A stretch of DNA of 64,000 nucleotides from Rhizobium sp. P32RR-XVIII (GTDB taxonomy: Bacteria > Pseudomonadota > Alphaproteobacteria > Rhizobiales > Rhizobiaceae): contig NZ_JABAIH010000001.1 of NCBI RefSeq assembly GCF_012641395.1, forward strand, positions 62,001 to 126,000, in the 5' to 3' direction. Shown piece by piece: positions 1 to 64,000 of this stretch; within the stretch, counting starts at the first letter, position 1, and each line of letters opens with the position of its first letter. The position numbers were made by a program, and so were the translations under genes. The notes beneath the pieces are model-generated. The model was not told where the DNA came from. It saw only the letters and a program-made list of their open reading frames with translations, and did not search any database.

Positions 1-894
1 GGCTGGCTGATCCTCGACAAGCCGGTGGATTTCGGCTCGACGGAAGCCGTCTCCAAGATCAAGTGGCTCTTCAAGGCCCAGAAATGCGGCCACGCCGGCA
101 CGCTCGATCCTCTTGCTTCGGGAATGCTGCCGGTAGCGCTCGGCGACGCGACCAAGACCGTTCCCTATGTCATGGACGGCCGCAAGATCTACGAATTCAC
201 GGTAACTTGGGGTGAGGAACGCGCAACGGACGATCTCGAGGGCGATGTGACCCAGAGCTCCGATAAGCGCCCGAGCGAACAGCAGATCCGCGATCTCCTG
301 CCGAAATACACGGGGGTCGTCAGCCAGGTGCCGCCGCAGTTCTCGGCGATCAAGATCGCCGGTGAGCGCGCCTACGATTTGGCGCGCGATGGCGCGGCGG
401 TGGAGATTCCATCCCGTGAAGTCGAGATTTTCCGGCTGACGCTGCTTGCCTGCCCGGATGAGAATACCGCGCATTTCGAAGTAGAATGCGGCAAGGGCAC
501 CTATGTGCGCGCGCTCGCTCGCGACTTGGGCCGCGATTTCGGCTGCTACGGGCATATCTCGGGCCTTCGCCGAACCTTCGTTGCGCCCTTTGCCGAGGAA
601 ACAATGGTACCGCTCGCCGATCTCGTCGCGCTTGAGGCGATCGAGGATGCAGACGAACGCCTTGCCGCACTGGACGCCCTGCTGATTGACACCAGTGAAG
701 CACTCTCCTCGCTGCCGCACCTTGTCGTCAACGATGACCAGGCGCACCGGCTCAAGATGGGCAACCCGATCCTCGTGCGCGGCCGTGATGCACCGGTTGC
801 CGAAAGCGAAGCTTATGCGACGGCGCGTGGCAAGCTGATCGCGATCGGCGAGATCGGCCAGGGGGAATTCCGCCCGAAGCGTGTCTTCGTCTGA
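1..894 (+). CDS. truB: tRNA pseudouridine(55) synthase TruB, 5' end cut by the window
   Basis: Isomerises U55 of tRNAs to pseudouridine in the T loop. The frame is open from base 1 (GWLILDKP), so the start codon and roughly a dozen or more residues lie to the left of the window; 297 residues remain. The TruB signature G-H-A-G-T-L-D-P is at residues 30-37 of the fragment and its Asp36 is the expected nucleophile; the [13 protein letters not shown] segment near residue 167 is also typical of the family. The C-terminal part has the extra domain of the longer bacterial TruB proteins. It sits before rpsO and pnp, the usual bacterial order truB-rpsO-pnp. Confidence 0.96.
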
Positions 895-1064
895 GCTTCA
901 GTTCCACCCGCAAGAGGCGTGCCCGGCATGCCTCTTCCCTTTGCTGTCTGAATGGTTTATAGGCAGCGCCAGCATCAGGCAGGCCTGATTGCATTCGCGG
1001 CCGAAGCTGGACGACATCCCGGCTTTTGGCGACTTCATTCTCCTCTCATGGAAAGGAACATCCG

Positions 1065-1334
1065 ATGTCGATTACTGCTGAGCGCAAGACCGCCCTTATC
1101 AAGGAATACGCAACGTTCGAAGGCGACACCGGTTCTCCGGAAGTCCAGGTTGCGATCCTGACCGAGCGGATCAACAACCTCACGGAACACTTCAAGGGCC
1201 ACAAGAAGGACAACCATTCCCGCCGTGGTCTGCTGACAATGGTTTCCAGCCGCCGTTCGCTTCTTGATTACCTCAAGAAGAAGGACGAAAGCCGTTACTC
1301 CAAGCTGATCTCCAGCCTGGGTATCCGCCGCTGA
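1065..1334 (+). CDS. rpsO: 30S ribosomal protein S15
   Basis: S15 is a primary 16S rRNA binding protein of the 30S platform. The product is 89 residues, the standard S15 length, starting MSITAERK and ending with the conserved LISSLGIRR tail. The motif [17 protein letters not shown] is characteristic. An in-frame upstream start at 1026 would add a tail unlike S15; the ATG at 1065 follows a GGAA-type ribosome binding site (1055-1058) and gives the family length, so it is preferred. A strong terminator follows directly at 1342. Confidence 0.97.
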
Positions 1335-1341
1335 CGGTTTT

Positions 1342-1378
1342 CCGGCGGGCGCTCTTCGGGCGCCCGCCGGATTCTTTT
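1342..1378 (+). terminator. Rho-independent terminator of rpsO
   Basis: An 11-bp perfect GC stem (1342-1352 pairs with 1360-1370) with a 7-nt loop is followed by ATTCTTTT. It lies 7 bases after the rpsO stop and separates rpsO from pnp. Confidence 0.85.
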
Positions 1379-1509
1379 GAGGGTCGAGAACCCCTGAATT
1401 TCTACCGCCGCGCCCTATCTTCGCGTGGAGGAAACACGGCGGACCGGATGGGCCGGTTCTGCCAAACCAACCGTTGACCTGTCATGGGGCAGGATTGCCG
1501 GATGCTTTC

Positions 1510-1555
1510 GACCAAAGTCTTTCAGGAGGCTTTGGTCCGGTTTCTCAGTAAACCG
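1510..1555 (+). promoter_or_regulatory. Two tandem hairpins in the pnp leader
   Basis: Within the 332-base rpsO-pnp gap, GACCAAAG (1510-1517) pairs with CTTTGGTC (1530-1537), and directly after it CGGTTT (1538-1543) pairs with AAACCG (1550-1555). Neither has a U-tract, so they are not terminators. In enteric bacteria pnp mRNA is autoregulated through an RNase III-cut leader hairpin; an equivalent role here is inferred only from position. The rest of the gap shows no ORF that I would support. Confidence 0.5.
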
Positions 1556-1666
1556 AGGATGAAAAGCCTCCCGTTGTCTTGCCCATGATGTGTCACATTA
1601 ATTGCGGTCGACTGTGCGCTGCGCTTCTGGCGATGGCACGCGCTCCCGCATTGAAGGACAAGACAT

Positions 1667-3808
1667 ATGTTCGATACCCATACCGTGGAAATCGAGTGGG
1701 CAGGCCGCCCGCTAAAGCTGGAAACCGGCAAGATCGCCCGTCAGGCTGACGGCGCCGTTCTGGCTACCTACGGCGAAACCGTCGTTCTGGCGACTGTTGT
1801 TTCCGCCAAGGCTCCGAAGGCCGGTCAGGATTTCTTCCCGCTGACCGTCAACTACCAGGAAAAGACCTACGCAGCCGGCAAGATTCCCGGCGGCTATTTC
1901 AAGCGCGAAGGCCGCCCGACCGAAAACGAAACCCTCGTTTCCCGCCTGATCGACCGCCCGATCCGTCCGCTCTTCCCGGAAGGCTACAAGAACGACACGC
2001 AGGTCGTCGTCACCGTCATTCAGCATGACCTGGAAAACAATCCGGACATCCTGTCGATGGTTGCCACTTCGGCCGCCCTGACTCTCTCCGGCGTTCCCTT
2101 CATGGGTCCTGTCGGCGGCGCGCGCGTCGGCTATATCAACGGCGAATACGTCCTGAACCCGCATCTCGACGAGCTGGACGAGTCGGTGCTTGACCTCGTC
2201 GTTGCCGGTACGCACGATGCCGTTCTGATGGTCGAATCCGAAGCCAAGGAACTGAACGAAGACATCATGCTCGGTGCTGTCATGTTCGGTCACCGGGGCT
2301 TCCAGCCGGTTCTCGACGCGATCATCAAGCTTGCCGAAGTGGCTGCCAAGGAGCCGCGCGACTTCCAGCCGGAAGACTATTCCGAACTCGAAGGCGAGAT
2401 GCTGAAGCATTTCGAAACTGAACTTCGCGCCGCCTACAAGAACACGCAGAAGGCTGAGCGCTACGCTGCCGTCGATGCCGTCAAGGCGAAGGTCAAGGCC
2501 CACTTCCTGCCGGAAGAAGGCGAAGCCAAGTACACGGCCGAAGAAGTCGGCGCGATCTTCAAGCATCTGCAGGCGAAGATCGTTCGCTGGAACATTCTCG
2601 ACACCAAGAGCCGCATCGACGGCCGCGACCTGTCGACCGTTCGCCCGATCGTTTCGGAAGTCGGCCTCCTGCCGCGCACCCACGGTTCGGCCCTCTTCAC
2701 CCGCGGTGAAACGCAGGCGATCGTTGTTGCCACGCTCGGCACCGGCGAAGACGAGCAGTATGTCGACAGCCTGACGGGCATGTACAAGGAGCGCTTCCTG
2801 CTCCATTACAACTTCCCTCCCTACTCTGTAGGCGAAACCGGCCGCATGGGCTCCCCGGGCCGCCGCGAAATCGGTCACGGCAAGCTCGCATGGCGCGCTA
2901 TCCGCCCGATGCTGCCGTCTGCCGAACAGTTCCCCTACACGCTGCGCGTCGTCTCCGAGATCACCGAGTCGAATGGCTCGTCCTCGATGGCAACCGTTTG
3001 CGGCACTTCGCTCGCTCTGATGGACGCCGGCGTTCCGTTGGCCAAGCCGGTTGCCGGTATCGCCATGGGCCTGATCCTGGAAGGCGATCGCTTCGCCGTT
3101 CTCTCCGACATTCTCGGTGACGAAGACCACCTCGGCGACATGGACTTCAAGGTCGCTGGTACTGCCGACGGCATCACCTCGCTGCAGATGGACATCAAGA
3201 TCGCCGGTATCACCGAAGAGATCATGAAGGTTGCTCTCAGCCAGGCTCAGGGTGGCCGCACGCATATTCTCGGCGAAATGGCCAAGGCCATCACCGAGAG
3301 CCGTGGCCAACTCGGCGAGTTCGCACCGCGCATCGAAGTCATGAACATTCCGGTCGACAAGATCCGCGAAGTCATCGGCTCCGGCGGCAAGGTCATCCGC
3401 GAAATCGTCGAAAAGACCGGCGCCAAGATCAACATCGAAGACGACGGTACCGTCAAGATCGCTTCGTCCTCCGGTAAGGAAATCGAAGCGGCCCGTAAGT
3501 GGATTCACTCGATCGTCGCCGAACCGGAAGTCGGTCAGATCTATGAAGGCACGGTCGTCAAGACCGCCGACTTCGGCGCCTTCGTCAACTTCTTCGGCGC
3601 CCGCGATGGCCTCGTCCACATCTCGCAGCTTGCTTCCGAGCGCGTTGCCAAGACGCAGGATGTCGTCAAGGAAGGCCAGAAGGTCTGGGTCAAGCTCCTC
3701 GGCTTCGACGAGCGCGGCAAGGTCCGCCTGTCGATGAAGGTCGTCGACCAGGCGACCGGCCAGGAACTCCCGGCTTCCGAAAAGAAGAAGGAAGAAGCGG
3801 CCGAGTAA
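1667..3808 (+). CDS. pnp: Polyribonucleotide nucleotidyltransferase (PNPase)
   Basis: Phosphorolytic 3'-5' exoribonuclease, central to mRNA decay and, in bacteria, part of RNA degradosomes. The 713 residues match the usual 700-715. Order: first RNase PH-like domain from about residue 5, all-alpha linker at about 240-310, second RNase PH-like domain at about 315-540 with the [18 protein letters not shown] region, a KH domain at about 550-615 (the [10 protein letters not shown] loop), and an S1 domain at about 620-695 ([15 protein letters not shown]). The ATG at 1667 follows a GAAGGAC binding site. The tail is rich in Lys and Glu. Confidence 0.97.
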
Positions 3809-3831
3809 GCCGCACCCTTCCAATCGTTCAT

Positions 3832-3859
3832 GGGCGCGGGAGTTTCCCGCGCCCTTTTT
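3832..3859 (+). terminator. Rho-independent terminator of pnp
   Basis: GGGCGCGGGA (3832-3841) pairs perfectly with TCCCGCGCCC (3845-3854), with a 3-nt loop and then TTTTT. It closes the pnp transcript 23 bases after the stop. Confidence 0.85.
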
Positions 3860-3882
3860 GTATTCGAAGACGAGAAAAGATC

Positions 3883-4899
3883 ATGAGCCGCGAGACGCTG
3901 AAGACCCTGTTCCATCCCTTTGTGACCCGTACCATCGATGCGCCGGGCGAGGGCGAGCGTGTGCTGTTTCTGGGCGCCGAAGCAGGCTTTGCGCGGCCGG
4001 AAGGGTTTGCCGCCTCGCTGAGCGCCGTTCAGGGCTTCCGGCCGCTCTACAGGCAACTGCTGTCGCAGCGTATCGAAACATCGCCTGAGATCGAAGGCGA
4101 CGACTATGATGCGGCTCTCGTGCTCTGCACCAAGCACAAGGGCGAGAACGAGGCCAACATCGCTGCAGCGCTTTCCCGCGTTAAGGTGGGTGGCCTGATC
4201 GTTGTCGCCGGCGGCAAGGAAGACGGTATCCAGCCACTGCGCAAGCGTATGGAGGGCTTCGGCCTCGATATTGAACACATGCCGAAATATCACGGCGTCG
4301 CCTTCTGGTTCGTTCGTCCCGAAGATGTCAACGAGGCCTTGGCGAAGCTCGCCAAGGCACCTGTCCGCGTCGACGGGCGCTTCATCGCCTCGTCAGGCAT
4401 GTTCTCGCACGACCGCATTGACGACGGCTCGGAGCTGCTTGCATCGCGCCTGCCGACGGATTTCACGGGCGACGCAGCCGATTTCGGCGCCGGTTGGGGT
4501 TATCTGTCGGCCGAGCTTGCCGAGAAGTCGCCGAAGCTCGAGCGGATCGACCTTTATGAGGCCAATTACGCCTCCCTGGAGGCTGCGAAGGGCAATCTGG
4601 CAGAGAACTGCCCTGACGCGCCAGCGCGCTTCTTCTGGCACGATCTGGCGGCTGAACCGGTCAAGGACAAGTACGACCTGATCGTCATGAACCCGCCATT
4701 CCACGAAAGCCATGCGGCCGAGCCCTCGCTCGGTCAGGCGATGATCAAGACCGCCGCCTCATCCCTGCGCGGCGGTGGCCGCCTGATGCTCGTCGCCAAT
4801 CGCGGCCTGCCCTATGAGGCTGTGCTTGCCGCAAACTTCAAGGAGAGCGGCGAGACCTGCCGCAACGCGCGCTTCAAGGTGCTGTGGGCGAAGAAGTAA
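3883..4899 (+). CDS. rsmC: RsmC-like class I SAM-dependent rRNA methyltransferase
   Basis: Probably methylates a guanine N2 of 16S rRNA (RsmC makes m2G1207 in E. coli). The 338 residues form the RsmC/RlmG two-domain layout: a degenerate N-terminal methyltransferase-like half (to about residue 160) and an active C-terminal half with a SAM-binding motif DFGAGWGYLSAELA (about 203-216) and the catalytic N-P-P-F-H at about 270-274, diagnostic of N2-guanine methyltransferases. It lies 23 bases after the pnp terminator and converges on hicB with only 4 bases between the stops. The exact target nucleotide cannot be read from sequence. Confidence 0.82.
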   Translation: MSRETLKTLFHPFVTRTIDAPGEGERVLFLGAEAGFARPEGFAASLSAVQGFRPLYRQLLSQRIETSPEIEGDDYDAALVLCTKHKGENEANIAAALSRVKVGGLIVVAGGKEDGIQPLRKRMEGFGLDIEHMPKYHGVAFWFVRPEDVNEALAKLAKAPVRVDGRFIASSGMFSHDRIDDGSELLASRLPTDFTGDAADFGAGWGYLSAELAEKSPKLERIDLYEANYASLEAAKGNLAENCPDAPARFFWHDLAAEPVKDKYDLIVMNPPFHESHAAEPSLGQAMIKTAASSLRGGGRLMLVANRGLPYEAVLAANFKESGETCRNARFKVLWAKK

Positions 4900-4903
4900 G
4901 ACG

Positions 4904-5299
4904 CTACGCGGCTTCTATTTCCTTGCGGGCTGCGCTCGCGAGGAAAGCCGAACGGGTCAAGCCCCGCTCTTTGGCGGCAGCGTCGATTGCGTCAAGCATG
5001 CCCTTTTCAAAGGTCACGTTCGCGCGCACGATCCGGGTCTCGTCCTCGATGAACGGGACGCGCGTCAGGAATGCACCGGCTGCAAGTTGCTCGCGAACAT
5101 CTGCGCGGCTGCTCACGGCTTCAAAGGATGAGGGCGTTGGAAGCGCGTCGTCTTCAGCCCACAGCCTCAAGGCTTCGATCGCATTTGCGGTGAGGTCGTC
5201 CTCGACGTCTGCGGCGGAAAACACCGACGGCAGGTCAGGGAAGCTGATCCCAAACGCGCTGTTTTCGTCTTTGTGAACGAGAGCGATGAAATATTTCAT
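4904..5299 (-). CDS. hicB: HicB-type antitoxin
   Basis: Antitoxin of a type II hicAB module. The 131 residues start MKYFIALVHKD and have the partial RNase H-like HicB fold (GISFPDLPSVFSAADVEDD) followed by a C-terminal helix-rich tail (ITAL-type segment VTFEKGMLDAIDAAAKERGLTRSAFL) that looks like a ribbon-helix-helix DNA-binding domain, so autoregulation is expected. It is 10 bases downstream of hicA on the same strand. HicB neutralises HicA, an mRNA interferase. Confidence 0.87.
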   Translation of the reverse strand: MKYFIALVHKDENSAFGISFPDLPSVFSAADVEDDLTANAIEALRLWAEDDALPTPSSFEAVSSRADVREQLAAGAFLTRVPFIEDETRIVRANVTFEKGMLDAIDAAAKERGLTRSAFLASAARKEIEAA

Positions 5300-5309
5300 C
5301 GGTTGCTCC

Positions 5310-5492
5310 TCATGCCCATCCGGCTTGCTTAGCTATTGCGAGCGCCGTACCCACCGGCAGATCTTTCTTCGGGTGCGGCACGATGATCGTTCGATCGCCC
5401 TTTCTGAATTTGTGGTGCGATCCCTTTATGGAAACGAGCTCAAAGCCCTCGCGTTTGAGGCGCGAAATGATCTTTTGGCTGTTTCGCGCCAT
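5310..5492 (-). CDS. hicA: HicA-type mRNA interferase toxin
   Basis: A 60-residue double-stranded-RNA-binding-fold toxin. The family hallmark is the catalytic His in G-S-H-H-K-F (residues 24-29), followed by the basic strand RKGDRTIIVPHPKKDLPVGT and the ending LAIAKQAGW. The order toxin then antitoxin is the usual hicAB order. A good promoter (TTGCTG, 17-bp spacer, TATATT) lies 20 bases upstream. It is complete, with an intact catalytic His, so the module is probably functional. Confidence 0.88.
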   Translation of the reverse strand: MARNSQKIISRLKREGFELVSIKGSHHKFRKGDRTIIVPHPKKDLPVGTALAIAKQAGWA

Positions 5493-5509
5493 GCGTGCTC
5501 CCCACCCAA

Positions 5510-5541
5510 GGCAATATATGCCGCAACCGCAGAAACAGCAA
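5510..5541 (-). promoter_or_regulatory. hicAB promoter with palindrome over the -10 box
   Basis: On the minus strand TTGCTG (5541-5536) and TATATT (5518-5513) are separated by 17 bp, near the sigma-70 optimum. The inverted repeat GGCA-N5-TGCC (5510-5522) covers the -10 box, a natural site for HicB repression. The role is inferred from position. Confidence 0.55.
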
Positions 5542-5571
5542 GGGCGTGCGCATTATGATGCGCACGCCCTT
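5540..5571. terminator. 14-bp perfect stem-loop between fabI and hicA
   Basis: AAGGGCGTGCGCAT (5540-5553) pairs perfectly with 5558-5571, with a 4-nt loop. It lies 24 bases past the fabI stop and is probably the fabI 3' end, although no good U-tract follows on either strand. It also abuts the hicA -35 box. Confidence 0.5.
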
Positions 5572-5594
5572 CACGGTTCGATTTAGTTTTGATC

Positions 5595-6401
5595 TTACTC
5601 GACATCCGCTGTGCGTAGCGTTTCGAGTGTCGGCATCGAGGTGATGTTGTAGCCAGCATCGACGAAGTGGATCTCGCCGGTAACACCTGTGGACAGATCC
5701 GACAGCAGGTAGAGCGCGGAATTGCCGACCTGATCGATGCTTACGGTCTTGCGGAGCGGCGCGTTGCGCTGGTTCCACGAGAGGATCGCGCGCGCATCCG
5801 AGATACCGGCGCCTGCGAGTGTCCGGATCGGGCCTGCGGAGATCGCGTTGACGCGGATGCCGCGCGGGCCGTAATCGGCGGCGAGATAACGGACGGACGC
5901 TTCGAGCGCTGCCTTTGCTACGCCCATGACGTTGTAGTTGGGGATGACGCGCGTCGACCCGTTATAGGTCAGCGTCAGCATCGAGCCGCCCTCGTTCATC
6001 AGCGGCGCGCAGCGCTTGGCGATTTCCGTGAACGAGAAGCAGGAGATCACCATCGTGCGGCTGAAATTTTCGCGGGTGGTGTCTGCGTAAAGACCCTTCA
6101 GCTCGTTCTTGTCGGAAAAGCCGATGGCATGGACGATGAAATCCAGCTTGCCCCAGCGCTCCTTGATCGCCTCGACGACGCCATCAACCGAGGCGATGTC
6201 GTCCACGTCGCAGGGTACGATGAAATCCGATCCGGTTTCAGCCGCCAGTGGCTTCACCCGCTTGCCAAGGGCTTCGCCTTGGTAGGTGAACGCGAGCTCT
6301 GCGCCTTGGGCCGCGAGCGCCTTTGATATGCCCCATGCGATAGAATGGTTGTTTGCGACGCCCATGATGAGCCCGCGCTTACCGTGCATTATTCCTGCCA
6401 T
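5595..6401 (-). CDS. fabI: Enoyl-[acyl-carrier-protein] reductase (NADH), FabI type
   Basis: Reduces trans-2-enoyl-ACP in the last step of each fatty-acid elongation cycle. The 268-residue product is an SDR enzyme with the divergent FabI cofactor loop GVANNHSIAWGISKALA near the N-terminus and the FabI-type catalytic Tyr-x6-Lys (Y-N-V-M-G-V-A-K). The ATG at 6401 is preferred over an in-frame start at 6476, which would run well into fabB and add a low-complexity tail. It starts 4 bases after the fabB stop, so fabA-fabB-fabI read as one operon. Confidence 0.93.
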   Translation of the reverse strand: MAGIMHGKRGLIMGVANNHSIAWGISKALAAQGAELAFTYQGEALGKRVKPLAAETGSDFIVPCDVDDIASVDGVVEAIKERWGKLDFIVHAIGFSDKNELKGLYADTTRENFSRTMVISCFSFTEIAKRCAPLMNEGGSMLTLTYNGSTRVIPNYNVMGVAKAALEASVRYLAADYGPRGIRVNAISAGPIRTLAGAGISDARAILSWNQRNAPLRKTVSIDQVGNSALYLLSDLSTGVTGEIHFVDAGYNITSMPTLETLRTADVE

Positions 6402-6405
6402 GTTA

Positions 6406-7629
6406 TTATCCGTTGTAGCGCTGGAAGACGAGCGTGGCGTTGGTACCGCCGAAGCCGAAGGAGTTGGAGAGAGCAATATCTACCTTGGCATTGTCGATGC
6501 GCTTGCGAACGATCGGCACGCCCTCGAATTCCGGATCGAGTTCCGTGATGTGGGCGCTTTCGCCGATGAAGCCTTCCTGCATCATGAGAAGCGAGTAGAT
6601 CGATTCCTGAACGCCGGCAGCCCCGAGCGAGTGGCCGGTCAGCGACTTGGTCGACTGGATGTGAGGGATCCTGTCGCCGAAAACTTCCCGGATCGCGCCA
6701 ATTTCCTTGCTGTCACCCACCGGCGTCGAGGTGCCGTGCGTGTTGATGTAGTCAACGTTGCCTCTGACGGTGGAAAGCGCCTGACGCATGCACCGCACCG
6801 CACCCTCTCCCGAGGGAGCAACCATGTCGTAGCCATCCGAGGTCGCACCGTAGCCGACGATCTCGGCGTAGATCTTGGCGCCGCGCGCCTTGGCATGTTC
6901 CAGTTCTTCGAGCACGAGAACGCCTGCACCGCCGGCGATCACAAAGCCGTCGCGGCTGACGTCATAGGCGCGCGAGGCACTTTCCGGCGTATCGTTGTAC
7001 TTGGAGGACATCGCACCCATGGCGTCGAAGAGGTTGGACATGGTCCAGTCGAGGTCTTCGTGGCCACCGGCGAACATCACGTCCTGCTTGCCCCACTGGA
7101 TCATTTCCGTGGCGTTGCCGATGCAGTGCGCGGACGTCGAGCAGGCCGAGGAGATCGAATAGTTGACGCCGTGGATCTTGAACCAGGTTGCAAGCGTTGC
7201 CGATGCCGTGGACGACATTGCCTTGGGAACGGCAAACGGGCCGATGCGCTTGGGGCTGTTGTTCTTAATGGTGATCTCGGCGGCTTCGATCAGGGTGCGG
7301 GTGGACGGCCCACCGGAGCCCATGATGATGCCAGTGCGTTCGTTGCCGCTCACCATGGACTCCTCGAGACCGGAATCGGCGATCGCCTGCTTCATGGCGA
7401 CATGGTTCCAGGCACCGCCCTGCGACAGGAACCGCATGGCTCGGCGGTCGACGAGGTCGGTGGGGTCGAGGCTCGGGCGGCCCCAGACGTGGCATTTGAA
7501 GCCATGCTCTGCAAAATCGTTGGAGAAGGAAATGCCTGACTTGGCGTCGCGCAGCGAGGCGGTGACTTCCGCAGCATCATTGCCGATCGAGGACACTATA
7601 CCCAGACCCGTGACAACTACCCGTCTCAT
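6406..7629 (-). CDS. fabB: 3-oxoacyl-[ACP] synthase I
   Basis: Condensing enzyme that elongates the cis-3-decenoyl-ACP made by FabA, so it is needed for unsaturated fatty acids. The 407 residues carry the Cys-His-His triad of KAS I/II: Cys in [10 protein letters not shown], His in [11 protein letters not shown] and His in [12 protein letters not shown]. Its place directly between fabA and fabI argues for FabB rather than FabF. The fabA-fabB gap is 59 bases. Confidence 0.94.
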
Positions 7630-7688
7630 CGTTTCAACCTTTTCATTGTTTTATTCGTGAAGGAGCCGGGCCGTTCCGCCCGGAGCGA

Positions 7689-8204
7689 TCATGCGACTTT
7701 GTCTTGGAAAAGTCCGACGCGCAGATCGGTCGCCTTGTAGATTTCTTCGCCATCCGCCTTCATCCAGCCGTCGGCGATGCCGAGCACGAGGCGGCCGCGC
7801 ATGACGCGCTTGAAGTCGATCCCATATTCGACCAGCTTGGTCTTTGGCGTCACCATGCCGGTAAACTTCACTTCGCCGGTCGAGATCGCCCGGCCCTTGC
7901 CGGGTTCGCCCAACCAGCCGAGGAAGAAGCCCGTCAGCTGCCACATGGCATCGAGGCCGAGGCAGCCAGGCATCACGGGATCGCCCATGAAGTGGCAGGG
8001 AAAGAACCACAGGTCCGGCGTGATGTCGAACTCGGCGCGTACGAAACCTTTGCCATGTGGTCCCCCCTCTTCGGAAATCTGCGTGATGCGATGGAACATC
8101 AGCATGGGCGGCAGCGGCAGCTGCGCATTGCCCGGGCCGAACATTTCGCCGCGGCCGCAAGTCAGGATTTCCTCATAGGTGAAGCTGGATTGTTTCGTTG
8201 TCAT
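7689..8204 (-). CDS. fabA: 3-hydroxyacyl-[ACP] dehydratase/isomerase
   Basis: Dehydrates 3-hydroxydecanoyl-ACP and isomerises the product, the branch point to unsaturated fatty acids. The 171 residues match E. coli FabA in length. The hot-dog fold active site is visible: His in [11 protein letters not shown] and Asp in [11 protein letters not shown]. It is the first gene of the fabA-fabB-fabI operon, divergent from irr across 302 bases. That gap shows no ORF with a normal start and no operator I can name. Confidence 0.95.
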
Positions 8205-8506
8205 GAAAATTCTGTTCCCCCGCCACGAGCCGATGGATGTGAGTGTTTAGTCCAAGTTCAAAGGAAAATGAAGCATAAGCATGGCTGGGTTCACCTCCCT
8301 GTCCTCAACTAATCTGTTGCGTTATTTGGTGGTCGCATACAGGAAGGCTAGGGCTGCTGCCAGACCCAATTGCGTCAGAAGCCCGATTTTCCGGCGTTTC
8401 AGGGTCCATTGTCCCCATCGAAGCTATTGAAACGCTTCGGCGCAAAAGTTATATGGCTTAAAGAAACCTGATTGATTGACGCTAGAATAACCGGAGTTCC
8501 TCCCTG

Positions 8507-8923
8507 ATGGCGGCTGAAGCGCCGATTGCTATCGAAGCCAGACTGCGCTGCGCGGGCCTGCGGCCGACCCGCCAGCGCGTTGCGCTCGGCGATCTTCTCT
8601 TTGCAAAGGGCGACCGGCATCTGACGGTCGAGGAGCTGCACGAAGAAGCAGTGGCTGCAGGCGTGCCGGTTTCCCTGGCGACGGTCTACAACACGCTGCA
8701 CCAGTTTACCGAAGCGGGCATGATCCGCGTTCTCGCCGTCGAGAGCGCCAAGACCTATTTCGACACCAACGTCTCCGATCACCACCATTTCTTCGTCGAA
8801 GGCGAAAACGAAGTGCTGGATATTCCGGTCAGCAACCTGACGATCGACAATCTGCCGGAGCCGCCCGAGGGCATGGAAATCGCCCACGTCGACGTGGTGA
8901 TTCGCCTGCGGTCGAAGCGCTGA
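8507..8923 (+). CDS. irr: Iron response regulator Irr (Fur family)
   Basis: Global regulator of iron and haem genes in rhizobia, acting when iron is short. The 138-residue Fur-family protein has the winged helix (RPTRQRVALGDLLF, then VSLATVYNTLHQFTEAGMIRVL) and the Irr-type histidine cluster D-H-H-H-F-F. The haem regulatory motif GCPWHD of Bradyrhizobium Irr is absent, as is known for Rhizobium Irr proteins. The fabIBA-irr arrangement recurs in Rhizobiaceae. It starts at ATG 8507; a short GAGT-type sequence precedes it. Confidence 0.9.
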   Translation: MAAEAPIAIEARLRCAGLRPTRQRVALGDLLFAKGDRHLTVEELHEEAVAAGVPVSLATVYNTLHQFTEAGMIRVLAVESAKTYFDTNVSDHHHFFVEGENEVLDIPVSNLTIDNLPEPPEGMEIAHVDVVIRLRSKR

Positions 8924-8927
8924 TTTT

Positions 8928-9563
8928 TCACATCACATCATCAGGGTGACGTCCGGGCTTGTGCCTGTAGACAGGGAACGTCCAGCCGAACCATAAGGCC
9001 CCGCCGCGCACCGCGAAGGCGGCGACAACGCCGATAGCCGAAGCTATGTAGAGCGACAGGCCGAGTTCGGTCGCTCCGGTAAAGACGCCCGCGCCGACAA
9101 GCGCCGCTGTAATATAGATCTCGGGCCTGAGAAGCACCGAAGGTTCGTTGGCCAGCAGATCGCGCAGGATGCCTCCGAACGTGGCCGTCAATGTGCCGGT
9201 CACCAGTGCGATCGTCAGCGAGCCGGTCGCGGCAAGACCCTTGGCCGCACCCATGACGCAATAGGCGGAAAGGCCTACCGCATCGAGCCAGATGAGGAGG
9301 CGATAGCGCGACTCCACCAGATGCGCCGTGAAGAAGACCACAATACCCATCGCACAGCAGATGACGATATAGTTGGGGTTCAGCACCCAGAAGACCGGCA
9401 CGCGGCCGAGTACGATGTCGCGCACCGTTCCGCCGCCTGTGCCCGTCACCATTGCGAAGAAAAGAAAGCCGATCAGGTCGAGCTGCTTGCGCGAGGCAGC
9501 GAGTGCGCCCGTTGCCGCAAAGAGCGCGACGCCGGCATAATCGAGATAGACAAGCAGAGACAT
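8928..9563 (-). CDS. TRIC/UPF0126 family membrane channel
   Basis: A 211-residue inner membrane protein with about seven hydrophobic segments. It shows the internal duplication of the family: each half carries a Gly-Gly-x-x-Arg-Asp motif (GGGTVRDIVLG near residue 45 and GGILRDLLANEPSVL near 130). Bacterial members form trimeric cation channels; substrate here is unknown. The ATG at 9563 (MSLLVYLDYAGVALFA) is preferred to a GTG at 9605. It converges on irr with only a 4-base gap. Confidence 0.82.
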   Translation of the reverse strand: MSLLVYLDYAGVALFAATGALAASRKQLDLIGFLFFAMVTGTGGGTVRDIVLGRVPVFWVLNPNYIVICCAMGIVVFFTAHLVESRYRLLIWLDAVGLSAYCVMGAAKGLAATGSLTIALVTGTLTATFGGILRDLLANEPSVLLRPEIYITAALVGAGVFTGATELGLSLYIASAIGVVAAFAVRGGALWFGWTFPVYRHKPGRHPDDVM

Positions 9564-9681
9564 GGTCGGACCCCAAAGCCGGCAGACGATGACAAACTGA
9601 ATCACGGCGGCAAGGGCGGCGCAAGGCGGATACTCCAGAATGCGCGGCTGTCAGCGTCAAACCGCCCAAAAGAGGAAAGCC

Positions 9682-10152
9682 GTGAAAACGCTTCTTATCG
9701 TTCTGAACCTCATCGCTCTGCTTGTCGTGCCCACGGCCGCTTTGGCGCAGCAATCGCTGATCTCGGATCCCGAAATCTACGAAAAAAAGCATTTCACCGA
9801 GCAGTGCACCAAGGCCGAGTTTTCGGACACGTTCGTGACGCGCCAGGACATCAACAATGATGGTCTTATCGATGCGGTGGTCAACGAGGGTGAATTGACC
9901 TGCGATGGAAAAAAGGGGCCGCAGTGCAACGACGACGGCTGCACCTATAACTTCTACCTGCAGGTGGCCGAGGGTGGCTACTTCATGATCGCGACGGCGC
10001 AAATCTATGGCTACGATTTCGTCAAGCGGTTCGGCAATATGGTGCTGGCCATGAAGATGCACCCGCGCTTCTGCGATCGCACCGAAGGCGAAGCCTGCAT
10101 CGTAACAGCGCGCGTTCGGGGCACGAAGTTCGTCACCATCTCGAAGAAATAG
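9682..10152 (+). CDS. Secreted protein of unknown function
   Basis: I do not recognise the family. A GTG start at 9682 is preceded by AGAGGAAA at ideal spacing and gives a clean signal peptide (VKTLLIVLNLIALLVVPTAALA, cut before QQ), whereas the longer frame from 9640 would bury it. The mature part (about 134 residues) has five cysteines, including a CNDDGC pair, and a D-I-N-N-D-G-L-I-D segment resembling an EF-hand-like calcium loop. It is probably periplasmic. It converges on the YdcF-like gene. Confidence 0.7.
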   Translation: MKTLLIVLNLIALLVVPTAALAQQSLISDPEIYEKKHFTEQCTKAEFSDTFVTRQDINNDGLIDAVVNEGELTCDGKKGPQCNDDGCTYNFYLQVAEGGYFMIATAQIYGYDFVKRFGNMVLAMKMHPRFCDRTEGEACIVTARVRGTKFVTISKK

Positions 10153-10156
10153 CGTC

Positions 10157-10954
10157 TCAGCCGGGATAAAGCTCGGACGTCCGGCCAGCAAAGTAATAGC
10201 CGACGAGGCCGTACCATTCGCGCACGGCCGTTGCCATGTTCTGCGCATTCAGGCTCGGCTGCGTGAAATCGATGCCGAGGGTTACCTTGCCGTCTGTCCG
10301 GTAATCTGTCGGCCATGGCGCGATCTCGATGCCCTGCTTTCGGAAAATGCCGACCGAACGCGGCATGTGATAGCCGGATGTGATCAGCAGGCAGTTCGAC
10401 AATCCCTGGCTTTCAAGCAGTTTCTTGGTATTCAGCGCGTTCTCGAAAGTCGTGCGGGATGTTGCCTCTTCGACAAGCCGTTCGCGTGGAATTCCAAAGG
10501 CAGGAAAGAAGCGCGCCGAAGCTGCCGCGTCGCCCTCATAGCCTCCGGACAGCGAGCCGTCGCCTCCCGAGATCAAGATTCGCGATTGCGGGTATTTCTG
10601 TGCCAGCCGCAGCGTCTCGAGAAAGCGGTCCGCGGCAGCATTGAACTCGATGCCGTGTTTGGCAGTGTTGACCTCGTTTTCGAACGCGCCGCCGAGAACG
10701 ATCATGCACTGCAAATTATCCGGATCGCGATCCGGCTTTGGAAACCGTGTTTCAAGGCCCTGGAGAAGGAAATTGCCCGTGGTGGTGAAAAGGACGACGA
10801 AGAGCAGGAGTGCAGCCAGTGCCGAGAAAAATGCGCCGAACTTCCCGCGGCCGAGTACGATCGCAAGGAATGCAAATAGCGCAAGGAAGAAGGCCAGCGA
10901 GAGCGGCTGGCCGAAAACCCAGACCAACTTCGAAAATAGAAACAACGATTTCAC
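10157..10954 (-). CDS. YdcF/ElyC-like DUF218 membrane protein
   Basis: The 265 residues start with two transmembrane segments (about 14-33 and 40-62), then a periplasmic DUF218 domain (about 80-255) with the family motifs MIVLGGAFENE, SGG-DGS and ITSGYHMPRS. Relatives (SanA, ElyC, YdcF) act in envelope integrity or peptidoglycan precursor handling in E. coli; the exact reaction is not known. The stop is 4 bases from that of the preceding plus-strand gene. Confidence 0.78.
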   Translation of the reverse strand: MKSLFLFSKLVWVFGQPLSLAFFLALFAFLAIVLGRGKFGAFFSALAALLLFVVLFTTTGNFLLQGLETRFPKPDRDPDNLQCMIVLGGAFENEVNTAKHGIEFNAAADRFLETLRLAQKYPQSRILISGGDGSLSGGYEGDAAASARFFPAFGIPRERLVEEATSRTTFENALNTKKLLESQGLSNCLLITSGYHMPRSVGIFRKQGIEIAPWPTDYRTDGKVTLGIDFTQPSLNAQNMATAVREWYGLVGYYFAGRTSELYPG

Positions 10955-11156
10955 CTCACGCGAAAGACAGCGGCATCCTATCCGATTCGAGGTTAACGGA
11001 AATAACAGGCGTGCGACGCCCGCCAGGCAGCCGCCGCTGGGAGAATTGAACGGTTAGACCGAGCTGCATATGCGCCGGTTGCAAAGGTGACGCTCAGCTC
11101 TCTTTGTGCGGCCTAGCCCCGAAAAAGTCGGTTAAATCTCGCAACTGGTGGATTGA

Positions 11157-11170
11157 GTTATTTTTATAAC
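11157..11170. promoter_or_regulatory. Palindrome upstream of the HTH regulator
   Basis: GTTAT-TTTT-ATAAC, 41 bases before the regulator start, in an AT-rich patch of otherwise GC-rich sequence. It could be an autoregulatory operator or part of the promoter; I infer this from position only. Confidence 0.35.
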
Positions 11171-11210
11171 CAGCATAGTAGCGTCAACAACTTCTAGAAG
11201 GGAACGCCAG

Positions 11211-11567
11211 GTGCCAGATCCGGTAGATATTCTCGTCGGCCGCAACGTCAGAAAGCTTCGCGCCCGTCGCCGCGTCTCGCAACTCGAGCTGGGTGAAGCT
11301 CTCGGCCTGACCTTCCAGCAGATCCAGAAATACGAAAAGGGCACCAATCGCGTCTCAGCCAGCAAATTGCACCAGATCGCGGTTTTTCTGGGTGTCGAAA
11401 TCTCCGCCCTTTTCGAGGGGGTGCACACGTCCGATTCTCCGGGAAGGATCGAGCTGAGCCCGGAGGCTTACGAATTGGCGGTCAACTATGACAGGCTTCA
11501 CTCGCCGGCGGGCAAGGAGGCAGTCAAAACGATTCTGACGTTGATGGGCGCGGAAAAGGCTGTCTGA
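11211..11567 (+). CDS. Xre-family (PraR-like) transcriptional regulator
   Basis: A 118-residue protein with an N-terminal HTH domain (residues about 8-65: VGRNVRKLRARRRVSQLELG ... FQQIQKYEKGTNRVSASKL). The F-Q-Q-I-Q-K-Y-E-K-G-T-N-R-V core is the hallmark of the rhizobial PraR/PhrR-type group, whose members control biofilm and surface genes. This one has a shorter C-terminal tail. The start is a GTG at 11211 with AAGGGAA just upstream; no other in-frame start is available before a stop codon. Confidence 0.82.
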   Translation: MPDPVDILVGRNVRKLRARRRVSQLELGEALGLTFQQIQKYEKGTNRVSASKLHQIAVFLGVEISALFEGVHTSDSPGRIELSPEAYELAVNYDRLHSPAGKEAVKTILTLMGAEKAV

Positions 11568-11611
11568 CGCGTTGAGACGTCAAACGCCTGCTTCAAAGCA
11601 GTTTCGATTTT

Positions 11612-11818
11612 CTAGTGAAGCTCGCGCTCGTGCAGCGCGACGAGCAGTTCGTCCTGCGTGTGATGCCCGGCTTCGTAGAGATCGATCGCGACACTGGCGA
11701 TCGATAGCCCCTGCTGGCTGCGCAGCTTGATGTTGCGCTCCGCACACCAAGTATAAAGTGCGCCGGCAAGGACGTCGATGTCGTCCGGCTGAAAGGACAA
11801 GGAGGCTGCTGCCGTCAT
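11612..11818 (-). CDS. Small hypothetical protein, 68 residues
   Basis: I do not recognise the family. The predicted protein is soluble, with acidic and helical character (PDDIDVLAGALYTWCAERNIKL ... IASVAIDLYEAGHHTQDELLVAL) and no signal or membrane segment. The composition is typical of the local coding sequence. A perfect palindrome (11938-11954) lies 120 bases upstream in the 329-base gap before dnaJ. It is convergent with the HTH regulator. Confidence 0.6.
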   Translation of the reverse strand: MTAAASLSFQPDDIDVLAGALYTWCAERNIKLRSQQGLSIASVAIDLYEAGHHTQDELLVALHERELH

Positions 11819-11937
11819 GGTAGTGACCTTTGATTAGTTGTTCCCCAGTATTCCACGGCTAGGAAGGCTGCTATTTCGGCAAGTTGCAAGCAGCATCAGC
11901 AGCCTGCGTTAACGCTGGCCATATTGGTTGCTCGTCA

Positions 11938-11954
11938 TGTTTCAAATTGAAACA
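11938..11954. promoter_or_regulatory. Perfect palindrome, operator candidate
   Basis: TGTTTCAA-A-TTGAAACA, eight perfect base pairs around one central base, in the gap upstream of the 68-residue gene. It has the size and symmetry of a dimeric repressor site. The protein that binds it is unknown. Apart from the dnaJ terminator I see nothing else in this gap. Confidence 0.4.
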
Positions 11955-12095
11955 CAAGTCACCCTTCGGCGGGGGCGGCGCCGATAGCGTGCGATTTTGG
12001 ACCATGCCTAGATTTCTCAACTAAAGCCCTGGCATCGATCACGCTTCGAGCTTTCGTATTCAAAGTCCGAGTTTCGATCTGTGCAACTCGGCAAA

Positions 12096-12123
12096 CAAAA
12101 AGCCGGGAGAAAGTCTCCCGGCT
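12096..12123 (-). terminator. Rho-independent terminator of dnaKJ
   Basis: On the minus strand AGCCGGGAGA (12123-12114) pairs perfectly with 12110-12101 around a 3-nt loop, followed by TTTTT (12100-12096). It is 25 bases after the dnaJ stop. Confidence 0.85.
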
Positions 12124-12147
12124 TCGATTTAAATACTGTCGCTGACC

Positions 12148-13290
12148 TCAGCCTTCGAAGAATTCCTTCATCCGGGCAAAGAAGCCCGTTGATTCCGGAT
12201 TGTTCTCCCGCGAAGAAAGCTGCTCGAATTCCTGCAACAGTTCGCGTTGGCGCTTGGAGAGCTTCTGCGGCGTCTCGATCTGGATCTGGATGTAGAGGTC
12301 ACCCGTCTGGCTTGAGCGCAGCACGGGCATGCCCTTGCCCTTGAGACGGAACTGCTTGCCGGCCTGCGTCCCTTCCGGAACGGAGACCCGGGACTTGGTG
12401 CCGTCGAGCGTCGCGACATCGAAGGTTCCGCCAAGCGCTGCCGTCGTCATCGAGATCGGAACGGCACAATAGAGGTCCGCTCCATCGCGCTGATAGAATT
12501 CATGCGGCTTCACCGACAAGAAGATATAGAGATCGCCAGACGGCCCGCCTCGCGCCCCGGCTTCGCCCTCGCCCTGCAGGCGGATGCGCGTGCCGTCTTC
12601 GATACCGGCCGGGATATTGACGGAGAGCGAACGCTCTTCCGTCACGCGTCCTTGGCCATGGCACTTTGGGCACGGATCGGGGATGATCTGACCGCGGCCG
12701 TGGCAGGTCGGGCAGGTCCGCTCGATCGAGAAAAAGCCCTGTGCGGCGCGAACGCGGCCGGACCCCTGACAGGTGCCGCAGGTTTTCGGCTGAGTACCCG
12801 GCTTGGCGCCTGAACCGGAGCAGACATCGCAGGTGATCGACGTCGGAACCCGGATCTGCGCCGTCTTGCCGCTGAAAGCCTCTTCCAGTGAGATTTCCAT
12901 GTTGTAGCGAAGATCGGCGCCGCGTTCGCGTCCGCCCGAAGAGCGCTGTCGTCCGCGACCGCCGCCCATCATTTCGCCAAAGATGTCCTCGAAGATGTCG
13001 GAGAAGCCGCCACCGCCGGCAAAGCCGGCACCGCCACCGAAGCCGCCGGCGCCGATGCCGCCGTGCTCGAAGGCTGCGTGGCCATAGCGATCATAGGCGG
13101 CCCGCTTCTGCGGATCCTTGAGGATTTCATAAGCCTCGTTGATTTCCTTGAACTTGTGTTCCGCGGCCTGGTCATCTGGGTTCTTGTCCGGATGAAATTT
13201 CATCGCCAGCTTGCGGAAAGCGCTTTTCAGCTCTTTTTCGTCTGCCGTCCTAGCGACACCGAGCGTTTCGTAAAAGTCCGCTTTTGCCAA
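12148..13290 (-). CDS. dnaJ: Chaperone protein DnaJ
   Basis: Hsp40 co-chaperone that delivers substrates to DnaK and stimulates its ATPase. The 380 residues show the J domain with H-P-D near residue 33, a Gly/Phe-rich linker at about 75-105, the zinc domain with four Cys repeats ([32 protein letters not shown] at about 150-215), and the C-terminal substrate domain. It lies 78 bases downstream of dnaK and shares its terminator. Confidence 0.97.
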
Positions 13291-13368
13291 TTTACACCCC
13301 GGAAATGGATTTCCGGCTGCCCTGAGGCAGCCGGATCGCAGTATTTAGCATAACCACCCTGCCGCGGA

Positions 13369-15285
13369 TTACGCGGACTTTTTGCGGTCGTCGTCCTTGA
13401 CTTCTTCGTAGTCGGCATCGACGACATTGTCATCGCCACCGGCTGCGGAGGCATCAGCCGTGCCGGCTTCGGCCTGCTGGGCTTCGTAGATCGCCTGCCC
13501 GAGCTTCATGGAAACTTCCATAAGGGTCTGCGTCTTCGCCTTGATGTCCTCAGCATCCGGATCGGTTGCTTCGGCTGCAGACTTCAGAGCGGCAATCGCG
13601 TCGGAGATCGCGGTGCGGTCGGCCTCGGAGACCTTGTCACCATAATCCTTCAGCGACTTTTCCGTGGAGTGGACCAGGCTCTCTGCCTGGTTCTTGGCTT
13701 CCACGGTTTCGCGGCGCTTCTTGTCTTCGGCGGCATGCGATTCGGCATCCTTGACCATCTTTTCGATGTCGGCGTCGGAAAGGCCGCCAGATGCCTGGAT
13801 GCGGATCTGCTGTTCCTTGCCGGTACCCTTGTCCTTGGCCGAAACCTGAACGATGCCGTTCGCGTCGATGTCGAAAGTGACTTCGATCTGCGGAACGCCG
13901 CGCGGCGCCGGCGGAAGACCGACGAGGTCGAACTGGCCGAGCAGCTTGTTGTCGGCAGCCATTTCGCGCTCGCCCTGCGAAACGCGGATGGTAACGGCCT
14001 GCTGGTTGTCGTCAGCGGTCGAGAAGGTCTGCGACTTTTTCGTCGGGATCGTCGTGTTGCGCTCGATCAGACGGGTGAAGACGCCGCCGAGGGTCTCGAT
14101 GCCGAGAGACAGCGGGGTTACGTCGAGAAGCAGGACATCCTTGACGTCGCCCTGCAGAACGCCAGCCTGGATAGCAGCGCCGAGAGCAACGACTTCATCC
14201 GGGTTCACGCCCTTGTGTGGTTCTTTGCCGAACAGCTGCTTGACGACTTCCTGGACCTTCGGCATGCGGCTCATGCCGCCCACGAGAACGACTTCGTCAA
14301 TATCGGCAGGCGTGACGCCGGCATCCTTGAGGGCTGCCTTGCAGGGAGCGATCGTGCGCTGGACGAGATCGTCGACAAGGCTTTCGAGCTTGGCGCGCGT
14401 CAGCTTCAGCGTCAGGTGCTTCGGACCGGAAGCGTCGGCCGTGATGAACGGCAGGTTGATTTCGGTCTGCTGCGAGGACGAGAGTTCGATCTTTGCTTTT
14501 TCAGCAGCTTCCTTGAGGCGCTGCAGAGCAAGCTTGTCGTTCTTCAGGTCGATGCCGTTGTCCTTCTTGAACTCGGCTGCGAGATATTCGACGAGACGCA
14601 TGTCGAAGTCTTCACCACCGAGGAAGGTGTCGCCGTTGGTCGACTTCACTTCGAAGACGCCGTCGCCGATTTCGAGGATCGAGATATCGAAGGTACCGCC
14701 GCCAAGGTCGTAGACGGCGATCGTCTTGCCTTCCTTCTTGTCGAGGCCGTAGGCGAGTGCCGCTGCGGTCGGCTCGTTGATGATGCGGAGAACTTCGAGG
14801 CCTGCAATCCTGCCGGCATCCTTGGTCGCCTGACGCTGGGCGTCGTTGAAGTAGGCCGGAACGGTGATGACGGCCTTTTCGACCTTCTCACCGAGATAGG
14901 ATTCGGCTGTTTCCTTCATCTTCTGAAGGATCATTGCGGAGACCTGCGCGGGCGAATAGCCCTTGCCGTTGGCTTCGACCCAGGCGTCGCCATTGTCGCC
15001 CTTGACGATATTGAAGGGGACGAGGCTCTTGTCTTTTTCAACGGTCGGATCTTCGTAGCGGCGGCCGATCAGGCGCTTGACAGCGAAGAGGGTGTTCGTC
15101 GGGTTGGTGACCGCCTGGCGTTTCGCCGGCTGGCCGACAAGGCGTTCGCCGTCGTCGGTAAATGCCACCATGGAAGGCGTCGTGCGCGCGCCTTCCGCAT
15201 TTTCAATGACCTTCGCGTCCTTGCCGTCCATGACAGCGACGCAGGAATTTGTTGTTCCGAGGTCGATACCAATTACTTTTGCCAT
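13369..15285 (-). CDS. dnaK: Molecular chaperone DnaK (Hsp70)
   Basis: The 638-residue Hsp70 starts [21 protein letters not shown] and has the ATPase signatures [19 protein letters not shown] and [13 protein letters not shown], then the substrate-binding domain and a lid ending in an acidic tail ([16 protein letters not shown]). The ATG at 15285 has a strong AAGGAG site 9 bases upstream; the frame continues upstream but that part is not DnaK-like. An RpoH-type promoter lies at 15400-15428. Confidence 0.98.
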
Positions 15286-15399
15286 GTCATTTACTCCTTG
15301 AAGCAAGCTGTCGGAACCCGAAAAGGCATTTCCCTGACAGCCCCTTACGGGATGGGGGTCTCCGGAATTAACGCAATCGTGATTGCGGTGATGCGGGGT

Positions 15400-15428
15400 A
15401 TATAAGGAGCGGTTTTCTGGACTGCAAG
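15400..15428 (-). promoter_or_regulatory. RpoH (sigma-32) type heat-shock promoter of dnaKJ
   Basis: On the minus strand CTTGCA (15428-15423), a 16-bp spacer and CTTATAT (15406-15400) match the rhizobial RpoH pattern CTTGAA-N16/17-CYTATNT. The expected start point is about 105 bases before the dnaK ATG. No CIRCE element is seen in the gap. Confidence 0.72.
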
Positions 15429-15559
15429 GCGGGAAATACCCGAGATCCAGCAAAGCGAATGTGTTGCATTCACTTTCTAGAGCGGATCGAGCCGTCCGGC
15501 TCCTTTAAGTATCTACGGTTTCGTTGACAGGCGCTTTGTGCCGGGCAGAAGGGCGCTGG

Positions 15560-17890
15560 CTATTGCCCCATGATGAGATCGAGCAGCGTGGTCCGACGCG
15601 GCTGAACGGAAGACGTCGATGACGGACCTCCGATCTCTCCCGGCGGCACAACATTTCCATAACCACCGTCGGCTCCGATGTCGCCGGGCGGAACCGGTCC
15701 TCCTTGCGTCGCGATGGCCTGCGGTTGCTGGCCAGATGGAGGAGGGAACCGCCTCTGCTCCTCGGCGCTATCCCCGCCGCCGAAAACGCCGGAAATGATT
15801 CCGCCGATCGTCGTTGGCTGCTCCTGCATCGGTTGGGGTTCTCCCTGGGCCATCGGCTGATTACCGAGGCCATTCGGGTCCGCGACGAATTGGCCGCTGC
15901 CGAATAGCGGCGCCGGAGAAAGGCCCTTATGCGCGGCAATCATGAATTCCTGCCATGCCTTCGCAGGCAAGCCGCCGCCGGTCACCTTCTTCATCGGCGT
16001 GCCGTCGTCATTGCCGAACCAGACGCCGGTCGTCAGATTGCTGGTGAAGCCGACAAAGAGCGCGTCCCGGGAGTTCTGCGTCGTGCCCGTCTTACCGGCC
16101 GCCTGCCAACCGGGAATCTTGGCGGCTTTGCCCGTTCCTGTTTCGATTGTGCCCATCATCATGGCATTCATGTTTGCGACGACGGCTTCTGACAGAACGC
16201 GCGGCGGGTTGTCATAGGTGTTCTCGTAGAGCACCTTGCCGTCGGCTGTCGTCACCCGCCGGATCACGTGGGGCGTTGCCTTGTAGCCGCCGTTCATGAA
16301 GGCGGCATAGGAGGCCGTCAGCTCCATCAGCGACACTTCCGATGTGCCCAGCGCGATCGAGGCATTCGGCTGCAGTTCGGTCTCGATGCCGAGACGGTGG
16401 GCAAGCTTGATGACTTGCTCCGGCCCATCGTACATCACCAGCTGGGCGGCGACGGTGTTCAGCGATTTCGCAAGTGCCGTTGCGAGCGTTACCTCGCCAT
16501 TGTATTTCTTCTCGTAATTCTCGGGCGTCCAGTTGCCGATCCGGATCGGCGCGTCATTGAAGACGGAAAACGGTGTCAAACCCTTTTCAAGGGCTGCGGC
16601 ATAAACGAAGGGTTTGAACGAGGAGCCAGGCTGACGCTTTGCCTTGACGGCGCGGTTGAACTGGCTTTCGGCATAGTCCCTGCCGCCGACGAGCGCCCGG
16701 ATCGCCCCCGTGCCATCGATTGAGACGAGAGCCGCCTGCGAAGCGACGAGCTTTGCGCCCTCTTTGCGAAGAATATCGTTCAGCGACTGATCGGCCTTCT
16801 TCTCCAGCCCCTTGTCGATTGTCGTATCGACGATGAGGTCTTCCTTGACGTCGCCGATTAGGCCCGGCAGTTCGTCCATGACCATATCGGCCACATACTG
16901 GCCGGCGCCGGACCAGTAGCTTTTCGCCTTGGAAGGCGCCTGCGTCATCGCCGTCTTCACTTCGTCGTCGCTGATGTAGCCCTGGTCCCGCATGGCCAGC
17001 AGCACCACCTGCGCGCGGGCATTGGCAGCTTCCGGATCACGCGCCGGCGAAAGACGCGACGGCGCTTTGACGAGGCCGGCAAGCAAGGCCGCTTCGCCAA
17101 GGTTCACGTCCCGTGCCGACTTGTTGAAGTAACGGCGTGCCGCCGCCTCCACGCCATAGGCATTCGAGCCGAAATAGACGCGGTTCAGATACATCGCAAG
17201 GATCTGGTCCTTGGTGTATTTCTGCTCGAGCCAGAAGGAGAGCAGCACCTCCTGCACCTTGCGCTCCAGCGTGCGCTCCGGCGAGAGGAACAGGTTCTTG
17301 GCGAGCTGCTGCGTCAGGGTCGAGCCGCCTTGGATCGGCTGGCCGGTCAGATTGTTGATGAAGGCACGCGCCAGCCCCATAGGGTCGACGCCGAAATGCG
17401 AGTAGAAACGCCGGTCCTCGATCGCCACGATCGCCTGCGGAATGTAGGGCGACATCTGATCGAGCGAGAGCGCCTCGCCGCCGGTGGCGCCGCGATTGGC
17501 GATCACGCTGCCGTCGACCGAAGTGATCTTGACGTTCGGCGGCCTGTCCGGGATCGCCCAGGTGCTGGCGCTCGGCATGCGCGAGCCGTAATAGAATACG
17601 AGACCCGCAACGCCGATGCCGGCCCAGATACCGAGGACGATGCACCAGTAGATGACCCGGCGCAGAAAAGCGAAGAGCCCGCCGCCATCCCGCTCCGGAG
17701 GGGCGCGCCTGTCGCGGCGCCTGCGTTCGGGAGCGCGGTCGCGGGATGGTTTTTGGACTGGGCGTTTGGCGCCACGGCGGCCGTCGATGCGGTCTTCATC
17801 ATCCAGCGCGAAATCGTCGTCGTCTTCATAGCGGTCGCGGCCGCCGAAGGACGGTTCGATCCTATCGCGTGATCTGCCTCTGCCTGCCAT
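15560..17890 (-). CDS. Class A penicillin-binding protein (PBP1A family)
   Basis: Bifunctional peptidoglycan glycosyltransferase/transpeptidase. The 776 residues start with a basic, Arg-rich cytoplasmic tail (about 65 residues), one transmembrane segment (about 75-97), the GT51 domain with the catalytic Glu in AIEDRRFYSHFGVD, and the transpeptidase domain with SxxK (PGSSFKPF), SxN (KSLNTVAAQ) and KTG (GKTGTTQNSRDALFVGFT). The tail is rich in Pro, Gln and Gly. The ATG at 17890 is chosen over an in-frame GTG at 17905. It resembles PbpC/MrcA of rhizobia. Confidence 0.88.
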   Translation of the reverse strand: MAGRGRSRDRIEPSFGGRDRYEDDDDFALDDEDRIDGRRGAKRPVQKPSRDRAPERRRRDRRAPPERDGGGLFAFLRRVIYWCIVLGIWAGIGVAGLVFYYGSRMPSASTWAIPDRPPNVKITSVDGSVIANRGATGGEALSLDQMSPYIPQAIVAIEDRRFYSHFGVDPMGLARAFINNLTGQPIQGGSTLTQQLAKNLFLSPERTLERKVQEVLLSFWLEQKYTKDQILAMYLNRVYFGSNAYGVEAAARRYFNKSARDVNLGEAALLAGLVKAPSRLSPARDPEAANARAQVVLLAMRDQGYISDDEVKTAMTQAPSKAKSYWSGAGQYVADMVMDELPGLIGDVKEDLIVDTTIDKGLEKKADQSLNDILRKEGAKLVASQAALVSIDGTGAIRALVGGRDYAESQFNRAVKAKRQPGSSFKPFVYAAALEKGLTPFSVFNDAPIRIGNWTPENYEKKYNGEVTLATALAKSLNTVAAQLVMYDGPEQVIKLAHRLGIETELQPNASIALGTSEVSLMELTASYAAFMNGGYKATPHVIRRVTTADGKVLYENTYDNPPRVLSEAVVANMNAMMMGTIETGTGKAAKIPGWQAAGKTGTTQNSRDALFVGFTSNLTTGVWFGNDDGTPMKKVTGGGLPAKAWQEFMIAAHKGLSPAPLFGSGQFVADPNGLGNQPMAQGEPQPMQEQPTTIGGIISGVFGGGDSAEEQRRFPPPSGQQPQAIATQGGPVPPGDIGADGGYGNVVPPGEIGGPSSTSSVQPRRTTLLDLIMGQ

Positions 17891-18129
17891 TGCGGACGGT
17901 CGCACCCCATATGTCGCAAACGCACTTCCTTGCGCGCAATCATCCGGTTGGAGTGTAAATACGGCGATTTAAGGGGTGGTTAAGACCAGGAACGAGGGAC
18001 CTCAGCCGAGCTTCAGCCCAGGGATTTTCGCATAGCTGCCATTCGTTGCGATTGTCACAAAACTGACATATATCGCGCCATCTTGCGCCGAAATAAATAA
18101 GGAATAAGCGCAGTAGCTAGGCATCATCA

Positions 18130-18279
18130 ATGAATACTTATCCTGAAAGAATCGACGAAAACAGGCTCCGCGAGATCTGGAGCGTCCATGAATTTGCCCG
18201 GCAGTCCCGATTGAGCAAGATGGAAGAAAGCCGACTGAAGATGCTGCATGGCCCGCTTGCGAGAGGCACGAACTCGTAA
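18130..18279 (+). CDS. Putative 49-residue small protein
   Basis: Open frame from ATG 18130 to TAA 18277-18279. The product is charged and strongly helical (ERIDENRLREIWSVHEFARQ, then SRLSKMEESRLKML) with no membrane segment, and codon positions look coding. The ribosome binding site is weak. A plus-strand terminator 134 bases further on (18413-18445) implies a transcript in this direction. I do not recognise a named family, and a non-coding transcript is the alternative. Confidence 0.45.
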   Translation: MNTYPERIDENRLREIWSVHEFARQSRLSKMEESRLKMLHGPLARGTNS

Positions 18280-18412
18280 CAAGCGGCACGAACAACTGCC
18301 CGTTGGCAATTGGGAACCTTTAGGTCTTTTGCTCGTTTCTTCGAGAGCGGGACAGCCCTCAAGTCCCGCAAAGATCGGCCGTTTCCCCTCAAGGCGTGCC
18401 GATCGAAATCAG

Positions 18413-18445
18413 GCCCGGTGGCTCTTTCGGAGCGCCGGGCTTTTT
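18413..18445 (+). terminator. Orphan rho-independent terminator
   Basis: GCCCGG (18413-18418) pairs with CCGGGC (18435-18440), enclosing a GCTC/GAGC inner stem with a 5-nt loop, followed by TTTTT. The only candidate gene upstream on this strand is the 49-codon ORF; on the minus strand there is no U-tract. Confidence 0.65.
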
Positions 18446-18490
18446 CCATTCGGGTGAAGTGGACGGCGGCATCGCTGCCGCTTAGGTCTG

Positions 18491-19297
18491 TTAGTCGCGG
18501 CAAGCCGGATCGCCCGGGCAAACGGGACGCCTTGGCCGGCCGCCATCGCCGCCGCGATTGCGGTTGCCGCCATTGTCCTGACGCTGGAACTCGCGGCGAT
18601 CGCGATCGAATTCCTGGCGGCGGCCCCTGTCCGAACCCGTGTCGACATCGGGCCTGCGCTCAAAGCCACGGCCGAAATTCTGCGGGCGATCGCTATCCAG
18701 CCTTCGTTGGATATTGGGGCTACGCTCGGGAGGACGATTGAAATCCCGACGCTCGGGACTTCCGAAGTCGGGGGATATGCCAGGGCTTCGGTTAAAGCCG
18801 GGCCGGCGATCCAATTCCCGATTGAGATCCGGGCGCCGACCCGGTCCTGGTCTGGATTCGAAATCAGGTCCGCGGCTGGGGCCGCGATAGACGTTCGGAC
18901 CGCGGCTCCAGCGGTCGCGATAGCGGTAGAAGTCGCGGTTACGGTAATGGCGATCCCAGTAGTTGCCAAAGCTGAAGACCACCACCGGAATACCGAGCGG
19001 GCGATAATATTCGGGTCCGAGGTAAACGCGGCGCTCCTGGTAAACGGCTTGGACATAGCGACCATGCACCCAACCGCGGCCACCGTAGAACTCCACGTCG
19101 CACCATGGTGCATCGGCAAGGCAGCCGTAAATTTCAACGGATTCGCCTGCGGGAATCACGGCGACGGCCGGGTAGCCGGTGCTCGGGCCGGCGCGCATAT
19201 TAACGTTCGCGGTTGCGAAGCCTTCCGCCGCCTGGGCGATAGCCGGAGCAAGCAGCAGCATGCCTGCCGCGGCAATCTTCAAAAGGGTGGTTTTCAC
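18491..19297 (-). CDS. Secreted SH3b-domain protein with Arg/Pro-rich tail
   Basis: A 268-residue exported protein: signal peptide (about 1-23, ending AQA-AE), a bacterial SH3 domain (about 24-85, VNMRAGPSTGYPAVAVIPAG ... WCDVEFYGGRGWVHGRYVQ), then a long low-complexity tail rich in Arg, Pro, Asn, Asp and Gly ending with CPGDPACRD. SH3b domains often bind peptidoglycan or peptides in the periplasm. The tail suggests a disordered, basic segment that may bind envelope polymers. A GGGAG site precedes the ATG. Confidence 0.8.
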   Translation of the reverse strand: MKTTLLKIAAAGMLLLAPAIAQAAEGFATANVNMRAGPSTGYPAVAVIPAGESVEIYGCLADAPWCDVEFYGGRGWVHGRYVQAVYQERRVYLGPEYYRPLGIPVVVFSFGNYWDRHYRNRDFYRYRDRWSRGPNVYRGPSRGPDFESRPGPGRRPDLNRELDRRPGFNRSPGISPDFGSPERRDFNRPPERSPNIQRRLDSDRPQNFGRGFERRPDVDTGSDRGRRQEFDRDRREFQRQDNGGNRNRGGDGGRPRRPVCPGDPACRD

Positions 19298-19559
19298 GTT
19301 TCAACTCCCAAGGTGGGTGGGCGCGCATGCCACACCGTTTTTGTTCTTGCTCCGGCTTTGTGCCGGTTCGTGACATAGGTGATGGCTTGCCGATTTCCTC
19401 GGCAATTATTCACCTTGTCTTCAACGGTTTATAACAAATCACTTATGAACGCAGCTTGAATAGAAGAAGCTGAAATGTCCGGGAGGCCTTGAAATCGACG
19501 GAACGGCTCCCGATATGAGGTTCAACAGATTGCAGCCGTCGGAAGCTGTGCGCGCTTCG

Positions 19560-19695
19560 AGCGAGCCTATTCCGATCATGAGCCTTCTCCCTCCGATCGC
19601 TCCGGCTGCAGAGTCCGCTTTCTCCTTGACCACGGATGTACTGGCATCGAAGCGAGCGGATGACGAAAGGCCGGTTTTAACCGGCCTTTTTGTTT
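19560..19695 (+). ncRNA. Candidate small RNA ending in an orphan terminator (5' end unknown)
   Basis: In the 443-base gap between the SH3b and dipeptidase genes, a strong plus-strand terminator ends at 19695 with no gene before it on that strand. The preceding sequence contains CU-rich, anti-Shine-Dalgarno-like stretches (CTTCTCCCTCC near 19580; TTTCTCCTTG near 19620), a common feature of rhizobial trans-acting RNAs. The start given is a guess. The long frame in this area runs straight through the terminator, so I do not call it coding. The terminator may instead serve as a bidirectional end for the dipeptidase gene. Confidence 0.3.
19666..19695 (+). terminator. Rho-independent terminator between small RNA candidate and dipeptidase
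   Basis: AAAGGCCGGTT (19666-19676) pairs perfectly with AACCGGCCTTT (19679-19689); the T-run continues to 19691 and on into GTTTG. On the minus strand the same stem is followed by only three T, so it could weakly end the dipeptidase transcript. Confidence 0.7.
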
Positions 19696-19740
19696 GTCTG
19701 TATGGCGTGCCCGGTAAGTTACGAGGCACGCTTTTTTGTC

Positions 19741-21129
19741 TCAGGCAGCCAAGGCTTCGAGGATGCGCACCCAAGAGCGGATGCCCTTGTGGTAGGAGGC
19801 AAGCTCGTATTTCTCGTTCGGCGAATGGATTCGATCGTCGGAAAGACCGAAACCGACGAGCAGCGACTCCATGCCGAGCATCCGCTGGAAATCACCGACG
19901 ATCGGGATAGAGCCGCCCATGCCGATGACGACGGCGGGTTTCGGCCATTCGTCAGAAAGCGCGTTCTTTGCCTTGGTGATCACCGGAGAATCGTAGGAGA
20001 GGTGAATCGCCGGTGAGCCGCCATGGGGATGGAACTCGACCGAGCAATCGGCCGGAACCTTCGAGCGCACATAGGTTCGGAACGTCTCGCGAATCTTGTC
20101 CGGATCCTGCTTGCCGACAAGGCGGAAGGAGACCTTGGCGGATGCCTTGGCGGCAATCACCGTCTTGAAGCCTTCCCCGGTATAGCCGCCGGTTATGCCG
20201 TTGACTTCGGCCGTCGGACGCGCCCAGGTGAGCTCCAGGACCGAGCGGCCCTTTTCGCCGGAGGGTACCGACAGACCGACCTGGCCGAGGAAGCTTTCTG
20301 CGGTCTGGCCGAGCTTCTCCCACGAGGCCTTGATGTTTGCCGGGGTTTCCTCGACGCCGTCGTAGAAATTCTCGAGTGTAATGCGGCCGGTTTCGTCATG
20401 AAGGCCGGCGAGGGCTGCCGTCAGCACATGGATAGGGTTCGCTGCCGCACCGCCGAAGAGGCCAGAATGCAGGTCGCGGTCGGCCGCCGTCACCACGACT
20501 TCTTCGCCGACAAGGCCGCGAAGTGCAGCGGCAATAGCCGGGGTATCGCGGTCCCACATGCTGGTGTCGCAGACAAGCGCATAGTCAGCCTTCAACTCGG
20601 CGGCATTCGCCTCGAGGAAGGGCTTGAGCGACGGAGAACCGGATTCTTCCTCCCCTTCGAAGAGGATCGTGATGCGGCAGGGGAGCGAGCCGTTGACCTC
20701 CTTATAGGCGCGGCAAGCTTCGACGAAGGTCATCAACTGACCCTTGTCGTCTGCGGTGCCGCGGCCGGTCAGGATTTTGCGGCCGTTTTCAACCTCCTTG
20801 ACGGCGGGGTCGAAAGGATCGTTCTCCCAGAGTTCGATCGGATCGACCGGCTGAACGTCATAGTGCCCGTAGAACAGCACATGCGGCGCATCGGCGCCGG
20901 CGCCGGCATGGTGCGCAACCACCATCGGGTGACCGGGGGTGTCGCGGGTCGAGGCTTCGAAATCCAGCGTCTTCAAATAGGCGACCAACCATTCGGCTGC
21001 CTTGCGGCAATCGGCTTTGTAAGCCGGATCGGTCGAGATCGATTTGATGCGCAGCAACTCAAACAGGTTTTCGAGGCTCGAACCGAGATTCTGATCCGCT
21101 CGCGAGAGTACCGGGGTAATGTCCGTCAT
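19741..21129 (-). CDS. M20-family dipeptidase/metallopeptidase
   Basis: A 462-residue zinc peptidase of the M20/M25/M40 group that hydrolyses short peptides in the cytoplasm. Metal-binding motifs are visible: FYGHYDVQP (His and the following Asp), GRGTADDKGQ (bridging Asp) and FEGEEESGSPS (general-base Glu pair). The dimerisation lid is at about 200-320. There is no signal peptide. The precise substrate cannot be read from the sequence; relatives include carnosinase-like dipeptidases. Confidence 0.88.
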   Translation of the reverse strand: MTDITPVLSRADQNLGSSLENLFELLRIKSISTDPAYKADCRKAAEWLVAYLKTLDFEASTRDTPGHPMVVAHHAGAGADAPHVLFYGHYDVQPVDPIELWENDPFDPAVKEVENGRKILTGRGTADDKGQLMTFVEACRAYKEVNGSLPCRITILFEGEEESGSPSLKPFLEANAAELKADYALVCDTSMWDRDTPAIAAALRGLVGEEVVVTAADRDLHSGLFGGAAANPIHVLTAALAGLHDETGRITLENFYDGVEETPANIKASWEKLGQTAESFLGQVGLSVPSGEKGRSVLELTWARPTAEVNGITGGYTGEGFKTVIAAKASAKVSFRLVGKQDPDKIRETFRTYVRSKVPADCSVEFHPHGGSPAIHLSYDSPVITKAKNALSDEWPKPAVVIGMGGSIPIVGDFQRMLGMESLLVGFGLSDDRIHSPNEKYELASYHKGIRSWVRILEALAA

Positions 21130-21299
21130 TGTCGACTCCTTTCGAAATTGGCCGGACGATAGACCAAAGGCTGGCGCGTTTCGAGGAGGAAAAAGCGGAA
21201 TTTTGGAAAGCGCGAATCCCAGGCTTCCCCCGCACAGTGATAGCGATAATGCATCAAGAATGCCGGCGTGCGGCTGGCTTTTGATCGCTCAGATAGCGA

Positions 21300-21731
21300 T
21301 CAGATTTTCTTGGCGTTTTCGAGAAGGCGGCGGATGTACTCCAGCATCAGCTCCCGCTCGAAGGTTCTGAAACCGTCGAAGAGCGCCAAGTCCGCTTCCC
21401 GCGCTATCTTTACCGCTTCATCCTCCATCGCTCGTGCATTGGGCGTCAGGAAGATCAATTGCGCCCGCTTGTCGGAAGGGTGCGGTTTGCGCTCGATGAG
21501 GCCATCGCGTGCCATTCGTGCAAGCGTATTGGCCATTGTCGCCTGTTCGATATCGACGCGTTCGAGCAATTGCTTCTGCGTCAGACCATCCTCGGCCCAG
21601 AGTTCGAGAAGAATCGGGAATTGGCCGGGAGAAAAGCCGAGCCCCGCCGCGCGCTGCTGCAGCGAGCGCGCAAACCCCTTGGCCAGCTGGCTGGCAAGGT
21701 AAGCTCCCGAGTCTATTCTTTTAAATCCCAT
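21300..21731 (-). CDS. MarR-family transcriptional regulator
   Basis: A 143-residue winged-helix regulator. HTH residues: LTQKQLLERVDIEQATMANTLARM, followed by the wing RDGLIERKPHPSDKRAQLIFLT. The start MGFKRIDSG at ATG 21731 gives the normal MarR length; a longer frame to 21812 would overlap the small RNA promoter-side region and a palindrome. The ligand is unknown. The palindrome at 21763-21779 could be its own operator. Confidence 0.85.
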   Translation of the reverse strand: MGFKRIDSGAYLASQLAKGFARSLQQRAAGLGFSPGQFPILLELWAEDGLTQKQLLERVDIEQATMANTLARMARDGLIERKPHPSDKRAQLIFLTPNARAMEDEAVKIAREADLALFDGFRTFERELMLEYIRRLLENAKKI

Positions 21732-21762
21732 GATTGTAGTTAGACGCAAAAACGGATCCGAA

Positions 21763-21779
21763 ACAATGCAACAAATTGT
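21763..21779. promoter_or_regulatory. MarR-type operator candidate
   Basis: ACAAT-N7-ATTGT, 32 bases upstream of the MarR-family start codon. MarR proteins usually repress their own gene from palindromes of this size. The assignment is by position. Confidence 0.4.
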
Positions 21780-21825
21780 ATGCGATGAACCAAATTCGCC
21801 CTTTCGCAGCAAGTGAGCATTCGTT

Positions 21826-21975
21826 GAAGAACAAAAGCCGCCATGGCCTGGAGGTGGACCACGGCGGCTTTAAATGGGGACAAAGGCCCGGAGAGGGGGA
21901 TAAGGCCTTTGTCCAAGTCTGATGCGGCGGGGGACAAGCCGGTGATCAGACCCTCGGCGTGATCAAACGCCGGTA
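21826..21975 (-). ncRNA. Three-hairpin trans-acting small RNA, probably alpha-r7 (Smr7C) family
   Basis: On the minus strand a CTTGAA-N17-ACAAAT promoter (22010-21982) predicts a start near 21975. Hairpin 1: GTCTGAT/ATCAGAC (21951-21945 with 21923-21917), with an inner GCCG/CGGC stem and loop UUGUCCCCC. Hairpin 2: an 11-bp perfect stem (21914-21904 with 21888-21878) with the C-rich loop UUAUCCCCCUCUCCG. Hairpin 3 is the terminator (21871-21863 with 21842-21834), followed by TTTTGTTCTTC. The length is about 150 nt. From memory, the alpha-r7 RNA of Sinorhizobium (about 149 nt) lies between polA and a marR gene, exactly this context. There is no ORF I would support here. Confidence 0.75.
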
Positions 21976-21981
21976 GATCTG

Positions 21982-22010
21982 ATTTGTGACCGGGAATGTG
22001 GTTTTTCAAG
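21982..22010 (-). promoter_or_regulatory. Promoter of the marR-polA small RNA
   Basis: CTTGAA (22010-22005), 17-bp spacer and ACAAAT (21987-21982). The -35 box fits the rhizobial sigma-70 form CTTGAC; the -10 box is moderate. Confidence 0.5.
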
Positions 22011-22123
22011 GGAAGTCGGCTGAACCGCTAATTACAAATTGGTAACAGTTCGGTGAGCCATGAAATCGCGTGCTGCCGAACTTTATATGGATTTCGCGGG
22101 GCCGCCACGCTATCCATGCAACC

Positions 22124-25114
22124 ATGAAAAAAGGCGATCATCTTTTCCTCGTTGACGGCTCGGGTTTCATCTTCCGGGCGTTCCATGCCCTGCCGCCGCT
22201 GACGCGCAAATCCGACGGCCTGCCGGTCGGCGCCGTCTCCGGCTTCTGCAACATGCTGTGGAAGCTGTTGACCGATGCGCGCGATACGTCGGTCGGGGTC
22301 CCGCCGACGCATTTCGCGGTTATCTTCGATTATTCCGCAAGGACCTTCCGTAAGGATCTGTTCGATGCCTACAAGGCGAACCGTTCCGCACCGCCCGATG
22401 AGCTGATACCGCAGTTCGGGCTAATCCGCGAAGCAACGCGCGCCTTCAACCTGCCCTGCATCGAGACGGAGGGCTTCGAGGCTGACGACATCATCGCCAC
22501 CTATGCCCGGCAGGCGGAAGCGGCCGGCGCTGACATCACGATCGTCTCTTCGGACAAGGATCTGATGCAGCTCGTGACGCCGAATGTCCACATGTACGAC
22601 AGCATGAAGGACAAGCAGATCGGCATTCCGGACGTCATCGAGAAATGGGGCGTGCTGCCCGAAAAGATGATCGACCTGCAGGCGATGACCGGAGATTCGG
22701 TCGACAATGTCCCCGGCATTCCCGGCATCGGCCCGAAGACCGCAGCACAGCTTCTTCAAGAATACGGCGACCTAGACACGCTTCTGGACCGTGCGCACGA
22801 GATCAAGCAGGAAAAGCGCAGGCAAACGATTCTGGAAAATGCCGACAAGGCGAGGCTTTCGCGCGAACTGGTCAGGCTGCGCACCGATGTGCCGCTAGAG
22901 CTTGGCCTCGATGACCTTGTTCTTGAAGTGCAGAACGGCCCGAAGCTGATCGGCTTCCTGAAGGCCATGCAATTTAACTCGCTGACGCGCCGCGTGGCAG
23001 ACGCTTGCGATTGCGATGCGAGCGCCATCGAGGTGGCCGACGTGAAGGTCGAGTGGGGTCCTGCCGCACGCGGGCCGGATCTGGATGCCGTTGAGCCGGA
23101 ACCGGTTGCGGGCGGCATTCCTGACATCGAGGGTCCATCAGTGCCGGTTCCAGCCAGGGCGAAGCCGGCGGCGCGCGGCTTCAGCCCGGCCGACCTTGCA
23201 AATGCCCGCGCCGCAACCTTTGCGACCCTGCCGTTCGATCGCTCTGCCTATGTGACGATCCGCGACCTCGCGACGCTCGATCAATGGATTGCCGATGCCC
23301 GGGACACCGGCCTGGTGGCTTTCGAAACGCAGACGACGTCGCTTGATGCGATGCAGGCCGAGTTGGTCGGCGTCGCGATGGCGATTGCCGACAATGAGAA
23401 GGACCCGGCGGGCGCAAGGATCCGGGCGGCCTACGTGCCGCTCGGGCATAAGAGTGGTGTCAGCGATCTTCTCGGCGGTGGCCCCGCGATCGACCAGATC
23501 CCGATGCGGGATGCTTTGCCACGGCTGAAAGCGCTACTTGAGGACGAGTCCGTTCTCAAGGTCGCGCATGACCTGAAATACCATTACCTGCTGATGAAGC
23601 GTTACGGCGTCGAAACCAAGAGCTTCGACGACGCGATGCTGATGTCCTATGTGCTCGATGCCGGACCGGGAGGCCATGGCATGGACGCGCTTGCCGAGAA
23701 ATTCCTCGGCCATAATCCGATCACCTACAAGGACGTGGCAGGCAGCGGCAAGGCGAACGTGATATTCGACCTCGTCGACATCGATCGCGCAACGCATTAT
23801 GCCGCGGAAAACGCAGATGTGACGCTCCGGCTTTGGAGTGTGCTGAAACCGCGCCTTGCCGCAACCAGACTGACAGCCGTGTACGAGCGCCTGGAGCGGC
23901 CGCTGCTGCCGGTTCTGGCGCGTATGGAGGAGCGCGGCATCACCGTTGACCGGCAAATTCTTTCCCGCCTTTCGGGCGAACTGGCCCAAGGTGCTGCCCG
24001 GCTGGAAGACGAAATCTACACGCTGGCCGGCGAGAAGTTCACGATCGGCTCCCCGAAGCAGCTTGGCGATATTCTCTTCGGCAAATTGGGCCTTGCAGGC
24101 GGCAGCAAGACGAAGACCGGGCAATGGTCGACTTCGGCAAGCGTTCTGGAAGATCTGGCTGCCGCCGGTTTCGAGCTGCCGCGCAAGATCGTCGATTGGC
24201 GTCAGCTGACCAAGTTGAAATCCACCTATACCGATGCGCTGCCGGGATACGTGCATCCGCAGACGAAGCGCGTCCATACATCCTATTCGCTCGCCTCGAC
24301 GACAACGGGGCGGCTTTCGTCCTCCGAACCGAACCTGCAGAACATTCCGGTGCGCACCGCCGAAGGCCGCAAGATCCGCACCGCTTTCATCTCCACCCCC
24401 GGCCACAAGCTGGTTTCGGCCGACTACAGCCAGATCGAGCTGCGCGTGCTTGCCCACGTCGCCGAGATCCCGCAGCTGACACAGGCATTCGCTGACAGTA
24501 TCGATATTCATGCAATGACCGCCTCGGAAATGTTCGGCATTCCGGTCGCCGGCATGCCGTCCGAGGTGCGCCGCCGGGCCAAGGCAATCAACTTCGGCAT
24601 CATCTATGGCATTTCCGCCTTCGGTCTTGCAAACCAGCTCTCGATCGAGCGGTCGGAGGCGGGCGATTACATCAAGAAATATTTCGAACGCTTCCCCGGC
24701 ATCCGCGACTACATGGAGAGCCGGAAGCAGATGGCGCGCGACAAGGGCTATGTCGAAACCATCTTCGGCCGGCGAATCAACTATCCGGAGATTCGCTCGT
24801 CCAATCCTTCAGTGCGCGCCTTCAACGAGCGTGCCGCAATCAATGCGCCCATCCAGGGCTCGGCGGCCGATATCATCCGCCGGGCCATGATCAAAATGGA
24901 ACCGGCGCTTGCCGAAGCGGGCCTCGCAGATCGGGTGCGTATGCTCTTGCAAGTGCACGACGAACTGATTTTCGAAGTCGAGGACAGCGACGTCGAGAAG
25001 GCGATGCCGACCGTCGTTTCCGTTATGGAAAATGCCGCCATGCCCGCCCTGGAAATGCGCGTGCCCTTGAAGGTCGACGCACGCGCCGCGACCAACTGGG
25101 ACGAAGCGCACTAA
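22124..25114 (+). CDS. polA: DNA polymerase I
   Basis: Repair and Okazaki-fragment polymerase, 996 residues. Domains: 5' nuclease (about 1-290, with VSSDKDLMQLV and the H3TH GIGPKTAAQLL), 3'-5' exonuclease-like domain (about 385-585) and family A polymerase (about 600-996) with motif A SADYSQIELRVLAH, O-helix RRRAKAINFGIIYG and motif C LLQVHDELIFEV. Oddity: the exonuclease metal ligands are replaced. The Exo I motif reads F-E-T-Q where E. coli has F-D-T-E; Exo II reads L-K-Y-H for L-K-Y-D; Exo III reads Y-A-A-E-N for Y-A-A-E-D. Proofreading is therefore probably lost. The ATG at 22124 gives MKKGDHLFLVDGSG, the family N-terminus. Confidence 0.97.
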   Translation: MKKGDHLFLVDGSGFIFRAFHALPPLTRKSDGLPVGAVSGFCNMLWKLLTDARDTSVGVPPTHFAVIFDYSARTFRKDLFDAYKANRSAPPDELIPQFGLIREATRAFNLPCIETEGFEADDIIATYARQAEAAGADITIVSSDKDLMQLVTPNVHMYDSMKDKQIGIPDVIEKWGVLPEKMIDLQAMTGDSVDNVPGIPGIGPKTAAQLLQEYGDLDTLLDRAHEIKQEKRRQTILENADKARLSRELVRLRTDVPLELGLDDLVLEVQNGPKLIGFLKAMQFNSLTRRVADACDCDASAIEVADVKVEWGPAARGPDLDAVEPEPVAGGIPDIEGPSVPVPARAKPAARGFSPADLANARAATFATLPFDRSAYVTIRDLATLDQWIADARDTGLVAFETQTTSLDAMQAELVGVAMAIADNEKDPAGARIRAAYVPLGHKSGVSDLLGGGPAIDQIPMRDALPRLKALLEDESVLKVAHDLKYHYLLMKRYGVETKSFDDAMLMSYVLDAGPGGHGMDALAEKFLGHNPITYKDVAGSGKANVIFDLVDIDRATHYAAENADVTLRLWSVLKPRLAATRLTAVYERLERPLLPVLARMEERGITVDRQILSRLSGELAQGAARLEDEIYTLAGEKFTIGSPKQLGDILFGKLGLAGGSKTKTGQWSTSASVLEDLAAAGFELPRKIVDWRQLTKLKSTYTDALPGYVHPQTKRVHTSYSLASTTTGRLSSSEPNLQNIPVRTAEGRKIRTAFISTPGHKLVSADYSQIELRVLAHVAEIPQLTQAFADSIDIHAMTASEMFGIPVAGMPSEVRRRAKAINFGIIYGISAFGLANQLSIERSEAGDYIKKYFERFPGIRDYMESRKQMARDKGYVETIFGRRINYPEIRSSNPSVRAFNERAAINAPIQGSAADIIRRAMIKMEPALAEAGLADRVRMLLQVHDELIFEVEDSDVEKAMPTVVSVMENAAMPALEMRVPLKVDARAATNWDEAH

Positions 25115-25281
25115 GCGCTTCGTCCGTCTAGCCGCAAAGATTTTTCTTTGAGGCTAAAACATTGCAAACGCTCGCTATTGTGTTCCATCCGCGTGTCATT
25201 TTGATGCGGCTGGAAGGAACTTGTTAACCTTCATTTTCTAATCCCATCGGGTCAGAAATTAAGTGAGCAGGTAGCGGTCGC

Positions 25282-27606
25282 ATGCGTTTTCCCAGAACGA
25301 ACTTGACGGATGCCGGAGACTTTCCTTCTTCGGAGACGGACGGAGAGCATGCGGGCGAAGAAGCGTACGTTCCTCCGGCCGCTCCGATCTGGCAGAGCAA
25401 TTTCACGCTTGCGCCGAACGTGCGCTTTACGCGCACGCCCGAAAACCTAATCAGCAAGCGCCGCATGGCCGAAGAGTCGATCAGCAAGCGTCGTACTCCG
25501 ACCGAGCCGGTACAGCCGGATCGCGAGGAAGTCGTCGAGCAGCAGGCTATTCATGTCGAGCCCGCCGCGCCGATCATGGTCGACGTGCCGTTCGATATTT
25601 ACCTGCCGGAAGCCGAGCCATCTGTTCCGGACGTCGGTCATGCCGCAAAGATTGCCGAAATTCGAACCGACCCGGAATTCCGTGCATCATCCGAGCTTTC
25701 AGCCATTTCCGACTTCGCCTTCTGGGAAGTCATGGCCTTCGAGGAAGCCGCTGCTTCAGCCCCGGTTGTCGTTCCGCCTGTTGCTGTGCGGAAGATCGAG
25801 ATCTCGCCGGAAGCGATCGTATCGCGCTTCCGCGTGATGGAATGGCGCCCTGGAAGGCAATTGCGAGAGCCGATTATTGTACCGGCTGCGGCACCTGCCG
25901 CTCCTTCGCCGATAGAGTCGAGCCCGCCCGAAGCCGCGCCCGCAGCCAGCCCGGCTGCCACAGCCGAGGTTCGCGAAATCCAGCCGATCGCACCGATGCC
26001 GACGCGCGTGCACGCAGCCGCACCGCTTGCCCCTGCGCCGCGCGCAGTAACGCAGAAAGTCATCCCCGCAAATATAGACCCGTCCGGCTACGAATTTCCG
26101 TCACGGTCGCTGCTGCAGGAGCCGCCCGAGCGGTTCGGCGAGATCATGTCGCAGGAAACGCTGGAGCAGAATGCAGGGCTGCTTGAAAGCGTGCTGGAGG
26201 ACTTCGGCGTCAAGGGCGAGATCATTCATGTCCGTCCGGGCCCGGTCGTCACGCTTTACGAATTCGAGCCTGCGCCCGGCGTGAAATCGTCGCGCGTCAT
26301 CGGTCTTGCCGACGATATCGCCCGTTCGATGTCGGCGCTGTCGGCGCGCGTTGCCGTCGTTCCCGGCCGCAACGTCATCGGCATCGAACTGCCGAACGCG
26401 GTGCGCGAAACGGTTTATTTCCGCGAGATGATCGAAAGTCCCGATTTCGAGAAGAGCGGCTACAAGCTCGCCCTTGGTCTCGGCAAGACGATCGGCGGCG
26501 AGCCGGTGATCGCGGAGCTGGCGAAGATGCCGCACCTGTTGGTCGCCGGCACCACCGGCTCCGGCAAATCCGTCGCCATCAACACGATGATCCTGTCGCT
26601 GCTCTATCGGATGACACCGGAGCAGTGCCGCCTGATCATGGTCGATCCGAAGATGCTGGAGCTTTCCGTCTATGACGGCATCCCGCACCTGCTGACGCCT
26701 GTCGTCACCGATCCTAAGAAGGCCGTCATGGCCCTCAAATGGGCCGTGCGCGAGATGGAGGAGCGGTATCGCAAGATGTCACGTCTCGGCGTGCGCAATA
26801 TCGACGGCTACAACGGCCGTGTAGCCCAGGCCCGCGAAAAGGGCGAGACAATCCACATCATGGTCCAGACCGGCTTCGACAGAAGCACGGGCGCGCCGAT
26901 CGAAGAGCAGCAGGAAATGGACCTGACGCCGATGCCCTACATCGTCGTCATCGTCGACGAGATGGCCGACCTGATGATGGTCGCGGGCAAGGAGATCGAA
27001 GGCGCAATCCAACGGCTGGCCCAGATGGCGCGCGCCGCTGGCATTCATCTGATCATGGCGACGCAGCGTCCGTCGGTCGATGTCATCACCGGCACGATCA
27101 AGGCCAATTTTCCGACCCGCATCTCCTTCCAGGTGACATCGAAGATCGACAGCCGCACGATCCTTGGCGAACAGGGCGCCGAGCAGTTGCTCGGCCAGGG
27201 CGACATGCTGCACATGCAGGGGGGCGGCAGGGTTTCCCGTGTCCACGGGCCGTTCGTCTCCGACCACGAAGTCGAAAAGGTTGTCGCACATCTGAAGACC
27301 CAGGGCCGTCCGGAATATCTCGAGACCGTCACGGCCGACGAAGAGGAAGAGGATGAGGCCGAGGACGGCGCCGTCTTCGACAAGAGCGCAATGGGCTCCG
27401 AAGATGGCGACGAGCTCTACCAGCAGGCGGTCAAGGTCGTCCTGCGCGACAAGAAGTGCTCGACCTCCTACATTCAGCGCCGCCTCGGCATCGGCTACAA
27501 CCGCGCCGCCTCGCTGGTCGAGCGCATGGAGAAGGAAGGCCTCGTCGGCCCCGCAAACCACGTCGGCAAGCGCGAGATCGTTTCGGGGCGGGGAGATGGC
27601 GAGTAG
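25282..27606 (+). CDS. ftsK: FtsK/SpoIIIE-type DNA translocase lacking the membrane domain
   Basis: A 774-residue hexameric DNA motor. The first 270 residues are a Pro/Ala/Glu-rich, probably disordered region with no transmembrane segment. The alpha/beta motor domain follows (about 285-690) with Walker [15 protein letters not shown] and Walker [15 protein letters not shown], then an acidic linker ([10 protein letters not shown]) and the gamma winged helix (about 710-770, [24 protein letters not shown]) that reads KOPS sites. The missing four-helix anchor suggests the second, soluble FtsK-type paralogue found in rhizobia rather than the divisome FtsK. It lies 167 bases after polA. The frame has no earlier start that adds a membrane region. 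Confidence 0.88.
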
Positions 27607-27631
27607 AGCGATAACGGATTCGTCGAGGACC

Positions 27632-27743
27632 TGGCCCCCTCATCCGACCCTTCGGGCCACCTTCTCCCCGCTGGGGAGAAGGGACTTGCGGCATACTCGA
27701 CATCCCCCTCTCCCCAAGGGGAGAGGGCAGGGTGAGGGGGCCA
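27632..27743. repeat. RIME-like extragenic palindromic element
   Basis: A 112-base element between ftsK and the GrpB gene with perfect 11-bp outer ends (TGGCCCCCTCA at 27632-27642, complement at 27733-27743). Inside are two further hairpins, CTTCTCCCC/GGGGAGAAG (27661-27681) and CCCTCTCCCC/GGGGAGAGGG (about 27706-27727). The motif TTCTCCCC-GCTGGGGAGAA is typical of abundant Rhizobium intergenic palindromes (RIME-type). It may also act as a transcript end. Confidence 0.75.
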
Positions 27744-27756
27744 AGCTCCGCGACGT

Positions 27757-28263
27757 CTAAAGTTTGAGCTCAGCCAGCCGCACAGTTTCCCGGACAAACT
27801 CGCCTTTTCCGCCCGTATAGAAATCCCAGTCGCCGTTGGCCTCGGTCGCCAACTGCCGTTTCAGTGCCGCATACTCCGCTGCCCTCCCGGGATGCGCTCG
27901 CAGGTAATCGCGAAACAAAATCCTCTCCCGATGCGCCACGTTGTCCGGCCCGCAAAGATAGAGCCGAAATCCATATCCCTCACGGTCCCGCGTGAAAGCC
28001 CAGCGGCCAGCGCCGTGCAGATCGCCGTGAAAGGCGAAATCCCCCATTTGCACTCGTTCGATTGCTGCGGGCAGAACGGCATCGGAAACCATCACGGCAT
28101 CGAGATCGATCTTCGGCTTGGCGGCAAGACCGGGCACCGCGGTGCTGCCGATATGTTCGACACGGAGCAGGAGATCGCCGAGCCGATCAGAGACCTCCGC
28201 GCGCATCTCGGCAAAGAGCAGCGGCCAGGACGGATCGTAATCCACCACTTTAATGGCGCGCAT
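27757..28263 (-). CDS. GrpB/UPF0157 family protein
   Basis: A 168-residue protein of the GrpB group, which has a nucleotidyltransferase-like fold. Family motifs: DYDPSWPLLFAEM at the N-terminus, the core V-E-H-I-G-S-T-A-V-P-G-L-A-A-K-P-K-I-D-L, and FRLYLCGPDN followed by FRDYLRAHP. No biochemical role is established. It follows phnN at 16 bases on the same strand, so it may ride on the phosphonate operon. Confidence 0.8.
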   Translation of the reverse strand: MRAIKVVDYDPSWPLLFAEMRAEVSDRLGDLLLRVEHIGSTAVPGLAAKPKIDLDAVMVSDAVLPAAIERVQMGDFAFHGDLHGAGRWAFTRDREGYGFRLYLCGPDNVAHRERILFRDYLRAHPGRAAEYAALKRQLATEANGDWDFYTGGKGEFVRETVRLAELKL

Positions 28264-28279
28264 GCTCCTCCCGATCTGA

Positions 28280-28879
28280 TTAGTGCACTTCCTTCAGGAA
28301 CTCGTTGATCACATCAAGGATCTTGCGCTCCGCCTCTTCAAGCGAGCCGCTGTTGTCCAGTTCCGTCACGTTGTAGTCGCCGCGTACGGTCAGCGGGCCG
28401 CGCGCCAGGCGAGCCATGATGTCCTCATGAGTCTCGCGGCCGCGAGTCTCGAGACGGGCAGCCAGAACGTCCGGCCGGGCCGTCACGTTGATGACCTTAA
28501 GCCGCGGGAAAACGGCCTTGAAGTGGTGAAGTGCAGAGCGGGAGCCATTGGCGATCACCAGATGGCCCTTGCCGAGCGCAACGGAAACCTCCGCGGGAAT
28601 GCCGTATTTCAAGCCGTGCGCTTCCCACCATACGGCAAAGCTGCCGGATTGCTCCATCGAGGCGAACCCGGCATCGGAAACGGAGAGATGGTCCTCGCCG
28701 CCCGCGCCGCCGTCTCGGGTGATGACGCGGCGGACGAAGTGGACCTCGGCGCGGCCGGAAAAATGCTTGGCCGCCAGCGCCATCAGCGTGTCCTTGCCGG
28801 CGCCGCTCGGCCCGACGACGACAACCATGATGCCGTGTTCGGTGCCGGGTACTGCGTGGGGTTCATGCGAGGGGATCAT
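28280..28879 (-). CDS. phnN: Ribose 1,5-bisphosphate phosphokinase PhnN
   Basis: Phosphorylates ribose 1,5-bisphosphate to PRPP, returning the ribose from C-P lyase breakdown to nucleotide metabolism. The 199 residues are a guanylate-kinase-like P-loop enzyme (VVVVGPSGAGKDTLM, P-loop at about residues 22-31). The start overlaps the phnM stop by 4 bases (ATGA), so the two are translationally coupled. Confidence 0.92.
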   Translation of the reverse strand: MIPSHEPHAVPGTEHGIMVVVVGPSGAGKDTLMALAAKHFSGRAEVHFVRRVITRDGGAGGEDHLSVSDAGFASMEQSGSFAVWWEAHGLKYGIPAEVSVALGKGHLVIANGSRSALHHFKAVFPRLKVINVTARPDVLAARLETRGRETHEDIMARLARGPLTVRGDYNVTELDNSGSLEEAERKILDVINEFLKEVH

Positions 28880-30015
28880 GCGACCCGGCGTCCTTCACGC
28901 CACACCGAACGGGTAACCGGCACACCTTCATCGCGGAAAACGCGGACCAGATCGGCGCGCAGGCCGGTCTCGATACGGCCACGATCGTTGAGGCTCACGG
29001 TGCGCGCCGGCGTTGCCGTCACCATGGCGATCGCCTTCGGCAGCGAGATCGCCTCGACTTCGTCGGCGAGAATGAAGGGTGCGTACAGCAGGCTGAGCGG
29101 CACGTAGTCGGAGGAGAGCACGTCGAGCACACCGCGCTCGGCGAGATCGCGGGCGGCGATATTGCCGGAATGCGACTTGCCGCGAACGATGTTCGGGGCG
29201 CCCATCAGCACGCTCATGCCATGTTCGTGCGACGCCTTGGCGGCATCGAAACTCGTCGGGAACTCCGCAAGCCGCACGCCGTTTTCGATCGCCTCGTCGA
29301 CATGGGCAAGCGTTGCGTCATCGTGGCTCGCAACGGTTATCCCGCGCTCCTTGCAGACGTTTGCAATCGCGGTGCGGTGCGGAGTCGAATTGCGTGCCGA
29401 TTCGCCGAGGCGCTTCTCGATGAAGCGCGCGAACTGTTCGTCCGAAAGGCCGCGCTTCTTCTGGTAGTAGAAGATGTACTGGTCCATGGTCTGGAACTGG
29501 CGTTGGCCCGGCGCATGGTCCATCAGCGATACGAGGCGGACATAGGGATCGTTTTCGAAGTCGACGAAATGTTCCAGCACGTTATCGGCCGAAACCTCGC
29601 AGCGCAGGTGGATCAGGTGTTCAGCGCGAAGCCGGCCTTGCTGCTCGGCCTTCTGAATGGCGTCGGCCATGTCGCGCATTTCGCCATGCTCGAAACCGCC
29701 GTCTTCGTCCGCGCCCATGCGCAGGCAGTCGAAGACCGTGGTGATGCCTGATGTGACGATCTGGGCGTCGTGGGCCTGGATGGCAGCCGTCTTGTTCCAG
29801 CGCAGGCCCGGGCGGGGCGAATAATGGCCTTCCAGGTGGTCGGTATGAAGCTCGACAAGGCCGGGGATCAGGTAATCGCCTTCGAAATCCTCTCCGATTG
29901 CCGAAGTGCCTTCAGAAATATCGGCAATCTTGCCGTCGCGGATCAAAAGCGAGCCGTCGACGATCTCGTCCTCAAGGACGATGCGTGCGTTGGAAAGGAC
30001 AGTCTCTCTGGTCAT
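28876..30015 (-). CDS. phnM: Alpha-D-ribose 1-methylphosphonate 5-triphosphate diphosphatase PhnM
   Basis: Removes pyrophosphate from the ribosyl triphosphate phosphonate made by PhnGHI(L), giving the PhnJ substrate. The 379-residue amidohydrolase has the metal-binding H-T-D-H-L-E-G-H segment (PGLVELHTDHLEGHYSPRPG), and the later SSDYVPLSLLYAPF motif. The ATG at 30015 is preferred to a TTG at 30030. It overlaps phnN and starts just inside the DUF1045 gene's end region (12 bases before its stop). Confidence 0.93.
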   Translation of the reverse strand: MTRETVLSNARIVLEDEIVDGSLLIRDGKIADISEGTSAIGEDFEGDYLIPGLVELHTDHLEGHYSPRPGLRWNKTAAIQAHDAQIVTSGITTVFDCLRMGADEDGGFEHGEMRDMADAIQKAEQQGRLRAEHLIHLRCEVSADNVLEHFVDFENDPYVRLVSLMDHAPGQRQFQTMDQYIFYYQKKRGLSDEQFARFIEKRLGESARNSTPHRTAIANVCKERGITVASHDDATLAHVDEAIENGVRLAEFPTSFDAAKASHEHGMSVLMGAPNIVRGKSHSGNIAARDLAERGVLDVLSSDYVPLSLLYAPFILADEVEAISLPKAIAMVTATPARTVSLNDRGRIETGLRADLVRVFRDEGVPVTRSVWREGRRVA

Positions 30016-30026
30016 ATCGTCGACTT

Positions 30027-30722
30027 TCAACGTTCGGCGCCGGCAAGCGGCAGCCAGGAATGAATTTCAAACGGCCCGCCCCGCTCTTCCTCGGTGAAGA
30101 CCGTAAGGCTGGAAATGGAAAGCGGCCGGCCCGTGAAGGCGGCAAAACGTCTTTCCAGGATCGATCTCATCAGCGTCGAGCGCTCTTCCGGTACCTGCCC
30201 CGTCAGCGTCATGTGGAAACCGAAGTCCTCCATAACATAGGGATAACCCCACCGCATGAGGTTGGCGCGCTGGCTTTCCGTCAACTTTTCCGGATTCCTC
30301 CTGGCAATGTCGGCTTCGGAAAGGGATGCTCGAAACGGCTCGAACGATTTTACCACGCTTGCAGCGAAATCCTGAAGCGGCGTATGCAGATAACCCGGGA
30401 CGAGCGCAAAGAACCGGCCGAGCTGACCGAGGACGAGTTCAGGAATTTCAAACGCCGGCGTGCGGGCGGCGAAATCTTCGACGACAGCCATGAAATCTTT
30501 TTCGGTCACCGACGAGGCAAGTGCAAAAGGGGCCTTGATCGTCGCATGAAAGCCGTAGCGGCGCGGGTCCGCCGTCAGCTCGAACTGTTCTGCGGCTGGC
30601 ATCCCTTCTTCTTCAGAAGCCGGATAAGTTTGGCCGGTAAATGCATCGCGACCGAGCCAGATCGAAGCCGCACCGGTCAGGGGATCGTCCTTCGGCGGCG
30701 TGAAATAGAGTGCGTAACGCAA
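30027..30722 (-). CDS. DUF1045 phosphonate-operon protein (2H phosphoesterase-like)
   Basis: A 231-residue protein of the DUF1045 family found in C-P lyase operons. It has two H-x-T/S-type motifs, GFHATIKAPF and GFHMTLTGQ, the signature of 2H phosphoesterases, so cleavage of a cyclic ribose phosphate intermediate is plausible but unproven. The start appears to be TTG at 30722 (MRYALYFTPP) with AGGAC 6-7 bases upstream; no ATG fits. It lies 131 bases after the second phnE. Confidence 0.8.
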   Translation of the reverse strand: MRYALYFTPPKDDPLTGAASIWLGRDAFTGQTYPASEEEGMPAAEQFELTADPRRYGFHATIKAPFALASSVTEKDFMAVVEDFAARTPAFEIPELVLGQLGRFFALVPGYLHTPLQDFAASVVKSFEPFRASLSEADIARRNPEKLTESQRANLMRWGYPYVMEDFGFHMTLTGQVPEERSTLMRSILERRFAAFTGRPLSISSLTVFTEEERGGPFEIHSWLPLAGAER

Positions 30723-30853
30723 GGTCTTGTCCTGAAAATATGTTCAAGTCGGGAGCCGCAATGTCAGCGATTTGGCAGCGCCCCGCAAGCAGGTTCCCGG
30801 CTAAAAGATTTCCATGACAGAATGATGATGGCGCGGTGGCGGCAACATCTTTT

Positions 30854-32194
30854 TTAAGGCGTCTTCGTGCCCATCAGACGGTGGCGGAGTGCATTCGAAG
30901 CGCCATCGAACAGGAAGATGACGATCAGGATGAGGATGACCATGTAGGCGACGTTTTCCCAGTTGGCGTTGGTGCGCATCGCTTCCCAGAGCTTGAGACC
31001 GATGCCACCGGCGCCGACTGCGCCAATGATCGTCGCGCCACGCACATTCGATTCCCACTGGTAGAGCGTCTGGCTGACGATGACAGGGATGATCTGCGGG
31101 ACAACGCCGTAGCGGTGCTCCAGCACAGTGGAGGCCCCGGTCGAGCGCACGCCTTCGCGCGGCTTGTTGTCGATGTTTTCGAGGCCTTCGGAGTAGAGCT
31201 TGCCGAGCGTGCCGGTCTCCGTGAGGAAGATCGCACCACTGCCGGCAAGTGGCCCGGGACCAAAGGCACGGGTCAGGAAGAGCGCCCAGATCAACATGTC
31301 GACCGAGCGCAGGAAGTCGAAGAAGCGCTTCAGAACCTGATTGAGCGCGCGGCTTGGCGTGATGTTGCGTGCTGCGAGGAAGGCAAGCGGGAAGGCTGCT
31401 ACAGCACCAAGCAGGGTGCCCAGAAACGCCATGACGATGGTCTGGAAGAGCTTGGTCCAGACGTCGCCGTGCTGCCATGCACTGTTGTTCCAGATGTTGT
31501 CGAAGGCGAGTGACAGGTTGGACTGGTCGGGATCGATCCGCGGACCGGAAACGATGAGGCTGATCACCTCGCTCGCCGGCTTGTCGAAGAAGGGTGAGTG
31601 GGTGTCGAACACAAAGTTCGCCCAACCGAGGAAGCGTTTGCGAACCTTCACGCGGTCCGCCGAGATGCTGACATCACCGGCAAACCCCAGGTCTGCAAGC
31701 ACGTTGTCATCATAGACCGTCATCCATGACGGGATCTCTCCTTCGACCTTCAGAGCACCACCGGTAAAGTCGACCGGAACGGTGATCCCGTGTGCCGCGA
31801 TGATCGTCTGGGTCTTGGAGATCGTGACCGTACGATTGGTGCCGCTGACAGAAACGGTAAGGCTGCCGTCTGGATTGTTCACGACCCAATCGGGATGCGG
31901 ATCGTCGCCAAGCGGCGAGAAGCGCGGGTATTTGATGGTGATCTTGTCGCCGGAAATGCGGAATTCCGGCTGAACATCGTAGCTCACCCACTGGCTGAGG
32001 TAGATCCCGACACGCTCCCAATGCGCTTCGGCGATCATCTTCGGCAGGTCAAAGAACCAGACCGCATAGATACTGTAGAGCAGTGCTCCGATGAAAAGCA
32101 TCAAGCCGCCGAAACGTTGCCGGAAGGAGCGATGGAGATACTCCGGATACCGCGTTTCGATCTCGTGCATACGGTTTGCGTCGATCACCGTCAT
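30854..32194 (-). CDS. phnE: Phosphonate ABC transporter permease PhnE with large periplasmic insert
   Basis: Membrane subunit of the PhnCDE importer. Of 446 residues, the first transmembrane segment is at about 31-52, followed by about 160 soluble residues (YPRFSPLGDDPHPDWVVNN ... ) before the standard permease core with the EAA-type loop GATIIGAVGAGGIGLKLWE near the C-terminus. The insert is absent from the shorter neighbour phnE and matches the long permease of rhizobial PhoCDET systems. The ATG at 32194 has GAGG upstream; the previous gene ends 7 bases earlier. Confidence 0.9.
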   Translation of the reverse strand: MTVIDANRMHEIETRYPEYLHRSFRQRFGGLMLFIGALLYSIYAVWFFDLPKMIAEAHWERVGIYLSQWVSYDVQPEFRISGDKITIKYPRFSPLGDDPHPDWVVNNPDGSLTVSVSGTNRTVTISKTQTIIAAHGITVPVDFTGGALKVEGEIPSWMTVYDDNVLADLGFAGDVSISADRVKVRKRFLGWANFVFDTHSPFFDKPASEVISLIVSGPRIDPDQSNLSLAFDNIWNNSAWQHGDVWTKLFQTIVMAFLGTLLGAVAAFPLAFLAARNITPSRALNQVLKRFFDFLRSVDMLIWALFLTRAFGPGPLAGSGAIFLTETGTLGKLYSEGLENIDNKPREGVRSTGASTVLEHRYGVVPQIIPVIVSQTLYQWESNVRGATIIGAVGAGGIGLKLWEAMRTNANWENVAYMVILILIVIFLFDGASNALRHRLMGTKTP

Positions 32195-32201
32195 GGCAGC
32201 C

Positions 32202-33173
32202 TCAATGTTGCAGGAGGAAAGCATGCTCGCCGACGAGACGGCGGCGGAGCCAGGCGGAGAACTGGTCGACGGCGACGATGGTCACGAAGAGCAGCAGAAC
32301 GAGAGCGACGGTCTTTGCGCCGAAACCGCGCGAGATCGAGAGTTTCAGCTCCTCGCCGATACCACCGCCGCCAACGGCGCCGATGATCGTCGAGGCGCGC
32401 ACATTGATCTCGAGGCGCAGCAGCGCATAGGAGGCGAAGTTCGGCATGACCTGGGGCATGGCACCGAAGCGCACGCGCTCGAACCAGTTGGCGCCTACCG
32501 CCTTCATGCCTTCGTCCGGCTTCATGTCGATGTTCTCGACGACTTCGTAGAAGAGTTTTCCGAGCGCACCGATCGTGTGCAGGCTGACCGCAATGATGGC
32601 CGAGATCGAACCGATCGAAAGGATTGCCGCGAAAAGACCGGCGATGACGATTTCCGGAAAGGCGCGCAGGAATTCCATGACGCGCTTGGTCGCGATGCGC
32701 GGCAGCCAGGAGGGCGTCATGTTGCGTGCGGCGATGAAGCTAAGCGGCGTGGCGAAAATGAATCCGATCAGCGTGGAAACGAGAGCGACGTTGATCGTGG
32801 TGATCATCAGCTCGAAGTATTCGGGAATATAGAAGTCGCCCCAGACATAGACACGACCTTTGGCGAAGTTGAATTCCTCGCCACCCTTGTCGTTGGGGCT
32901 CGCAATATCGAAAAGCGCACGCCAGACATCGTCCCAGTCCTTCGGGATCAGCCAGTTCAGGAAGTCGAAGAGATGCGGTAGGCGCTCGAAGAAATGCCCG
33001 GCATTGCTCTCGTCGGCAAAGCGGACGGAGGCCACGAAGGCGACGAACAGAACGAGCAGGCCGAGACCCGTGTAGAGACGGCGGCGCGCCACCATCTTGC
33101 TCCAGGCGTCGCCGATGTCCTTGGCGCTTGGTTGAGCGCCTCGCATGTCGGAATGGGGATCGGCAAAGGTCAT
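32202..33173 (-). CDS. phnE: Phosphonate ABC transporter permease PhnE
   Basis: A 323-residue permease with about six transmembrane segments and the conserved EAA-type loop ASTIIGAVGGGGIGEELKL near the C-terminus. It probably forms a heterodimer with the longer PhnE encoded directly downstream. It lies 68 bases after phnD in the phnC-phnD-phnE-phnE order of Sinorhizobium phoCDET, which carries both phosphate and phosphonates. Confidence 0.92.
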   Translation of the reverse strand: MTFADPHSDMRGAQPSAKDIGDAWSKMVARRRLYTGLGLLVLFVAFVASVRFADESNAGHFFERLPHLFDFLNWLIPKDWDDVWRALFDIASPNDKGGEEFNFAKGRVYVWGDFYIPEYFELMITTINVALVSTLIGFIFATPLSFIAARNMTPSWLPRIATKRVMEFLRAFPEIVIAGLFAAILSIGSISAIIAVSLHTIGALGKLFYEVVENIDMKPDEGMKAVGANWFERVRFGAMPQVMPNFASYALLRLEINVRASTIIGAVGGGGIGEELKLSISRGFGAKTVALVLLLFVTIVAVDQFSAWLRRRLVGEHAFLLQH

Positions 33174-33241
33174 GGCATCTTCCGCTCGCTCGCAAGAAAA
33201 AGGGCGGCCACGACTGGCCGCCCCGCGTTCATACTGGTCGA

Positions 33242-34147
33242 TCAGCCGCCGATGGCAGCCTTACGAACGTCGATAACAGCGTTATAGAAGTCCGGAGTAA
33301 CCTTGGAATAACCCTTGAAGTCGCCGCCTTCGAGAGCGGAGAAGCACTTGGCATCCTTTTCCGGAAGCTTCAGGAAGAAGTCCGTGAGCTTGGTCTGCCA
33401 TTCAGCGCCGAGAGCGTTGCGAACGACGAGTGGGCCGTTCGGGATCAGCGGCGAACGCCATACTTCAACCAGCTTGTTCGGGTCGACAGCGCCCTTGTCG
33501 ACTTCCTTGCGGAACGTGCCGGAGGTGTAGCCGTCCATGAAGTCGCCGAGGCCCGAGGAGTCATCGACCGCAACGTCGACCTTGCCGTCATAAGCGGCGA
33601 GCAGATTGTTTTCGTGACCGCCGTTGAACTGCGTGGAGGCGAAGAACTTGTCGTTCGGCTCGCCCGTGGTCTTCGGGATCTGCGTCAGCGGAACGAGGTA
33701 ACCCGAGGTGGAGTCCGGATCGGCGTAGCCAAGCTTCTTGCCCTTGGCGTCCTGGATGGTCTTGATGCCGGAGGACTTCAGGGCGAGACCGATCGAGTAG
33801 TAGCCGGTCGAACCGTCAGCCTGCTGGGTGGTCAGGATCGGGGTAACGGCGTTCGGGTCCTTAATGGCGACGGCCGCATAGCCGGAAGCGCCGAGTTCGG
33901 CGAAGTCGAGCGTGCCGCCGAGCAGGCCCTGGATGACGCCGTCATAGTCGGCGGCCGGGAACAGCGACACCTTCTCGAAGCCGAATTCCTGCTTCAGGTG
34001 ATCGGCAAGGCAGGCATAGTTGCGCAGGCGATCGGTTTCGTTTTCCCCGCCGAGAATGCCGACGCGGAATTCCTTGAGGTCCGCAGCAGCGGCAGAGCCG
34101 GCAAGCGCCAGAAGCGCCGTGGCGGCAAAGAGTGCTTTCTTCAACAT
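33242..34147 (-). CDS. phnD: Phosphonate ABC transporter substrate-binding protein PhnD
   Basis: Periplasmic binding protein of 301 residues. The signal peptide is about 1-21 (MLKKALFAATALLALAGSAAAA). The mature part has the PhnD ligand-pocket features: GILGGENETDRLRNY, the LGASGYAAVA strand-loop and DSTSGYLVPL, where Ser/Thr/Gly bind the phosphonate group. A GACCGG-tatt-CCGGTC hairpin sits between phnC and phnD upstream of its GGAGAG binding site. Confidence 0.93.
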   Translation of the reverse strand: MLKKALFAATALLALAGSAAAADLKEFRVGILGGENETDRLRNYACLADHLKQEFGFEKVSLFPAADYDGVIQGLLGGTLDFAELGASGYAAVAIKDPNAVTPILTTQQADGSTGYYSIGLALKSSGIKTIQDAKGKKLGYADPDSTSGYLVPLTQIPKTTGEPNDKFFASTQFNGGHENNLLAAYDGKVDVAVDDSSGLGDFMDGYTSGTFRKEVDKGAVDPNKLVEVWRSPLIPNGPLVVRNALGAEWQTKLTDFFLKLPEKDAKCFSALEGGDFKGYSKVTPDFYNAVIDVRKAAIGG

Positions 34148-34162
34148 TGGTCTCTCCTGATT

Positions 34163-34178
34163 GACCGGTATTCCGGTC
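34163..34178 (-). promoter_or_regulatory. Hairpin in the phnC-phnD intercistronic region
   Basis: GACCGG (34163-34168) pairs with CCGGTC (34173-34178) around TATT, just before the phnD ribosome binding site. It could protect the phnD message from 3'-5' decay so that the binding protein is made in excess, as seen in many ABC import operons. The role is inferred. Confidence 0.4.
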
Positions 34179-34237
34179 GTCTTGCTGTTACGAAGAAGTG
34201 TGCCCTTGACGCGGGCGCTCGATCGCGGCCGTCCCGT

Positions 34238-35086
34238 TCAGAGACCGGCCAGCGCCAGCGGTTGCAGGCCGGCGGATGCTTGAGCCGCGGCAGCCGCGGG
34301 AATATTGATCGATGTCGAGGTCATGGTTTCATCGATGCCGGCGCCGTCCTTGTCGGTGCCGTAGATTTCTTTGACGGCAGCCGCCGTCAGCTCCGAAGGC
34401 TTGCCGTCGAAAACGACGCGCCCGGCCGCCATGCCGACGATGCGCTCGCAGTAGTTGCGCGCCGTATCGAGCGTATGCAGGTTGGTGACGACGGTGATGC
34501 CTTCGCGCTCGTTGATGTCGCGCAGCGCATCCATGACGATCTTGGCGTTCAGCGGATCAAGGGAGGCGATCGGCTCGTCGGCGAGCACCATCTTTGGGTT
34601 CTGCATCAAGGCGCGTGCGATCGCTACGCGCTGCTGCTGGCCACCGGAGAGCGTCCCGGCCGTCTGCAGCGCGGTCTGCTCGATCCCAAGGCGTTCCAGG
34701 GCGGCAATCGCGTGAATGCGCTCCTCGCGGCTGAAGATATTCAAGAGGCTCAGCATCGTCGGGCGATGATTGAGGCGGCCGAGCATGACGTTGGTAAGAA
34801 CGTCGAGGCGCGGAACCAGATTGAACTGCTGGAAGATCATCGCGCAGTCGCGCTGCCAGTGGCGCAAAGCCTGCCCGCGAAGAGCAGAAACCTCGACACC
34901 GGCGAAGTGAATGGAGCCGGATGTCGGCTGCTGCAGGCGGTTGATCATACGCAGGAGGGTAGATTTGCCGGCGCCCGAGCGTCCGATGACGCCGACCATC
35001 TGCCCCTGAGGAATTGCCAGTGTCACGGAGTCGACAGCAGTCTTGTTACCAAAGCGGCGGGTGACATCCTTCAGCTCGAACATCAT
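34238..35086 (-). CDS. phnC: Phosphonate ABC transporter ATP-binding protein PhnC
   Basis: The 282-residue ATPase of the importer: Walker [10 protein letters not shown], signature [15 protein letters not shown], Walker [15 protein letters not shown]-loop [12 protein letters not shown]. The start is the ATG at 35086 (MMFELKDV) because GAGGAAG lies 5-8 bases upstream; a frame to 35152 would run through the likely promoter. The C-terminus carries a short Ala-rich extension. Confidence 0.92.
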
Positions 35087-35145
35087 GCTCTTCCTCGCGT
35101 TTAAACCAGTGCGCCAGTGCATTAGTCCGGCTTCATGAAGCTCCA

Positions 35146-35163
35146 ATGTCACTTTTATGTAAC
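35146..35163 (+). promoter_or_regulatory. Pho-box-like direct repeat upstream of phnC
   Basis: ATGTCAC-N4-ATGTAAC, an 11-bp repeat period, with a further CTGTCAC at 35166-35172. It matches CTGTCAT-N4-CTGTCAT in five to six of seven positions per half. It is read on the plus strand although phnC is on the minus strand, so orientation is opposite to the usual arrangement and the call is less certain than the site before phnG. Confidence 0.4.
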
Positions 35164-35193
35164 TGCTGTCACAATTGGCTTGATCGGAAGGTT

Positions 35194-35811
35194 TCAGTTG
35201 CTGTGCCGGCTAAGGAAATCCTCGGCCGAAAGCGTCCGGAAGTCATCGAGCACGGTGCGCAGCTTCGAATGCTCCCAATCCCACCAGGCAAGCCTGTCCA
35301 TCCGCTCGCCGATTTCCTTGGGAAAGCGCTCGCGAATGAGCTTTGCAGGGACGCCGCCGACGATCGAATAGGGTGCAACATCCTTGGAGACGACCGCACC
35401 TGCGCCGATCACTGCGCCGTTGCCGACAGTGACGCCAGGCAGGATCGTGACCCCATGGCCAATCCAGACGTCATGGCCGATAACCACCCGGTTTGAGCGC
35501 CGCCATGCGAAGAAATCGGTGTCCATGTCGGCGTCCGGCCAGTAGTCGGCAGCGCGATAGGTGAAATGGTGCAGCGTCGCCCGCCAGGTCGGATGATTGG
35601 TGGCATTGATGCGAACTGCAGCGGCAATGTTCACGAACTTGCCGATCGTCGCGCACCAGATCGAGCCATCCTGCATGATGTAGGAATAATCGCCGAATTC
35701 GACTTCGCTGATCCGGCAACGCTCGGAAATTTCCGTGAAACGGCCAAGCGTGGTATCGCGGACAGATGCCGTCTCATGAATATAGGGCTTTTCGCCAAGC
35801 TTCCGGCTCAT
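35194..35811 (-). CDS. Phosphonate-cluster hexapeptide acetyltransferase
   Basis: A 205-residue left-handed beta-helix transferase of the group found in C-P lyase operons. Repeats run from about residue 15 to 160, with the xenobiotic-acetyltransferase signature [21 protein letters not shown] (His at H-D-V-W-I-G-H) and [22 protein letters not shown]. It may acetylate an aminophosphonate, but the substrate is unproven. It overlaps phnL by 4 bases, so it belongs to the phnG-L transcript. Confidence 0.85.
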
Positions 35812-36518
35812 GCTGCAATTGCCTTTCGCGGTGAGAACTGCTGGACGTCGAGAATGCGGTCGGCGACAGCCTCGCGCACTTCCTCGTCATGGAAGATGCC
35901 GAGCAGAGCAACGCCCGCTTCTTTTTTCTCTTTGATCATGCCGACGACGACGGCGCGGTTCTTCGCATCGAGCGAAGCGGTCGGCTCATCCAGAAGCAGG
36001 ATCGAATGATCGGTAATGAAGCCGCGGGCGATATTGACCCGCTGCTGTTCGCCGCCCGAGAAGGTCGCAGGCGGCAGTTGCCAGAGCGCTTCGGGAAGAT
36101 TCAGCTTTTCAAGCAGGGCTGCTGCCTTTTGCCGGGCGGAAGCCGCATTCTCTCCGCGAGCAAGCAGCGGTTCGGCAACGACATCGATTGCCGCAACGCG
36201 CGGCACGGTGCGCAGGAACTGGCTGACATATCCGAGCGTATGGCGGCGGACATCGATAACGGTGCGTGGATCGGCGGCCGCGAGATCAACGATACGGCCC
36301 TTATGATTGACGAGGATCTGGCCGGTATCGACGGCGTAGTTGCCGTAGATCATCTTGAGTAGCGAACTCTTGCCGATCCCCGAGGGACCGCCGAGAACGA
36401 CGCATTCGCCGGAGGCGACGGAAAAGGCGACATCGGAAACGACAGGCAGTTTGATGCCGTCGCGCAGATGCATGGTGAAGCTCTTCGAGACTTCGGAAAC
36501 GACGAGGGGCGTTGCCAT
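35808..36518 (-). CDS. phnL: C-P lyase ATP-binding protein PhnL
   Basis: A 236-residue ABC-type ATPase of the C-P lyase machine, not a transporter. Walker [15 protein letters not shown], signature [14 protein letters not shown], Walker [17 protein letters not shown]-loop FHDEEVRE. Genetic work in E. coli needs it for making the ribosyl phosphonate triphosphate. It lies 12 bases after phnK. Confidence 0.93.
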
Positions 36519-36530
36519 GATTGTTGCCTT

Positions 36531-37307
36531 TCAGACCTGAAGGATCGAAGAAACGAGAAGCTGAGTGTAGGGCTCGCGCGGATCGTCAAGCACGCGATCG
36601 GTCAGACCCTGCTCGATCACATAACCGTCCTTCATCACCATCATCCGGTGGGACAGGAGACGCGCGACGGCGAGGTCATGCGTGACGATGATCGCCGAGA
36701 GACCGAGATCGTTGACGAGACCGCGAACGAGATCGAGCAGTCGCGCCTGAACCGAGACATCGAGGCCACCGGTCGGTTCGTCCATGAAGACGAGACGCGG
36801 GCCGGTGACGAGATTGCGGGCGATCTGAAGGCGCTGGCGCATGCCGCCGGAGAAGGCGCGGGGCTGGTCGTCGATGCGCCCGGCATCGATTTCGACGCGT
36901 TCCAGCCAATCGATCGCCGTCGAGCGGATCTTGCCGTAATGCCGGTCGCCGACCGCCATCAACCGTTCGCCGACATTGGCGCCGGCCGACACCGTCATGC
37001 GCAGGCCGTCGGCCGGATTCTGATGCACGAAACCCCAATCGGTACGCATCAGGAAGCGCCGCTCGGCCTCGCTCATGTGGTAGAGATCGCGATAGTCTCC
37101 ATCACGCATGTGATATTCGACGCTGCCGGTCGTCGGCATCAGGCGGGTCGAGATGCAGTTGAGCAGCGTCGTCTTGCCGGAACCGGATTCGCCGACGATG
37201 GCGAGCACTTCGCCGGGCCAGAGCTCGAAGGAGACATTCCGGCAGCCGATACGGCTGCCATAGAACTTCGAAACGTCGTGGACCTTGAGGAGAGGGGTGT
37301 CAGTCAT
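36531..37307 (-). CDS. phnK: C-P lyase ATP-binding protein PhnK
   Basis: The 258-residue ABC-type ATPase known to dock on the PhnGHIJ core through PhnJ. Walker [14 protein letters not shown], signature FSGGMRQRLQIARNL, Walker B RLVFMDEPTGGLDVS. The ATG at 37307 overlaps the phnJ stop (ATGA) and is preceded by GGAGG, so it is preferred over an earlier in-frame start inside phnJ. Confidence 0.94.
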   Translation of the reverse strand: MTDTPLLKVHDVSKFYGSRIGCRNVSFELWPGEVLAIVGESGSGKTTLLNCISTRLMPTTGSVEYHMRDGDYRDLYHMSEAERRFLMRTDWGFVHQNPADGLRMTVSAGANVGERLMAVGDRHYGKIRSTAIDWLERVEIDAGRIDDQPRAFSGGMRQRLQIARNLVTGPRLVFMDEPTGGLDVSVQARLLDLVRGLVNDLGLSAIIVTHDLAVARLLSHRMMVMKDGYVIEQGLTDRVLDDPREPYTQLLVSSILQV

Positions 37308-38182
37308 TCCGCAGCCTCCTTCGGCGCAAGCATCTCGCCGGCATGTCCATGCTCGCGGCGGTCTTCGCAATGGTCGGTATCGGAGCAGACGAACATGCGT
37401 CCGCCCTTGTCGTCGAGGATCACCTCGTCAAGGTAGACATCCTCCGCGCCGCAAAGCGCGCAGGGCTTGCCGAAGCGCTGGATGTCGAAGGGGTAGTCTT
37501 CGAAATCGAGGCTGACGACTTCGGTATAGGGCGGTACGGCATAGATGCGCTTCTCGCGACCGGCGCCGAAGAGCTGCAGTGCATCCGACATATGCATTTT
37601 CGGATTGTCGAACTTCGGCGTCGGCGAAGGATCCATGACGTAGCGGCCGGCAACCTTGACCGGATAGGCGTAGGTCTTGGAGATACGGCCGTTATGGGCG
37701 ATATCCTCATAGAGCTTCACATGCATCAGGCCGTATTCTTCCAGCGCGTGCATCTTGCGCGTTTCGGTCTCGCGCGGCTCGAGGAAGCGGAGCGGCTCCG
37801 GGATCGGCACCTGATAGACCAGAACCTGGCCGGCACCGAGCTTTTCTTCCGGAATGCGGTGGCGCGTCTGGATGATCGTCGCATCCTTGGTATGCGTCGT
37901 TACCGCGACGTTCGCGACCTTCTGGAAGAAGGCGCGGATCGAGACCGCGTTCGTCGTGTCATCGGCACCCTGGTCGATCACCTTGAGAACGTCGTCCGGT
38001 CCGATGATCGAAGCCGTGACCTGCACGCCCCCGGTACCCCAGCCGTAGGGCATGGGCATTTCGCGCGAGGCGAAGGGCACTTGATATCCGGGAATCGCGA
38101 TCGCCTTCAGGATGGCGCGGCGGATCATCCGCTTGGTCTGTTCGTCGAGATAGGCGAAGTTGTAGCTGGCGAGATCGGTCAT
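37304..38182 (-). CDS. phnJ: Alpha-D-ribose 1-methylphosphonate 5-phosphate C-P lyase PhnJ
   Basis: Radical-SAM enzyme that breaks the carbon-phosphorus bond. The 292 residues contain the PhnJ cluster motif C-A-L-C, then 21 residues, then Cys (CX2CX21C) at about 245-270, and the further Cys in VCSDTDHC that corresponds to catalytic Cys272 of E. coli. The N-terminal SYNFAYLDEQTKRMIRRA is also diagnostic. All key cysteines are present, so the lyase should be active. It overlaps phnI and phnK by 4 bases each. Confidence 0.96.
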   Translation of the reverse strand: MTDLASYNFAYLDEQTKRMIRRAILKAIAIPGYQVPFASREMPMPYGWGTGGVQVTASIIGPDDVLKVIDQGADDTTNAVSIRAFFQKVANVAVTTHTKDATIIQTRHRIPEEKLGAGQVLVYQVPIPEPLRFLEPRETETRKMHALEEYGLMHVKLYEDIAHNGRISKTYAYPVKVAGRYVMDPSPTPKFDNPKMHMSDALQLFGAGREKRIYAVPPYTEVVSLDFEDYPFDIQRFGKPCALCGAEDVYLDEVILDDKGGRMFVCSDTDHCEDRREHGHAGEMLAPKEAAE

Positions 38183-39285
38183 TCGGCGGCTTCCTTGATG
38201 TCATCGCCACCATGGTGAGCGGCTTCGAATTCGCGGCGCATGCGGCGGACAAGGTCGAGCTCGGCCTGGAAGTCCACGTAGTGCGGTAGTTTCAGATGCT
38301 CGACGAAGCCGGTCGCCTGGACGTTGTCGGAGTGGGAAATGACGAATTCCTCGTCCTGTGCCGGGGCCGTGATGTCTTCGCCGAGCTCTTCGGCCCGAAG
38401 GGCACGGTCCACCAGCGACATCGACATTGCCTTCCGCTCGCTCTGACCGAAGACGAGACCATAGCCGCGCGTAAATTGCGGCGGTGCCTTGGCCGAACCC
38501 TTGAACTGGTTGACCATCTGGCATTCCGTTACCTGGATCACGCCGAGCGACACGGCAAAGCCAAGCTCCGGCACCTCGAATTCGACTTCGACTTCGCCGA
38601 TGCGGATTTCACCGGTGAAGGGATGATTGCGGCCGTAGCCGCGCTGCGTGGAATAGCCGAGCGCCAGCAGGAAGCCCTCGTCGCCGCGCGCGAGCGCCTG
38701 AAGACGCAGGTCGCGGGTCATCGGGAATTCCATCGGCTCGCGGGTAAGATCGCCGATCTCGTGATCCTCCGGCAAATCGCCATCGCCCTCGATCAGGCCT
38801 TCCTGGCCAAGGATCTCCGAAACGCGGATGACACGGCCGGCTTCGGCGGGACGCTGCACAGGCTCTTCGACCGCCTCGTCGGCGAGCAGCGAAGGATCAA
38901 GCAACCGATGGGTATAGTCGAAGGTGGGGCCGAGAAGCTGCCCTCCCGGCAAATCCTTGTAGGTCGCCGAGACGCGCCGCTCGATCTTCATTGCGGCCGT
39001 GTCGAGCGGCTTCGAATAACCGAAGCGCGGCAGCGTCGTGCGGTAGGCGCGGAGCAGGAAGATCGCCTCGATCATGTCGCCTCGGGACTGGCGGACAGCG
39101 AGTGCGGCGAGGGTACGGTCGTAGAGAGAGGCTTCCGCCATGACCCGGTCAACGGCAAGTGCCAGTTGCGCGACGATCTGGTCGATCCCGATCGCCGGCA
39201 GCGAGCGGTCGCCGCGGCGGCGGTCGGCAAGCAGGCGATGGGCGTTTTCAATGGCGGCCTCGCCCCCTTTAACGGCAACATACAT
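38179..39285 (-). CDS. phnI: C-P lyase core subunit PhnI
   Basis: The 368-residue catalytic subunit that, with PhnG, PhnH and PhnL, displaces adenine of ATP by the phosphonate. The start MYVAVKGGEAAIENAHRLLADRRRGD and the block ISHSDNVQATGFVEHLKLPHYVDFQAELDLVRRMR are diagnostic; the His residues in the latter are zinc-site candidates. It is translationally coupled to phnJ (4-base overlap) and lies 4 bases after phnH. Confidence 0.95.
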   Translation of the reverse strand: MYVAVKGGEAAIENAHRLLADRRRGDRSLPAIGIDQIVAQLALAVDRVMAEASLYDRTLAALAVRQSRGDMIEAIFLLRAYRTTLPRFGYSKPLDTAAMKIERRVSATYKDLPGGQLLGPTFDYTHRLLDPSLLADEAVEEPVQRPAEAGRVIRVSEILGQEGLIEGDGDLPEDHEIGDLTREPMEFPMTRDLRLQALARGDEGFLLALGYSTQRGYGRNHPFTGEIRIGEVEVEFEVPELGFAVSLGVIQVTECQMVNQFKGSAKAPPQFTRGYGLVFGQSERKAMSMSLVDRALRAEELGEDITAPAQDEEFVISHSDNVQATGFVEHLKLPHYVDFQAELDLVRRMRREFEAAHHGGDDIKEAAE

Positions 39286-39289
39286 GGGG

Positions 39290-39898
39290 TCACATCTCCG
39301 TTGCGATAATCTTGGTGGTCCGCGGCAGGCACAGGAAACGGCTGCCGGCTGTCAGCACGAGGTCGATGCCGCGTGGGAAGAGCGCGCGGTTGTCGGCCCA
39401 GAGGCGCAGGAAGGTCTCGGGCAGTCCCGCCGGCGCAATTTCCGTCACGCTCTGAATGCCGGGACCCGTCAGCGCCAATCGGCGGCCGCCCTCGAGTCCC
39501 GCAAGTTCGATGACCAGCGTCGTCGAACGATCGGGGTATTCCTGGGTACCAAGGGCAAACAGCCCAAAAGACGAAAACGTCACGCCGCCTTCGATGAAGG
39601 CGAAGCGGGCGTCGGCCTTTTCCGGCACGACGGGTGCACCTGTATGAAAGCCGAGCCATTCGGGCATGGCGGATTTTGCGAGCCCAGAGGAAAGCCAGAC
39701 CGGGGTATCGTGATCGCAGAGCGTCAGCGCAATTGCGCCAGCGGCAATGCCGAGCTGCGCAGGCGGCGCCACTTCAGGCGCAACGGTCTGTATCGTGCCG
39801 GGGCGCGCCATGCCGTCCATCAGGATCTTGAAGACGCTCTGAGCGTGGAAGACCGGTTCGGCAAAACCGCCGGTTAGCGCTTCTGTCTTGAGGCTCAT
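39290..39898 (-). CDS. phnH: C-P lyase core subunit PhnH
   Basis: A 202-residue subunit of the PhnGHIJ complex. The conserved start TGGFAEPVFHAQSVFKILMDGMARPGT and the end CLPRTTKIIATEM (family PRTT box) identify it. It starts on the last base of the phnG stop codon (ATGA-type junction). Confidence 0.94.
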   Translation of the reverse strand: MSLKTEALTGGFAEPVFHAQSVFKILMDGMARPGTIQTVAPEVAPPAQLGIAAGAIALTLCDHDTPVWLSSGLAKSAMPEWLGFHTGAPVVPEKADARFAFIEGGVTFSSFGLFALGTQEYPDRSTTLVIELAGLEGGRRLALTGPGIQSVTEIAPAGLPETFLRLWADNRALFPRGIDLVLTAGSRFLCLPRTTKIIATEM

Positions 39899-40365
39899 CA
39901 GTTGTCTCCCCGCACCATGGTGAAGAAATCGACCCGCGTCGCCGCCGTCTCGTCGGCCTTGCGGCGATCGGCGTCCGCGACGCGGGCGGCGATGGGCTGA
40001 AGCAGCGTCTGCTCGACGAAGCGCTGTGTGGCCGGCTCCTGCCAGAGGGCGTCAAAGATGGCGGCAAGCCGTGCCTTCTCGCGATCCGTTCCGAGCGCCT
40101 GCGCATGACCGATGGCGCCGGAGCCGAGCCGGATCGTCGCGCGCGTTACCGTCATTTCGCCGAGATTGAACGGCGCTCCGCCGCCGCCGATCCGGCCGCG
40201 CACCATGACGAGGCCGGTTTCCGGCCCGCGCACCGTCTGCACTGCCGGTTTTTCCGCGAGTGCCGCAAAAGCCTCGACGAGCTCGTTTCGTTCAGCACGC
40301 GCGAGCAGGTCGGCGACGCGCTTGCGCCCGCCTATCGCCGCTTCATTCTTCTCCGCTAAGGTCAT
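39898..40365 (-). CDS. phnG: C-P lyase core subunit PhnG
   Basis: A 155-residue small subunit of the C-P lyase core and first gene of the minus-strand phn operon. Diagnostic: RGRIGGGGAPFNLGEMTVTRATIRL and GYAQALG-like HAQALGTDREKARLAAIFDAL. The ATG at 40365 with GGATGTGG upstream is preferred; a frame to 40455 would run through the PhnF operator and Pho box. Confidence 0.93.
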   Translation of the reverse strand: MTLAEKNEAAIGGRKRVADLLARAERNELVEAFAALAEKPAVQTVRGPETGLVMVRGRIGGGGAPFNLGEMTVTRATIRLGSGAIGHAQALGTDREKARLAAIFDALWQEPATQRFVEQTLLQPIAARVADADRRKADETAATRVDFFTMVRGDN

Positions 40366-40381
40366 CGCCACATCCTTTAAA

Positions 40382-40399
40382 TGTCTATTGATATAGACA
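40382..40399. promoter_or_regulatory. PhnF-type operator between phnG and phnF
   Basis: TGTCTAT-TGAT-ATAGACA, a perfect 7-bp inverted repeat with 4-bp spacer, 17 bases before phnG. GntR/HutC regulators such as PhnF bind GT-TATA-AC-like palindromes, and this one contains GTCTAT/ATAGAC half-sites. A second half-site CTATAC follows at 40401. Confidence 0.65.
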
Positions 40400-40434
40400 A
40401 CTATACAAGATATGGTTACGCTTAAATCGCCGAC

Positions 40435-40452
40435 GTGACAAGCGTGTGACAT
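40435..40452 (-). promoter_or_regulatory. Pho box upstream of phnG
   Basis: On the minus strand ATGTCAC (40452-40446), 4 bases, TTGTCAC (40441-40435): two 7-bp direct repeats with 11-bp period in the same direction as phnG, close to CTGTCAT-N4-CTGTCAT bound by PhoB. It also overlaps the start region of phnF. Confidence 0.6.
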
Positions 40453-40463
40453 CAAGGGGCAAA

Positions 40464-41195
40464 ATGGCTGGGCAAGTACAAAGGCAAACTGGGGTGGCGC
40501 TCTGGCGCCAGATCGCGGATCGCATCCGCCAGGCGATTAGCGCCGGCGCTTACGACGAAACCGGCATGGTGCCGCCGGAAACGGTTCTGGCGCTCCAGTT
40601 CGGCGTCAACCGGCACACGGTGCGCAGTGCGCTGGCGGCCCTCGCACAGGAAGGCATCGTGCGCGCCGTGCAGGGGCGCGGCACGCTGATCGAGCGCAAG
40701 GAACGGCTGAACTTTCCGATCACACGACGCACGCGGTTCACCACCGGCATCGGCGAGCAGGCACGCGAAATGCGCGGATTGCTGCTTTCCCATTCCGAGG
40801 AGAAGGCCGACGCGGAGGTGGCGCGCTGGTTGAAGCTTCGCGAGGGCGAGCCCGTGATCCGCATGGAAACCGTCCGCAAGGCGGACGGTCGCCCGGTTTC
40901 ATGCGCGACGGCGTGGTTTCCGGCTCGGCGATTTGCCGGCCTGCCGGATGCCTACAAGAGGACCGAGTCGATCACGAAGGCCTTCGCCGAGCTTGGGCTG
41001 GCCGACTATGTGCGCGCAACGACCGAGATCACGGCCTCCCATGCCGACGACGCCGACATTGCGGCGCTCGAGCTGACGCCCGGTGCGATCGTGCTGATCA
41101 CCAAGGCGATGAATACCGACCTCGAAGGCATACCCGTTCAATATGCGATCAGCCGGTTTTCCGCCGACAGGGTGCAGTTCACCATTGAAAACTGA
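40464..41195 (+). CDS. phnF: GntR/HutC-family phosphonate regulator PhnF
   Basis: A 243-residue regulator with an N-terminal GntR winged helix (about 10-75, LWRQIADRIRQAIS ... FGVNRHTVRSALAALAQEGIVRAVQGRGT) and a C-terminal UTRA ligand domain (about 95-240). Divergent from phnG, it most likely controls the C-P lyase operon through the palindrome at 40382-40399. The ATG at 40464 follows AAGGGG at good spacing; a GTG at 40446 is the alternative. Confidence 0.9.
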   Translation: MAGQVQRQTGVALWRQIADRIRQAISAGAYDETGMVPPETVLALQFGVNRHTVRSALAALAQEGIVRAVQGRGTLIERKERLNFPITRRTRFTTGIGEQAREMRGLLLSHSEEKADAEVARWLKLREGEPVIRMETVRKADGRPVSCATAWFPARRFAGLPDAYKRTESITKAFAELGLADYVRATTEITASHADDADIAALELTPGAIVLITKAMNTDLEGIPVQYAISRFSADRVQFTIEN

Positions 41196-41196
41196 A

Positions 41197-41220
41197 AAGG
41201 CCGGGCACAAGCCCGGCCTT
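41197..41220. terminator. Bidirectional terminator between phnF and gpmA
   Basis: AAGGCCGGGC (41197-41206) pairs perfectly with GCCCGGCCTT (41211-41220) around ACAA. T-runs flank it on both strands (short on plus, TTTT on minus), serving the convergent phnF and gpmA genes. Confidence 0.75.
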
Positions 41221-41240
41221 CAACACGAGTGCGTGAGCAA

Positions 41241-41876
41241 TCAGTGCGCGTTCGACATGTCGCCGAGCACTTCCTTGGAAGCGACGGTCGAGTCGGCCTT
41301 CAGTTTGTAGACCATAGGTACGCCCGTCGCGAGGTTCAGCGAAAGAACCTCCTCACGGTTGAGGCGATCAAGCACCATGACCAGCGAGCGCAGCGAGTTG
41401 CCGTGCGCGGCAACAAGCACCTTCTCACCGCGGAGAACGCGCGGAAGAATTTCCGTGAGGTAGTAGGGCCAGACGCGGGCGCCGGTATCACGCAGGCTCT
41501 CTCCGCCCGGAGGCTGAATGTCGTAGGAGCGGCGCCAGATATGCACCTGCTCCTCGCCCCACTTGGCGCGCGCATCGTCCTTATTGAGGCCGGAGAGATC
41601 GCCGTAATCGCGTTCGTTCAGGGCCTGGTCGCGGATCGTCTCAAGGCCCGGCTGACCGACCTTGTCGAGGATGAGCTTCAGCGTGTGTTGGGCGCGCACC
41701 AGCACGGAGGTGAAGGCGATGTCGAACTTGATGCCGTAGTCGGCGAGCGCCTGGCCGCCCGTTTTGGCCTCTTCGATGCCGAGTTCGGTAAGGTCCGGAT
41801 CCTTCCAGCCAGTGAAGAGATTCTTGAGATTCCAGTCGCTCTGGCCGTGGCGAACGAGGACGAGGGTTCCGCTCAT
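41241..41876 (-). CDS. gpmA: 2,3-bisphosphoglycerate-dependent phosphoglycerate mutase
   Basis: Interconverts 3- and 2-phosphoglycerate in glycolysis. The histidine phosphatase signature [12 protein letters not shown] is at residues 4-15 (His is phosphorylated) and the second catalytic His is in [14 protein letters not shown]. At 211 residues it is shorter than E. coli GpmA (about 250), the compact form common in alphaproteobacteria. The ATG at 41876 is preferred to a TTG one codon earlier. Confidence 0.92.
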
Positions 41877-41897
41877 CAAATATGTCTCCGTATAAGG

Positions 41898-42722
41898 TCA
41901 GTGTTGGGAGAGCCCGAGAACGTCGAGCATGGAATAAAAACCAGGTTTCTTGTCGCGCGCCCAGAGCGCCGCCCTGAGGGCGCCGCGTGCGAAAATGGAA
42001 CGATCGGCAGCACTGTGCGACATCGAAACGATCTCGCCTTCACCGGCGAAGAGAACCGAATGCTCGCCGATGACCGAGCCGCCGCGAAGCGTCGCAAAGC
42101 CGATCGTGCCGGCTTCGCGTGGGCCGGTATGTCCATCGCGGACACGGACGGACTGTGTGGTGAGATCAATGTTGCGGCCCTTGGCCGCAGCCTCACCCAG
42201 AAGCAATGCGGTGCCCGACGGCGCGTCGACCTTGCGCTTGTGATGCATCTCGAGGATTTCTATGTCCCACCCGGCGGGCTCCAGTGCCTGCGCGGCCTGC
42301 TCCACCAAAACGCTGAGAAGGTTCACGCCAAGGCTCATATTGCCGGACTTGACGATGCGCGCATGGCGCGCCGCAGCCTCAATCTTGGCATCGTCGGCCT
42401 CCGAGCAGCCGGTCGTGCCGACGACATGGACGATGCGCGCCTGGGCGGCAAGGCCCGCAAACTCAACACTGGCGCCAGGTGAAGTGAAGTCGAGTACGCC
42501 TTCGGCATGCAGGAACGCCGCGAGCGGATCGTCGCCGATGATGACGCCATTTTGGCCGAGACCAGCAAGCTCTCCAGCATCCCGGCCGACGAAAGGCGAA
42601 CCCTTCCGCTCGATCGCCGCATGCAGCGTGACGCCGTCAATCGAGTCGATCAGGCGGATCAGCGTCTGTCCCATGCGCCCTGCTGCGCCAACCACCACCA
42701 GTTTCATCGCAGCATCGCTCAT
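41898..42722 (-). CDS. dapB: 4-hydroxy-tetrahydrodipicolinate reductase
   Basis: NAD(P)H-dependent step of the diaminopimelate/lysine pathway. The 274 residues show the N-terminal Rossmann motif [14 protein letters not shown] and the catalytic signature [24 protein letters not shown]. It is 21 bases upstream of gpmA on the same strand; the dapB-gpmA pair is frequent in Rhizobiaceae. Confidence 0.95.
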
Positions 42723-42740
42723 GTCGGTTCACTATCCGTA

Positions 42741-44525
42741 TCAAAGAGAATCCGAGGCGGCAGGCCTCTGAAGATTGTTGAGTCGAGCGTAAAGGCCGTC
42801 GCTGAGCTTCGCAAGCGTCTCGTGATTGCCTTCTTCGACGACACGGCCCTGCTGCATGACGACGATCTTGTCGGCGCGCACCACGGTCGACAGCCGGTGT
42901 GCGATGACGACAACAGTGCGGCCGGTCATCGCTTCATCGAGCGCCTTCTGCACCGCTGCCTCGGATTCCGTGTCGAGCGCCGACGTGGCCTCGTCGAGAA
43001 GCAGGATTGGCGCATTTCGTACCAACGCGCGGGCGATCGACAGGCGCTGACGTTGGCCGCCCGAAAGTGTCACACCGTTTTCGCCGACTGGCGTGTCGTA
43101 GCCATTGGGTTGCGCGAGGATAAACTCGTGGGCATAGGCGAGCCGCGCAGCTTCCTCCACCTCGGCATCGGAGGCCTCCGGGCGCCCGTAGCGGATGTTC
43201 TCGCGGATCGTGCCTTCAAAGAGGTATGGCTGCTGCGACACGTAGGCCAGCTGCTCGCGAAGCGACTGCTTGGTGACGTGGGCGATATCCTGACCGTCGA
43301 CGAAGATCTGTCCGCTCTTCGGATCGAAGAAGCGCGGAATGAGACTGATGACAGTCGATTTGCCGGCGCCGGATGGGCCGACAAGCGCCGTCGTCTTGCC
43401 GCCTTCCGCAACAAAACTCACATTGCTGAGGATCGGATCGACACCATAGGCGAACGACACGTCGCGGAATTCGATGCGGGCATCCGTTACCGGCAGGGGC
43501 TTGGCGTCAGGCAGATCGCGCTGACGCGGCTCCATGTCGAGCAACTCGTAGACCATGCGGGCATTGACGGCGGCGCGCTCGAGCTGGATCTGCAGTCTTG
43601 CAAGGCGCCGGGCAGGGTCGTAGGCGAGCAGCAAAGCGGTCACGAACGAGAAGAACGCGCCCGGCGGCACGTTGTGATAGATCGAACGGTAAGCGGCGTA
43701 GGCGAGAACGCTTGCAACTGCAAAGCCCGCAAAGGTTTCCGTCATCGGCGCGTTGCGTTCCGAAAGGCGCGCGATCCGGTTTGTGCGGGCTTCCGCGGCC
43801 GCGACCAGCTTGTTGAGCTTGCGCTGCAGTTCGCTTTCCATGGTGAAGGCCTTGACGATGGCGATACCCTGGATGGTCTCTTGCATCGCGCCTAGGACAT
43901 GGCTGCTCAGATAGATGGCTTCCTTGGTGGCTTGACGCAGGCGCTTGGACAGATATCGCAGTCCATAAAGAAGCGGCGGAGCCAGGATGAAGACGGCGAG
44001 GCTGAGCAACGGATCCTGAAAGACCATCACGCCGATCAACGAGATGAAGGTAAGCAAGTCACGCGCGGCCGATGTGATCACCATATTCATGACATCGCGG
44101 ATGCCGCCGACATTCTGGCTTACTCGAGCGGCAATGTGCGCGGAGCGAGCTTCGTTGTAGAAGCCGACCGAAAGTGTCATCAGGTGAGCGTAAAGGCGCC
44201 GCTGATAGCGCGCGACGATATTGTTGCCGATCCGCGAAAGCGCCACGGCCTGGCCGTAGCTCGCAAAGCCGCGCAGAACGAATGCCAGGAAGATCGAAAG
44301 ACAGATGATCCAGATCATATCGGCGCGGCGATTGGCGAAAGCCTCGTCGATGATCACCTTCATGATCCACGCGGTGAACGCCGTCGTCAGGGCGACAACG
44401 ACGAGACAGCTGATCGCAAAAACATAGCCGCCGATATGATCGCGGCCATTTTCGGCGATAATGCGTTTCAGGACGCCCGTCACACTATCGCTACCGACAG
44501 CGCTTTTTTTGTTCGCGGATTCCAA
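42741..44525 (-). CDS. MsbA-like ABC exporter (half transporter)
   Basis: A 594-residue fused permease-ATPase, six transmembrane segments in about 1-320 and an NBD with Walker A LVGPSGAGKSTV, Q-loop, signature [17 protein letters not shown], Walker B APILLLDEATSALD and H-loop. The closest known relatives are MsbA-like lipid flippases, but the substrate is not determined by sequence. The frame stays open to 44696 inside the upstream glucokinase; the TTG at 44525 with GGAAG upstream is the likeliest start. The NBD is nearly identical to that of the gene at the right edge (63145-64000). Confidence 0.85.
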   Translation of the reverse strand: MESANKKSAVGSDSVTGVLKRIIAENGRDHIGGYVFAISCLVVVALTTAFTAWIMKVIIDEAFANRRADMIWIICLSIFLAFVLRGFASYGQAVALSRIGNNIVARYQRRLYAHLMTLSVGFYNEARSAHIAARVSQNVGGIRDVMNMVITSAARDLLTFISLIGVMVFQDPLLSLAVFILAPPLLYGLRYLSKRLRQATKEAIYLSSHVLGAMQETIQGIAIVKAFTMESELQRKLNKLVAAAEARTNRIARLSERNAPMTETFAGFAVASVLAYAAYRSIYHNVPPGAFFSFVTALLLAYDPARRLARLQIQLERAAVNARMVYELLDMEPRQRDLPDAKPLPVTDARIEFRDVSFAYGVDPILSNVSFVAEGGKTTALVGPSGAGKSTVISLIPRFFDPKSGQIFVDGQDIAHVTKQSLREQLAYVSQQPYLFEGTIRENIRYGRPEASDAEVEEAARLAYAHEFILAQPNGYDTPVGENGVTLSGGQRQRLSIARALVRNAPILLLDEATSALDTESEAAVQKALDEAMTGRTVVVIAHRLSTVVRADKIVVMQQGRVVEEGNHETLAKLSDGLYARLNNLQRPAASDSL

Positions 44526-44619
44526 AAATACTGCTTCCCGTCTCGGACGTGCGCGGCCGCAAAGCCTCGCACTTGGGGCGGCTCTATAAAGAGTTACCGC
44601 CCGTTTGGCTAGCAGGGCA

Positions 44620-45645
44620 TTAGCTGCGCCAGCGGCGCCCCTCGGTCGAGAGCCCGAAACGGGCCGGCTCGCGGGCATAGAAGGACAGGCCTGCAAGAGC
44701 CGCCAGCGGATGGGTCACGACATAGGTCGGAATCGCCTTCAGCCAATGCGAATGCGGCGCTTTGTCCTCGAACGCAGCACGGAATTCCGGCTGTCGCAAC
44801 GCCGGAAGGATCTTCTGCGAGATGCCGCCGGAAAGATAGACGCCGCCCTTAGTCATGAAGATCATCGCCAGGTCGCCGGCAAGTCTGCCAAGATATGTCG
44901 AAAAAAGCGAGATGGTCTCCACCGCCGTCGCATCGGATCCGGCAAGCGCATGAGAGGTGATGTCGGCAGGGTCGCTGTACTTGGGATCGATGCCGTCCGC
45001 CTTGCAGATTGCCCGGTAGAGATGAACGATCCCGCGCCCGGAAAGGATCTGCTCGGCCGAAACACGGCCCTCGATCGTTTCGACATAGGGAAAGATTTCC
45101 AGATCGCGCTTAGAGCGCGGTCCGAGATCGACATGGCCGCCTTCGCCCGGCACCGGGATCCACCCGCCCTGCACGTGTACAAGCCCACCGACGCCAAGGC
45201 CCGTTCCAGGACCGAGCACGACGCGGGAAGCGACAATCTCCTTCGATGCTGAGCCGATCAGTTCGCGCTCGCCATCGCCGAGCGAGGAAATCGCCAGCGC
45301 CTGAGCTTCGAAGTCGTTGATGACAAGCACATCCTCGATGCCGAGAACTTCGATCATCGTATGCGGACGGACGACCCAGTCGCAGTTGGTCAGCGGAATT
45401 TCATCGCCATTGATCGGTCCGGCAACGGCAAGGATTGCAGCGCGGGGCCGCATGTCCGTCTTAGCCAGAACGCCGTTGCGGATCGCTTCGTCGATCGTCG
45501 TGAAGTCGGCTGTTCTGACATTCGGGAAATTGATGGCCTCTGCCGACGCATCCGGGAGAATGGAGAAGCGTGCATTCGTTCCACCGATATCACCGATGAG
45601 GATCGGAAAGGGCAGGTGAGCATCACTGGTGTTGAGCATGGACAT
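44620..45645 (-). CDS. glk: Glucokinase
   Basis: Phosphorylates glucose with ATP. The 341 residues have the bacterial Glk signatures [14 protein letters not shown] near the N-terminus, [13 protein letters not shown] (catalytic Asp), [10 protein letters not shown] and [10 protein letters not shown]. It starts 14 bases after mgsA, suggesting an mgsA-glk transcript. Confidence 0.93.
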
Positions 45646-45659
45646 AGCCGGTTCCGTAT

Positions 45660-46040
45660 TTAGGCGTGCAGCGTCGCGATGAGCTTTTCGGCGGTCGCGT
45701 GGTTCAGGGCCATTGGGATGTCGTAGACGATCGCAAGCCGCATCAATGCTTTCACATCGACATCATGCGGCATCGGCGTCAACGGATCGACAAGGAAAAT
45801 AAGCGCGCTGACTTCACCGGTGGAAATCAGCGCGCCGATCTGCTGATCGCCGCCGAGCGGCCCGCTCTTCAGGCGCGTGACGTCGAGATCGGGAGCGGCG
45901 TCGAGAACGCGGCCGCCGGTTGTTCCGGTTGCCACTATCTTCCACTTGGAAAGCAGGTCTCTGTTGCGACGGGCAAAGTCCGCCATATCGTTCTTCTTCT
46001 GGTCATGCGCAATCAATGCGAGGCATTTGCCGCCGGCCAT
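45660..46040 (-). CDS. mgsA: Methylglyoxal synthase
   Basis: Converts dihydroxyacetone phosphate to methylglyoxal and phosphate, a glycolytic bypass under phosphate limitation. The 126 residues include [13 protein letters not shown], the phosphate-binding GTTGGRV, and the catalytic Asp region [13 protein letters not shown]. Length and motifs are standard. AGGTCC precedes the start. Confidence 0.94.
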
Positions 46041-46125
46041 GAAAAAGGACCTCCATCCTAAGGATTCAATCGATTGGGCGGCTTCTATACCAAGCGTACG
46101 AGTTGATACACAAGTCTCTGCGCCA

Positions 46126-47187
46126 TCATGGCATGGCCGGCTTCTCAGGCGGAACAGGGCCGGTAACAGGAAGGAGGTCCTCGCTCGCCGGCAAGGCCGC
46201 CGGAGCGGCCGTCAGAGCATTTGCGGCCGGGGCACCGTCATACGTTCCGGCGATGGTCGCTGCCGCAGCCGGTGCATCAAGAACCCCTGCGCACGCCTTC
46301 GGGAGATCGGAGACCATGACTTCGCGCGGTGGCTTGGGAGGCTTCGGAGAGGGTTTCGGCGGCGCCCACGGCTCCTTGGTGAACCACCAGGCGAGGGACT
46401 TGTCGCATCCGTCGCCGGCTGCGACTGGCGCCTGTGGTTTGCAGCCGGCAGCCCCCGGCGGGCATTTGATGCGGATGTGGAAGTGTGAATCGTGACCGTA
46501 TTCGGGCCTCAGCTTGCCGAGATTGGTGCGGTCGCCCGTCCACGTATCGCACATCTTCTTCTTGATCGCCGGATTGACGAAGATGCGCTCGACCTGCGGA
46601 TAGCTGGCGGCAAGCATCAGCAGTTCCGCCCGCTGTTCGGTCCATACCTTCGGATCGACGGTCAGGAACTTGTCCTTCTGCATCATGGTCGTGAAGGGCA
46701 GCGTTTCCCGCTCCTCATAGCTCATGCGGTGCGAAGGCATCGGCGTCAGCCAGACATCGGCATCGAGGCCGATCTGATGCGAGGCATGCCCGTTGAACAT
46801 CGGCCCGCCGCGCGGCTGGGCGATGTCGCCGACCAGAATGCCGGGCCAGCCGATCTTGTCATTCGCATCCTGCGAAAATTTTTCGAGCAGTGAGATCATG
46901 GCGGGGTTGCCCCAGCGCCGGTTACGCGAAAGGCGCATCGCCTGCCAGGTGGGACCGTCGGACGGAAGCGCGGCGGCGCCGGTCATGCACCCCTTGGCGT
47001 AGAAGCCGATCGGCCGCGCCGATCCCTGTGTCGGCAGCGCCACCGCGCCGAAGAGCGCCTTGGCACTGCCCGGGCTCGGCTGCTTCTGCTGTGCGCCGAC
47101 ATCGCCGGCGGCAAAGCTTGCGCCGATTGCGCCGGCGAGCGTCAGCTTGCCGAAAGTCCTGAAAGCCTGAACCAAACCGAAAGCCAT
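46126..47187 (-). CDS. mepA: Penicillin-insensitive murein endopeptidase, MepA type
   Basis: Cleaves D-Ala-meso-DAP cross-links in the periplasm. The 353 residues start with a signal peptide (about 1-32, cut near VGA-QQ). The M74 zinc motif is present: H-A-S-H-Q-I-G-L-D (HxxGxxxD at about 134-141), and the third ligand in [13 protein letters not shown]. The last about 75 residues are a Pro/Ala-rich tail beyond the usual E. coli MepA length. Confidence 0.9.
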
Positions 47188-47195
47188 GCCGTTCC

Positions 47196-47278
47196 CTTGC
47201 CGCCTCTGCCGAAGTGATTTGCATCGAATCTATCGTGAAAAGCGATTTTGGTGAATCGATGTTTTGGCAGGCGGCAAG
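47196..47278. repeat. Inverted repeat upstream of mepA
   Basis: CTTGCCGCCT (47196-47205) and AGGCGGCAAG (47269-47278) are exact inverted copies 63 bases apart, just upstream of the mepA start. They could form a long cruciform or mRNA leader stem. The role is unknown. Confidence 0.4.
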
Positions 47279-47332
47279 GATATCTAGCTACTCTCGAGCC
47301 ACTTTGCGCTGCGCTCCGTGGTGCTGTCGACG

Positions 47333-47914
47333 CTAGTCTGCCTCGTTTAGGAGAAATGGCAGCATCCTGCTCAAGATGCTGTCTCGTAGAACGTAGTGGT
47401 GCAATAGTGCCGCTGCGGCGTGAACACCGACGAGAGCAATAATCGACCATGCCGTTACGCCGTGAAGATCAGCGAGGAGATGTCGCGTGTCTGCCGAAAA
47501 AGCAATTGGCGAAGGAATCGAGAACAGGCCGAAGAAGTTCATTGGAATGCCCACGGACCAGCCGAGGAGAATGCCGAGCGCTATCTGGACAGCTAGAAGG
47601 GCATAAAGCAAGTGGTGCACCAAGGTGGCCGCGACATGCTGAGCTCCCGATGTGGAAGGTGGCAACTTCCTGCCATAGACTGAACGCCAAAGAATGCGGC
47701 TTATGACAATGATAGTCAGAGCAATTCCGCTCGCCACATGCAAGGATATCAACTCGACGCGTATGTTCGTCCCTTTCTGAAATTGCTCCCAGACATGGGC
47801 GCTCGAGAACTGAAACAACACTAGAACGGCAGTTGACCAATGAAATAGTATCGTCAAACGGTCATAGGAGGAGCCGTCCAAAGAGTTCGGAACGGCTAAT
47901 GCACTAACCTTCAT
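47333..47914 (-). CDS. Cytochrome b561 family membrane protein
   Basis: A 193-residue di-haem quinol oxidase-like protein with four transmembrane segments. Haem-ligand His candidates lie in LFHWSTAVL, SLHVASGIAL, VHHLLYALL and DLHGVTAW/GVHAAAALLHHY. By eye the gene is less GC-rich than its neighbours. The role is electron transfer from quinol, perhaps to superoxide as in CybB; the partner is unknown. Confidence 0.85.
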   Translation of the reverse strand: MKVSALAVPNSLDGSSYDRLTILFHWSTAVLVLFQFSSAHVWEQFQKGTNIRVELISLHVASGIALTIIVISRILWRSVYGRKLPPSTSGAQHVAATLVHHLLYALLAVQIALGILLGWSVGIPMNFFGLFSIPSPIAFSADTRHLLADLHGVTAWSIIALVGVHAAAALLHHYVLRDSILSRMLPFLLNEAD

Positions 47915-48057
47915 GATTCATGATCTCCGTGGATGATGGCCGTTAAACACGTCACCCGCGGATTTTATTCACTCGGGTTGATATCGCGTGAGAGCGCCAG
48001 GGATTTCCTTCGCCATCATCTCGATGTGATCGCGCTTGATCCCCTCGTATCGCAGCG

Positions 48058-48630
48058 TCAGGCATTGGCGAAAATATCGGCGGTTTTGCGGACGCGGGAA
48101 ATACGCGGAAGGATGCGTTCGCAGGCGAAGGAGTGCATTTCCTGAGAAAAGGTGGTCATAGCGTCCTCGACGGCGATGACGGCGTAGTTGTGGGCAAAGG
48201 CATCACGGATCGTTGCCTCGACACCGAAATTCGTTGCGATGCCCGTCAGGATCACGGTGTTGATGCCGCGGCGGCGAAGCTGCAGGTCCATCTCTGTGCC
48301 GTAGAAGGCACTCCAGTGATGCTTGACGATATGGACATCTACCGAGAGTGCGGCGATTTCAGCCGGAGCAGCGGTGGCAGCTGCGGGAAGGCCGCCTTCA
48401 GGCAGGACCATGGGTTCGTCCACCGGCTGGTTGACAGTATCGGCATAGTCCGGGGAGAATCCGACGGTAACGAGGACCACCGTTCCGCCTTCCGATTTCA
48501 GCTGGGTGGCGATTGCGGCGGTGTTTTCGATGACCTGCTGGGCAGAATGCGGCGCAAGCGGCCGGCCGACGATGAAGCCTTGCAGATCGATGGAAATGAG
48601 TGCGGTGGTCTTGGGATCGTAAAGAGGCAT
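48058..48630 (-). CDS. Isochorismatase-like hydrolase lacking the cysteine nucleophile
   Basis: A 190-residue isochorismatase-fold protein: Asp in ISIDLQGFI, Lys in HIVKHHWSAFYGT, cis-peptide loop and the helix VILTGIATNFGVEATIRDA. Amidase members have Cys in T-x-x-C-V; here the position is Gly (N-F-G-V), as in true isochorismatases EntB and PhzD, so a C-O hydrolase role is more likely than amidase. The ATG at 48630 follows GGAGA. Divergent from tetR across shared operators. Confidence 0.85.
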   Translation of the reverse strand: MPLYDPKTTALISIDLQGFIVGRPLAPHSAQQVIENTAAIATQLKSEGGTVVLVTVGFSPDYADTVNQPVDEPMVLPEGGLPAAATAAPAEIAALSVDVHIVKHHWSAFYGTEMDLQLRRRGINTVILTGIATNFGVEATIRDAFAHNYAVIAVEDAMTTFSQEMHSFACERILPRISRVRKTADIFANA

Positions 48631-48654
48631 AAAAAATCTCCGGGGACAGAAACA

Positions 48655-48668
48655 TGAGGGAACCCTCA
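48655..48668. promoter_or_regulatory. TetR operator 1
   Basis: TGAGGG-AA-CCCTCA, perfect palindrome between the divergent isochorismatase-like and TetR genes. Its centre is 26 bp from a second copy at 48681. Confidence 0.72.
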
Positions 48669-48670
48669 CA

Positions 48671-49300
48671 ATGACAGATATGAGGGTATCCTCACAAAAA
48701 TCAAGCCCCGAGCCGCAGAGCCGTGCCCCGAAGCGTCAGCGCGGCCATGAGCGCGTAGCCGTTCTTCTGGCGGCGGCGGCGAAGGTCTTTCTTGAAAAGG
48801 GCTACGACGCGGCGACCATGACGGAGATCGCAGCCGCCGCCAATTCCTCGATCGGTTCCCTCTACCAGTTCTTCCCGACCAAGCTGTTGCTCGCCGAAGC
48901 ACTGCACATCGACCGCCTGCAGCAACTGAACAACGGGCTCGCCGAACTGGCGGAAGGGATCCGCGGGCAGACGGCAGCCGAGATCGGCGATGCAATCTTC
49001 ACGCGACTCGGCCGCTTCATCGAGGAATATCCGGAATTTCTCGTTCTCGCCGCGCGACGCGACGTGCCCAAGGAGCGCAAGGCGAAATCGCGTGCGGAAC
49101 TTCGTGCCAGCATCACGGCGCTGTTGAAGAACGCCGAGCCTTCGGTCGAGCGCGACATCGACCTGTTGGCTTCCCTTGTCCTGGAGCTCCTGCGTATCAT
49201 CGTCGCAGCGGCTTATGATCCCGACGGTTCGGGTGATCCGCGGCTGGTGAGCGAACTGCGGCGCATGCTCCGCAAGCGGCTCGAGGAAGTGACGCCCTGA
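48671..49300 (+). CDS. TetR-family transcriptional regulator
   Basis: A 209-residue repressor with an N-terminal HTH (about 28-72: AAAKVFLEKGYDAATMTEIAAAANSSIGSLYQFFPTK) and a helical ligand domain. It is divergent from the isochorismatase-like gene, which it most likely controls. The start is ATG 48671 or 48680; either way operator 2 lies over the first codons, which would let bound repressor block its own gene. Confidence 0.88.
   Translation: MTDMRVSSQKSSPEPQSRAPKRQRGHERVAVLLAAAAKVFLEKGYDAATMTEIAAAANSSIGSLYQFFPTKLLLAEALHIDRLQQLNNGLAELAEGIRGQTAAEIGDAIFTRLGRFIEEYPEFLVLAARRDVPKERKAKSRAELRASITALLKNAEPSVERDIDLLASLVLELLRIIVAAAYDPDGSGDPRLVSELRRMLRKRLEEVTP
48681..48694. promoter_or_regulatory. TetR operator 2
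   Basis: TGAGGG-TA-TCCTCA, a near-perfect copy of operator 1, lying inside the first codons of the TetR gene. Confidence 0.7.
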
Positions 49301-49413
49301 ACGCGGCTATCAGGCCAAAATTTCGCACGCGGCATAAAAACGGATCTCTTTTCTATTTTTTGCCTGTATTTCCCGTATTCTCGACAGAGCTAAAAATGAA
49401 CAGGGGTTGGTGA

Positions 49414-51249
49414 ATGGCGGTTGCCTGGTGGAATAGACGTGCTCTCGTTGCTCTCGCAGTCTTGATCTCCTTGCCCCTGGGCGCCTCGGCTCAGGAAGAG
49501 AACTTCAGGATCGGGACGTCGACGATCGGCGAACTCAAATACAAGCCCGGCTTCAAGCATTTCGATTATGTCAATCCGGACGCACCGAAGGGCGGAGACC
49601 TGAGGCTTTCGACCGCCGGTACCTACGATACCTTCAACCCGATACTGACAAAGGGTGAAGTGGCCGTCGGCCTGACGCTGCCTTTCGAAACCCTGATGAA
49701 ATCGGCCGACGACGAAGTGCTCGCCTCCTACGGACTTCTGGCTGAGGGTGTTTCCTATCCCGATGACGTTTCCAGCGCGACCTTTCGGCTGCGCGCCGAA
49801 GCGAAATGGGCGGACGGGAAGCCGGTCACTCCGGAAGACGTGATCTTCAGCTTCGACAAGACGAAGGAGCTCAATGCGCTTTCGGCCAACTACTACCGGC
49901 ATGTCGTCAAAGCCGAAAAGACCGGCGAACGCGACGTCAAGTTCACCTTCGACGAGAAGAACAACAAGGAGCTCCCCAACATCCTCGGCCAGTTGATCGT
50001 GGTGCCGAAACACTGGTGGGAAGGCACAGGCCCCGACGGCAAGCCGCGCGACATATCGAAAACGACGCTCGAACCGGTGATGGGATCGGGTCCCTATAAG
50101 ATCGCCGCCTTCTCCCCGGGCTCGACGATCCGCTACGAACTTCGTGACGACTACTGGGGCAAAGACCTCAATGTGAATGTCGGCCAGAATAACTTTCGCA
50201 ACATTTTCTACACGTATTTTGGCGACCGCGACGTAGAGTTCGAGGCCTTCCGTGCGGGCAATATCGATTACTGGCAGGAAACGCAGGCAGCCCGATGGGC
50301 AACGGGATATGACTTTCCCGCGGTAAAGGATGGGCGCGTCAAGAAGGAGGATGTGCCCAATCCGCTGCGCTCGACCGGCATCCTTCAGGCGCTCGTTCCG
50401 AACATGCGCCGCGACGTCTTCAAAGACGCGCGGGTGCGCGAGGCTTTGAACTATGCCTTCGACTTCGAGGAACTCAACCGCACGGTCGCGTTCGGCAGCT
50501 ATAAGCGGATCGACAGTTATTTCTGGAATACGGAGCTTGCCTCCTCTGGTCTGCCGCAGGGCCGGGAGCTCGAACTGCTTGAGGGCTTGAAGGACAAGGT
50601 TCCGCCGGAGATCTTCACTGCGCCTTACAGCAACCCTGTTGGTGGAGACCAGCAGAAGAGTCGCGGCAACCTGCGCAAGGCGATTTCCCTGCTGAAGGAC
50701 GCGGGATGGGATATCAAGGGCAGCCGCATGGTGAACACCAAGACCGGCCAGCCGCTGAGCTTCGAAATCCTGTTGTCGAGCCCCATGCTGGAGCGCTGGG
50801 CCGTGCCCTATGCCAACAATTTAAAGAAGATAGGCATCGATGCCCGCGTCCGCACCGTCGATGCTTCGCAATACACCAACCGCGCCCGCAGCTTCGACTA
50901 CGACATGATCTGGAATGTCTGGGCCGAGACGATGAACCCCGGCAACGAGCAAGCCGATTACTGGGGTTCAGGCTCGGTCGATCAGCAGGGCTCCCGCAAC
51001 TATGCGGGCATTGCCAATCCGGCCGTCGATGCCCTCGTTCGCATGATCATTTTCGCGCCGAACCGCGACGAGCAGGTGGCTGCGATCAAGGCAATGGACC
51101 GCGTGCTGCTGGCCAACCACTATGTCATCCCTCTGTTCTACCGGGATACCTATTCGATCGCCTATTGGGATAAGGTCACGCATCCGGCAGAGTATCCGGA
51201 ATATTCCCTTGGCTTTCCGGACGTCTGGTGGTCGAAGGACGCGAAATAG
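49414..51249 (+). CDS. yejA: Peptide ABC transporter binding protein YejA
   Basis: A 611-residue family 5 solute-binding protein, with signal peptide (about 1-26, cut near ASA-QE) and an SBP domain throughout, including the signature RLRAEAKWADGKPVTPEDVIFSF. With YejBEF it imports peptides such as microcin C; in Sinorhizobium the same system affects tolerance of plant NCR peptides. Gene order yejA-B-E-F is intact. Confidence 0.9.
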   Translation: MAVAWWNRRALVALAVLISLPLGASAQEENFRIGTSTIGELKYKPGFKHFDYVNPDAPKGGDLRLSTAGTYDTFNPILTKGEVAVGLTLPFETLMKSADDEVLASYGLLAEGVSYPDDVSSATFRLRAEAKWADGKPVTPEDVIFSFDKTKELNALSANYYRHVVKAEKTGERDVKFTFDEKNNKELPNILGQLIVVPKHWWEGTGPDGKPRDISKTTLEPVMGSGPYKIAAFSPGSTIRYELRDDYWGKDLNVNVGQNNFRNIFYTYFGDRDVEFEAFRAGNIDYWQETQAARWATGYDFPAVKDGRVKKEDVPNPLRSTGILQALVPNMRRDVFKDARVREALNYAFDFEELNRTVAFGSYKRIDSYFWNTELASSGLPQGRELELLEGLKDKVPPEIFTAPYSNPVGGDQQKSRGNLRKAISLLKDAGWDIKGSRMVNTKTGQPLSFEILLSSPMLERWAVPYANNLKKIGIDARVRTVDASQYTNRARSFDYDMIWNVWAETMNPGNEQADYWGSGSVDQQGSRNYAGIANPAVDALVRMIIFAPNRDEQVAAIKAMDRVLLANHYVIPLFYRDTYSIAYWDKVTHPAEYPEYSLGFPDVWWSKDAK

Positions 51250-51405
51250 CGGGCTTGCATTGCCGGGACTGCTGGGCTCCAAATGGACCTCCCGAATCAC
51301 CGCGCAAACCCAAAACCGGTGCAACCGGCCGAAGGCTAGCTGATTGAAAACTCCTTATGCGACGCGCACACTGATGAATTTCGATACCCGGGAGGCCGCG
51401 CGCTG

Positions 51406-52491
51406 ATGGGAGCCTACATTCTTCGACGCCTGCTTCTGATGATACCGACGATTATCGGCATCATGGCGATATCGTTCACGGTCATCCAGTTTGCGCCGGG
51501 CGGCCCTGTCGAGCAAGTTATCGCGCAGTTGACCGGCCAGGCAGATGGTGCCGACCAGCGCCTTTCCGGTGGCGGGGATGCCGTACAGCAGTTCGATGAC
51601 AGCGGCTCCAGGTACCGCGGCGCCCAGGGCCTCGATCCCGAATTGATCGCCAAGCTCGAGAAGCAGTTCGGCTTCGACAAGCCGCCGCTGACGCGGTTTC
51701 TGGAAATGATGTGGAACTACAGCCGTTTCGATTTCGGCGAGAGCTTCTTCCGCAATACCTCGGTGCTCGAGCTTATCAAGGAAAAGCTGCCGGTCTCGGC
51801 CTCGCTCGGCATCTGGATCATGATCTTCTCCTACGGCATCTCCATTCCGCTTGGCATCCGCAAGGCGGTGAAGGATGGTTCGACTTTCGACGTGTGGACC
51901 TCCGGCGCGATTATCATCGGCTACGCCGTGCCGAGCTTCCTGTTCGGTATCCTGCTGATCGTGCTTTTCGCCGGCGGCTCGTTCTATGATTGGTTCCCGC
52001 TGCGCGGTCTGGTTTCGGACAACTTCGACCAGCTGCCCTGGTGGCAGAAGCCGCTCGATTATTTCTGGCACTTGACGCTGCCGCTGATCTCGCTCTCGCT
52101 CGCCGCCTTTGCGACGACGACGCTGCTGACGAAGAATTCCTTCATCGAGGAGATCAAGAAGCAATATGTAACGACCGCCCGCGCCAAAGGCTTGAATGAG
52201 CGGAAGGTGCTTTACGGCCACGTTTTCCGTAACGCCATGCTGATCATCATCGCCAGTTTTCCCGGCGCCTTCATTTCCGCCTTCTTCACCGGCTCGCTGC
52301 TGATCGAGAACATCTTCTCGCTCGATGGCCTCGGCCGTCTCGGCTATCTCTCGGTCGTCAACCGCGACTATCCGATCGTCTTTGCCACACTCTACATCTT
52401 CTCGCTGCTTGGTCTTTTCGTCGGTTTGCTCTCGGACCTGATCTATACCTGGATCGACCCGCGCATCGATTTCGAGCGGAGGGATGTCTGA
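51406..52491 (+). CDS. yejB: Peptide ABC transporter permease YejB
   Basis: A 361-residue permease: MGAYILRRLLLMIPTIIGIMA, an extracytoplasmic stretch at about 45-95 containing the YejB-typical RYRGAQGLDPEL, and the EAA loop TARAKGLNERKVLYGHVFRNAM. The start follows GGAGG. It overlaps yejE by one base. Confidence 0.92.
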   Translation: MGAYILRRLLLMIPTIIGIMAISFTVIQFAPGGPVEQVIAQLTGQADGADQRLSGGGDAVQQFDDSGSRYRGAQGLDPELIAKLEKQFGFDKPPLTRFLEMMWNYSRFDFGESFFRNTSVLELIKEKLPVSASLGIWIMIFSYGISIPLGIRKAVKDGSTFDVWTSGAIIIGYAVPSFLFGILLIVLFAGGSFYDWFPLRGLVSDNFDQLPWWQKPLDYFWHLTLPLISLSLAAFATTTLLTKNSFIEEIKKQYVTTARAKGLNERKVLYGHVFRNAMLIIIASFPGAFISAFFTGSLLIENIFSLDGLGRLGYLSVVNRDYPIVFATLYIFSLLGLFVGLLSDLIYTWIDPRIDFERRDV

Positions 52492-53639
52492 TGGATACGG
52501 CCGCCAACCCGACGCCCGTTACCCCGGTCAAACCGCCGCGCAAGGGCCTGCTTTCCCCGACGAACATCCGCCGCTGGCGGAACTTCAAGGCAAACCGGCG
52601 CGGCTACTGGTCGTTCTGGCTGTTCATGGCGCTGTTCATCCTGACCCTATTTGCGGAGTTCATCGCCAACGACAAGCCGATTATCGCCTCCTACAAAGGC
52701 GAGATCCTCTTTCCGGTGCTGGTAGACTATCCGGAGGAAAAATTCGGCGGCTTCCTGGCTGAAACGGACTACCGCTCGGATGTGATCGCCGACGAGATCA
52801 ATGCCAATGGCTGGATGATCTGGCCGCCGATCCACTATTCCTACCGCTCGGTGAATTCCAACATTCCGCATTCCGCGCCGACGCCGCCGTTCTGGCTGAT
52901 GAGCGAGGAGGAGCGCTGTTCCGGCTATCCGCAAGGCATCGACGATCCCAATTGCAACTACGGCAACCTCAACTGGCTTGGAACCGACGATCAGGCTCGC
53001 GACGTGCTCGCGCGCATCATTTACGGTTTTCGCATCTCCGTGCTCTTCGGCCTGGCATTGACCATCTGCTCGGCAATTGTCGGCGTCACGGCCGGCGCCG
53101 TGCAGGGGTATTTCGGAGGCTGGACGGACCTGCTTCTGCAGCGCTTCATCGAGATCTGGTCATCGATGCCCGTGCTCTACATCCTCCTGATCATCGCCGC
53201 GATCCTGCCGCCGGGCTTTTTCGTATTGCTCGGCATCATGCTGCTCTTCTCCTGGGTAGGGTTTGTCGGCGTGGTGCGCGCGGAATTCCTGCGCGCCCGC
53301 AATTTCGAATATGTCCGCGCCGCCCGCGCGCTCGGTGTCAATAACCGCACGATCATGTGGCGCCACCTGTTGCCGAACGCGATGGTCGCGACGCTGACCT
53401 TCCTGCCTTTCATCCTGTCCGGATCCATCACGACGCTGACATCGCTCGACTTCCTCGGCTTCGGCATGCCCCCTGGCTCGCCGTCGCTCGGCGAGATGAT
53501 TGCCCAGGGCAAGACCAATCTTCAGGCGCCGTGGCTGGGGCTGGCTGCTTTCTTCACCATGTCGATCATGCTTTCCCTGCTGATCTTCGTTGGCGAGGCC
53601 GTGCGCGACGCGTTTGACCCGAGAAAGACCTTCGCATGA
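52491..53639 (+). CDS. yejE: Peptide ABC transporter permease YejE
   Basis: A 382-residue second permease with a long N-terminal cytoplasmic tail and first transmembrane segment near 35-55, a periplasmic loop of about 110 residues (PPIHYSYRSVNSNIPHSAPTPP), and the EAA loop AARALGVNNRTIMWRHLLPNAM. It overlaps yejB and yejF, so the set is translationally coupled. Confidence 0.92.
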   Translation: MDTAANPTPVTPVKPPRKGLLSPTNIRRWRNFKANRRGYWSFWLFMALFILTLFAEFIANDKPIIASYKGEILFPVLVDYPEEKFGGFLAETDYRSDVIADEINANGWMIWPPIHYSYRSVNSNIPHSAPTPPFWLMSEEERCSGYPQGIDDPNCNYGNLNWLGTDDQARDVLARIIYGFRISVLFGLALTICSAIVGVTAGAVQGYFGGWTDLLLQRFIEIWSSMPVLYILLIIAAILPPGFFVLLGIMLLFSWVGFVGVVRAEFLRARNFEYVRAARALGVNNRTIMWRHLLPNAMVATLTFLPFILSGSITTLTSLDFLGFGMPPGSPSLGEMIAQGKTNLQAPWLGLAAFFTMSIMLSLLIFVGEAVRDAFDPRKTFA

Positions 53640-55273
53640 GCCAGATGTCCGAACCTCTTCTCTCCGTCCGCGATCTCTCCGTCGCCTTCCATCAAGGCGG
53701 CGAAACATCGCTGGCCGTCGATCGAATCTCCTTCGACATCAAGAAGGGCGAGGTCGTTGCGCTGGTCGGCGAATCCGGGTCCGGCAAGTCCGTTTCCGCA
53801 AATTCCATCCTGCGGCTGCTGCCCTATCCCGCAGCAAGCCACCCGACGGGCGAGGTTCTTTTCAAGGGCAAGGATCTCCTCAAGGCATCCGACAAGGCGC
53901 TGCGAGAGGTACGCGGCAACGACATCACGATGATCTTCCAGGAGCCGATGACCTCGCTCAATCCGCTCCATACGATCGAAAAGCAGATCGCCGAAATCCT
54001 CGAGCTGCATCAGGGCGTCACAGGCCAGGCTGCCCGCAAGCGCGTGCTGGAACTGCTCAATCAGGTCGGCATTCGCGAACCCGAAAAGCGGCTGAAGGCC
54101 TATCCGCACGAACTTTCCGGCGGCCAGCGCCAGCGCGTCATGATTGCCATGGCGCTCGCCAACCGGCCGGAGCTGCTGATTGCCGACGAGCCGACGACGG
54201 CGCTCGACGTGACGGTCCAGGCGCAGATCCTCGAATTGTTGCGCCGGTTGAAGGGAGAGCACGGTATGTCGATGCTCTTCATTACCCATGACCTCGGCAT
54301 CGTCCGCAAGTTCGCCGATCGCGTCTATGTCATGACCAAGGGCAAGATCGTTGAGACGGGCACCGTCGAAGCAGTGTTCAGCAACCCGAAGCATGACTAT
54401 ACGCGCCATTTGCTCGCCTCGGAGCCGCGTGGCGAGCCGCCTGTTGCTGATCCGTCCAAGCCGGTCGTGATGGAAGGCTCGGATATTCGCGTCTGGTTTC
54501 CCATTAAAGCCGGCCTGATGCGTAAGGTCGTTGATTACGTAAAGGCGGTCGACGGCATTGAACTTTCGCTGCGGGCCGGCCAGACGCTCGGCGTTGTCGG
54601 CGAATCCGGCTCGGGCAAGACGACGCTGGGCCTGGCGCTCACCCGGCTGATCTCCTCCAAAGGGCGCATCAGCTTCGTCGGCAAGGACATAGCCGACTAT
54701 TCGTTCACCGCGATGCGGCCGCTGCGCAATCAGCTTCAGGTCGTCTTCCAAGATCCCTACGGCTCGCTCAGTCCTCGCATGTCCGTCGGCGATATCATTG
54801 CAGAAGGCCTGAAGGTGCATGAGCGGTCGCTGTCGTATGAAGAACGCGACCAGCGCGTCTGCTCAGCGCTGGAGGAAGTCGGCCTCGATCCGTTGACCCG
54901 CTGGCGATACCCTCACGAATTTTCCGGCGGCCAGCGGCAGCGTATCGCGATTGCCCGCGCCATGGTGCTGAAGCCGCGCTTCGTCATGCTTGACGAGCCG
55001 ACATCGGCCCTCGACATGAGCGTCCAGGCACAGGTCGTCGATCTCCTGCGCGACCTACAGAAAAAGCACGATCTGGCATATCTCTTCATCAGCCATGACC
55101 TGAAGGTCGTCAAAGCGCTCGCCAACGAAGTCATCGTCATGCGCTTCGGCAAGGTGGTGGAGCAGGGGCCGTCGGCGCAAATTTTCCGCGCGCCGAAAGA
55201 TGATTATACCAAGGCCCTGATGGCCGCCGCTTTCAACATCGAGGCAGTGCCGACGCCTGTCGTCCAGCAGTAA
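53636..55273 (+). CDS. yejF: Peptide ABC transporter ATP-binding protein YejF
   Basis: The 545-residue protein carries two ABC ATPase domains in one chain: Walker [14 protein letters not shown] (about 44) and [12 protein letters not shown] (about 321), with signatures [16 protein letters not shown] and [16 protein letters not shown] and Walker [12 protein letters not shown] and [11 protein letters not shown]. It powers YejABE. Confidence 0.94.
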
Positions 55274-55282
55274 AAGAAGATC

Positions 55283-56242
55283 ATGGCCGCAAGACCTCCC
55301 GTTCTCGTCGATCTGAAATTCAATCCCGACGGAATCGCCCGTATTCTGAAAACCGCATTCCCGGATCGCGGCAGTATCAATCTCGCCGATCCTTCGAATA
55401 AGGGCCGCGATCTGAGCGCGTCCGAATATGCGCTCCTCTGGAAACCCGACGCCGATCTCTTCGATCGCGCGCCGAACCTCAAGATCGTCTTCTCGGGCGG
55501 CGCCGGTGTCGACAGCATCCTGCCGCTTCCCGGGCTGCCGGATGCTCCGATCGTCCGTTTCGTCGACCGCAGCCTGACGGTTCGCATGAGCGAATGGGTG
55601 GTCATGCAGTGTTTGATGCATCTGCGCCAGCAACGCGAGCACGACCGGCACCAGCACGATCGTATCTGGGGCAAGGCGGCGCCGCCGGAAGCGGCGGAAA
55701 TCACAGTCGGCGTCATGGGGCTGGGCGTGCTGGGGCAGGATGCCGTTCGCAAGCTGAAGGTCATGGGTTTCAATGTCATCGGCTGGTCGCGAAGCCGCAA
55801 GCAACTCGACGGCATCGAAACTTTCGATGCAAGCGAACTCGATGACTTCTTGTCAAAGACCGATTTCCTCGTCGGCCTGCTGCCGTTGACGCCTGAGACC
55901 ACAGGTTTCTACAATGCCGAGCTGTTTGCCAAGCTCCGTCAGGGTGGCGCACTTGGAAAGCCGGTCCTCATCAATGCCGGCCGTGGCAAGAGCCAGGTGC
56001 AGCGCGATATCGTTGCCGCGATCGAAAGCGGTGTGCTTGGGGGCGCCTCGCTCGATGTGTTCGAGGTCGAGCCGCTTCCCGCGGACGATCCGCTCTGGGG
56101 CTTGGAGAACGTCTTTATCACCCCGCACGATGCCGCAATCTCTGAAGAGACCGCGCTGTTCCAGCATGTCGAGACACAGGTCGCCCGTTTTGAGCGTGGC
56201 GAGCCGCTGGAATTCGTCGTGGACCGGAATGCGGGGTACTGA
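55283..56242 (+). CDS. ghrA: Glyoxylate/hydroxypyruvate reductase, GhrA type
   Basis: A 319-residue D-2-hydroxyacid dehydrogenase. NAD(P)-binding VGVMGLGVLGQDAVRKL (about 142-158), catalytic Arg in INAGRGKSQV, Glu in DVFEVEPLP and His in ITPHDAA. The motif W-S-R-S-R after the second strand favours NADPH. It lies 9 bases after yejF and may be co-transcribed. Confidence 0.88.
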   Translation: MAARPPVLVDLKFNPDGIARILKTAFPDRGSINLADPSNKGRDLSASEYALLWKPDADLFDRAPNLKIVFSGGAGVDSILPLPGLPDAPIVRFVDRSLTVRMSEWVVMQCLMHLRQQREHDRHQHDRIWGKAAPPEAAEITVGVMGLGVLGQDAVRKLKVMGFNVIGWSRSRKQLDGIETFDASELDDFLSKTDFLVGLLPLTPETTGFYNAELFAKLRQGGALGKPVLINAGRGKSQVQRDIVAAIESGVLGGASLDVFEVEPLPADDPLWGLENVFITPHDAAISEETALFQHVETQVARFERGEPLEFVVDRNAGY

Positions 56243-56333
56243 ACGAGCCGGAACCATGGGGCCATAAGTTCGTTGTCCTTACTGATTGCCGAAGCGGCCG
56301 ATCCGTTTCGCGAGACATCGGAAGGAGGCAAGG

Positions 56334-56699
56334 ATGGCTCATCAGATGGAAAAACGCTGGGAAGAATCCGATGGCAAGCTCCATGTGGAAGAGGAAATCA
56401 CCCCAACGGCAGCAAAGCAGGGGCGCACCGGTTCCCGAATTCTGATGGTTCTGCTCGCTGCGTTGATTCTCGCTTTCCTGGTTTGGATTCCGGTCGAAAT
56501 CTGGGGCGAGCGTGAAGCCGATCAGGTCGCGTCACAACAGCCCGGACAGGAAATGCAGTCTCAGCAGCCGGCGCCGCCAGCATCTCCGTCCGCGCAGAAC
56601 GGCAGTTCCGCTCCAACTGAAACGCCGCATGCGCCAGCGGCTCCGAACGTCCAGCCTGCGACGCCCGCCACACCCGCGCCGTCTCAGCCTGCGCAATAA
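56334..56699 (+). CDS. Small single-pass membrane protein with Pro/Ala/Gln-rich tail
   Basis: A 121-residue protein: charged N-terminal 33 residues (MAHQMEKRWEESDGKLHVEEE), one transmembrane segment (about 34-54, ILMVLLAALILAFLVWIPV), then a low-complexity periplasmic tail rich in Pro, Gln, Ser and Thr. GAAGGAGG lies directly upstream, fixing the ATG at 56334. No family recognised; the tail suggests a spacer across the periplasm. Confidence 0.65.
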   Translation: MAHQMEKRWEESDGKLHVEEEITPTAAKQGRTGSRILMVLLAALILAFLVWIPVEIWGEREADQVASQQPGQEMQSQQPAPPASPSAQNGSSAPTETPHAPAAPNVQPATPATPAPSQPAQ

Positions 56700-56730
56700 G
56701 GCTTTGATCTCAAGCCGATCATCGGAAGAG

Positions 56731-56750
56731 CCCGCCGCTTCGGCGGCGGG
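56731..56750 (+). terminator. Stem-loop with UUCG tetraloop after the small membrane gene
   Basis: CCCGCCGC-TTCG-GCGGCGGG: an 8-bp perfect stem with the very stable C(UUCG)G loop. The following TCATTT is a poor U-tract, so termination may be partial. Confidence 0.45.
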
Positions 56751-56859
56751 TCATTTACGCTGGACTTTACCCGCTGATTTTTCGATAAGGAAGCGCACGA
56801 GCCGGTCGTCGTGTGTGCCGGTCTGTTATGGCACCCGACCGGATCGGCAGTGGTGAAGC

Positions 56860-58164
56860 ATGGCCAAGACCGATATCGCAAGACGCGTTTACAATCACGC
56901 GTGGAAGCTTGATCCCATCATCCGTAGCCTCATCGATACGGATTTCTACAAGCTTTTGATGCTGCAGATGATCTGGAAGCTCTATCCGGATGTCAACGCC
57001 ACGTTCACCCTGATCAACCGCACAAAACGCGTCCGTCTTGCTGAAGAGATAGACGAGGGGGAATTGCGCGAGCAGCTGGATCACGCGCGCACCCTGCGCC
57101 TTTCCAAGAAGGAGATGATCTGGCTTGCCGGTAACAGCTTCTACGGCCGGGCCCAGATCTTCGAGCCGGAGTTCCTCGCCTGGCTCTCTCATTTCCAGCT
57201 GCCGGAGTACGAGCTGTCGAAAAAGGACGGCCAGTATGTCCTCGACTTCCACGGCTCCTGGAAGGAAACGACGATGTGGGAAATCCCGGCGCTGGCAATC
57301 ATCAACGAGCTGCGCTCGCGCTCGGCGATGAGGGCGCTCGGTCCCTTTACGCTTGATGTGCTTTATGCACGCGCCAAAGCCAAGATGTGGTCGAAGGTGG
57401 AGCGGCTGCGCGAACTGCCCGGCTTGCGTATCTCCGACTTCGGTACGCGCCGCCGCCACAGCTTTCTTTGGCAGCGCTGGTGTGTCGAAGCGCTTAAGGA
57501 AGGGATCGGTCCCGCCTTCACCGGCACCAGCAACGTCTTGCTCGCAATGGACTCCGACCTCGAAGCGGTCGGCACGAATGCGCACGAGCTGCCGATGGTC
57601 ACGGCGGCCCTTACGAAGACCGACGAGGAGCTCAGCCATGCGCCCTACAAGGTGCTGCGCGACTGGAACAAGCTCTATGGCGGCAACCTTTTGATCGTTC
57701 TGCCGGATTCCTTCGGCACTGCCGCCTTCCTTCGCGACGCGCCGGAATGGGTGGCGGACTGGACCGGCTTCCGTCCTGACAGCGCGCCGCCGGTCGAAGG
57801 CGGCGAGAAGATCATTGAGTGGTGGAAGAAGATGGGGCGTGATCCGCGCCAGAAGCTGCTGATCTTTTCGGACGGCCTCGATGTCGATGCGATCATCGAC
57901 ACCTACAAGCATTTCGAAGGCCGCGTGCGCATGAGCTTCGGCTGGGGCACCAATCTGACCAACGATTTTTCGGGCTGCGCGCCGACCGAAATTTCCGGCC
58001 TCAACCCGATCTCGATCGTTTGCAAGGTCAGCGAGGCGAACGGCCACCCGGCGGTCAAGCTCTCCGACAATCCCCAAAAGGCAACTGGCGACCCGGCGGA
58101 GGTCGAGCGCTACCTCAAATTCTTCGGCGCGGAAGACCGCACGGAGCAGGCGGTTCTTGTTTGA
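56860..58164 (+). CDS. pncB: Nicotinate phosphoribosyltransferase
   Basis: Makes nicotinate mononucleotide from nicotinate and PRPP with ATP, in NAD salvage. The 434 residues are standard length. Recognisable blocks: [14 protein letters not shown] near the N-terminus, [14 protein letters not shown] and [10 protein letters not shown] around the active site, and [12 protein letters not shown] near the C-terminus. It uses the ATG at 56860. Confidence 0.94.
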
Positions 58165-58170
58165 CGGGGA

Positions 58171-59136
58171 TCATGGCGCCGGCCAGTGCGGCCTAGCCTG
58201 CTCCTCGACCCGCCGACTTTTCCTCCGTGGCGCTGGTATAGTTGCATCCTCAAGCGACGTGGCGACCCCTAGTCGCTCGGCAAGCGAGCGCGCATCCTTC
58301 GGCGCACGCACCTTTACGTCGTTGTCGAAATAGACGTAGACGTCGCGACCCTTGGCCGAGGTTTTGCGGGGCGGCAATATGCGATTGGCATCCGCTGGCT
58401 CACGTCCGCCAGCCCATGCCGCGATCCGCTTGGCCCAGATATCGAGTGCTGCATCGTCGTAGCCGCTGACATAAAGCTGTTCTGACCCGTGAAGACGGCA
58501 GTAGACGAAGTCTGCAGTTACATCCATCAGGAGCGGCCACTGGACGGTGTCGGCGCAGACGAGCCCGACCTTGTGCTCGCGCAGCAATTCGACGAATTCC
58601 TTGGTGCAAAAACTGTCGTGGCGGATTTCCAAGGCGTGGCGAAGCGGCTGCTTCACATCACTCTCCAGCCAGTCGCGGCCGTTCAGCCGATCGTCATGCT
58701 GTTTCGCAAGTTTCGTCGCCTCGTCCGTGTCCTTTGGCAGCAATGCGAGGAATCGGGTGAAGAGCTCGGCATCGAATTTCATCTGCGGCGGAAACTGCCA
58801 GAGAATGGGCCCGAGCTTTGGCCCGAGCCGCAGAAGGCCGGATGCCATGAAGTTTGCAAGCGGCGTCTTGGTATCGCGAAGGCGCTTCAAATGCGTGATA
58901 TAGCGTGAGCCTTTGACGGCGAAGACGAAGCCGTCCGGTGTTGCCTCCCGCCAGCTTGCAAAGGCATCTGGCTTCTGCAATCCGTAGAACGTGCCGTTGA
59001 TTTCGATTGAGGGAAAATGCCGCGAGGCATAGTGCAACTCGCGCTTCTGCGTCAGGCCCTTCGGGTAAAATACCCCGCGCCACGGCGCGTAGGTCCAGCC
59101 GGATATGCCAATACGGACGATGCCTTTCCTTGTCAT
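58171..59136 (-). CDS. DUF72 (YecE-like) family protein
   Basis: A 321-residue protein with a TIM-barrel-like DUF72 domain. Family blocks: IGISGWTYAPWRGVFYPKGL, EINGTFYGLQ, FVFAVKGSRYITHLKRL, GPILWQFPPQMKFD, EIRHDSF and VYVYFDNDVKVRAPKDA. The function is unknown. It converges on pncB with a 6-base gap. The C-terminus is basic (PAPRRKSRRVEEQ). Confidence 0.82.
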   Translation of the reverse strand: MTRKGIVRIGISGWTYAPWRGVFYPKGLTQKRELHYASRHFPSIEINGTFYGLQKPDAFASWREATPDGFVFAVKGSRYITHLKRLRDTKTPLANFMASGLLRLGPKLGPILWQFPPQMKFDAELFTRFLALLPKDTDEATKLAKQHDDRLNGRDWLESDVKQPLRHALEIRHDSFCTKEFVELLREHKVGLVCADTVQWPLLMDVTADFVYCRLHGSEQLYVSGYDDAALDIWAKRIAAWAGGREPADANRILPPRKTSAKGRDVYVYFDNDVKVRAPKDARSLAERLGVATSLEDATIPAPRRKSRRVEEQARPHWPAP

Positions 59137-59193
59137 GGAAGACAAACTGACCGCGCGGACGCTTGTTCCCCGCCGTGCGTATCGTCAAGGCAT

Positions 59194-59385
59194 TCAGGCT
59201 TGCGGTTTCGGCTTTTCTTCCGCTTCGCGGATAGCAGCTTCGTGATACCAGCAATCGAACGCAGCATCGCAGATATCCGGATCGATATCGAGCGGCTGGC
59301 GGATGCCAAGGCGTTCGCCCCGCCCGCGGAATTTTACAGGGAACTGATAGATCTTCGCGGATTCGCGGTGAAGATTTGCTGGCAT
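59194..59385 (-). CDS. gstI: GstI-like glutamine synthetase translational inhibitor (DUF2735)
   Basis: A 63-residue protein (MPANLHRESAKIYQFPVKFR ... ) of the DUF2735 group, just upstream of and divergent from glnII. In Rhizobium leguminosarum the 63-residue GstI at this position blocks translation of glnII mRNA and is repressed by NtrC under nitrogen limitation; length, position and orientation all match. The ATG at 59385 follows GGAAGG; an in-frame ATG at 59439 would overshoot the family length. Confidence 0.85.
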   Translation of the reverse strand: MPANLHRESAKIYQFPVKFRGRGERLGIRQPLDIDPDICDAAFDCWYHEAAIREAEEKPKPQA

Positions 59386-59427
59386 CGAATCGCCTTCCAT
59401 CATCTGCGCATGCCGGTTGTAGGGCAA

Positions 59428-59449
59428 TGATGATAGCAATTGCTCATCA
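59428..59449. promoter_or_regulatory. Palindrome upstream of gstI
   Basis: TGATGA-T-AGCAATTGCT-C-ATCA: a 10-bp perfect core AGCAATTGCT with symmetric flanks, about 50 bases before the gstI start. It could be part of gstI control. No clear NtrC site (TGCACC-N5-GGTGCA) was found by eye. Confidence 0.4.
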
Positions 59450-59686
59450 TTTACGCAAACAGCCTAAAAATACGGCAATAGCTGTGAGATTCATAAGCAC
59501 TTGATAAAGCGCGGAAATATCGGCCAGTGTTTGCATCTTTTTGGAGCGTTTGGCATTCGAACGGAAAACGTTCGGCGACCCGGCGGGTTCCACGCCATAA
59601 TCCCTCGCTTTTCTTGAACGTTGGTGGTTGACGGGACGGCGATGGCGGGTGCGCGTTTTGTCGCAGTCGGGGCCCCCTCTTCGAAC

Positions 59687-59702
59687 TGGCACGGCGCATG
59701 CT
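59687..59702 (+). promoter_or_regulatory. Sigma-54 promoter of glnII
   Basis: TGGCACGGCGCATGCT has the invariant GG and GC doublets ten bases apart, as in TGGCAC-N5-TTGCW. The start point would be near 59713, leaving a leader of about 75 bases for GstI action. glnII of Rhizobium is known to be NtrC/sigma-54 driven. Confidence 0.72.
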
Positions 59703-59788
59703 TGTTATGAGCCAACCGGTGGTGATCAAGCACACGCTTAGCGGTCGCTTTCGGGATTTGCTCACACCTACGTTTGAGAGACTGGCCA

Positions 59789-60829
59789 ATGACAAAGTAT
59801 AAGCTCGAGTACATCTGGCTCGATGGGTACACACCGGCGCCGAACCTGCGCGGCAAAACGCAGATCAAGGAATTTGACGCGTTTCCGACACTCGATCAGC
59901 TTCCGCTGTGGGGCTTCGATGGTTCCTCCACGATGCAGGCCGAGGGCCGCAGCTCTGACTGCGTGCTGAAGCCCGTCGCGGTTTATCCGGATCCGGCGCG
60001 CACGAACGGCGTTCTCGTGATGTGCGAAGTCATGATGCCCGATGGCGTCACGCCGCATCCGTCCAACAGCCGCGCGACCATCCTCGACGACGAGGATGCA
60101 TGGTTCGGCTTCGAGCAGGAATACTTCTTCTACGAAAACGGCCGCCCGCTCGGCTTCCCGGAGCAGGGCTATCCGGCTCCGCAGGGTCCGTATTACTGCG
60201 GCGTCGGCTCTGCCAATGTTGGCCCGGTTGCTCGCGAAATCGTCGAAGAGCATCTCGACCTCTGCCTCGCTGCCGGCATCAATCATGAAGGCATCAACGC
60301 CGAAGTGGCCAAGGGCCAGTGGGAATTCCAGATTTTCGGCAAGGGCTCCAAGAAGGCCGCCGACCAGATCTGGATGGCGCGCTACCTGCTGCAGCGCCTC
60401 ACTGAAAAGTACGGCATCGACATCGAGTATCACTGCAAGCCGCTCGGCGACACCGATTGGAACGGTTCGGGCATGCACTGCAACTTCTCGACCAAGTTCA
60501 TGCGCGAAGTCGGCGGCAAGGCCTACTTCGAAGCTCTGATGGCTCAGTTCGACAAGAACCTGATGGCCCATATCGACGTTTACGGTCCGGACAACCACCT
60601 GCGTCTGACCGGCAAGCACGAGACGGCTCCGTGGAACAAGTTCTCCTACGGCGTTGCTGACCGCGGCGCCTCGATCCGCGTTCCGCATTCCTTCGTCAAG
60701 AACGACTACCGCGGCTATCTGGAAGACCGTCGCCCGAACTCCCAGGGCTGCCCCTACCAGATCGCGTCTCAGGTCCTGAAGACGATCTCGGAAGTTCCGA
60801 CCGCCGGCTTCGCTGCGGCTGCAGCCTAA
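59789..60829 (+). CDS. glnII: Glutamine synthetase II (eukaryotic type)
   Basis: ATP-dependent ammonium assimilation. The 346 residues are of the GSII type: short, without the adenylylation Tyr loop of GSI. Blocks: YIWLDG near the N-terminus, GFDGSSTMQAEGRSSDCVL, FGFEQEYFFYENGRPLGF, NGSGMHCNFSTK and NKFSYGVADRGASIRVP. The start is ATG 59789 with only a weak GAGAG site, fitting translational control. It is regulated by NtrC at the sigma-54 promoter and probably by GstI. Confidence 0.97.
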   Translation: MTKYKLEYIWLDGYTPAPNLRGKTQIKEFDAFPTLDQLPLWGFDGSSTMQAEGRSSDCVLKPVAVYPDPARTNGVLVMCEVMMPDGVTPHPSNSRATILDDEDAWFGFEQEYFFYENGRPLGFPEQGYPAPQGPYYCGVGSANVGPVAREIVEEHLDLCLAAGINHEGINAEVAKGQWEFQIFGKGSKKAADQIWMARYLLQRLTEKYGIDIEYHCKPLGDTDWNGSGMHCNFSTKFMREVGGKAYFEALMAQFDKNLMAHIDVYGPDNHLRLTGKHETAPWNKFSYGVADRGASIRVPHSFVKNDYRGYLEDRRPNSQGCPYQIASQVLKTISEVPTAGFAAAAA

Positions 60830-60860
60830 GCGTAAGCCCTCGGGCTTTCCTCCCCAAGGG

Positions 60861-60888
60861 CGCCGGCTGCCTCGCAGCCGGCGTTTTT
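60861..60888 (+). terminator. Rho-independent terminator of glnII
   Basis: CGCCGGCTGC (60861-60870) pairs perfectly with GCAGCCGGCG (60874-60883) around CTC, then TTTTTG. It is 31 bases after the stop. Confidence 0.85.
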
Positions 60889-61007
60889 GTTTTAACAAGC
60901 CTCTAGTTCGGCGCATCTTCCTGCTTCACCATGCGTTTCCATGCTGGAGGACGCCCGATGAGCCAGATACGAATTTATCAACGATCTGAGCCGCAGGTTT
61001 TCGCGGC

Positions 61008-61781
61008 ATGAAGATCGCCACCTATAACGTCAACGGCATCAATGGCCGCCTTCCCGTGCTGCTCCGTTGGCTGAAGATCGCAAAGCCCGACATCGTCTGC
61101 CTGCAGGAACTCAAGGCGCCGGACGACAGGTTCCCGCGCAAGGAGCTGCAAGCCGCCGGCTATGGCGCGGCCTGGCATGGCCAGAGGAGCTGGAACGGCG
61201 TGGCGATATTGGCGCGCGGCGCGACACCGGTGCTGACGAGGCGGGGATTGCCCTATGACCCTGACGACAGCCACAGCCGCTATATCGAGGCTGCAGTGAA
61301 CGGCATCCTGATCGGTTGCTTGTATCTGCCGAACGGCAACCCTGCGCCAGGGCCGAAATGGGAATACAAGCTCCGCTGGTTCGAGCGCTTGCATGAATAT
61401 GCAGCCGAATTGCTCGCTCTCGATGTGCCCGTGGCGCTTGTCGGCGATTACAACGTCATGCCTACCGAGCTCGACGTCTACAAACCGGAGCGCTGGGTGG
61501 ACGACGCGCTTTTCCGTCCCGAGGTGCGCGAGGCGTTTCACGCGCTCGTACAGCAAGGCTGGACGGATGCGATCCGCAAGCTGCATCCGGACGAGCAGAT
61601 ATTCACATTCTGGGATTACTTCAGGAACGCCTGGGGCCGGAATGCCGGTCTTCGGCTTGATCATTTTCTCCTCAGCCCGGCTCTTGCGGAACGATTGCAA
61701 ATCGGCGAGGTCGACAAGCAGGTCCGCGGCTGGGAGCATGCGAGCGATCATGCCCCGGTCTGGATCGAGCTCACGGACTAG
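61008..61781 (+). CDS. xthA: Exodeoxyribonuclease III
   Basis: AP endonuclease and 3'-5' exonuclease for base excision repair. The 257 residues have MKIATYNVNGINGR at the start, the metal-binding Glu in VCLQELKAPD, the Asn-Asp pairs in GDYNVMPTELD, and the terminal GWEHASDHAPVWIEL with catalytic His. It follows the glnII terminator by 119 bases. Confidence 0.92.
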   Translation: MKIATYNVNGINGRLPVLLRWLKIAKPDIVCLQELKAPDDRFPRKELQAAGYGAAWHGQRSWNGVAILARGATPVLTRRGLPYDPDDSHSRYIEAAVNGILIGCLYLPNGNPAPGPKWEYKLRWFERLHEYAAELLALDVPVALVGDYNVMPTELDVYKPERWVDDALFRPEVREAFHALVQQGWTDAIRKLHPDEQIFTFWDYFRNAWGRNAGLRLDHFLLSPALAERLQIGEVDKQVRGWEHASDHAPVWIELTD

Positions 61782-61835
61782 CACGAGCACGGAGGAAAAG
61801 ATTCCTTCAATCATCGAAACCGGCTATGGTGAAGC

Positions 61836-63077
61836 ATGGCACAACGAGCAGGCAGCGCTGACCTTCCTTTGCATGGCGGCAGAGTTCCGAGATGGCTCGG
61901 TGAGCGGATGACGAAGCTCGGCGCGGTAATCACGGAAGCGGTCGTCCATCATTACGGCCGCGACGAACTGCTGCGGCGTCTCGCCCACCCCTTCTGGTTC
62001 CAGTCCTTCGGCGCTGTCATGGGCATGGATTGGCATTCGTCGGGCATAACCACCAGTGTGCTGGGCGCTCTCAAGCGCGGGCTGACGCCGCTTTCGGGCG
62101 AGCTTGGTCTGCATGTCTGCGGCGGCCGTGGTTCGCATTCCCGCAAGACCCCGGATGAGCTCGTCGCAATCGGCAATCGCGTCGGTTTCGACGGTGGTTC
62201 GCTTGCGACGGCGAGCAGGCTTGTCGCCAAGGTCGACAGCGCCGCCGTTCAGGATGGCTTCGATCTCTATCTCCATGGCTTCATTGTCACCGACGACGGC
62301 AAATGGGTTGTCGTCCAGCAGGGCATGAACGGCGACAAGCGCCAGGCGCGGCGCTATCACTGGCTGTCGGAAGGTCTCGAAAGTTTCGTCGATTCACCGC
62401 ATGCCGCAATCGAAGGCCGCAGCCAGGGCAATATCATCAATCTCGCCGACAGGCGCGCCGAGCGCTCGCGCAGCGGACAGCTCGAGCTTCTGGCAACACT
62501 CGGCCCGGATCGCATCGTGCAGCAGGCAGCCGCTCTGGCGCTCGACAGCTCCAAGCCTTCGCCGCAGCCGGACCAGCCGCTTCTGCCGCATCTCGTCATG
62601 CCGGCCCATCACGATGTTCGCGAAAAGGACGTCAATATGAGGCGCCTGCACGGCAATCTCGCCGCGGCTGCCGATCGCGGACCGGAAGATTTCGAGCAGC
62701 TTCTGCTCGTGCCCGGCGTCGGAGCCCGAACGGTGCAGGCGCTGGCGATGGTAGCCGAAGTGGTTCACGGCGCGCCCTGCCGCTTCTCCGATCCTGCGCG
62801 CTTCTCGCTCGCCCATGGCGGCAAGGACCGGCATCCTTTTCCTGTCCCGCTGAAGGTCTATGACGAGACGATCAAGGTGATGAAATCGGCGGTTCAAAAA
62901 GGCAGGCTCGGCCGCGAAGAGGAATTGCAGTCGCTGAAGCGCCTCGACGATCAGTCCCGCGAGCTGGAGCGATATGTCACCGGTCCCGATCTCAAGGAAA
63001 TCGTCGCCGGCGAGTTCCGCAATTCACCCGACTGGGGCGGCAGAAGCGTCTTCGGCTGGGAAGGCAAGGATCGCTAG
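61836..63077 (+). CDS. DUF763 family protein
   Basis: A 413-residue protein of DUF763, a family shared by archaea and scattered bacteria. Blocks: SADLPLHGGRVPRWLGERM, HPFWFQSFGAVMGMDWHSSGITTSVLGAL, GGRGSHSRKTP and DLYLHGFIVTDDGKWVVVQQGM. A helix-hairpin-helix-like segment lies at about 288-310 (LLLVPGVGARTVQALAMVAE), suggesting DNA binding. It lies 54 bases after xthA, same strand. Function unknown. Confidence 0.82.
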   Translation: MAQRAGSADLPLHGGRVPRWLGERMTKLGAVITEAVVHHYGRDELLRRLAHPFWFQSFGAVMGMDWHSSGITTSVLGALKRGLTPLSGELGLHVCGGRGSHSRKTPDELVAIGNRVGFDGGSLATASRLVAKVDSAAVQDGFDLYLHGFIVTDDGKWVVVQQGMNGDKRQARRYHWLSEGLESFVDSPHAAIEGRSQGNIINLADRRAERSRSGQLELLATLGPDRIVQQAAALALDSSKPSPQPDQPLLPHLVMPAHHDVREKDVNMRRLHGNLAAAADRGPEDFEQLLLVPGVGARTVQALAMVAEVVHGAPCRFSDPARFSLAHGGKDRHPFPVPLKVYDETIKVMKSAVQKGRLGREEELQSLKRLDDQSRELERYVTGPDLKEIVAGEFRNSPDWGGRSVFGWEGKDR

Positions 63078-63144
63078 CCCTGCGAAAGCGCGTGGATAGG
63101 AGTACCGCAGGTCCGAATTTGGAATGTCCAAAATCCGGAAACGA

Positions 63145-64000
63145 TCATCTGTTAGCATGACTAAGACGCGCAAGACGCGCATAGAGGCTGTCCTTTTGGG
63201 AAAGGCCGTCATGATTGCCTTCCTCCACAACCCGGCCATCCTGCATGACAACGATCTTGTCGGCGCCAACAACAGTCGACAGCCGATGGGCAATGACGAC
63301 AACTGTACGGCCCACCATCGCCTCATCGAGCGCCTTCTGAACAGCGGCTTCCGATTCCGTATCGAGTGCTGACGTCGCTTCGTCGAGGAGGAGGATGGGC
63401 GCGTTGCGGACCAGGGCGCGCGCGATCGAAAGGCGTTGCCGCTGACCGCCCGAAAGCGTGACGCCATTTTCGCCGACAGGCGTATCGTAGCCCTGGGGTT
63501 GGGCGAGAATGAAGTCGTGGGCGTAGGCAAGTCCTGCGGCGCGCTCCACCTCCTCATCGCTCGCCTCGGGACGGCCGTAGCGGATGTTGTCGCGGATCGT
63601 GCCCTCGAAGAGATATGGCTGCTGGGAAACATAGGCCAGCTGCTCGCGCAGCGACTGCTTCGTCACGTGGGCAATATCCTGGCCATCGATCAAAATCTCT
63701 CCCGCCCTCGGGTCGTAGAACCGCGGAATGAGGGTGATGATCGTCGACTTTCCGGCTCCGGAAGGACCAACAAGCGCCGTCGTCTTGCCGCCCTCGGCAA
63801 CGAAGCTGACCTCTTTGAGGACCTCATCGTGACCATAGCCGAAGGATACATTGCGGAACTCGATCCGGGTGTCGGTGACGACCAGCGGCTTCGCATCGGG
63901 CAGATCGCGCTGGTGCAGTTCCGTATCGAGGAGTTCATAGATCATTTCAGCGTTGGTAACAGCGGTGGCTAGCTGAACCGGCACCCTCGCCAGCCGTCGA
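63145..64000 (-). CDS. MsbA-like ABC exporter, C-terminal part (cut by right edge)
   Basis: The frame is open through base 64000, so the N-terminal transmembrane part is outside the window. The visible about 285 residues are the NBD: Walker A LVGPSGAGKSTI, signature [17 protein letters not shown], Walker B APILLLDEATSALD. It is a close paralogue of the exporter at 42741-44525; long stretches of the NBD are identical at protein level. It is tail-to-tail with the DUF763 gene. Confidence 0.9.
   Translation of the reverse strand, partial: RRLARVPVQLATAVTNAEMIYELLDTELHQRDLPDAKPLVVTDTRIEFRNVSFGYGHDEVLKEVSFVAEGGKTTALVGPSGAGKSTIITLIPRFYDPRAGEILIDGQDIAHVTKQSLREQLAYVSQQPYLFEGTIRDNIRYGRPEASDEEVERAAGLAYAHDFILAQPQGYDTPVGENGVTLSGGQRQRLSIARALVRNAPILLLDEATSALDTESEAAVQKALDEAMVGRTVVVIAHRLSTVVGADKIVVMQDGRVVEEGNHDGLSQKDSLYARLARLSHANR

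Follow-up and report, generated by a model that had tools for sequence, protein, structure and literature searches.

A Rhizobium copy of the small RNA ar7 between polA and a marR gene, with a phased upstream element that recurs before a BacA-family gene

The minus-strand locus between polA and a marR gene in the window (the whole stretch of 64,000 nucleotides of Rhizobium sp. P32RR-XVIII analyzed here) is virtually certain to be the local copy of ar7 (Smr7C / SmelC023 / sra03 / ReC06), and a phased sequence element upstream of it recurs before a gene of the SbmA/BacA family. When the whole window was scanned against Rfam 15 with cmscan, the ar7 model (RF02342) matched positions 21975-21832 of the minus strand from end to end (model 1-145 of 145, not truncated) with 121.8 bits and an E of 2.1e-23. 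The score is twice the gathering score of 60 bits, and no second match was found in the own genome (7.19 Mb in 92 contigs searched). This Infernal search had been suggested by an earlier sequence-only reading, and the full-length match bears out its assignment of the locus to the alpha-r7 family. What that reading stated of Smr7C of Sinorhizobium, a length of ~149 nt and a place between polA and a marR gene, agrees with the literature as well: S. meliloti smrC7 measures 148-150 nt and lies between polA and SMc02851 (PMC2780559), and a MarR-type gene adjoins ar7 in the 14 Rhizobiaceae copies described in PMC3927594.

In a draw of 297 genomes from the order, 12 had ar7 matches at E <= 0.001, every one of them a member of the GTDB family to which the window belongs; a draw of 199 genomes from that family gave 166 with such matches (134 above the gathering score). 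Both surveys used stricter filters, with which weak matches are lost. Most genomes had one match, and seven (G327, G352, G353, G377, G415, G449, and G453) had two apiece. One S. meliloti record labelled as plasmid pSymB (L125, CP090106.1) spans 3.7 Mb with polA and ar7, and would seem to be a chromosome under the wrong label. A second known alphaproteobacterial sRNA family, ar35 (RF02346), matched the window at 19565-19695 of the plus strand (50.1 bits, cut-off 45, E 2.4e-6), beyond the 3' end of a gene resembling an M20-type peptidase. The ar7 family is already known, from nitrogen-fixing bacteria and their relatives, as an sRNA associated with stress and nodules, and the locus is new only as one more member. 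As the family is known and the cited papers demonstrate no target (none was found in the cited literature among the matches listed), the copy alone adds little, and what merits following up is the phased element upstream, together with its recurrence before the BacA-family gene.

The two hairpins with C-rich loops, one with an 11-bp perfect stem, and the terminator described in the sequence-only reading were all recovered (Table 1), together with a third C-rich loop, that of the terminator, which had been missing from it. The RNA is predicted to be about 141-146 nt long here, its start being placed by alignment with the copy of S. meliloti Ak57 and with the RACE ends published for strain 1021 (PMC2780559). 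Counting back 148 and 150 nt from the last terminator U in Ak57 leads to a G in either case, in agreement with the pair of close G residues that RACE gave for strain 1021 (PMC2780559). The fold reaches -77.5 kcal/mol against -49.9 (sd 4.0) in 200 dinucleotide shuffles, none of which was as low (z -6.9), and is far beyond chance. The processing site that yields the 106-nt species in S. meliloti (position 201723; PMC2780559) was transferred by counting from the terminator in Ak57, and the predicted cut, taken over in this way from another strain, would fall within the C run of loop 1.

Table 1. Features of the ar7 locus and its surroundings, in window positions.
Feature	Position	Strand	Description and basis
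MarR-family regulator gene, downstream	21300..21731	-	PF01047, E 5.2e-15; ORF
ar7 sRNA gene	21833..21975	-	start ~21973-21975, end ~21833, few more T possible; Rfam match and alignment
Intrinsic terminator	21834..21871	-	15-bp stem, T-rich tail; fold
Terminator loop	21849..21856	-	CACCUCCA; third C-rich loop
Hairpin 2	21878..21914	-	11-bp perfect stem (12 with U-G pair); fold
Hairpin 2 loop	21890..21902	-	UAUCCCCCUCUCC, C-rich; fold
Hairpin 1	21915..21953	-	outer stem 21953-21945/21923-21915, inner stem CGGC/GCCG 21941-21938/21928-21925; fold
Hairpin 1 loop	21929..21937	-	UUGUCCCCC, C-rich; fold
Predicted processing site in loop 1 C run	21932..21933 +/- 2 nt	-	inferred
RpoH-like promoter CTTGAA-N18-CAAAT	21982..22010	-	-35-like CTTGAA 22010-22005, -10-like CAAAT 21986-21982; conserved
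Candidate regulator element TCAC-N6-GTTAC-N6-GTAAT	22031..22056	-	26 bp; core palindrome 22031-22046
polA, divergent	22124..25114	+	PF00476, E 3.5e-154

Conservation was assessed in 97 homologues, comprising 37 loci from the genome surveys and 60 chosen from listed Rfam matches (meant as one per further genus; 6 below the gathering score), so that all counts below refer to a sample of the matches listed and are biased towards sequences that the model detects. The loops GUCCCCC and CCCCCUCUCC were nearly invariant: the hairpin 1 loop motif GTCCCCCGC was present in 95/97 homologues, the hairpin 2 loop motif CCCCTCTC in 90/97 (the longer CCCCCTCTCC in 86/97), and CCTCC within the last 50 nt in 86/97. 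In 80 named Rhizobium loci (the best 80 of 186, sharing at least three genomes with the set of 97), the corresponding counts were 80/80 for GTCCCCCGC, 80/80 for the loop 2 motif CCCCTCTCC, and 77/80 for CCTCC in the last 50 nt. The stems vary while the loops hardly do. In an alignment of 26 sequences hand-chosen from the 97, 22 of 33 pairs had changed on both sides (5/11 in hairpin 1, 7/10 in hairpin 2, and 10/12 in the terminator stem) and 96.1% of the cells pair. The covariation score was 0.446 against 0.217 in shuffles, 0/500 of which scored as high, and versions slid along the alignment gave 0.065-0.159; the number of further pair types among the 26 sequences (44) was not clearly above that in shuffles (40.7; 43/500 as high). 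These compensatory changes support the predicted ar7 stems.

The same homologues bear on coding potential. The claim that the transcript holds no ORF is right in substance, as no frame is kept (the three frames were free of stops in 45, 33, and 45 of 96 homologues), but an 89-aa frame with a TTG start, regarded as a chance frame, does cross ar7. The distance between loops 1 and 2 was spread evenly over the frames (31, 30, and 28 of 89 homologues).

The gene order further places the locus in the family. The location by polA and marR with matching orientations, by which ar7 membership is judged, was found here, and S. meliloti Ak57 has the same order as the window (polA, ar7, marR). The MarR protein shares 96% identity with its counterpart in Rhizobium mongolense and 94% with that in R. 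sullae, so that the bacterium is probably a close relative of these two species. Across the 97 homologues, polA was upstream and divergent in 80, and a relative of the own MarR was downstream on the same strand in 24, which is in line with marR being the neighbour in Rhizobiaceae (PMC3927594). The shared strand and the short distance from the RNA end to the marR start (58-171 nt in the 24 homologues with this MarR) would suit a terminated leader of marR, an attenuator in which some signal would allow read-through of the terminator and the conserved loops would serve as sensor parts. We consider this very improbable, since S. meliloti makes a discrete transcript of 148-150 nt with mapped ends (PMC2780559), and a MarR relative follows in just 24 of the 97 homologues, all of which were chosen for having the RNA.

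Upstream of the RNA, CTTG[AT][AT] was found in 92/97 homologues (exact CTTGAA in 81/97) and a -10-like box 16-18 nt beyond the -35 in 89/97. Compared with the published RpoH-like consensus of rhizobia, cTTGaa-N16-CgATaT (PMC4167512), the -35 is exact, the -10 (CAAAT/CCAAAT) departs from CgATaT, and the spacers are 16-18 nt. A scan for E. coli-type sigma-70 promoters returned 0 at the locus (0.4 in shuffles), and the promoter of the sequence-only reading therefore holds only as a conserved RpoH-like one. Motifs for RpoD and RpoH1/2 promoters are listed for smrC7 in the table of a 2020 review (PMC7143759).

Further upstream, the core TTAC-N6-[GT]TAA preceded the -35 in 88/97 homologues, and in 77/97 a third unit extended it to TNAC-N7-TTAC-N7-TAAY, an 11-bp repeat of which the core is also palindromic. 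In the 85 homologues that had the core and a -35 box in that order, the two were 10-12 bp apart in 63, 20-22 bp apart in 21, 43 bp apart in one, and 13-19 bp apart in none. The 80 Rhizobium loci gave 12 bp (30 loci), 20 bp (24), and 21 bp (26), so that 164 of 165 pooled loci, from sets overlapping in at least three genomes, had a spacing of 10-12 or 20-22 bp and never one of 13-19 bp. The two spacing classes are one helical turn apart. The spacer itself is poorly kept, with a mean pairwise identity of 0.34-0.67 among distinct spacers (below 0.5 in 6/7 groups), against 0.71-0.95 for the boxes flanking it, where the core was chosen by pattern and its own figure is thereby inflated. A quick PolA tree was restricted to the 70/97 rows in which PolA and both boxes were present and the gap was <=30, and 33 of its 67 inner branches are left open; on it the class switches 7 times, and well-supported branches force at least 3 of these switches. 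The element could also be considered part of the polA promoter, but we rejected this candidate: the gap between the element and the polA start varies over 72-135 bp in most loci and reaches 798 bp in outliers, whereas the distance from the element to the -35 of ar7 falls into two narrow classes. As the spacing is restricted to two classes one turn apart, the spacer is poorly kept, and the distance to polA is variable, the pattern points to a regulator whose position around the DNA helix, with respect to the RNA polymerase at the ar7 promoter, would have to be fixed. That a regulator acts at the upstream element we regard as likely.

Repeats of 11 bp are frequent binding sites of response regulators of the OmpR/PhoB type. 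Candidates for the owner of the element were compared by their consensus sequences. Neither that of S. meliloti ChvI (N-GCC-N8-GCC) nor that of Caulobacter ChvI (TTGC-N3-GCAA) matches the element. Read as TCA-N8-TCA, the CenR motif (TGA-N8-TGA) agrees with the element in the 11-bp step and in the first unit (TCA-N8-TTA) and departs from it in the later ones, which leaves CenR a possible but unsupported owner. No report of the element TCAC-N7-TTAC-N7-TAAY with its spacing rule was found among the matches listed when the open-licence literature was searched by the RNA names and the motif; the 2012 survey defining these families is said to mention a conserved upstream stretch.

Exact copies of the complete element are found twice in the own genome, at ar7 and upstream of an SbmA/BacA-family gene (PF05992, E 9.3e-161), where the copy lies 95-121 bp before the gene and on the opposite strand to it. 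With <=2 mismatches, the own genome had 24 occurrences against 33 of the control, i.e., no excess. Among 30 ar7-bearing genomes searched (own included), 26 had a BacA-family match, and GTTAC-N6-GTAA[CTG] preceded the gene in 6 of these 26 (own genome, G187, G468, G023, G281, and G295), with the core ~120 bp before the gene, and was absent from the other 20. Shuffles gave an expectation of 0.012 (maximum 1 in 500 rounds), and none of the 1078 upstream windows from 1.2 Mb of the own genome, scanned on the gene strand, had the site. The six site-bearing genomes are not independent of each other, because four of them belong to the window's genus.

No large regulon of the palindrome is apparent, as whole-genome counts do not exceed those of the reversed-pattern control: in the own genome the strict palindrome had 6 strand matches, located at 4 places, and the control 19, and the counts were 48 against 173 in 10 Rhizobium genomes (own included), of which only one (G494) exceeded its own control (8 against 7). 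Of 18 newly fetched loci with the strict palindrome in these ten genomes, 4 were at ar7, 2 at the BacA-family gene, and 12 at neither. Two other sites recurred: GTTACCGGTAAGTAAC precedes a gene of TetR-type appearance, judged by eye, in several Rhizobium genomes (L128, L434, L437, and L439), perhaps as its own operator, and GTTACATTTCGGTAAT recurs in three (L436, L438, and L440), lying in L436 between divergent ORFs, one of which resembles by eye a Clp protease subunit.

BacA has a role in bacteroid development. We tentatively raise the possibility, which we hold to be less probable than its negation, that ar7 and the gene for the BacA-family peptide transporter form one small regulon. One regulator would bind GTTAC-N6-GTAAC, activate the ar7 promoter from one helix face (10-12 or 20-22 bp from the -35), and control the BacA-family gene in Rhizobium and near relatives, which would connect the sRNA with envelope stress or with the ability to survive host peptides in the nodule. 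With a site, a spacing rule, and a further candidate gene, the element offers a starting point in the search for what regulates an sRNA raised in nodules, and may link that sRNA to a BacA-family transporter.

As to how ar7 acts, published data are available for smrC7 (= sra03 = sm13 = SmelC023) of S. meliloti. Two RNA species appear on northern blots (PMC2780559, PMC2573895), the discrete transcript with mapped ends being accompanied by the 106-nt processed form, and the level is about 13-fold up in nodules (PMC2780559). In Hfq co-precipitation SmrC7 gave no signal, which its authors read as absence of affinity or a very low one (PMC2848018). We favor, with moderate confidence, a trans-acting sRNA made by RpoH-type transcription with the aid of an upstream regulator, its C-rich loops pairing with ribosome-binding sites; for the pairing taken by itself we lean only slightly towards acceptance. 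A heat-shock-type sigma factor (RpoH1/2) and a DNA-binding regulator at TCAC-N7-TTAC-N7-TAAY would transcribe ar7 under stress and in nodules, and the three C-rich loops, held open on rigid stems, would pair with G-rich ribosome-binding sites of several mRNAs and mostly lower their translation. A cut in loop 1 would give rise to one species, made up of hairpin 2 and the terminator, and ar7 may act without Hfq.

The proposal of the sequence-only reading that the loops pair with ribosome-binding sites was examined by scoring loop pairing with site accessibility at 1076 crude translation starts, covering 1.2 of the 7.19 Mb of the own genome. The proposal fared best for the terminator loop, which preferred translation starts over coding sequence (0/40 permuted loops as strong), less well for loop 2 (3/40), and not for loop 1, the most conserved of the three (17/40). 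The test is blunt, because the 16S anti-Shine-Dalgarno sequence used as the positive control reached only 10/40. Pairing with ribosome-binding sites is thus a plausible inference. A loop 1 that is nearly invariant and does not prefer translation starts, the likeness of the three loops on their rigid stems, and the missing Hfq signal (PMC2848018) would also be expected of a decoy or protein-binding RNA whose C-rich loops mainly bind a protein or a part of the ribosome, mRNA pairing being secondary. We regard this as unlikely, as loop 2 and the terminator loop do prefer translation starts.

Individual targets were weighed on the same scale. The CCCC loop of Caulobacter CcnA contacts GGGG in the ctrA and gcrA leaders, and in S. 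meliloti the GGGG of ctrA is kept and a CcnA-like homologue was not clearly detected (PMC8959179). If ar7 were the rhizobial counterpart of CcnA, its C-rich loops would modulate the cell cycle by pairing with GGGG in the ribosome-binding site of ctrA. The ctrA start reached -12.7 kcal/mol with loop 1 and -10.7 with loop 2, matched by 0.9% and 1.7% of the 1076 starts, respectively (3.3% and 5.3% by duplex energy alone), and AAGGGGA precedes ctrA in 29/29 loci of ar7-bearing genomes; with the terminator loop, 70% of the starts matched ctrA. However, ctrA loci of genomes without an ar7 hit had GGGG in 19/24 and AAGGGGA in 12/24 (9/10 in ar7's own bacterial family). Its presence in those 19/24 loci makes GGGG a feature common to ctrA ribosome-binding sites in general; the good score of the ctrA start is not specific. 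The gcrA start was equalled or beaten by 3.5% of the starts for loop 2 and by 7.9% over the three loops, and is weak as a target. Altogether, we find it quite doubtful that ar7 is a counterpart of CcnA. The zapA operon (DUF4164-zapA) was predicted as a target in 2007 from complementarity of the central loop to the smc03977-smc03976 leader (PMC2245857). We give next to no credence to this prediction: the DUF4164 start is equalled or outscored by 76% of the 1076 starts in the own genome, which leaves the target unsupported there, and no common G-rich site was visible by eye in the leaders of 30 genomes. A perfect complement of part of loop 2 at window 27702-27713 was also set aside, as it lies in a C/G-rich palindromic intergenic repeat (~27630-27745, flanked by an FtsK-like gene and a small gene on the minus strand) and in no start region; the complement probably arises by chance. 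The favored reading remains that of loops pairing with several ribosome-binding sites.

Compared with the described members of its family (RF02342; smrC7, sra03, sm13, SmelC023, ReC06), the locus shares the full-length model match, the length, the hairpins, the loops, the terminator, the position beside polA and marR, and the single copy; it differs by sequence alone, and its expression and processing in this strain are predicted. SmelA075/SmelA099 (PMC3927594) resemble ar7 in having several hairpins, each with a loop like an anti-Shine-Dalgarno sequence, but they differ in the loop motif CCUCCUCCC, in their loci, and in occurring in several copies per genome. CcnA of Caulobacter (PMC8959179) is likened to ar7 by its loop: as proposed for ar7, it presents a CCCC loop to GGGG near the ribosome-binding site, and it acts on ctrA and gcrA, for which a role of ar7 is a hypothesis. 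GsrN of Caulobacter (PMC5869019) is like ar7 a stress-regulated RNA with a C-rich loop that is cut to a shorter stable form, and the pairing of that loop with a G-rich mRNA leader is a further likeness. In contrast to ar7, GsrN has another sequence, is controlled by sigma-T, and was shown to activate katG (PMC5869019). GsrN keeps its 5' part as the stable form, while the 106-nt species of smrC7 represents the 3' part.
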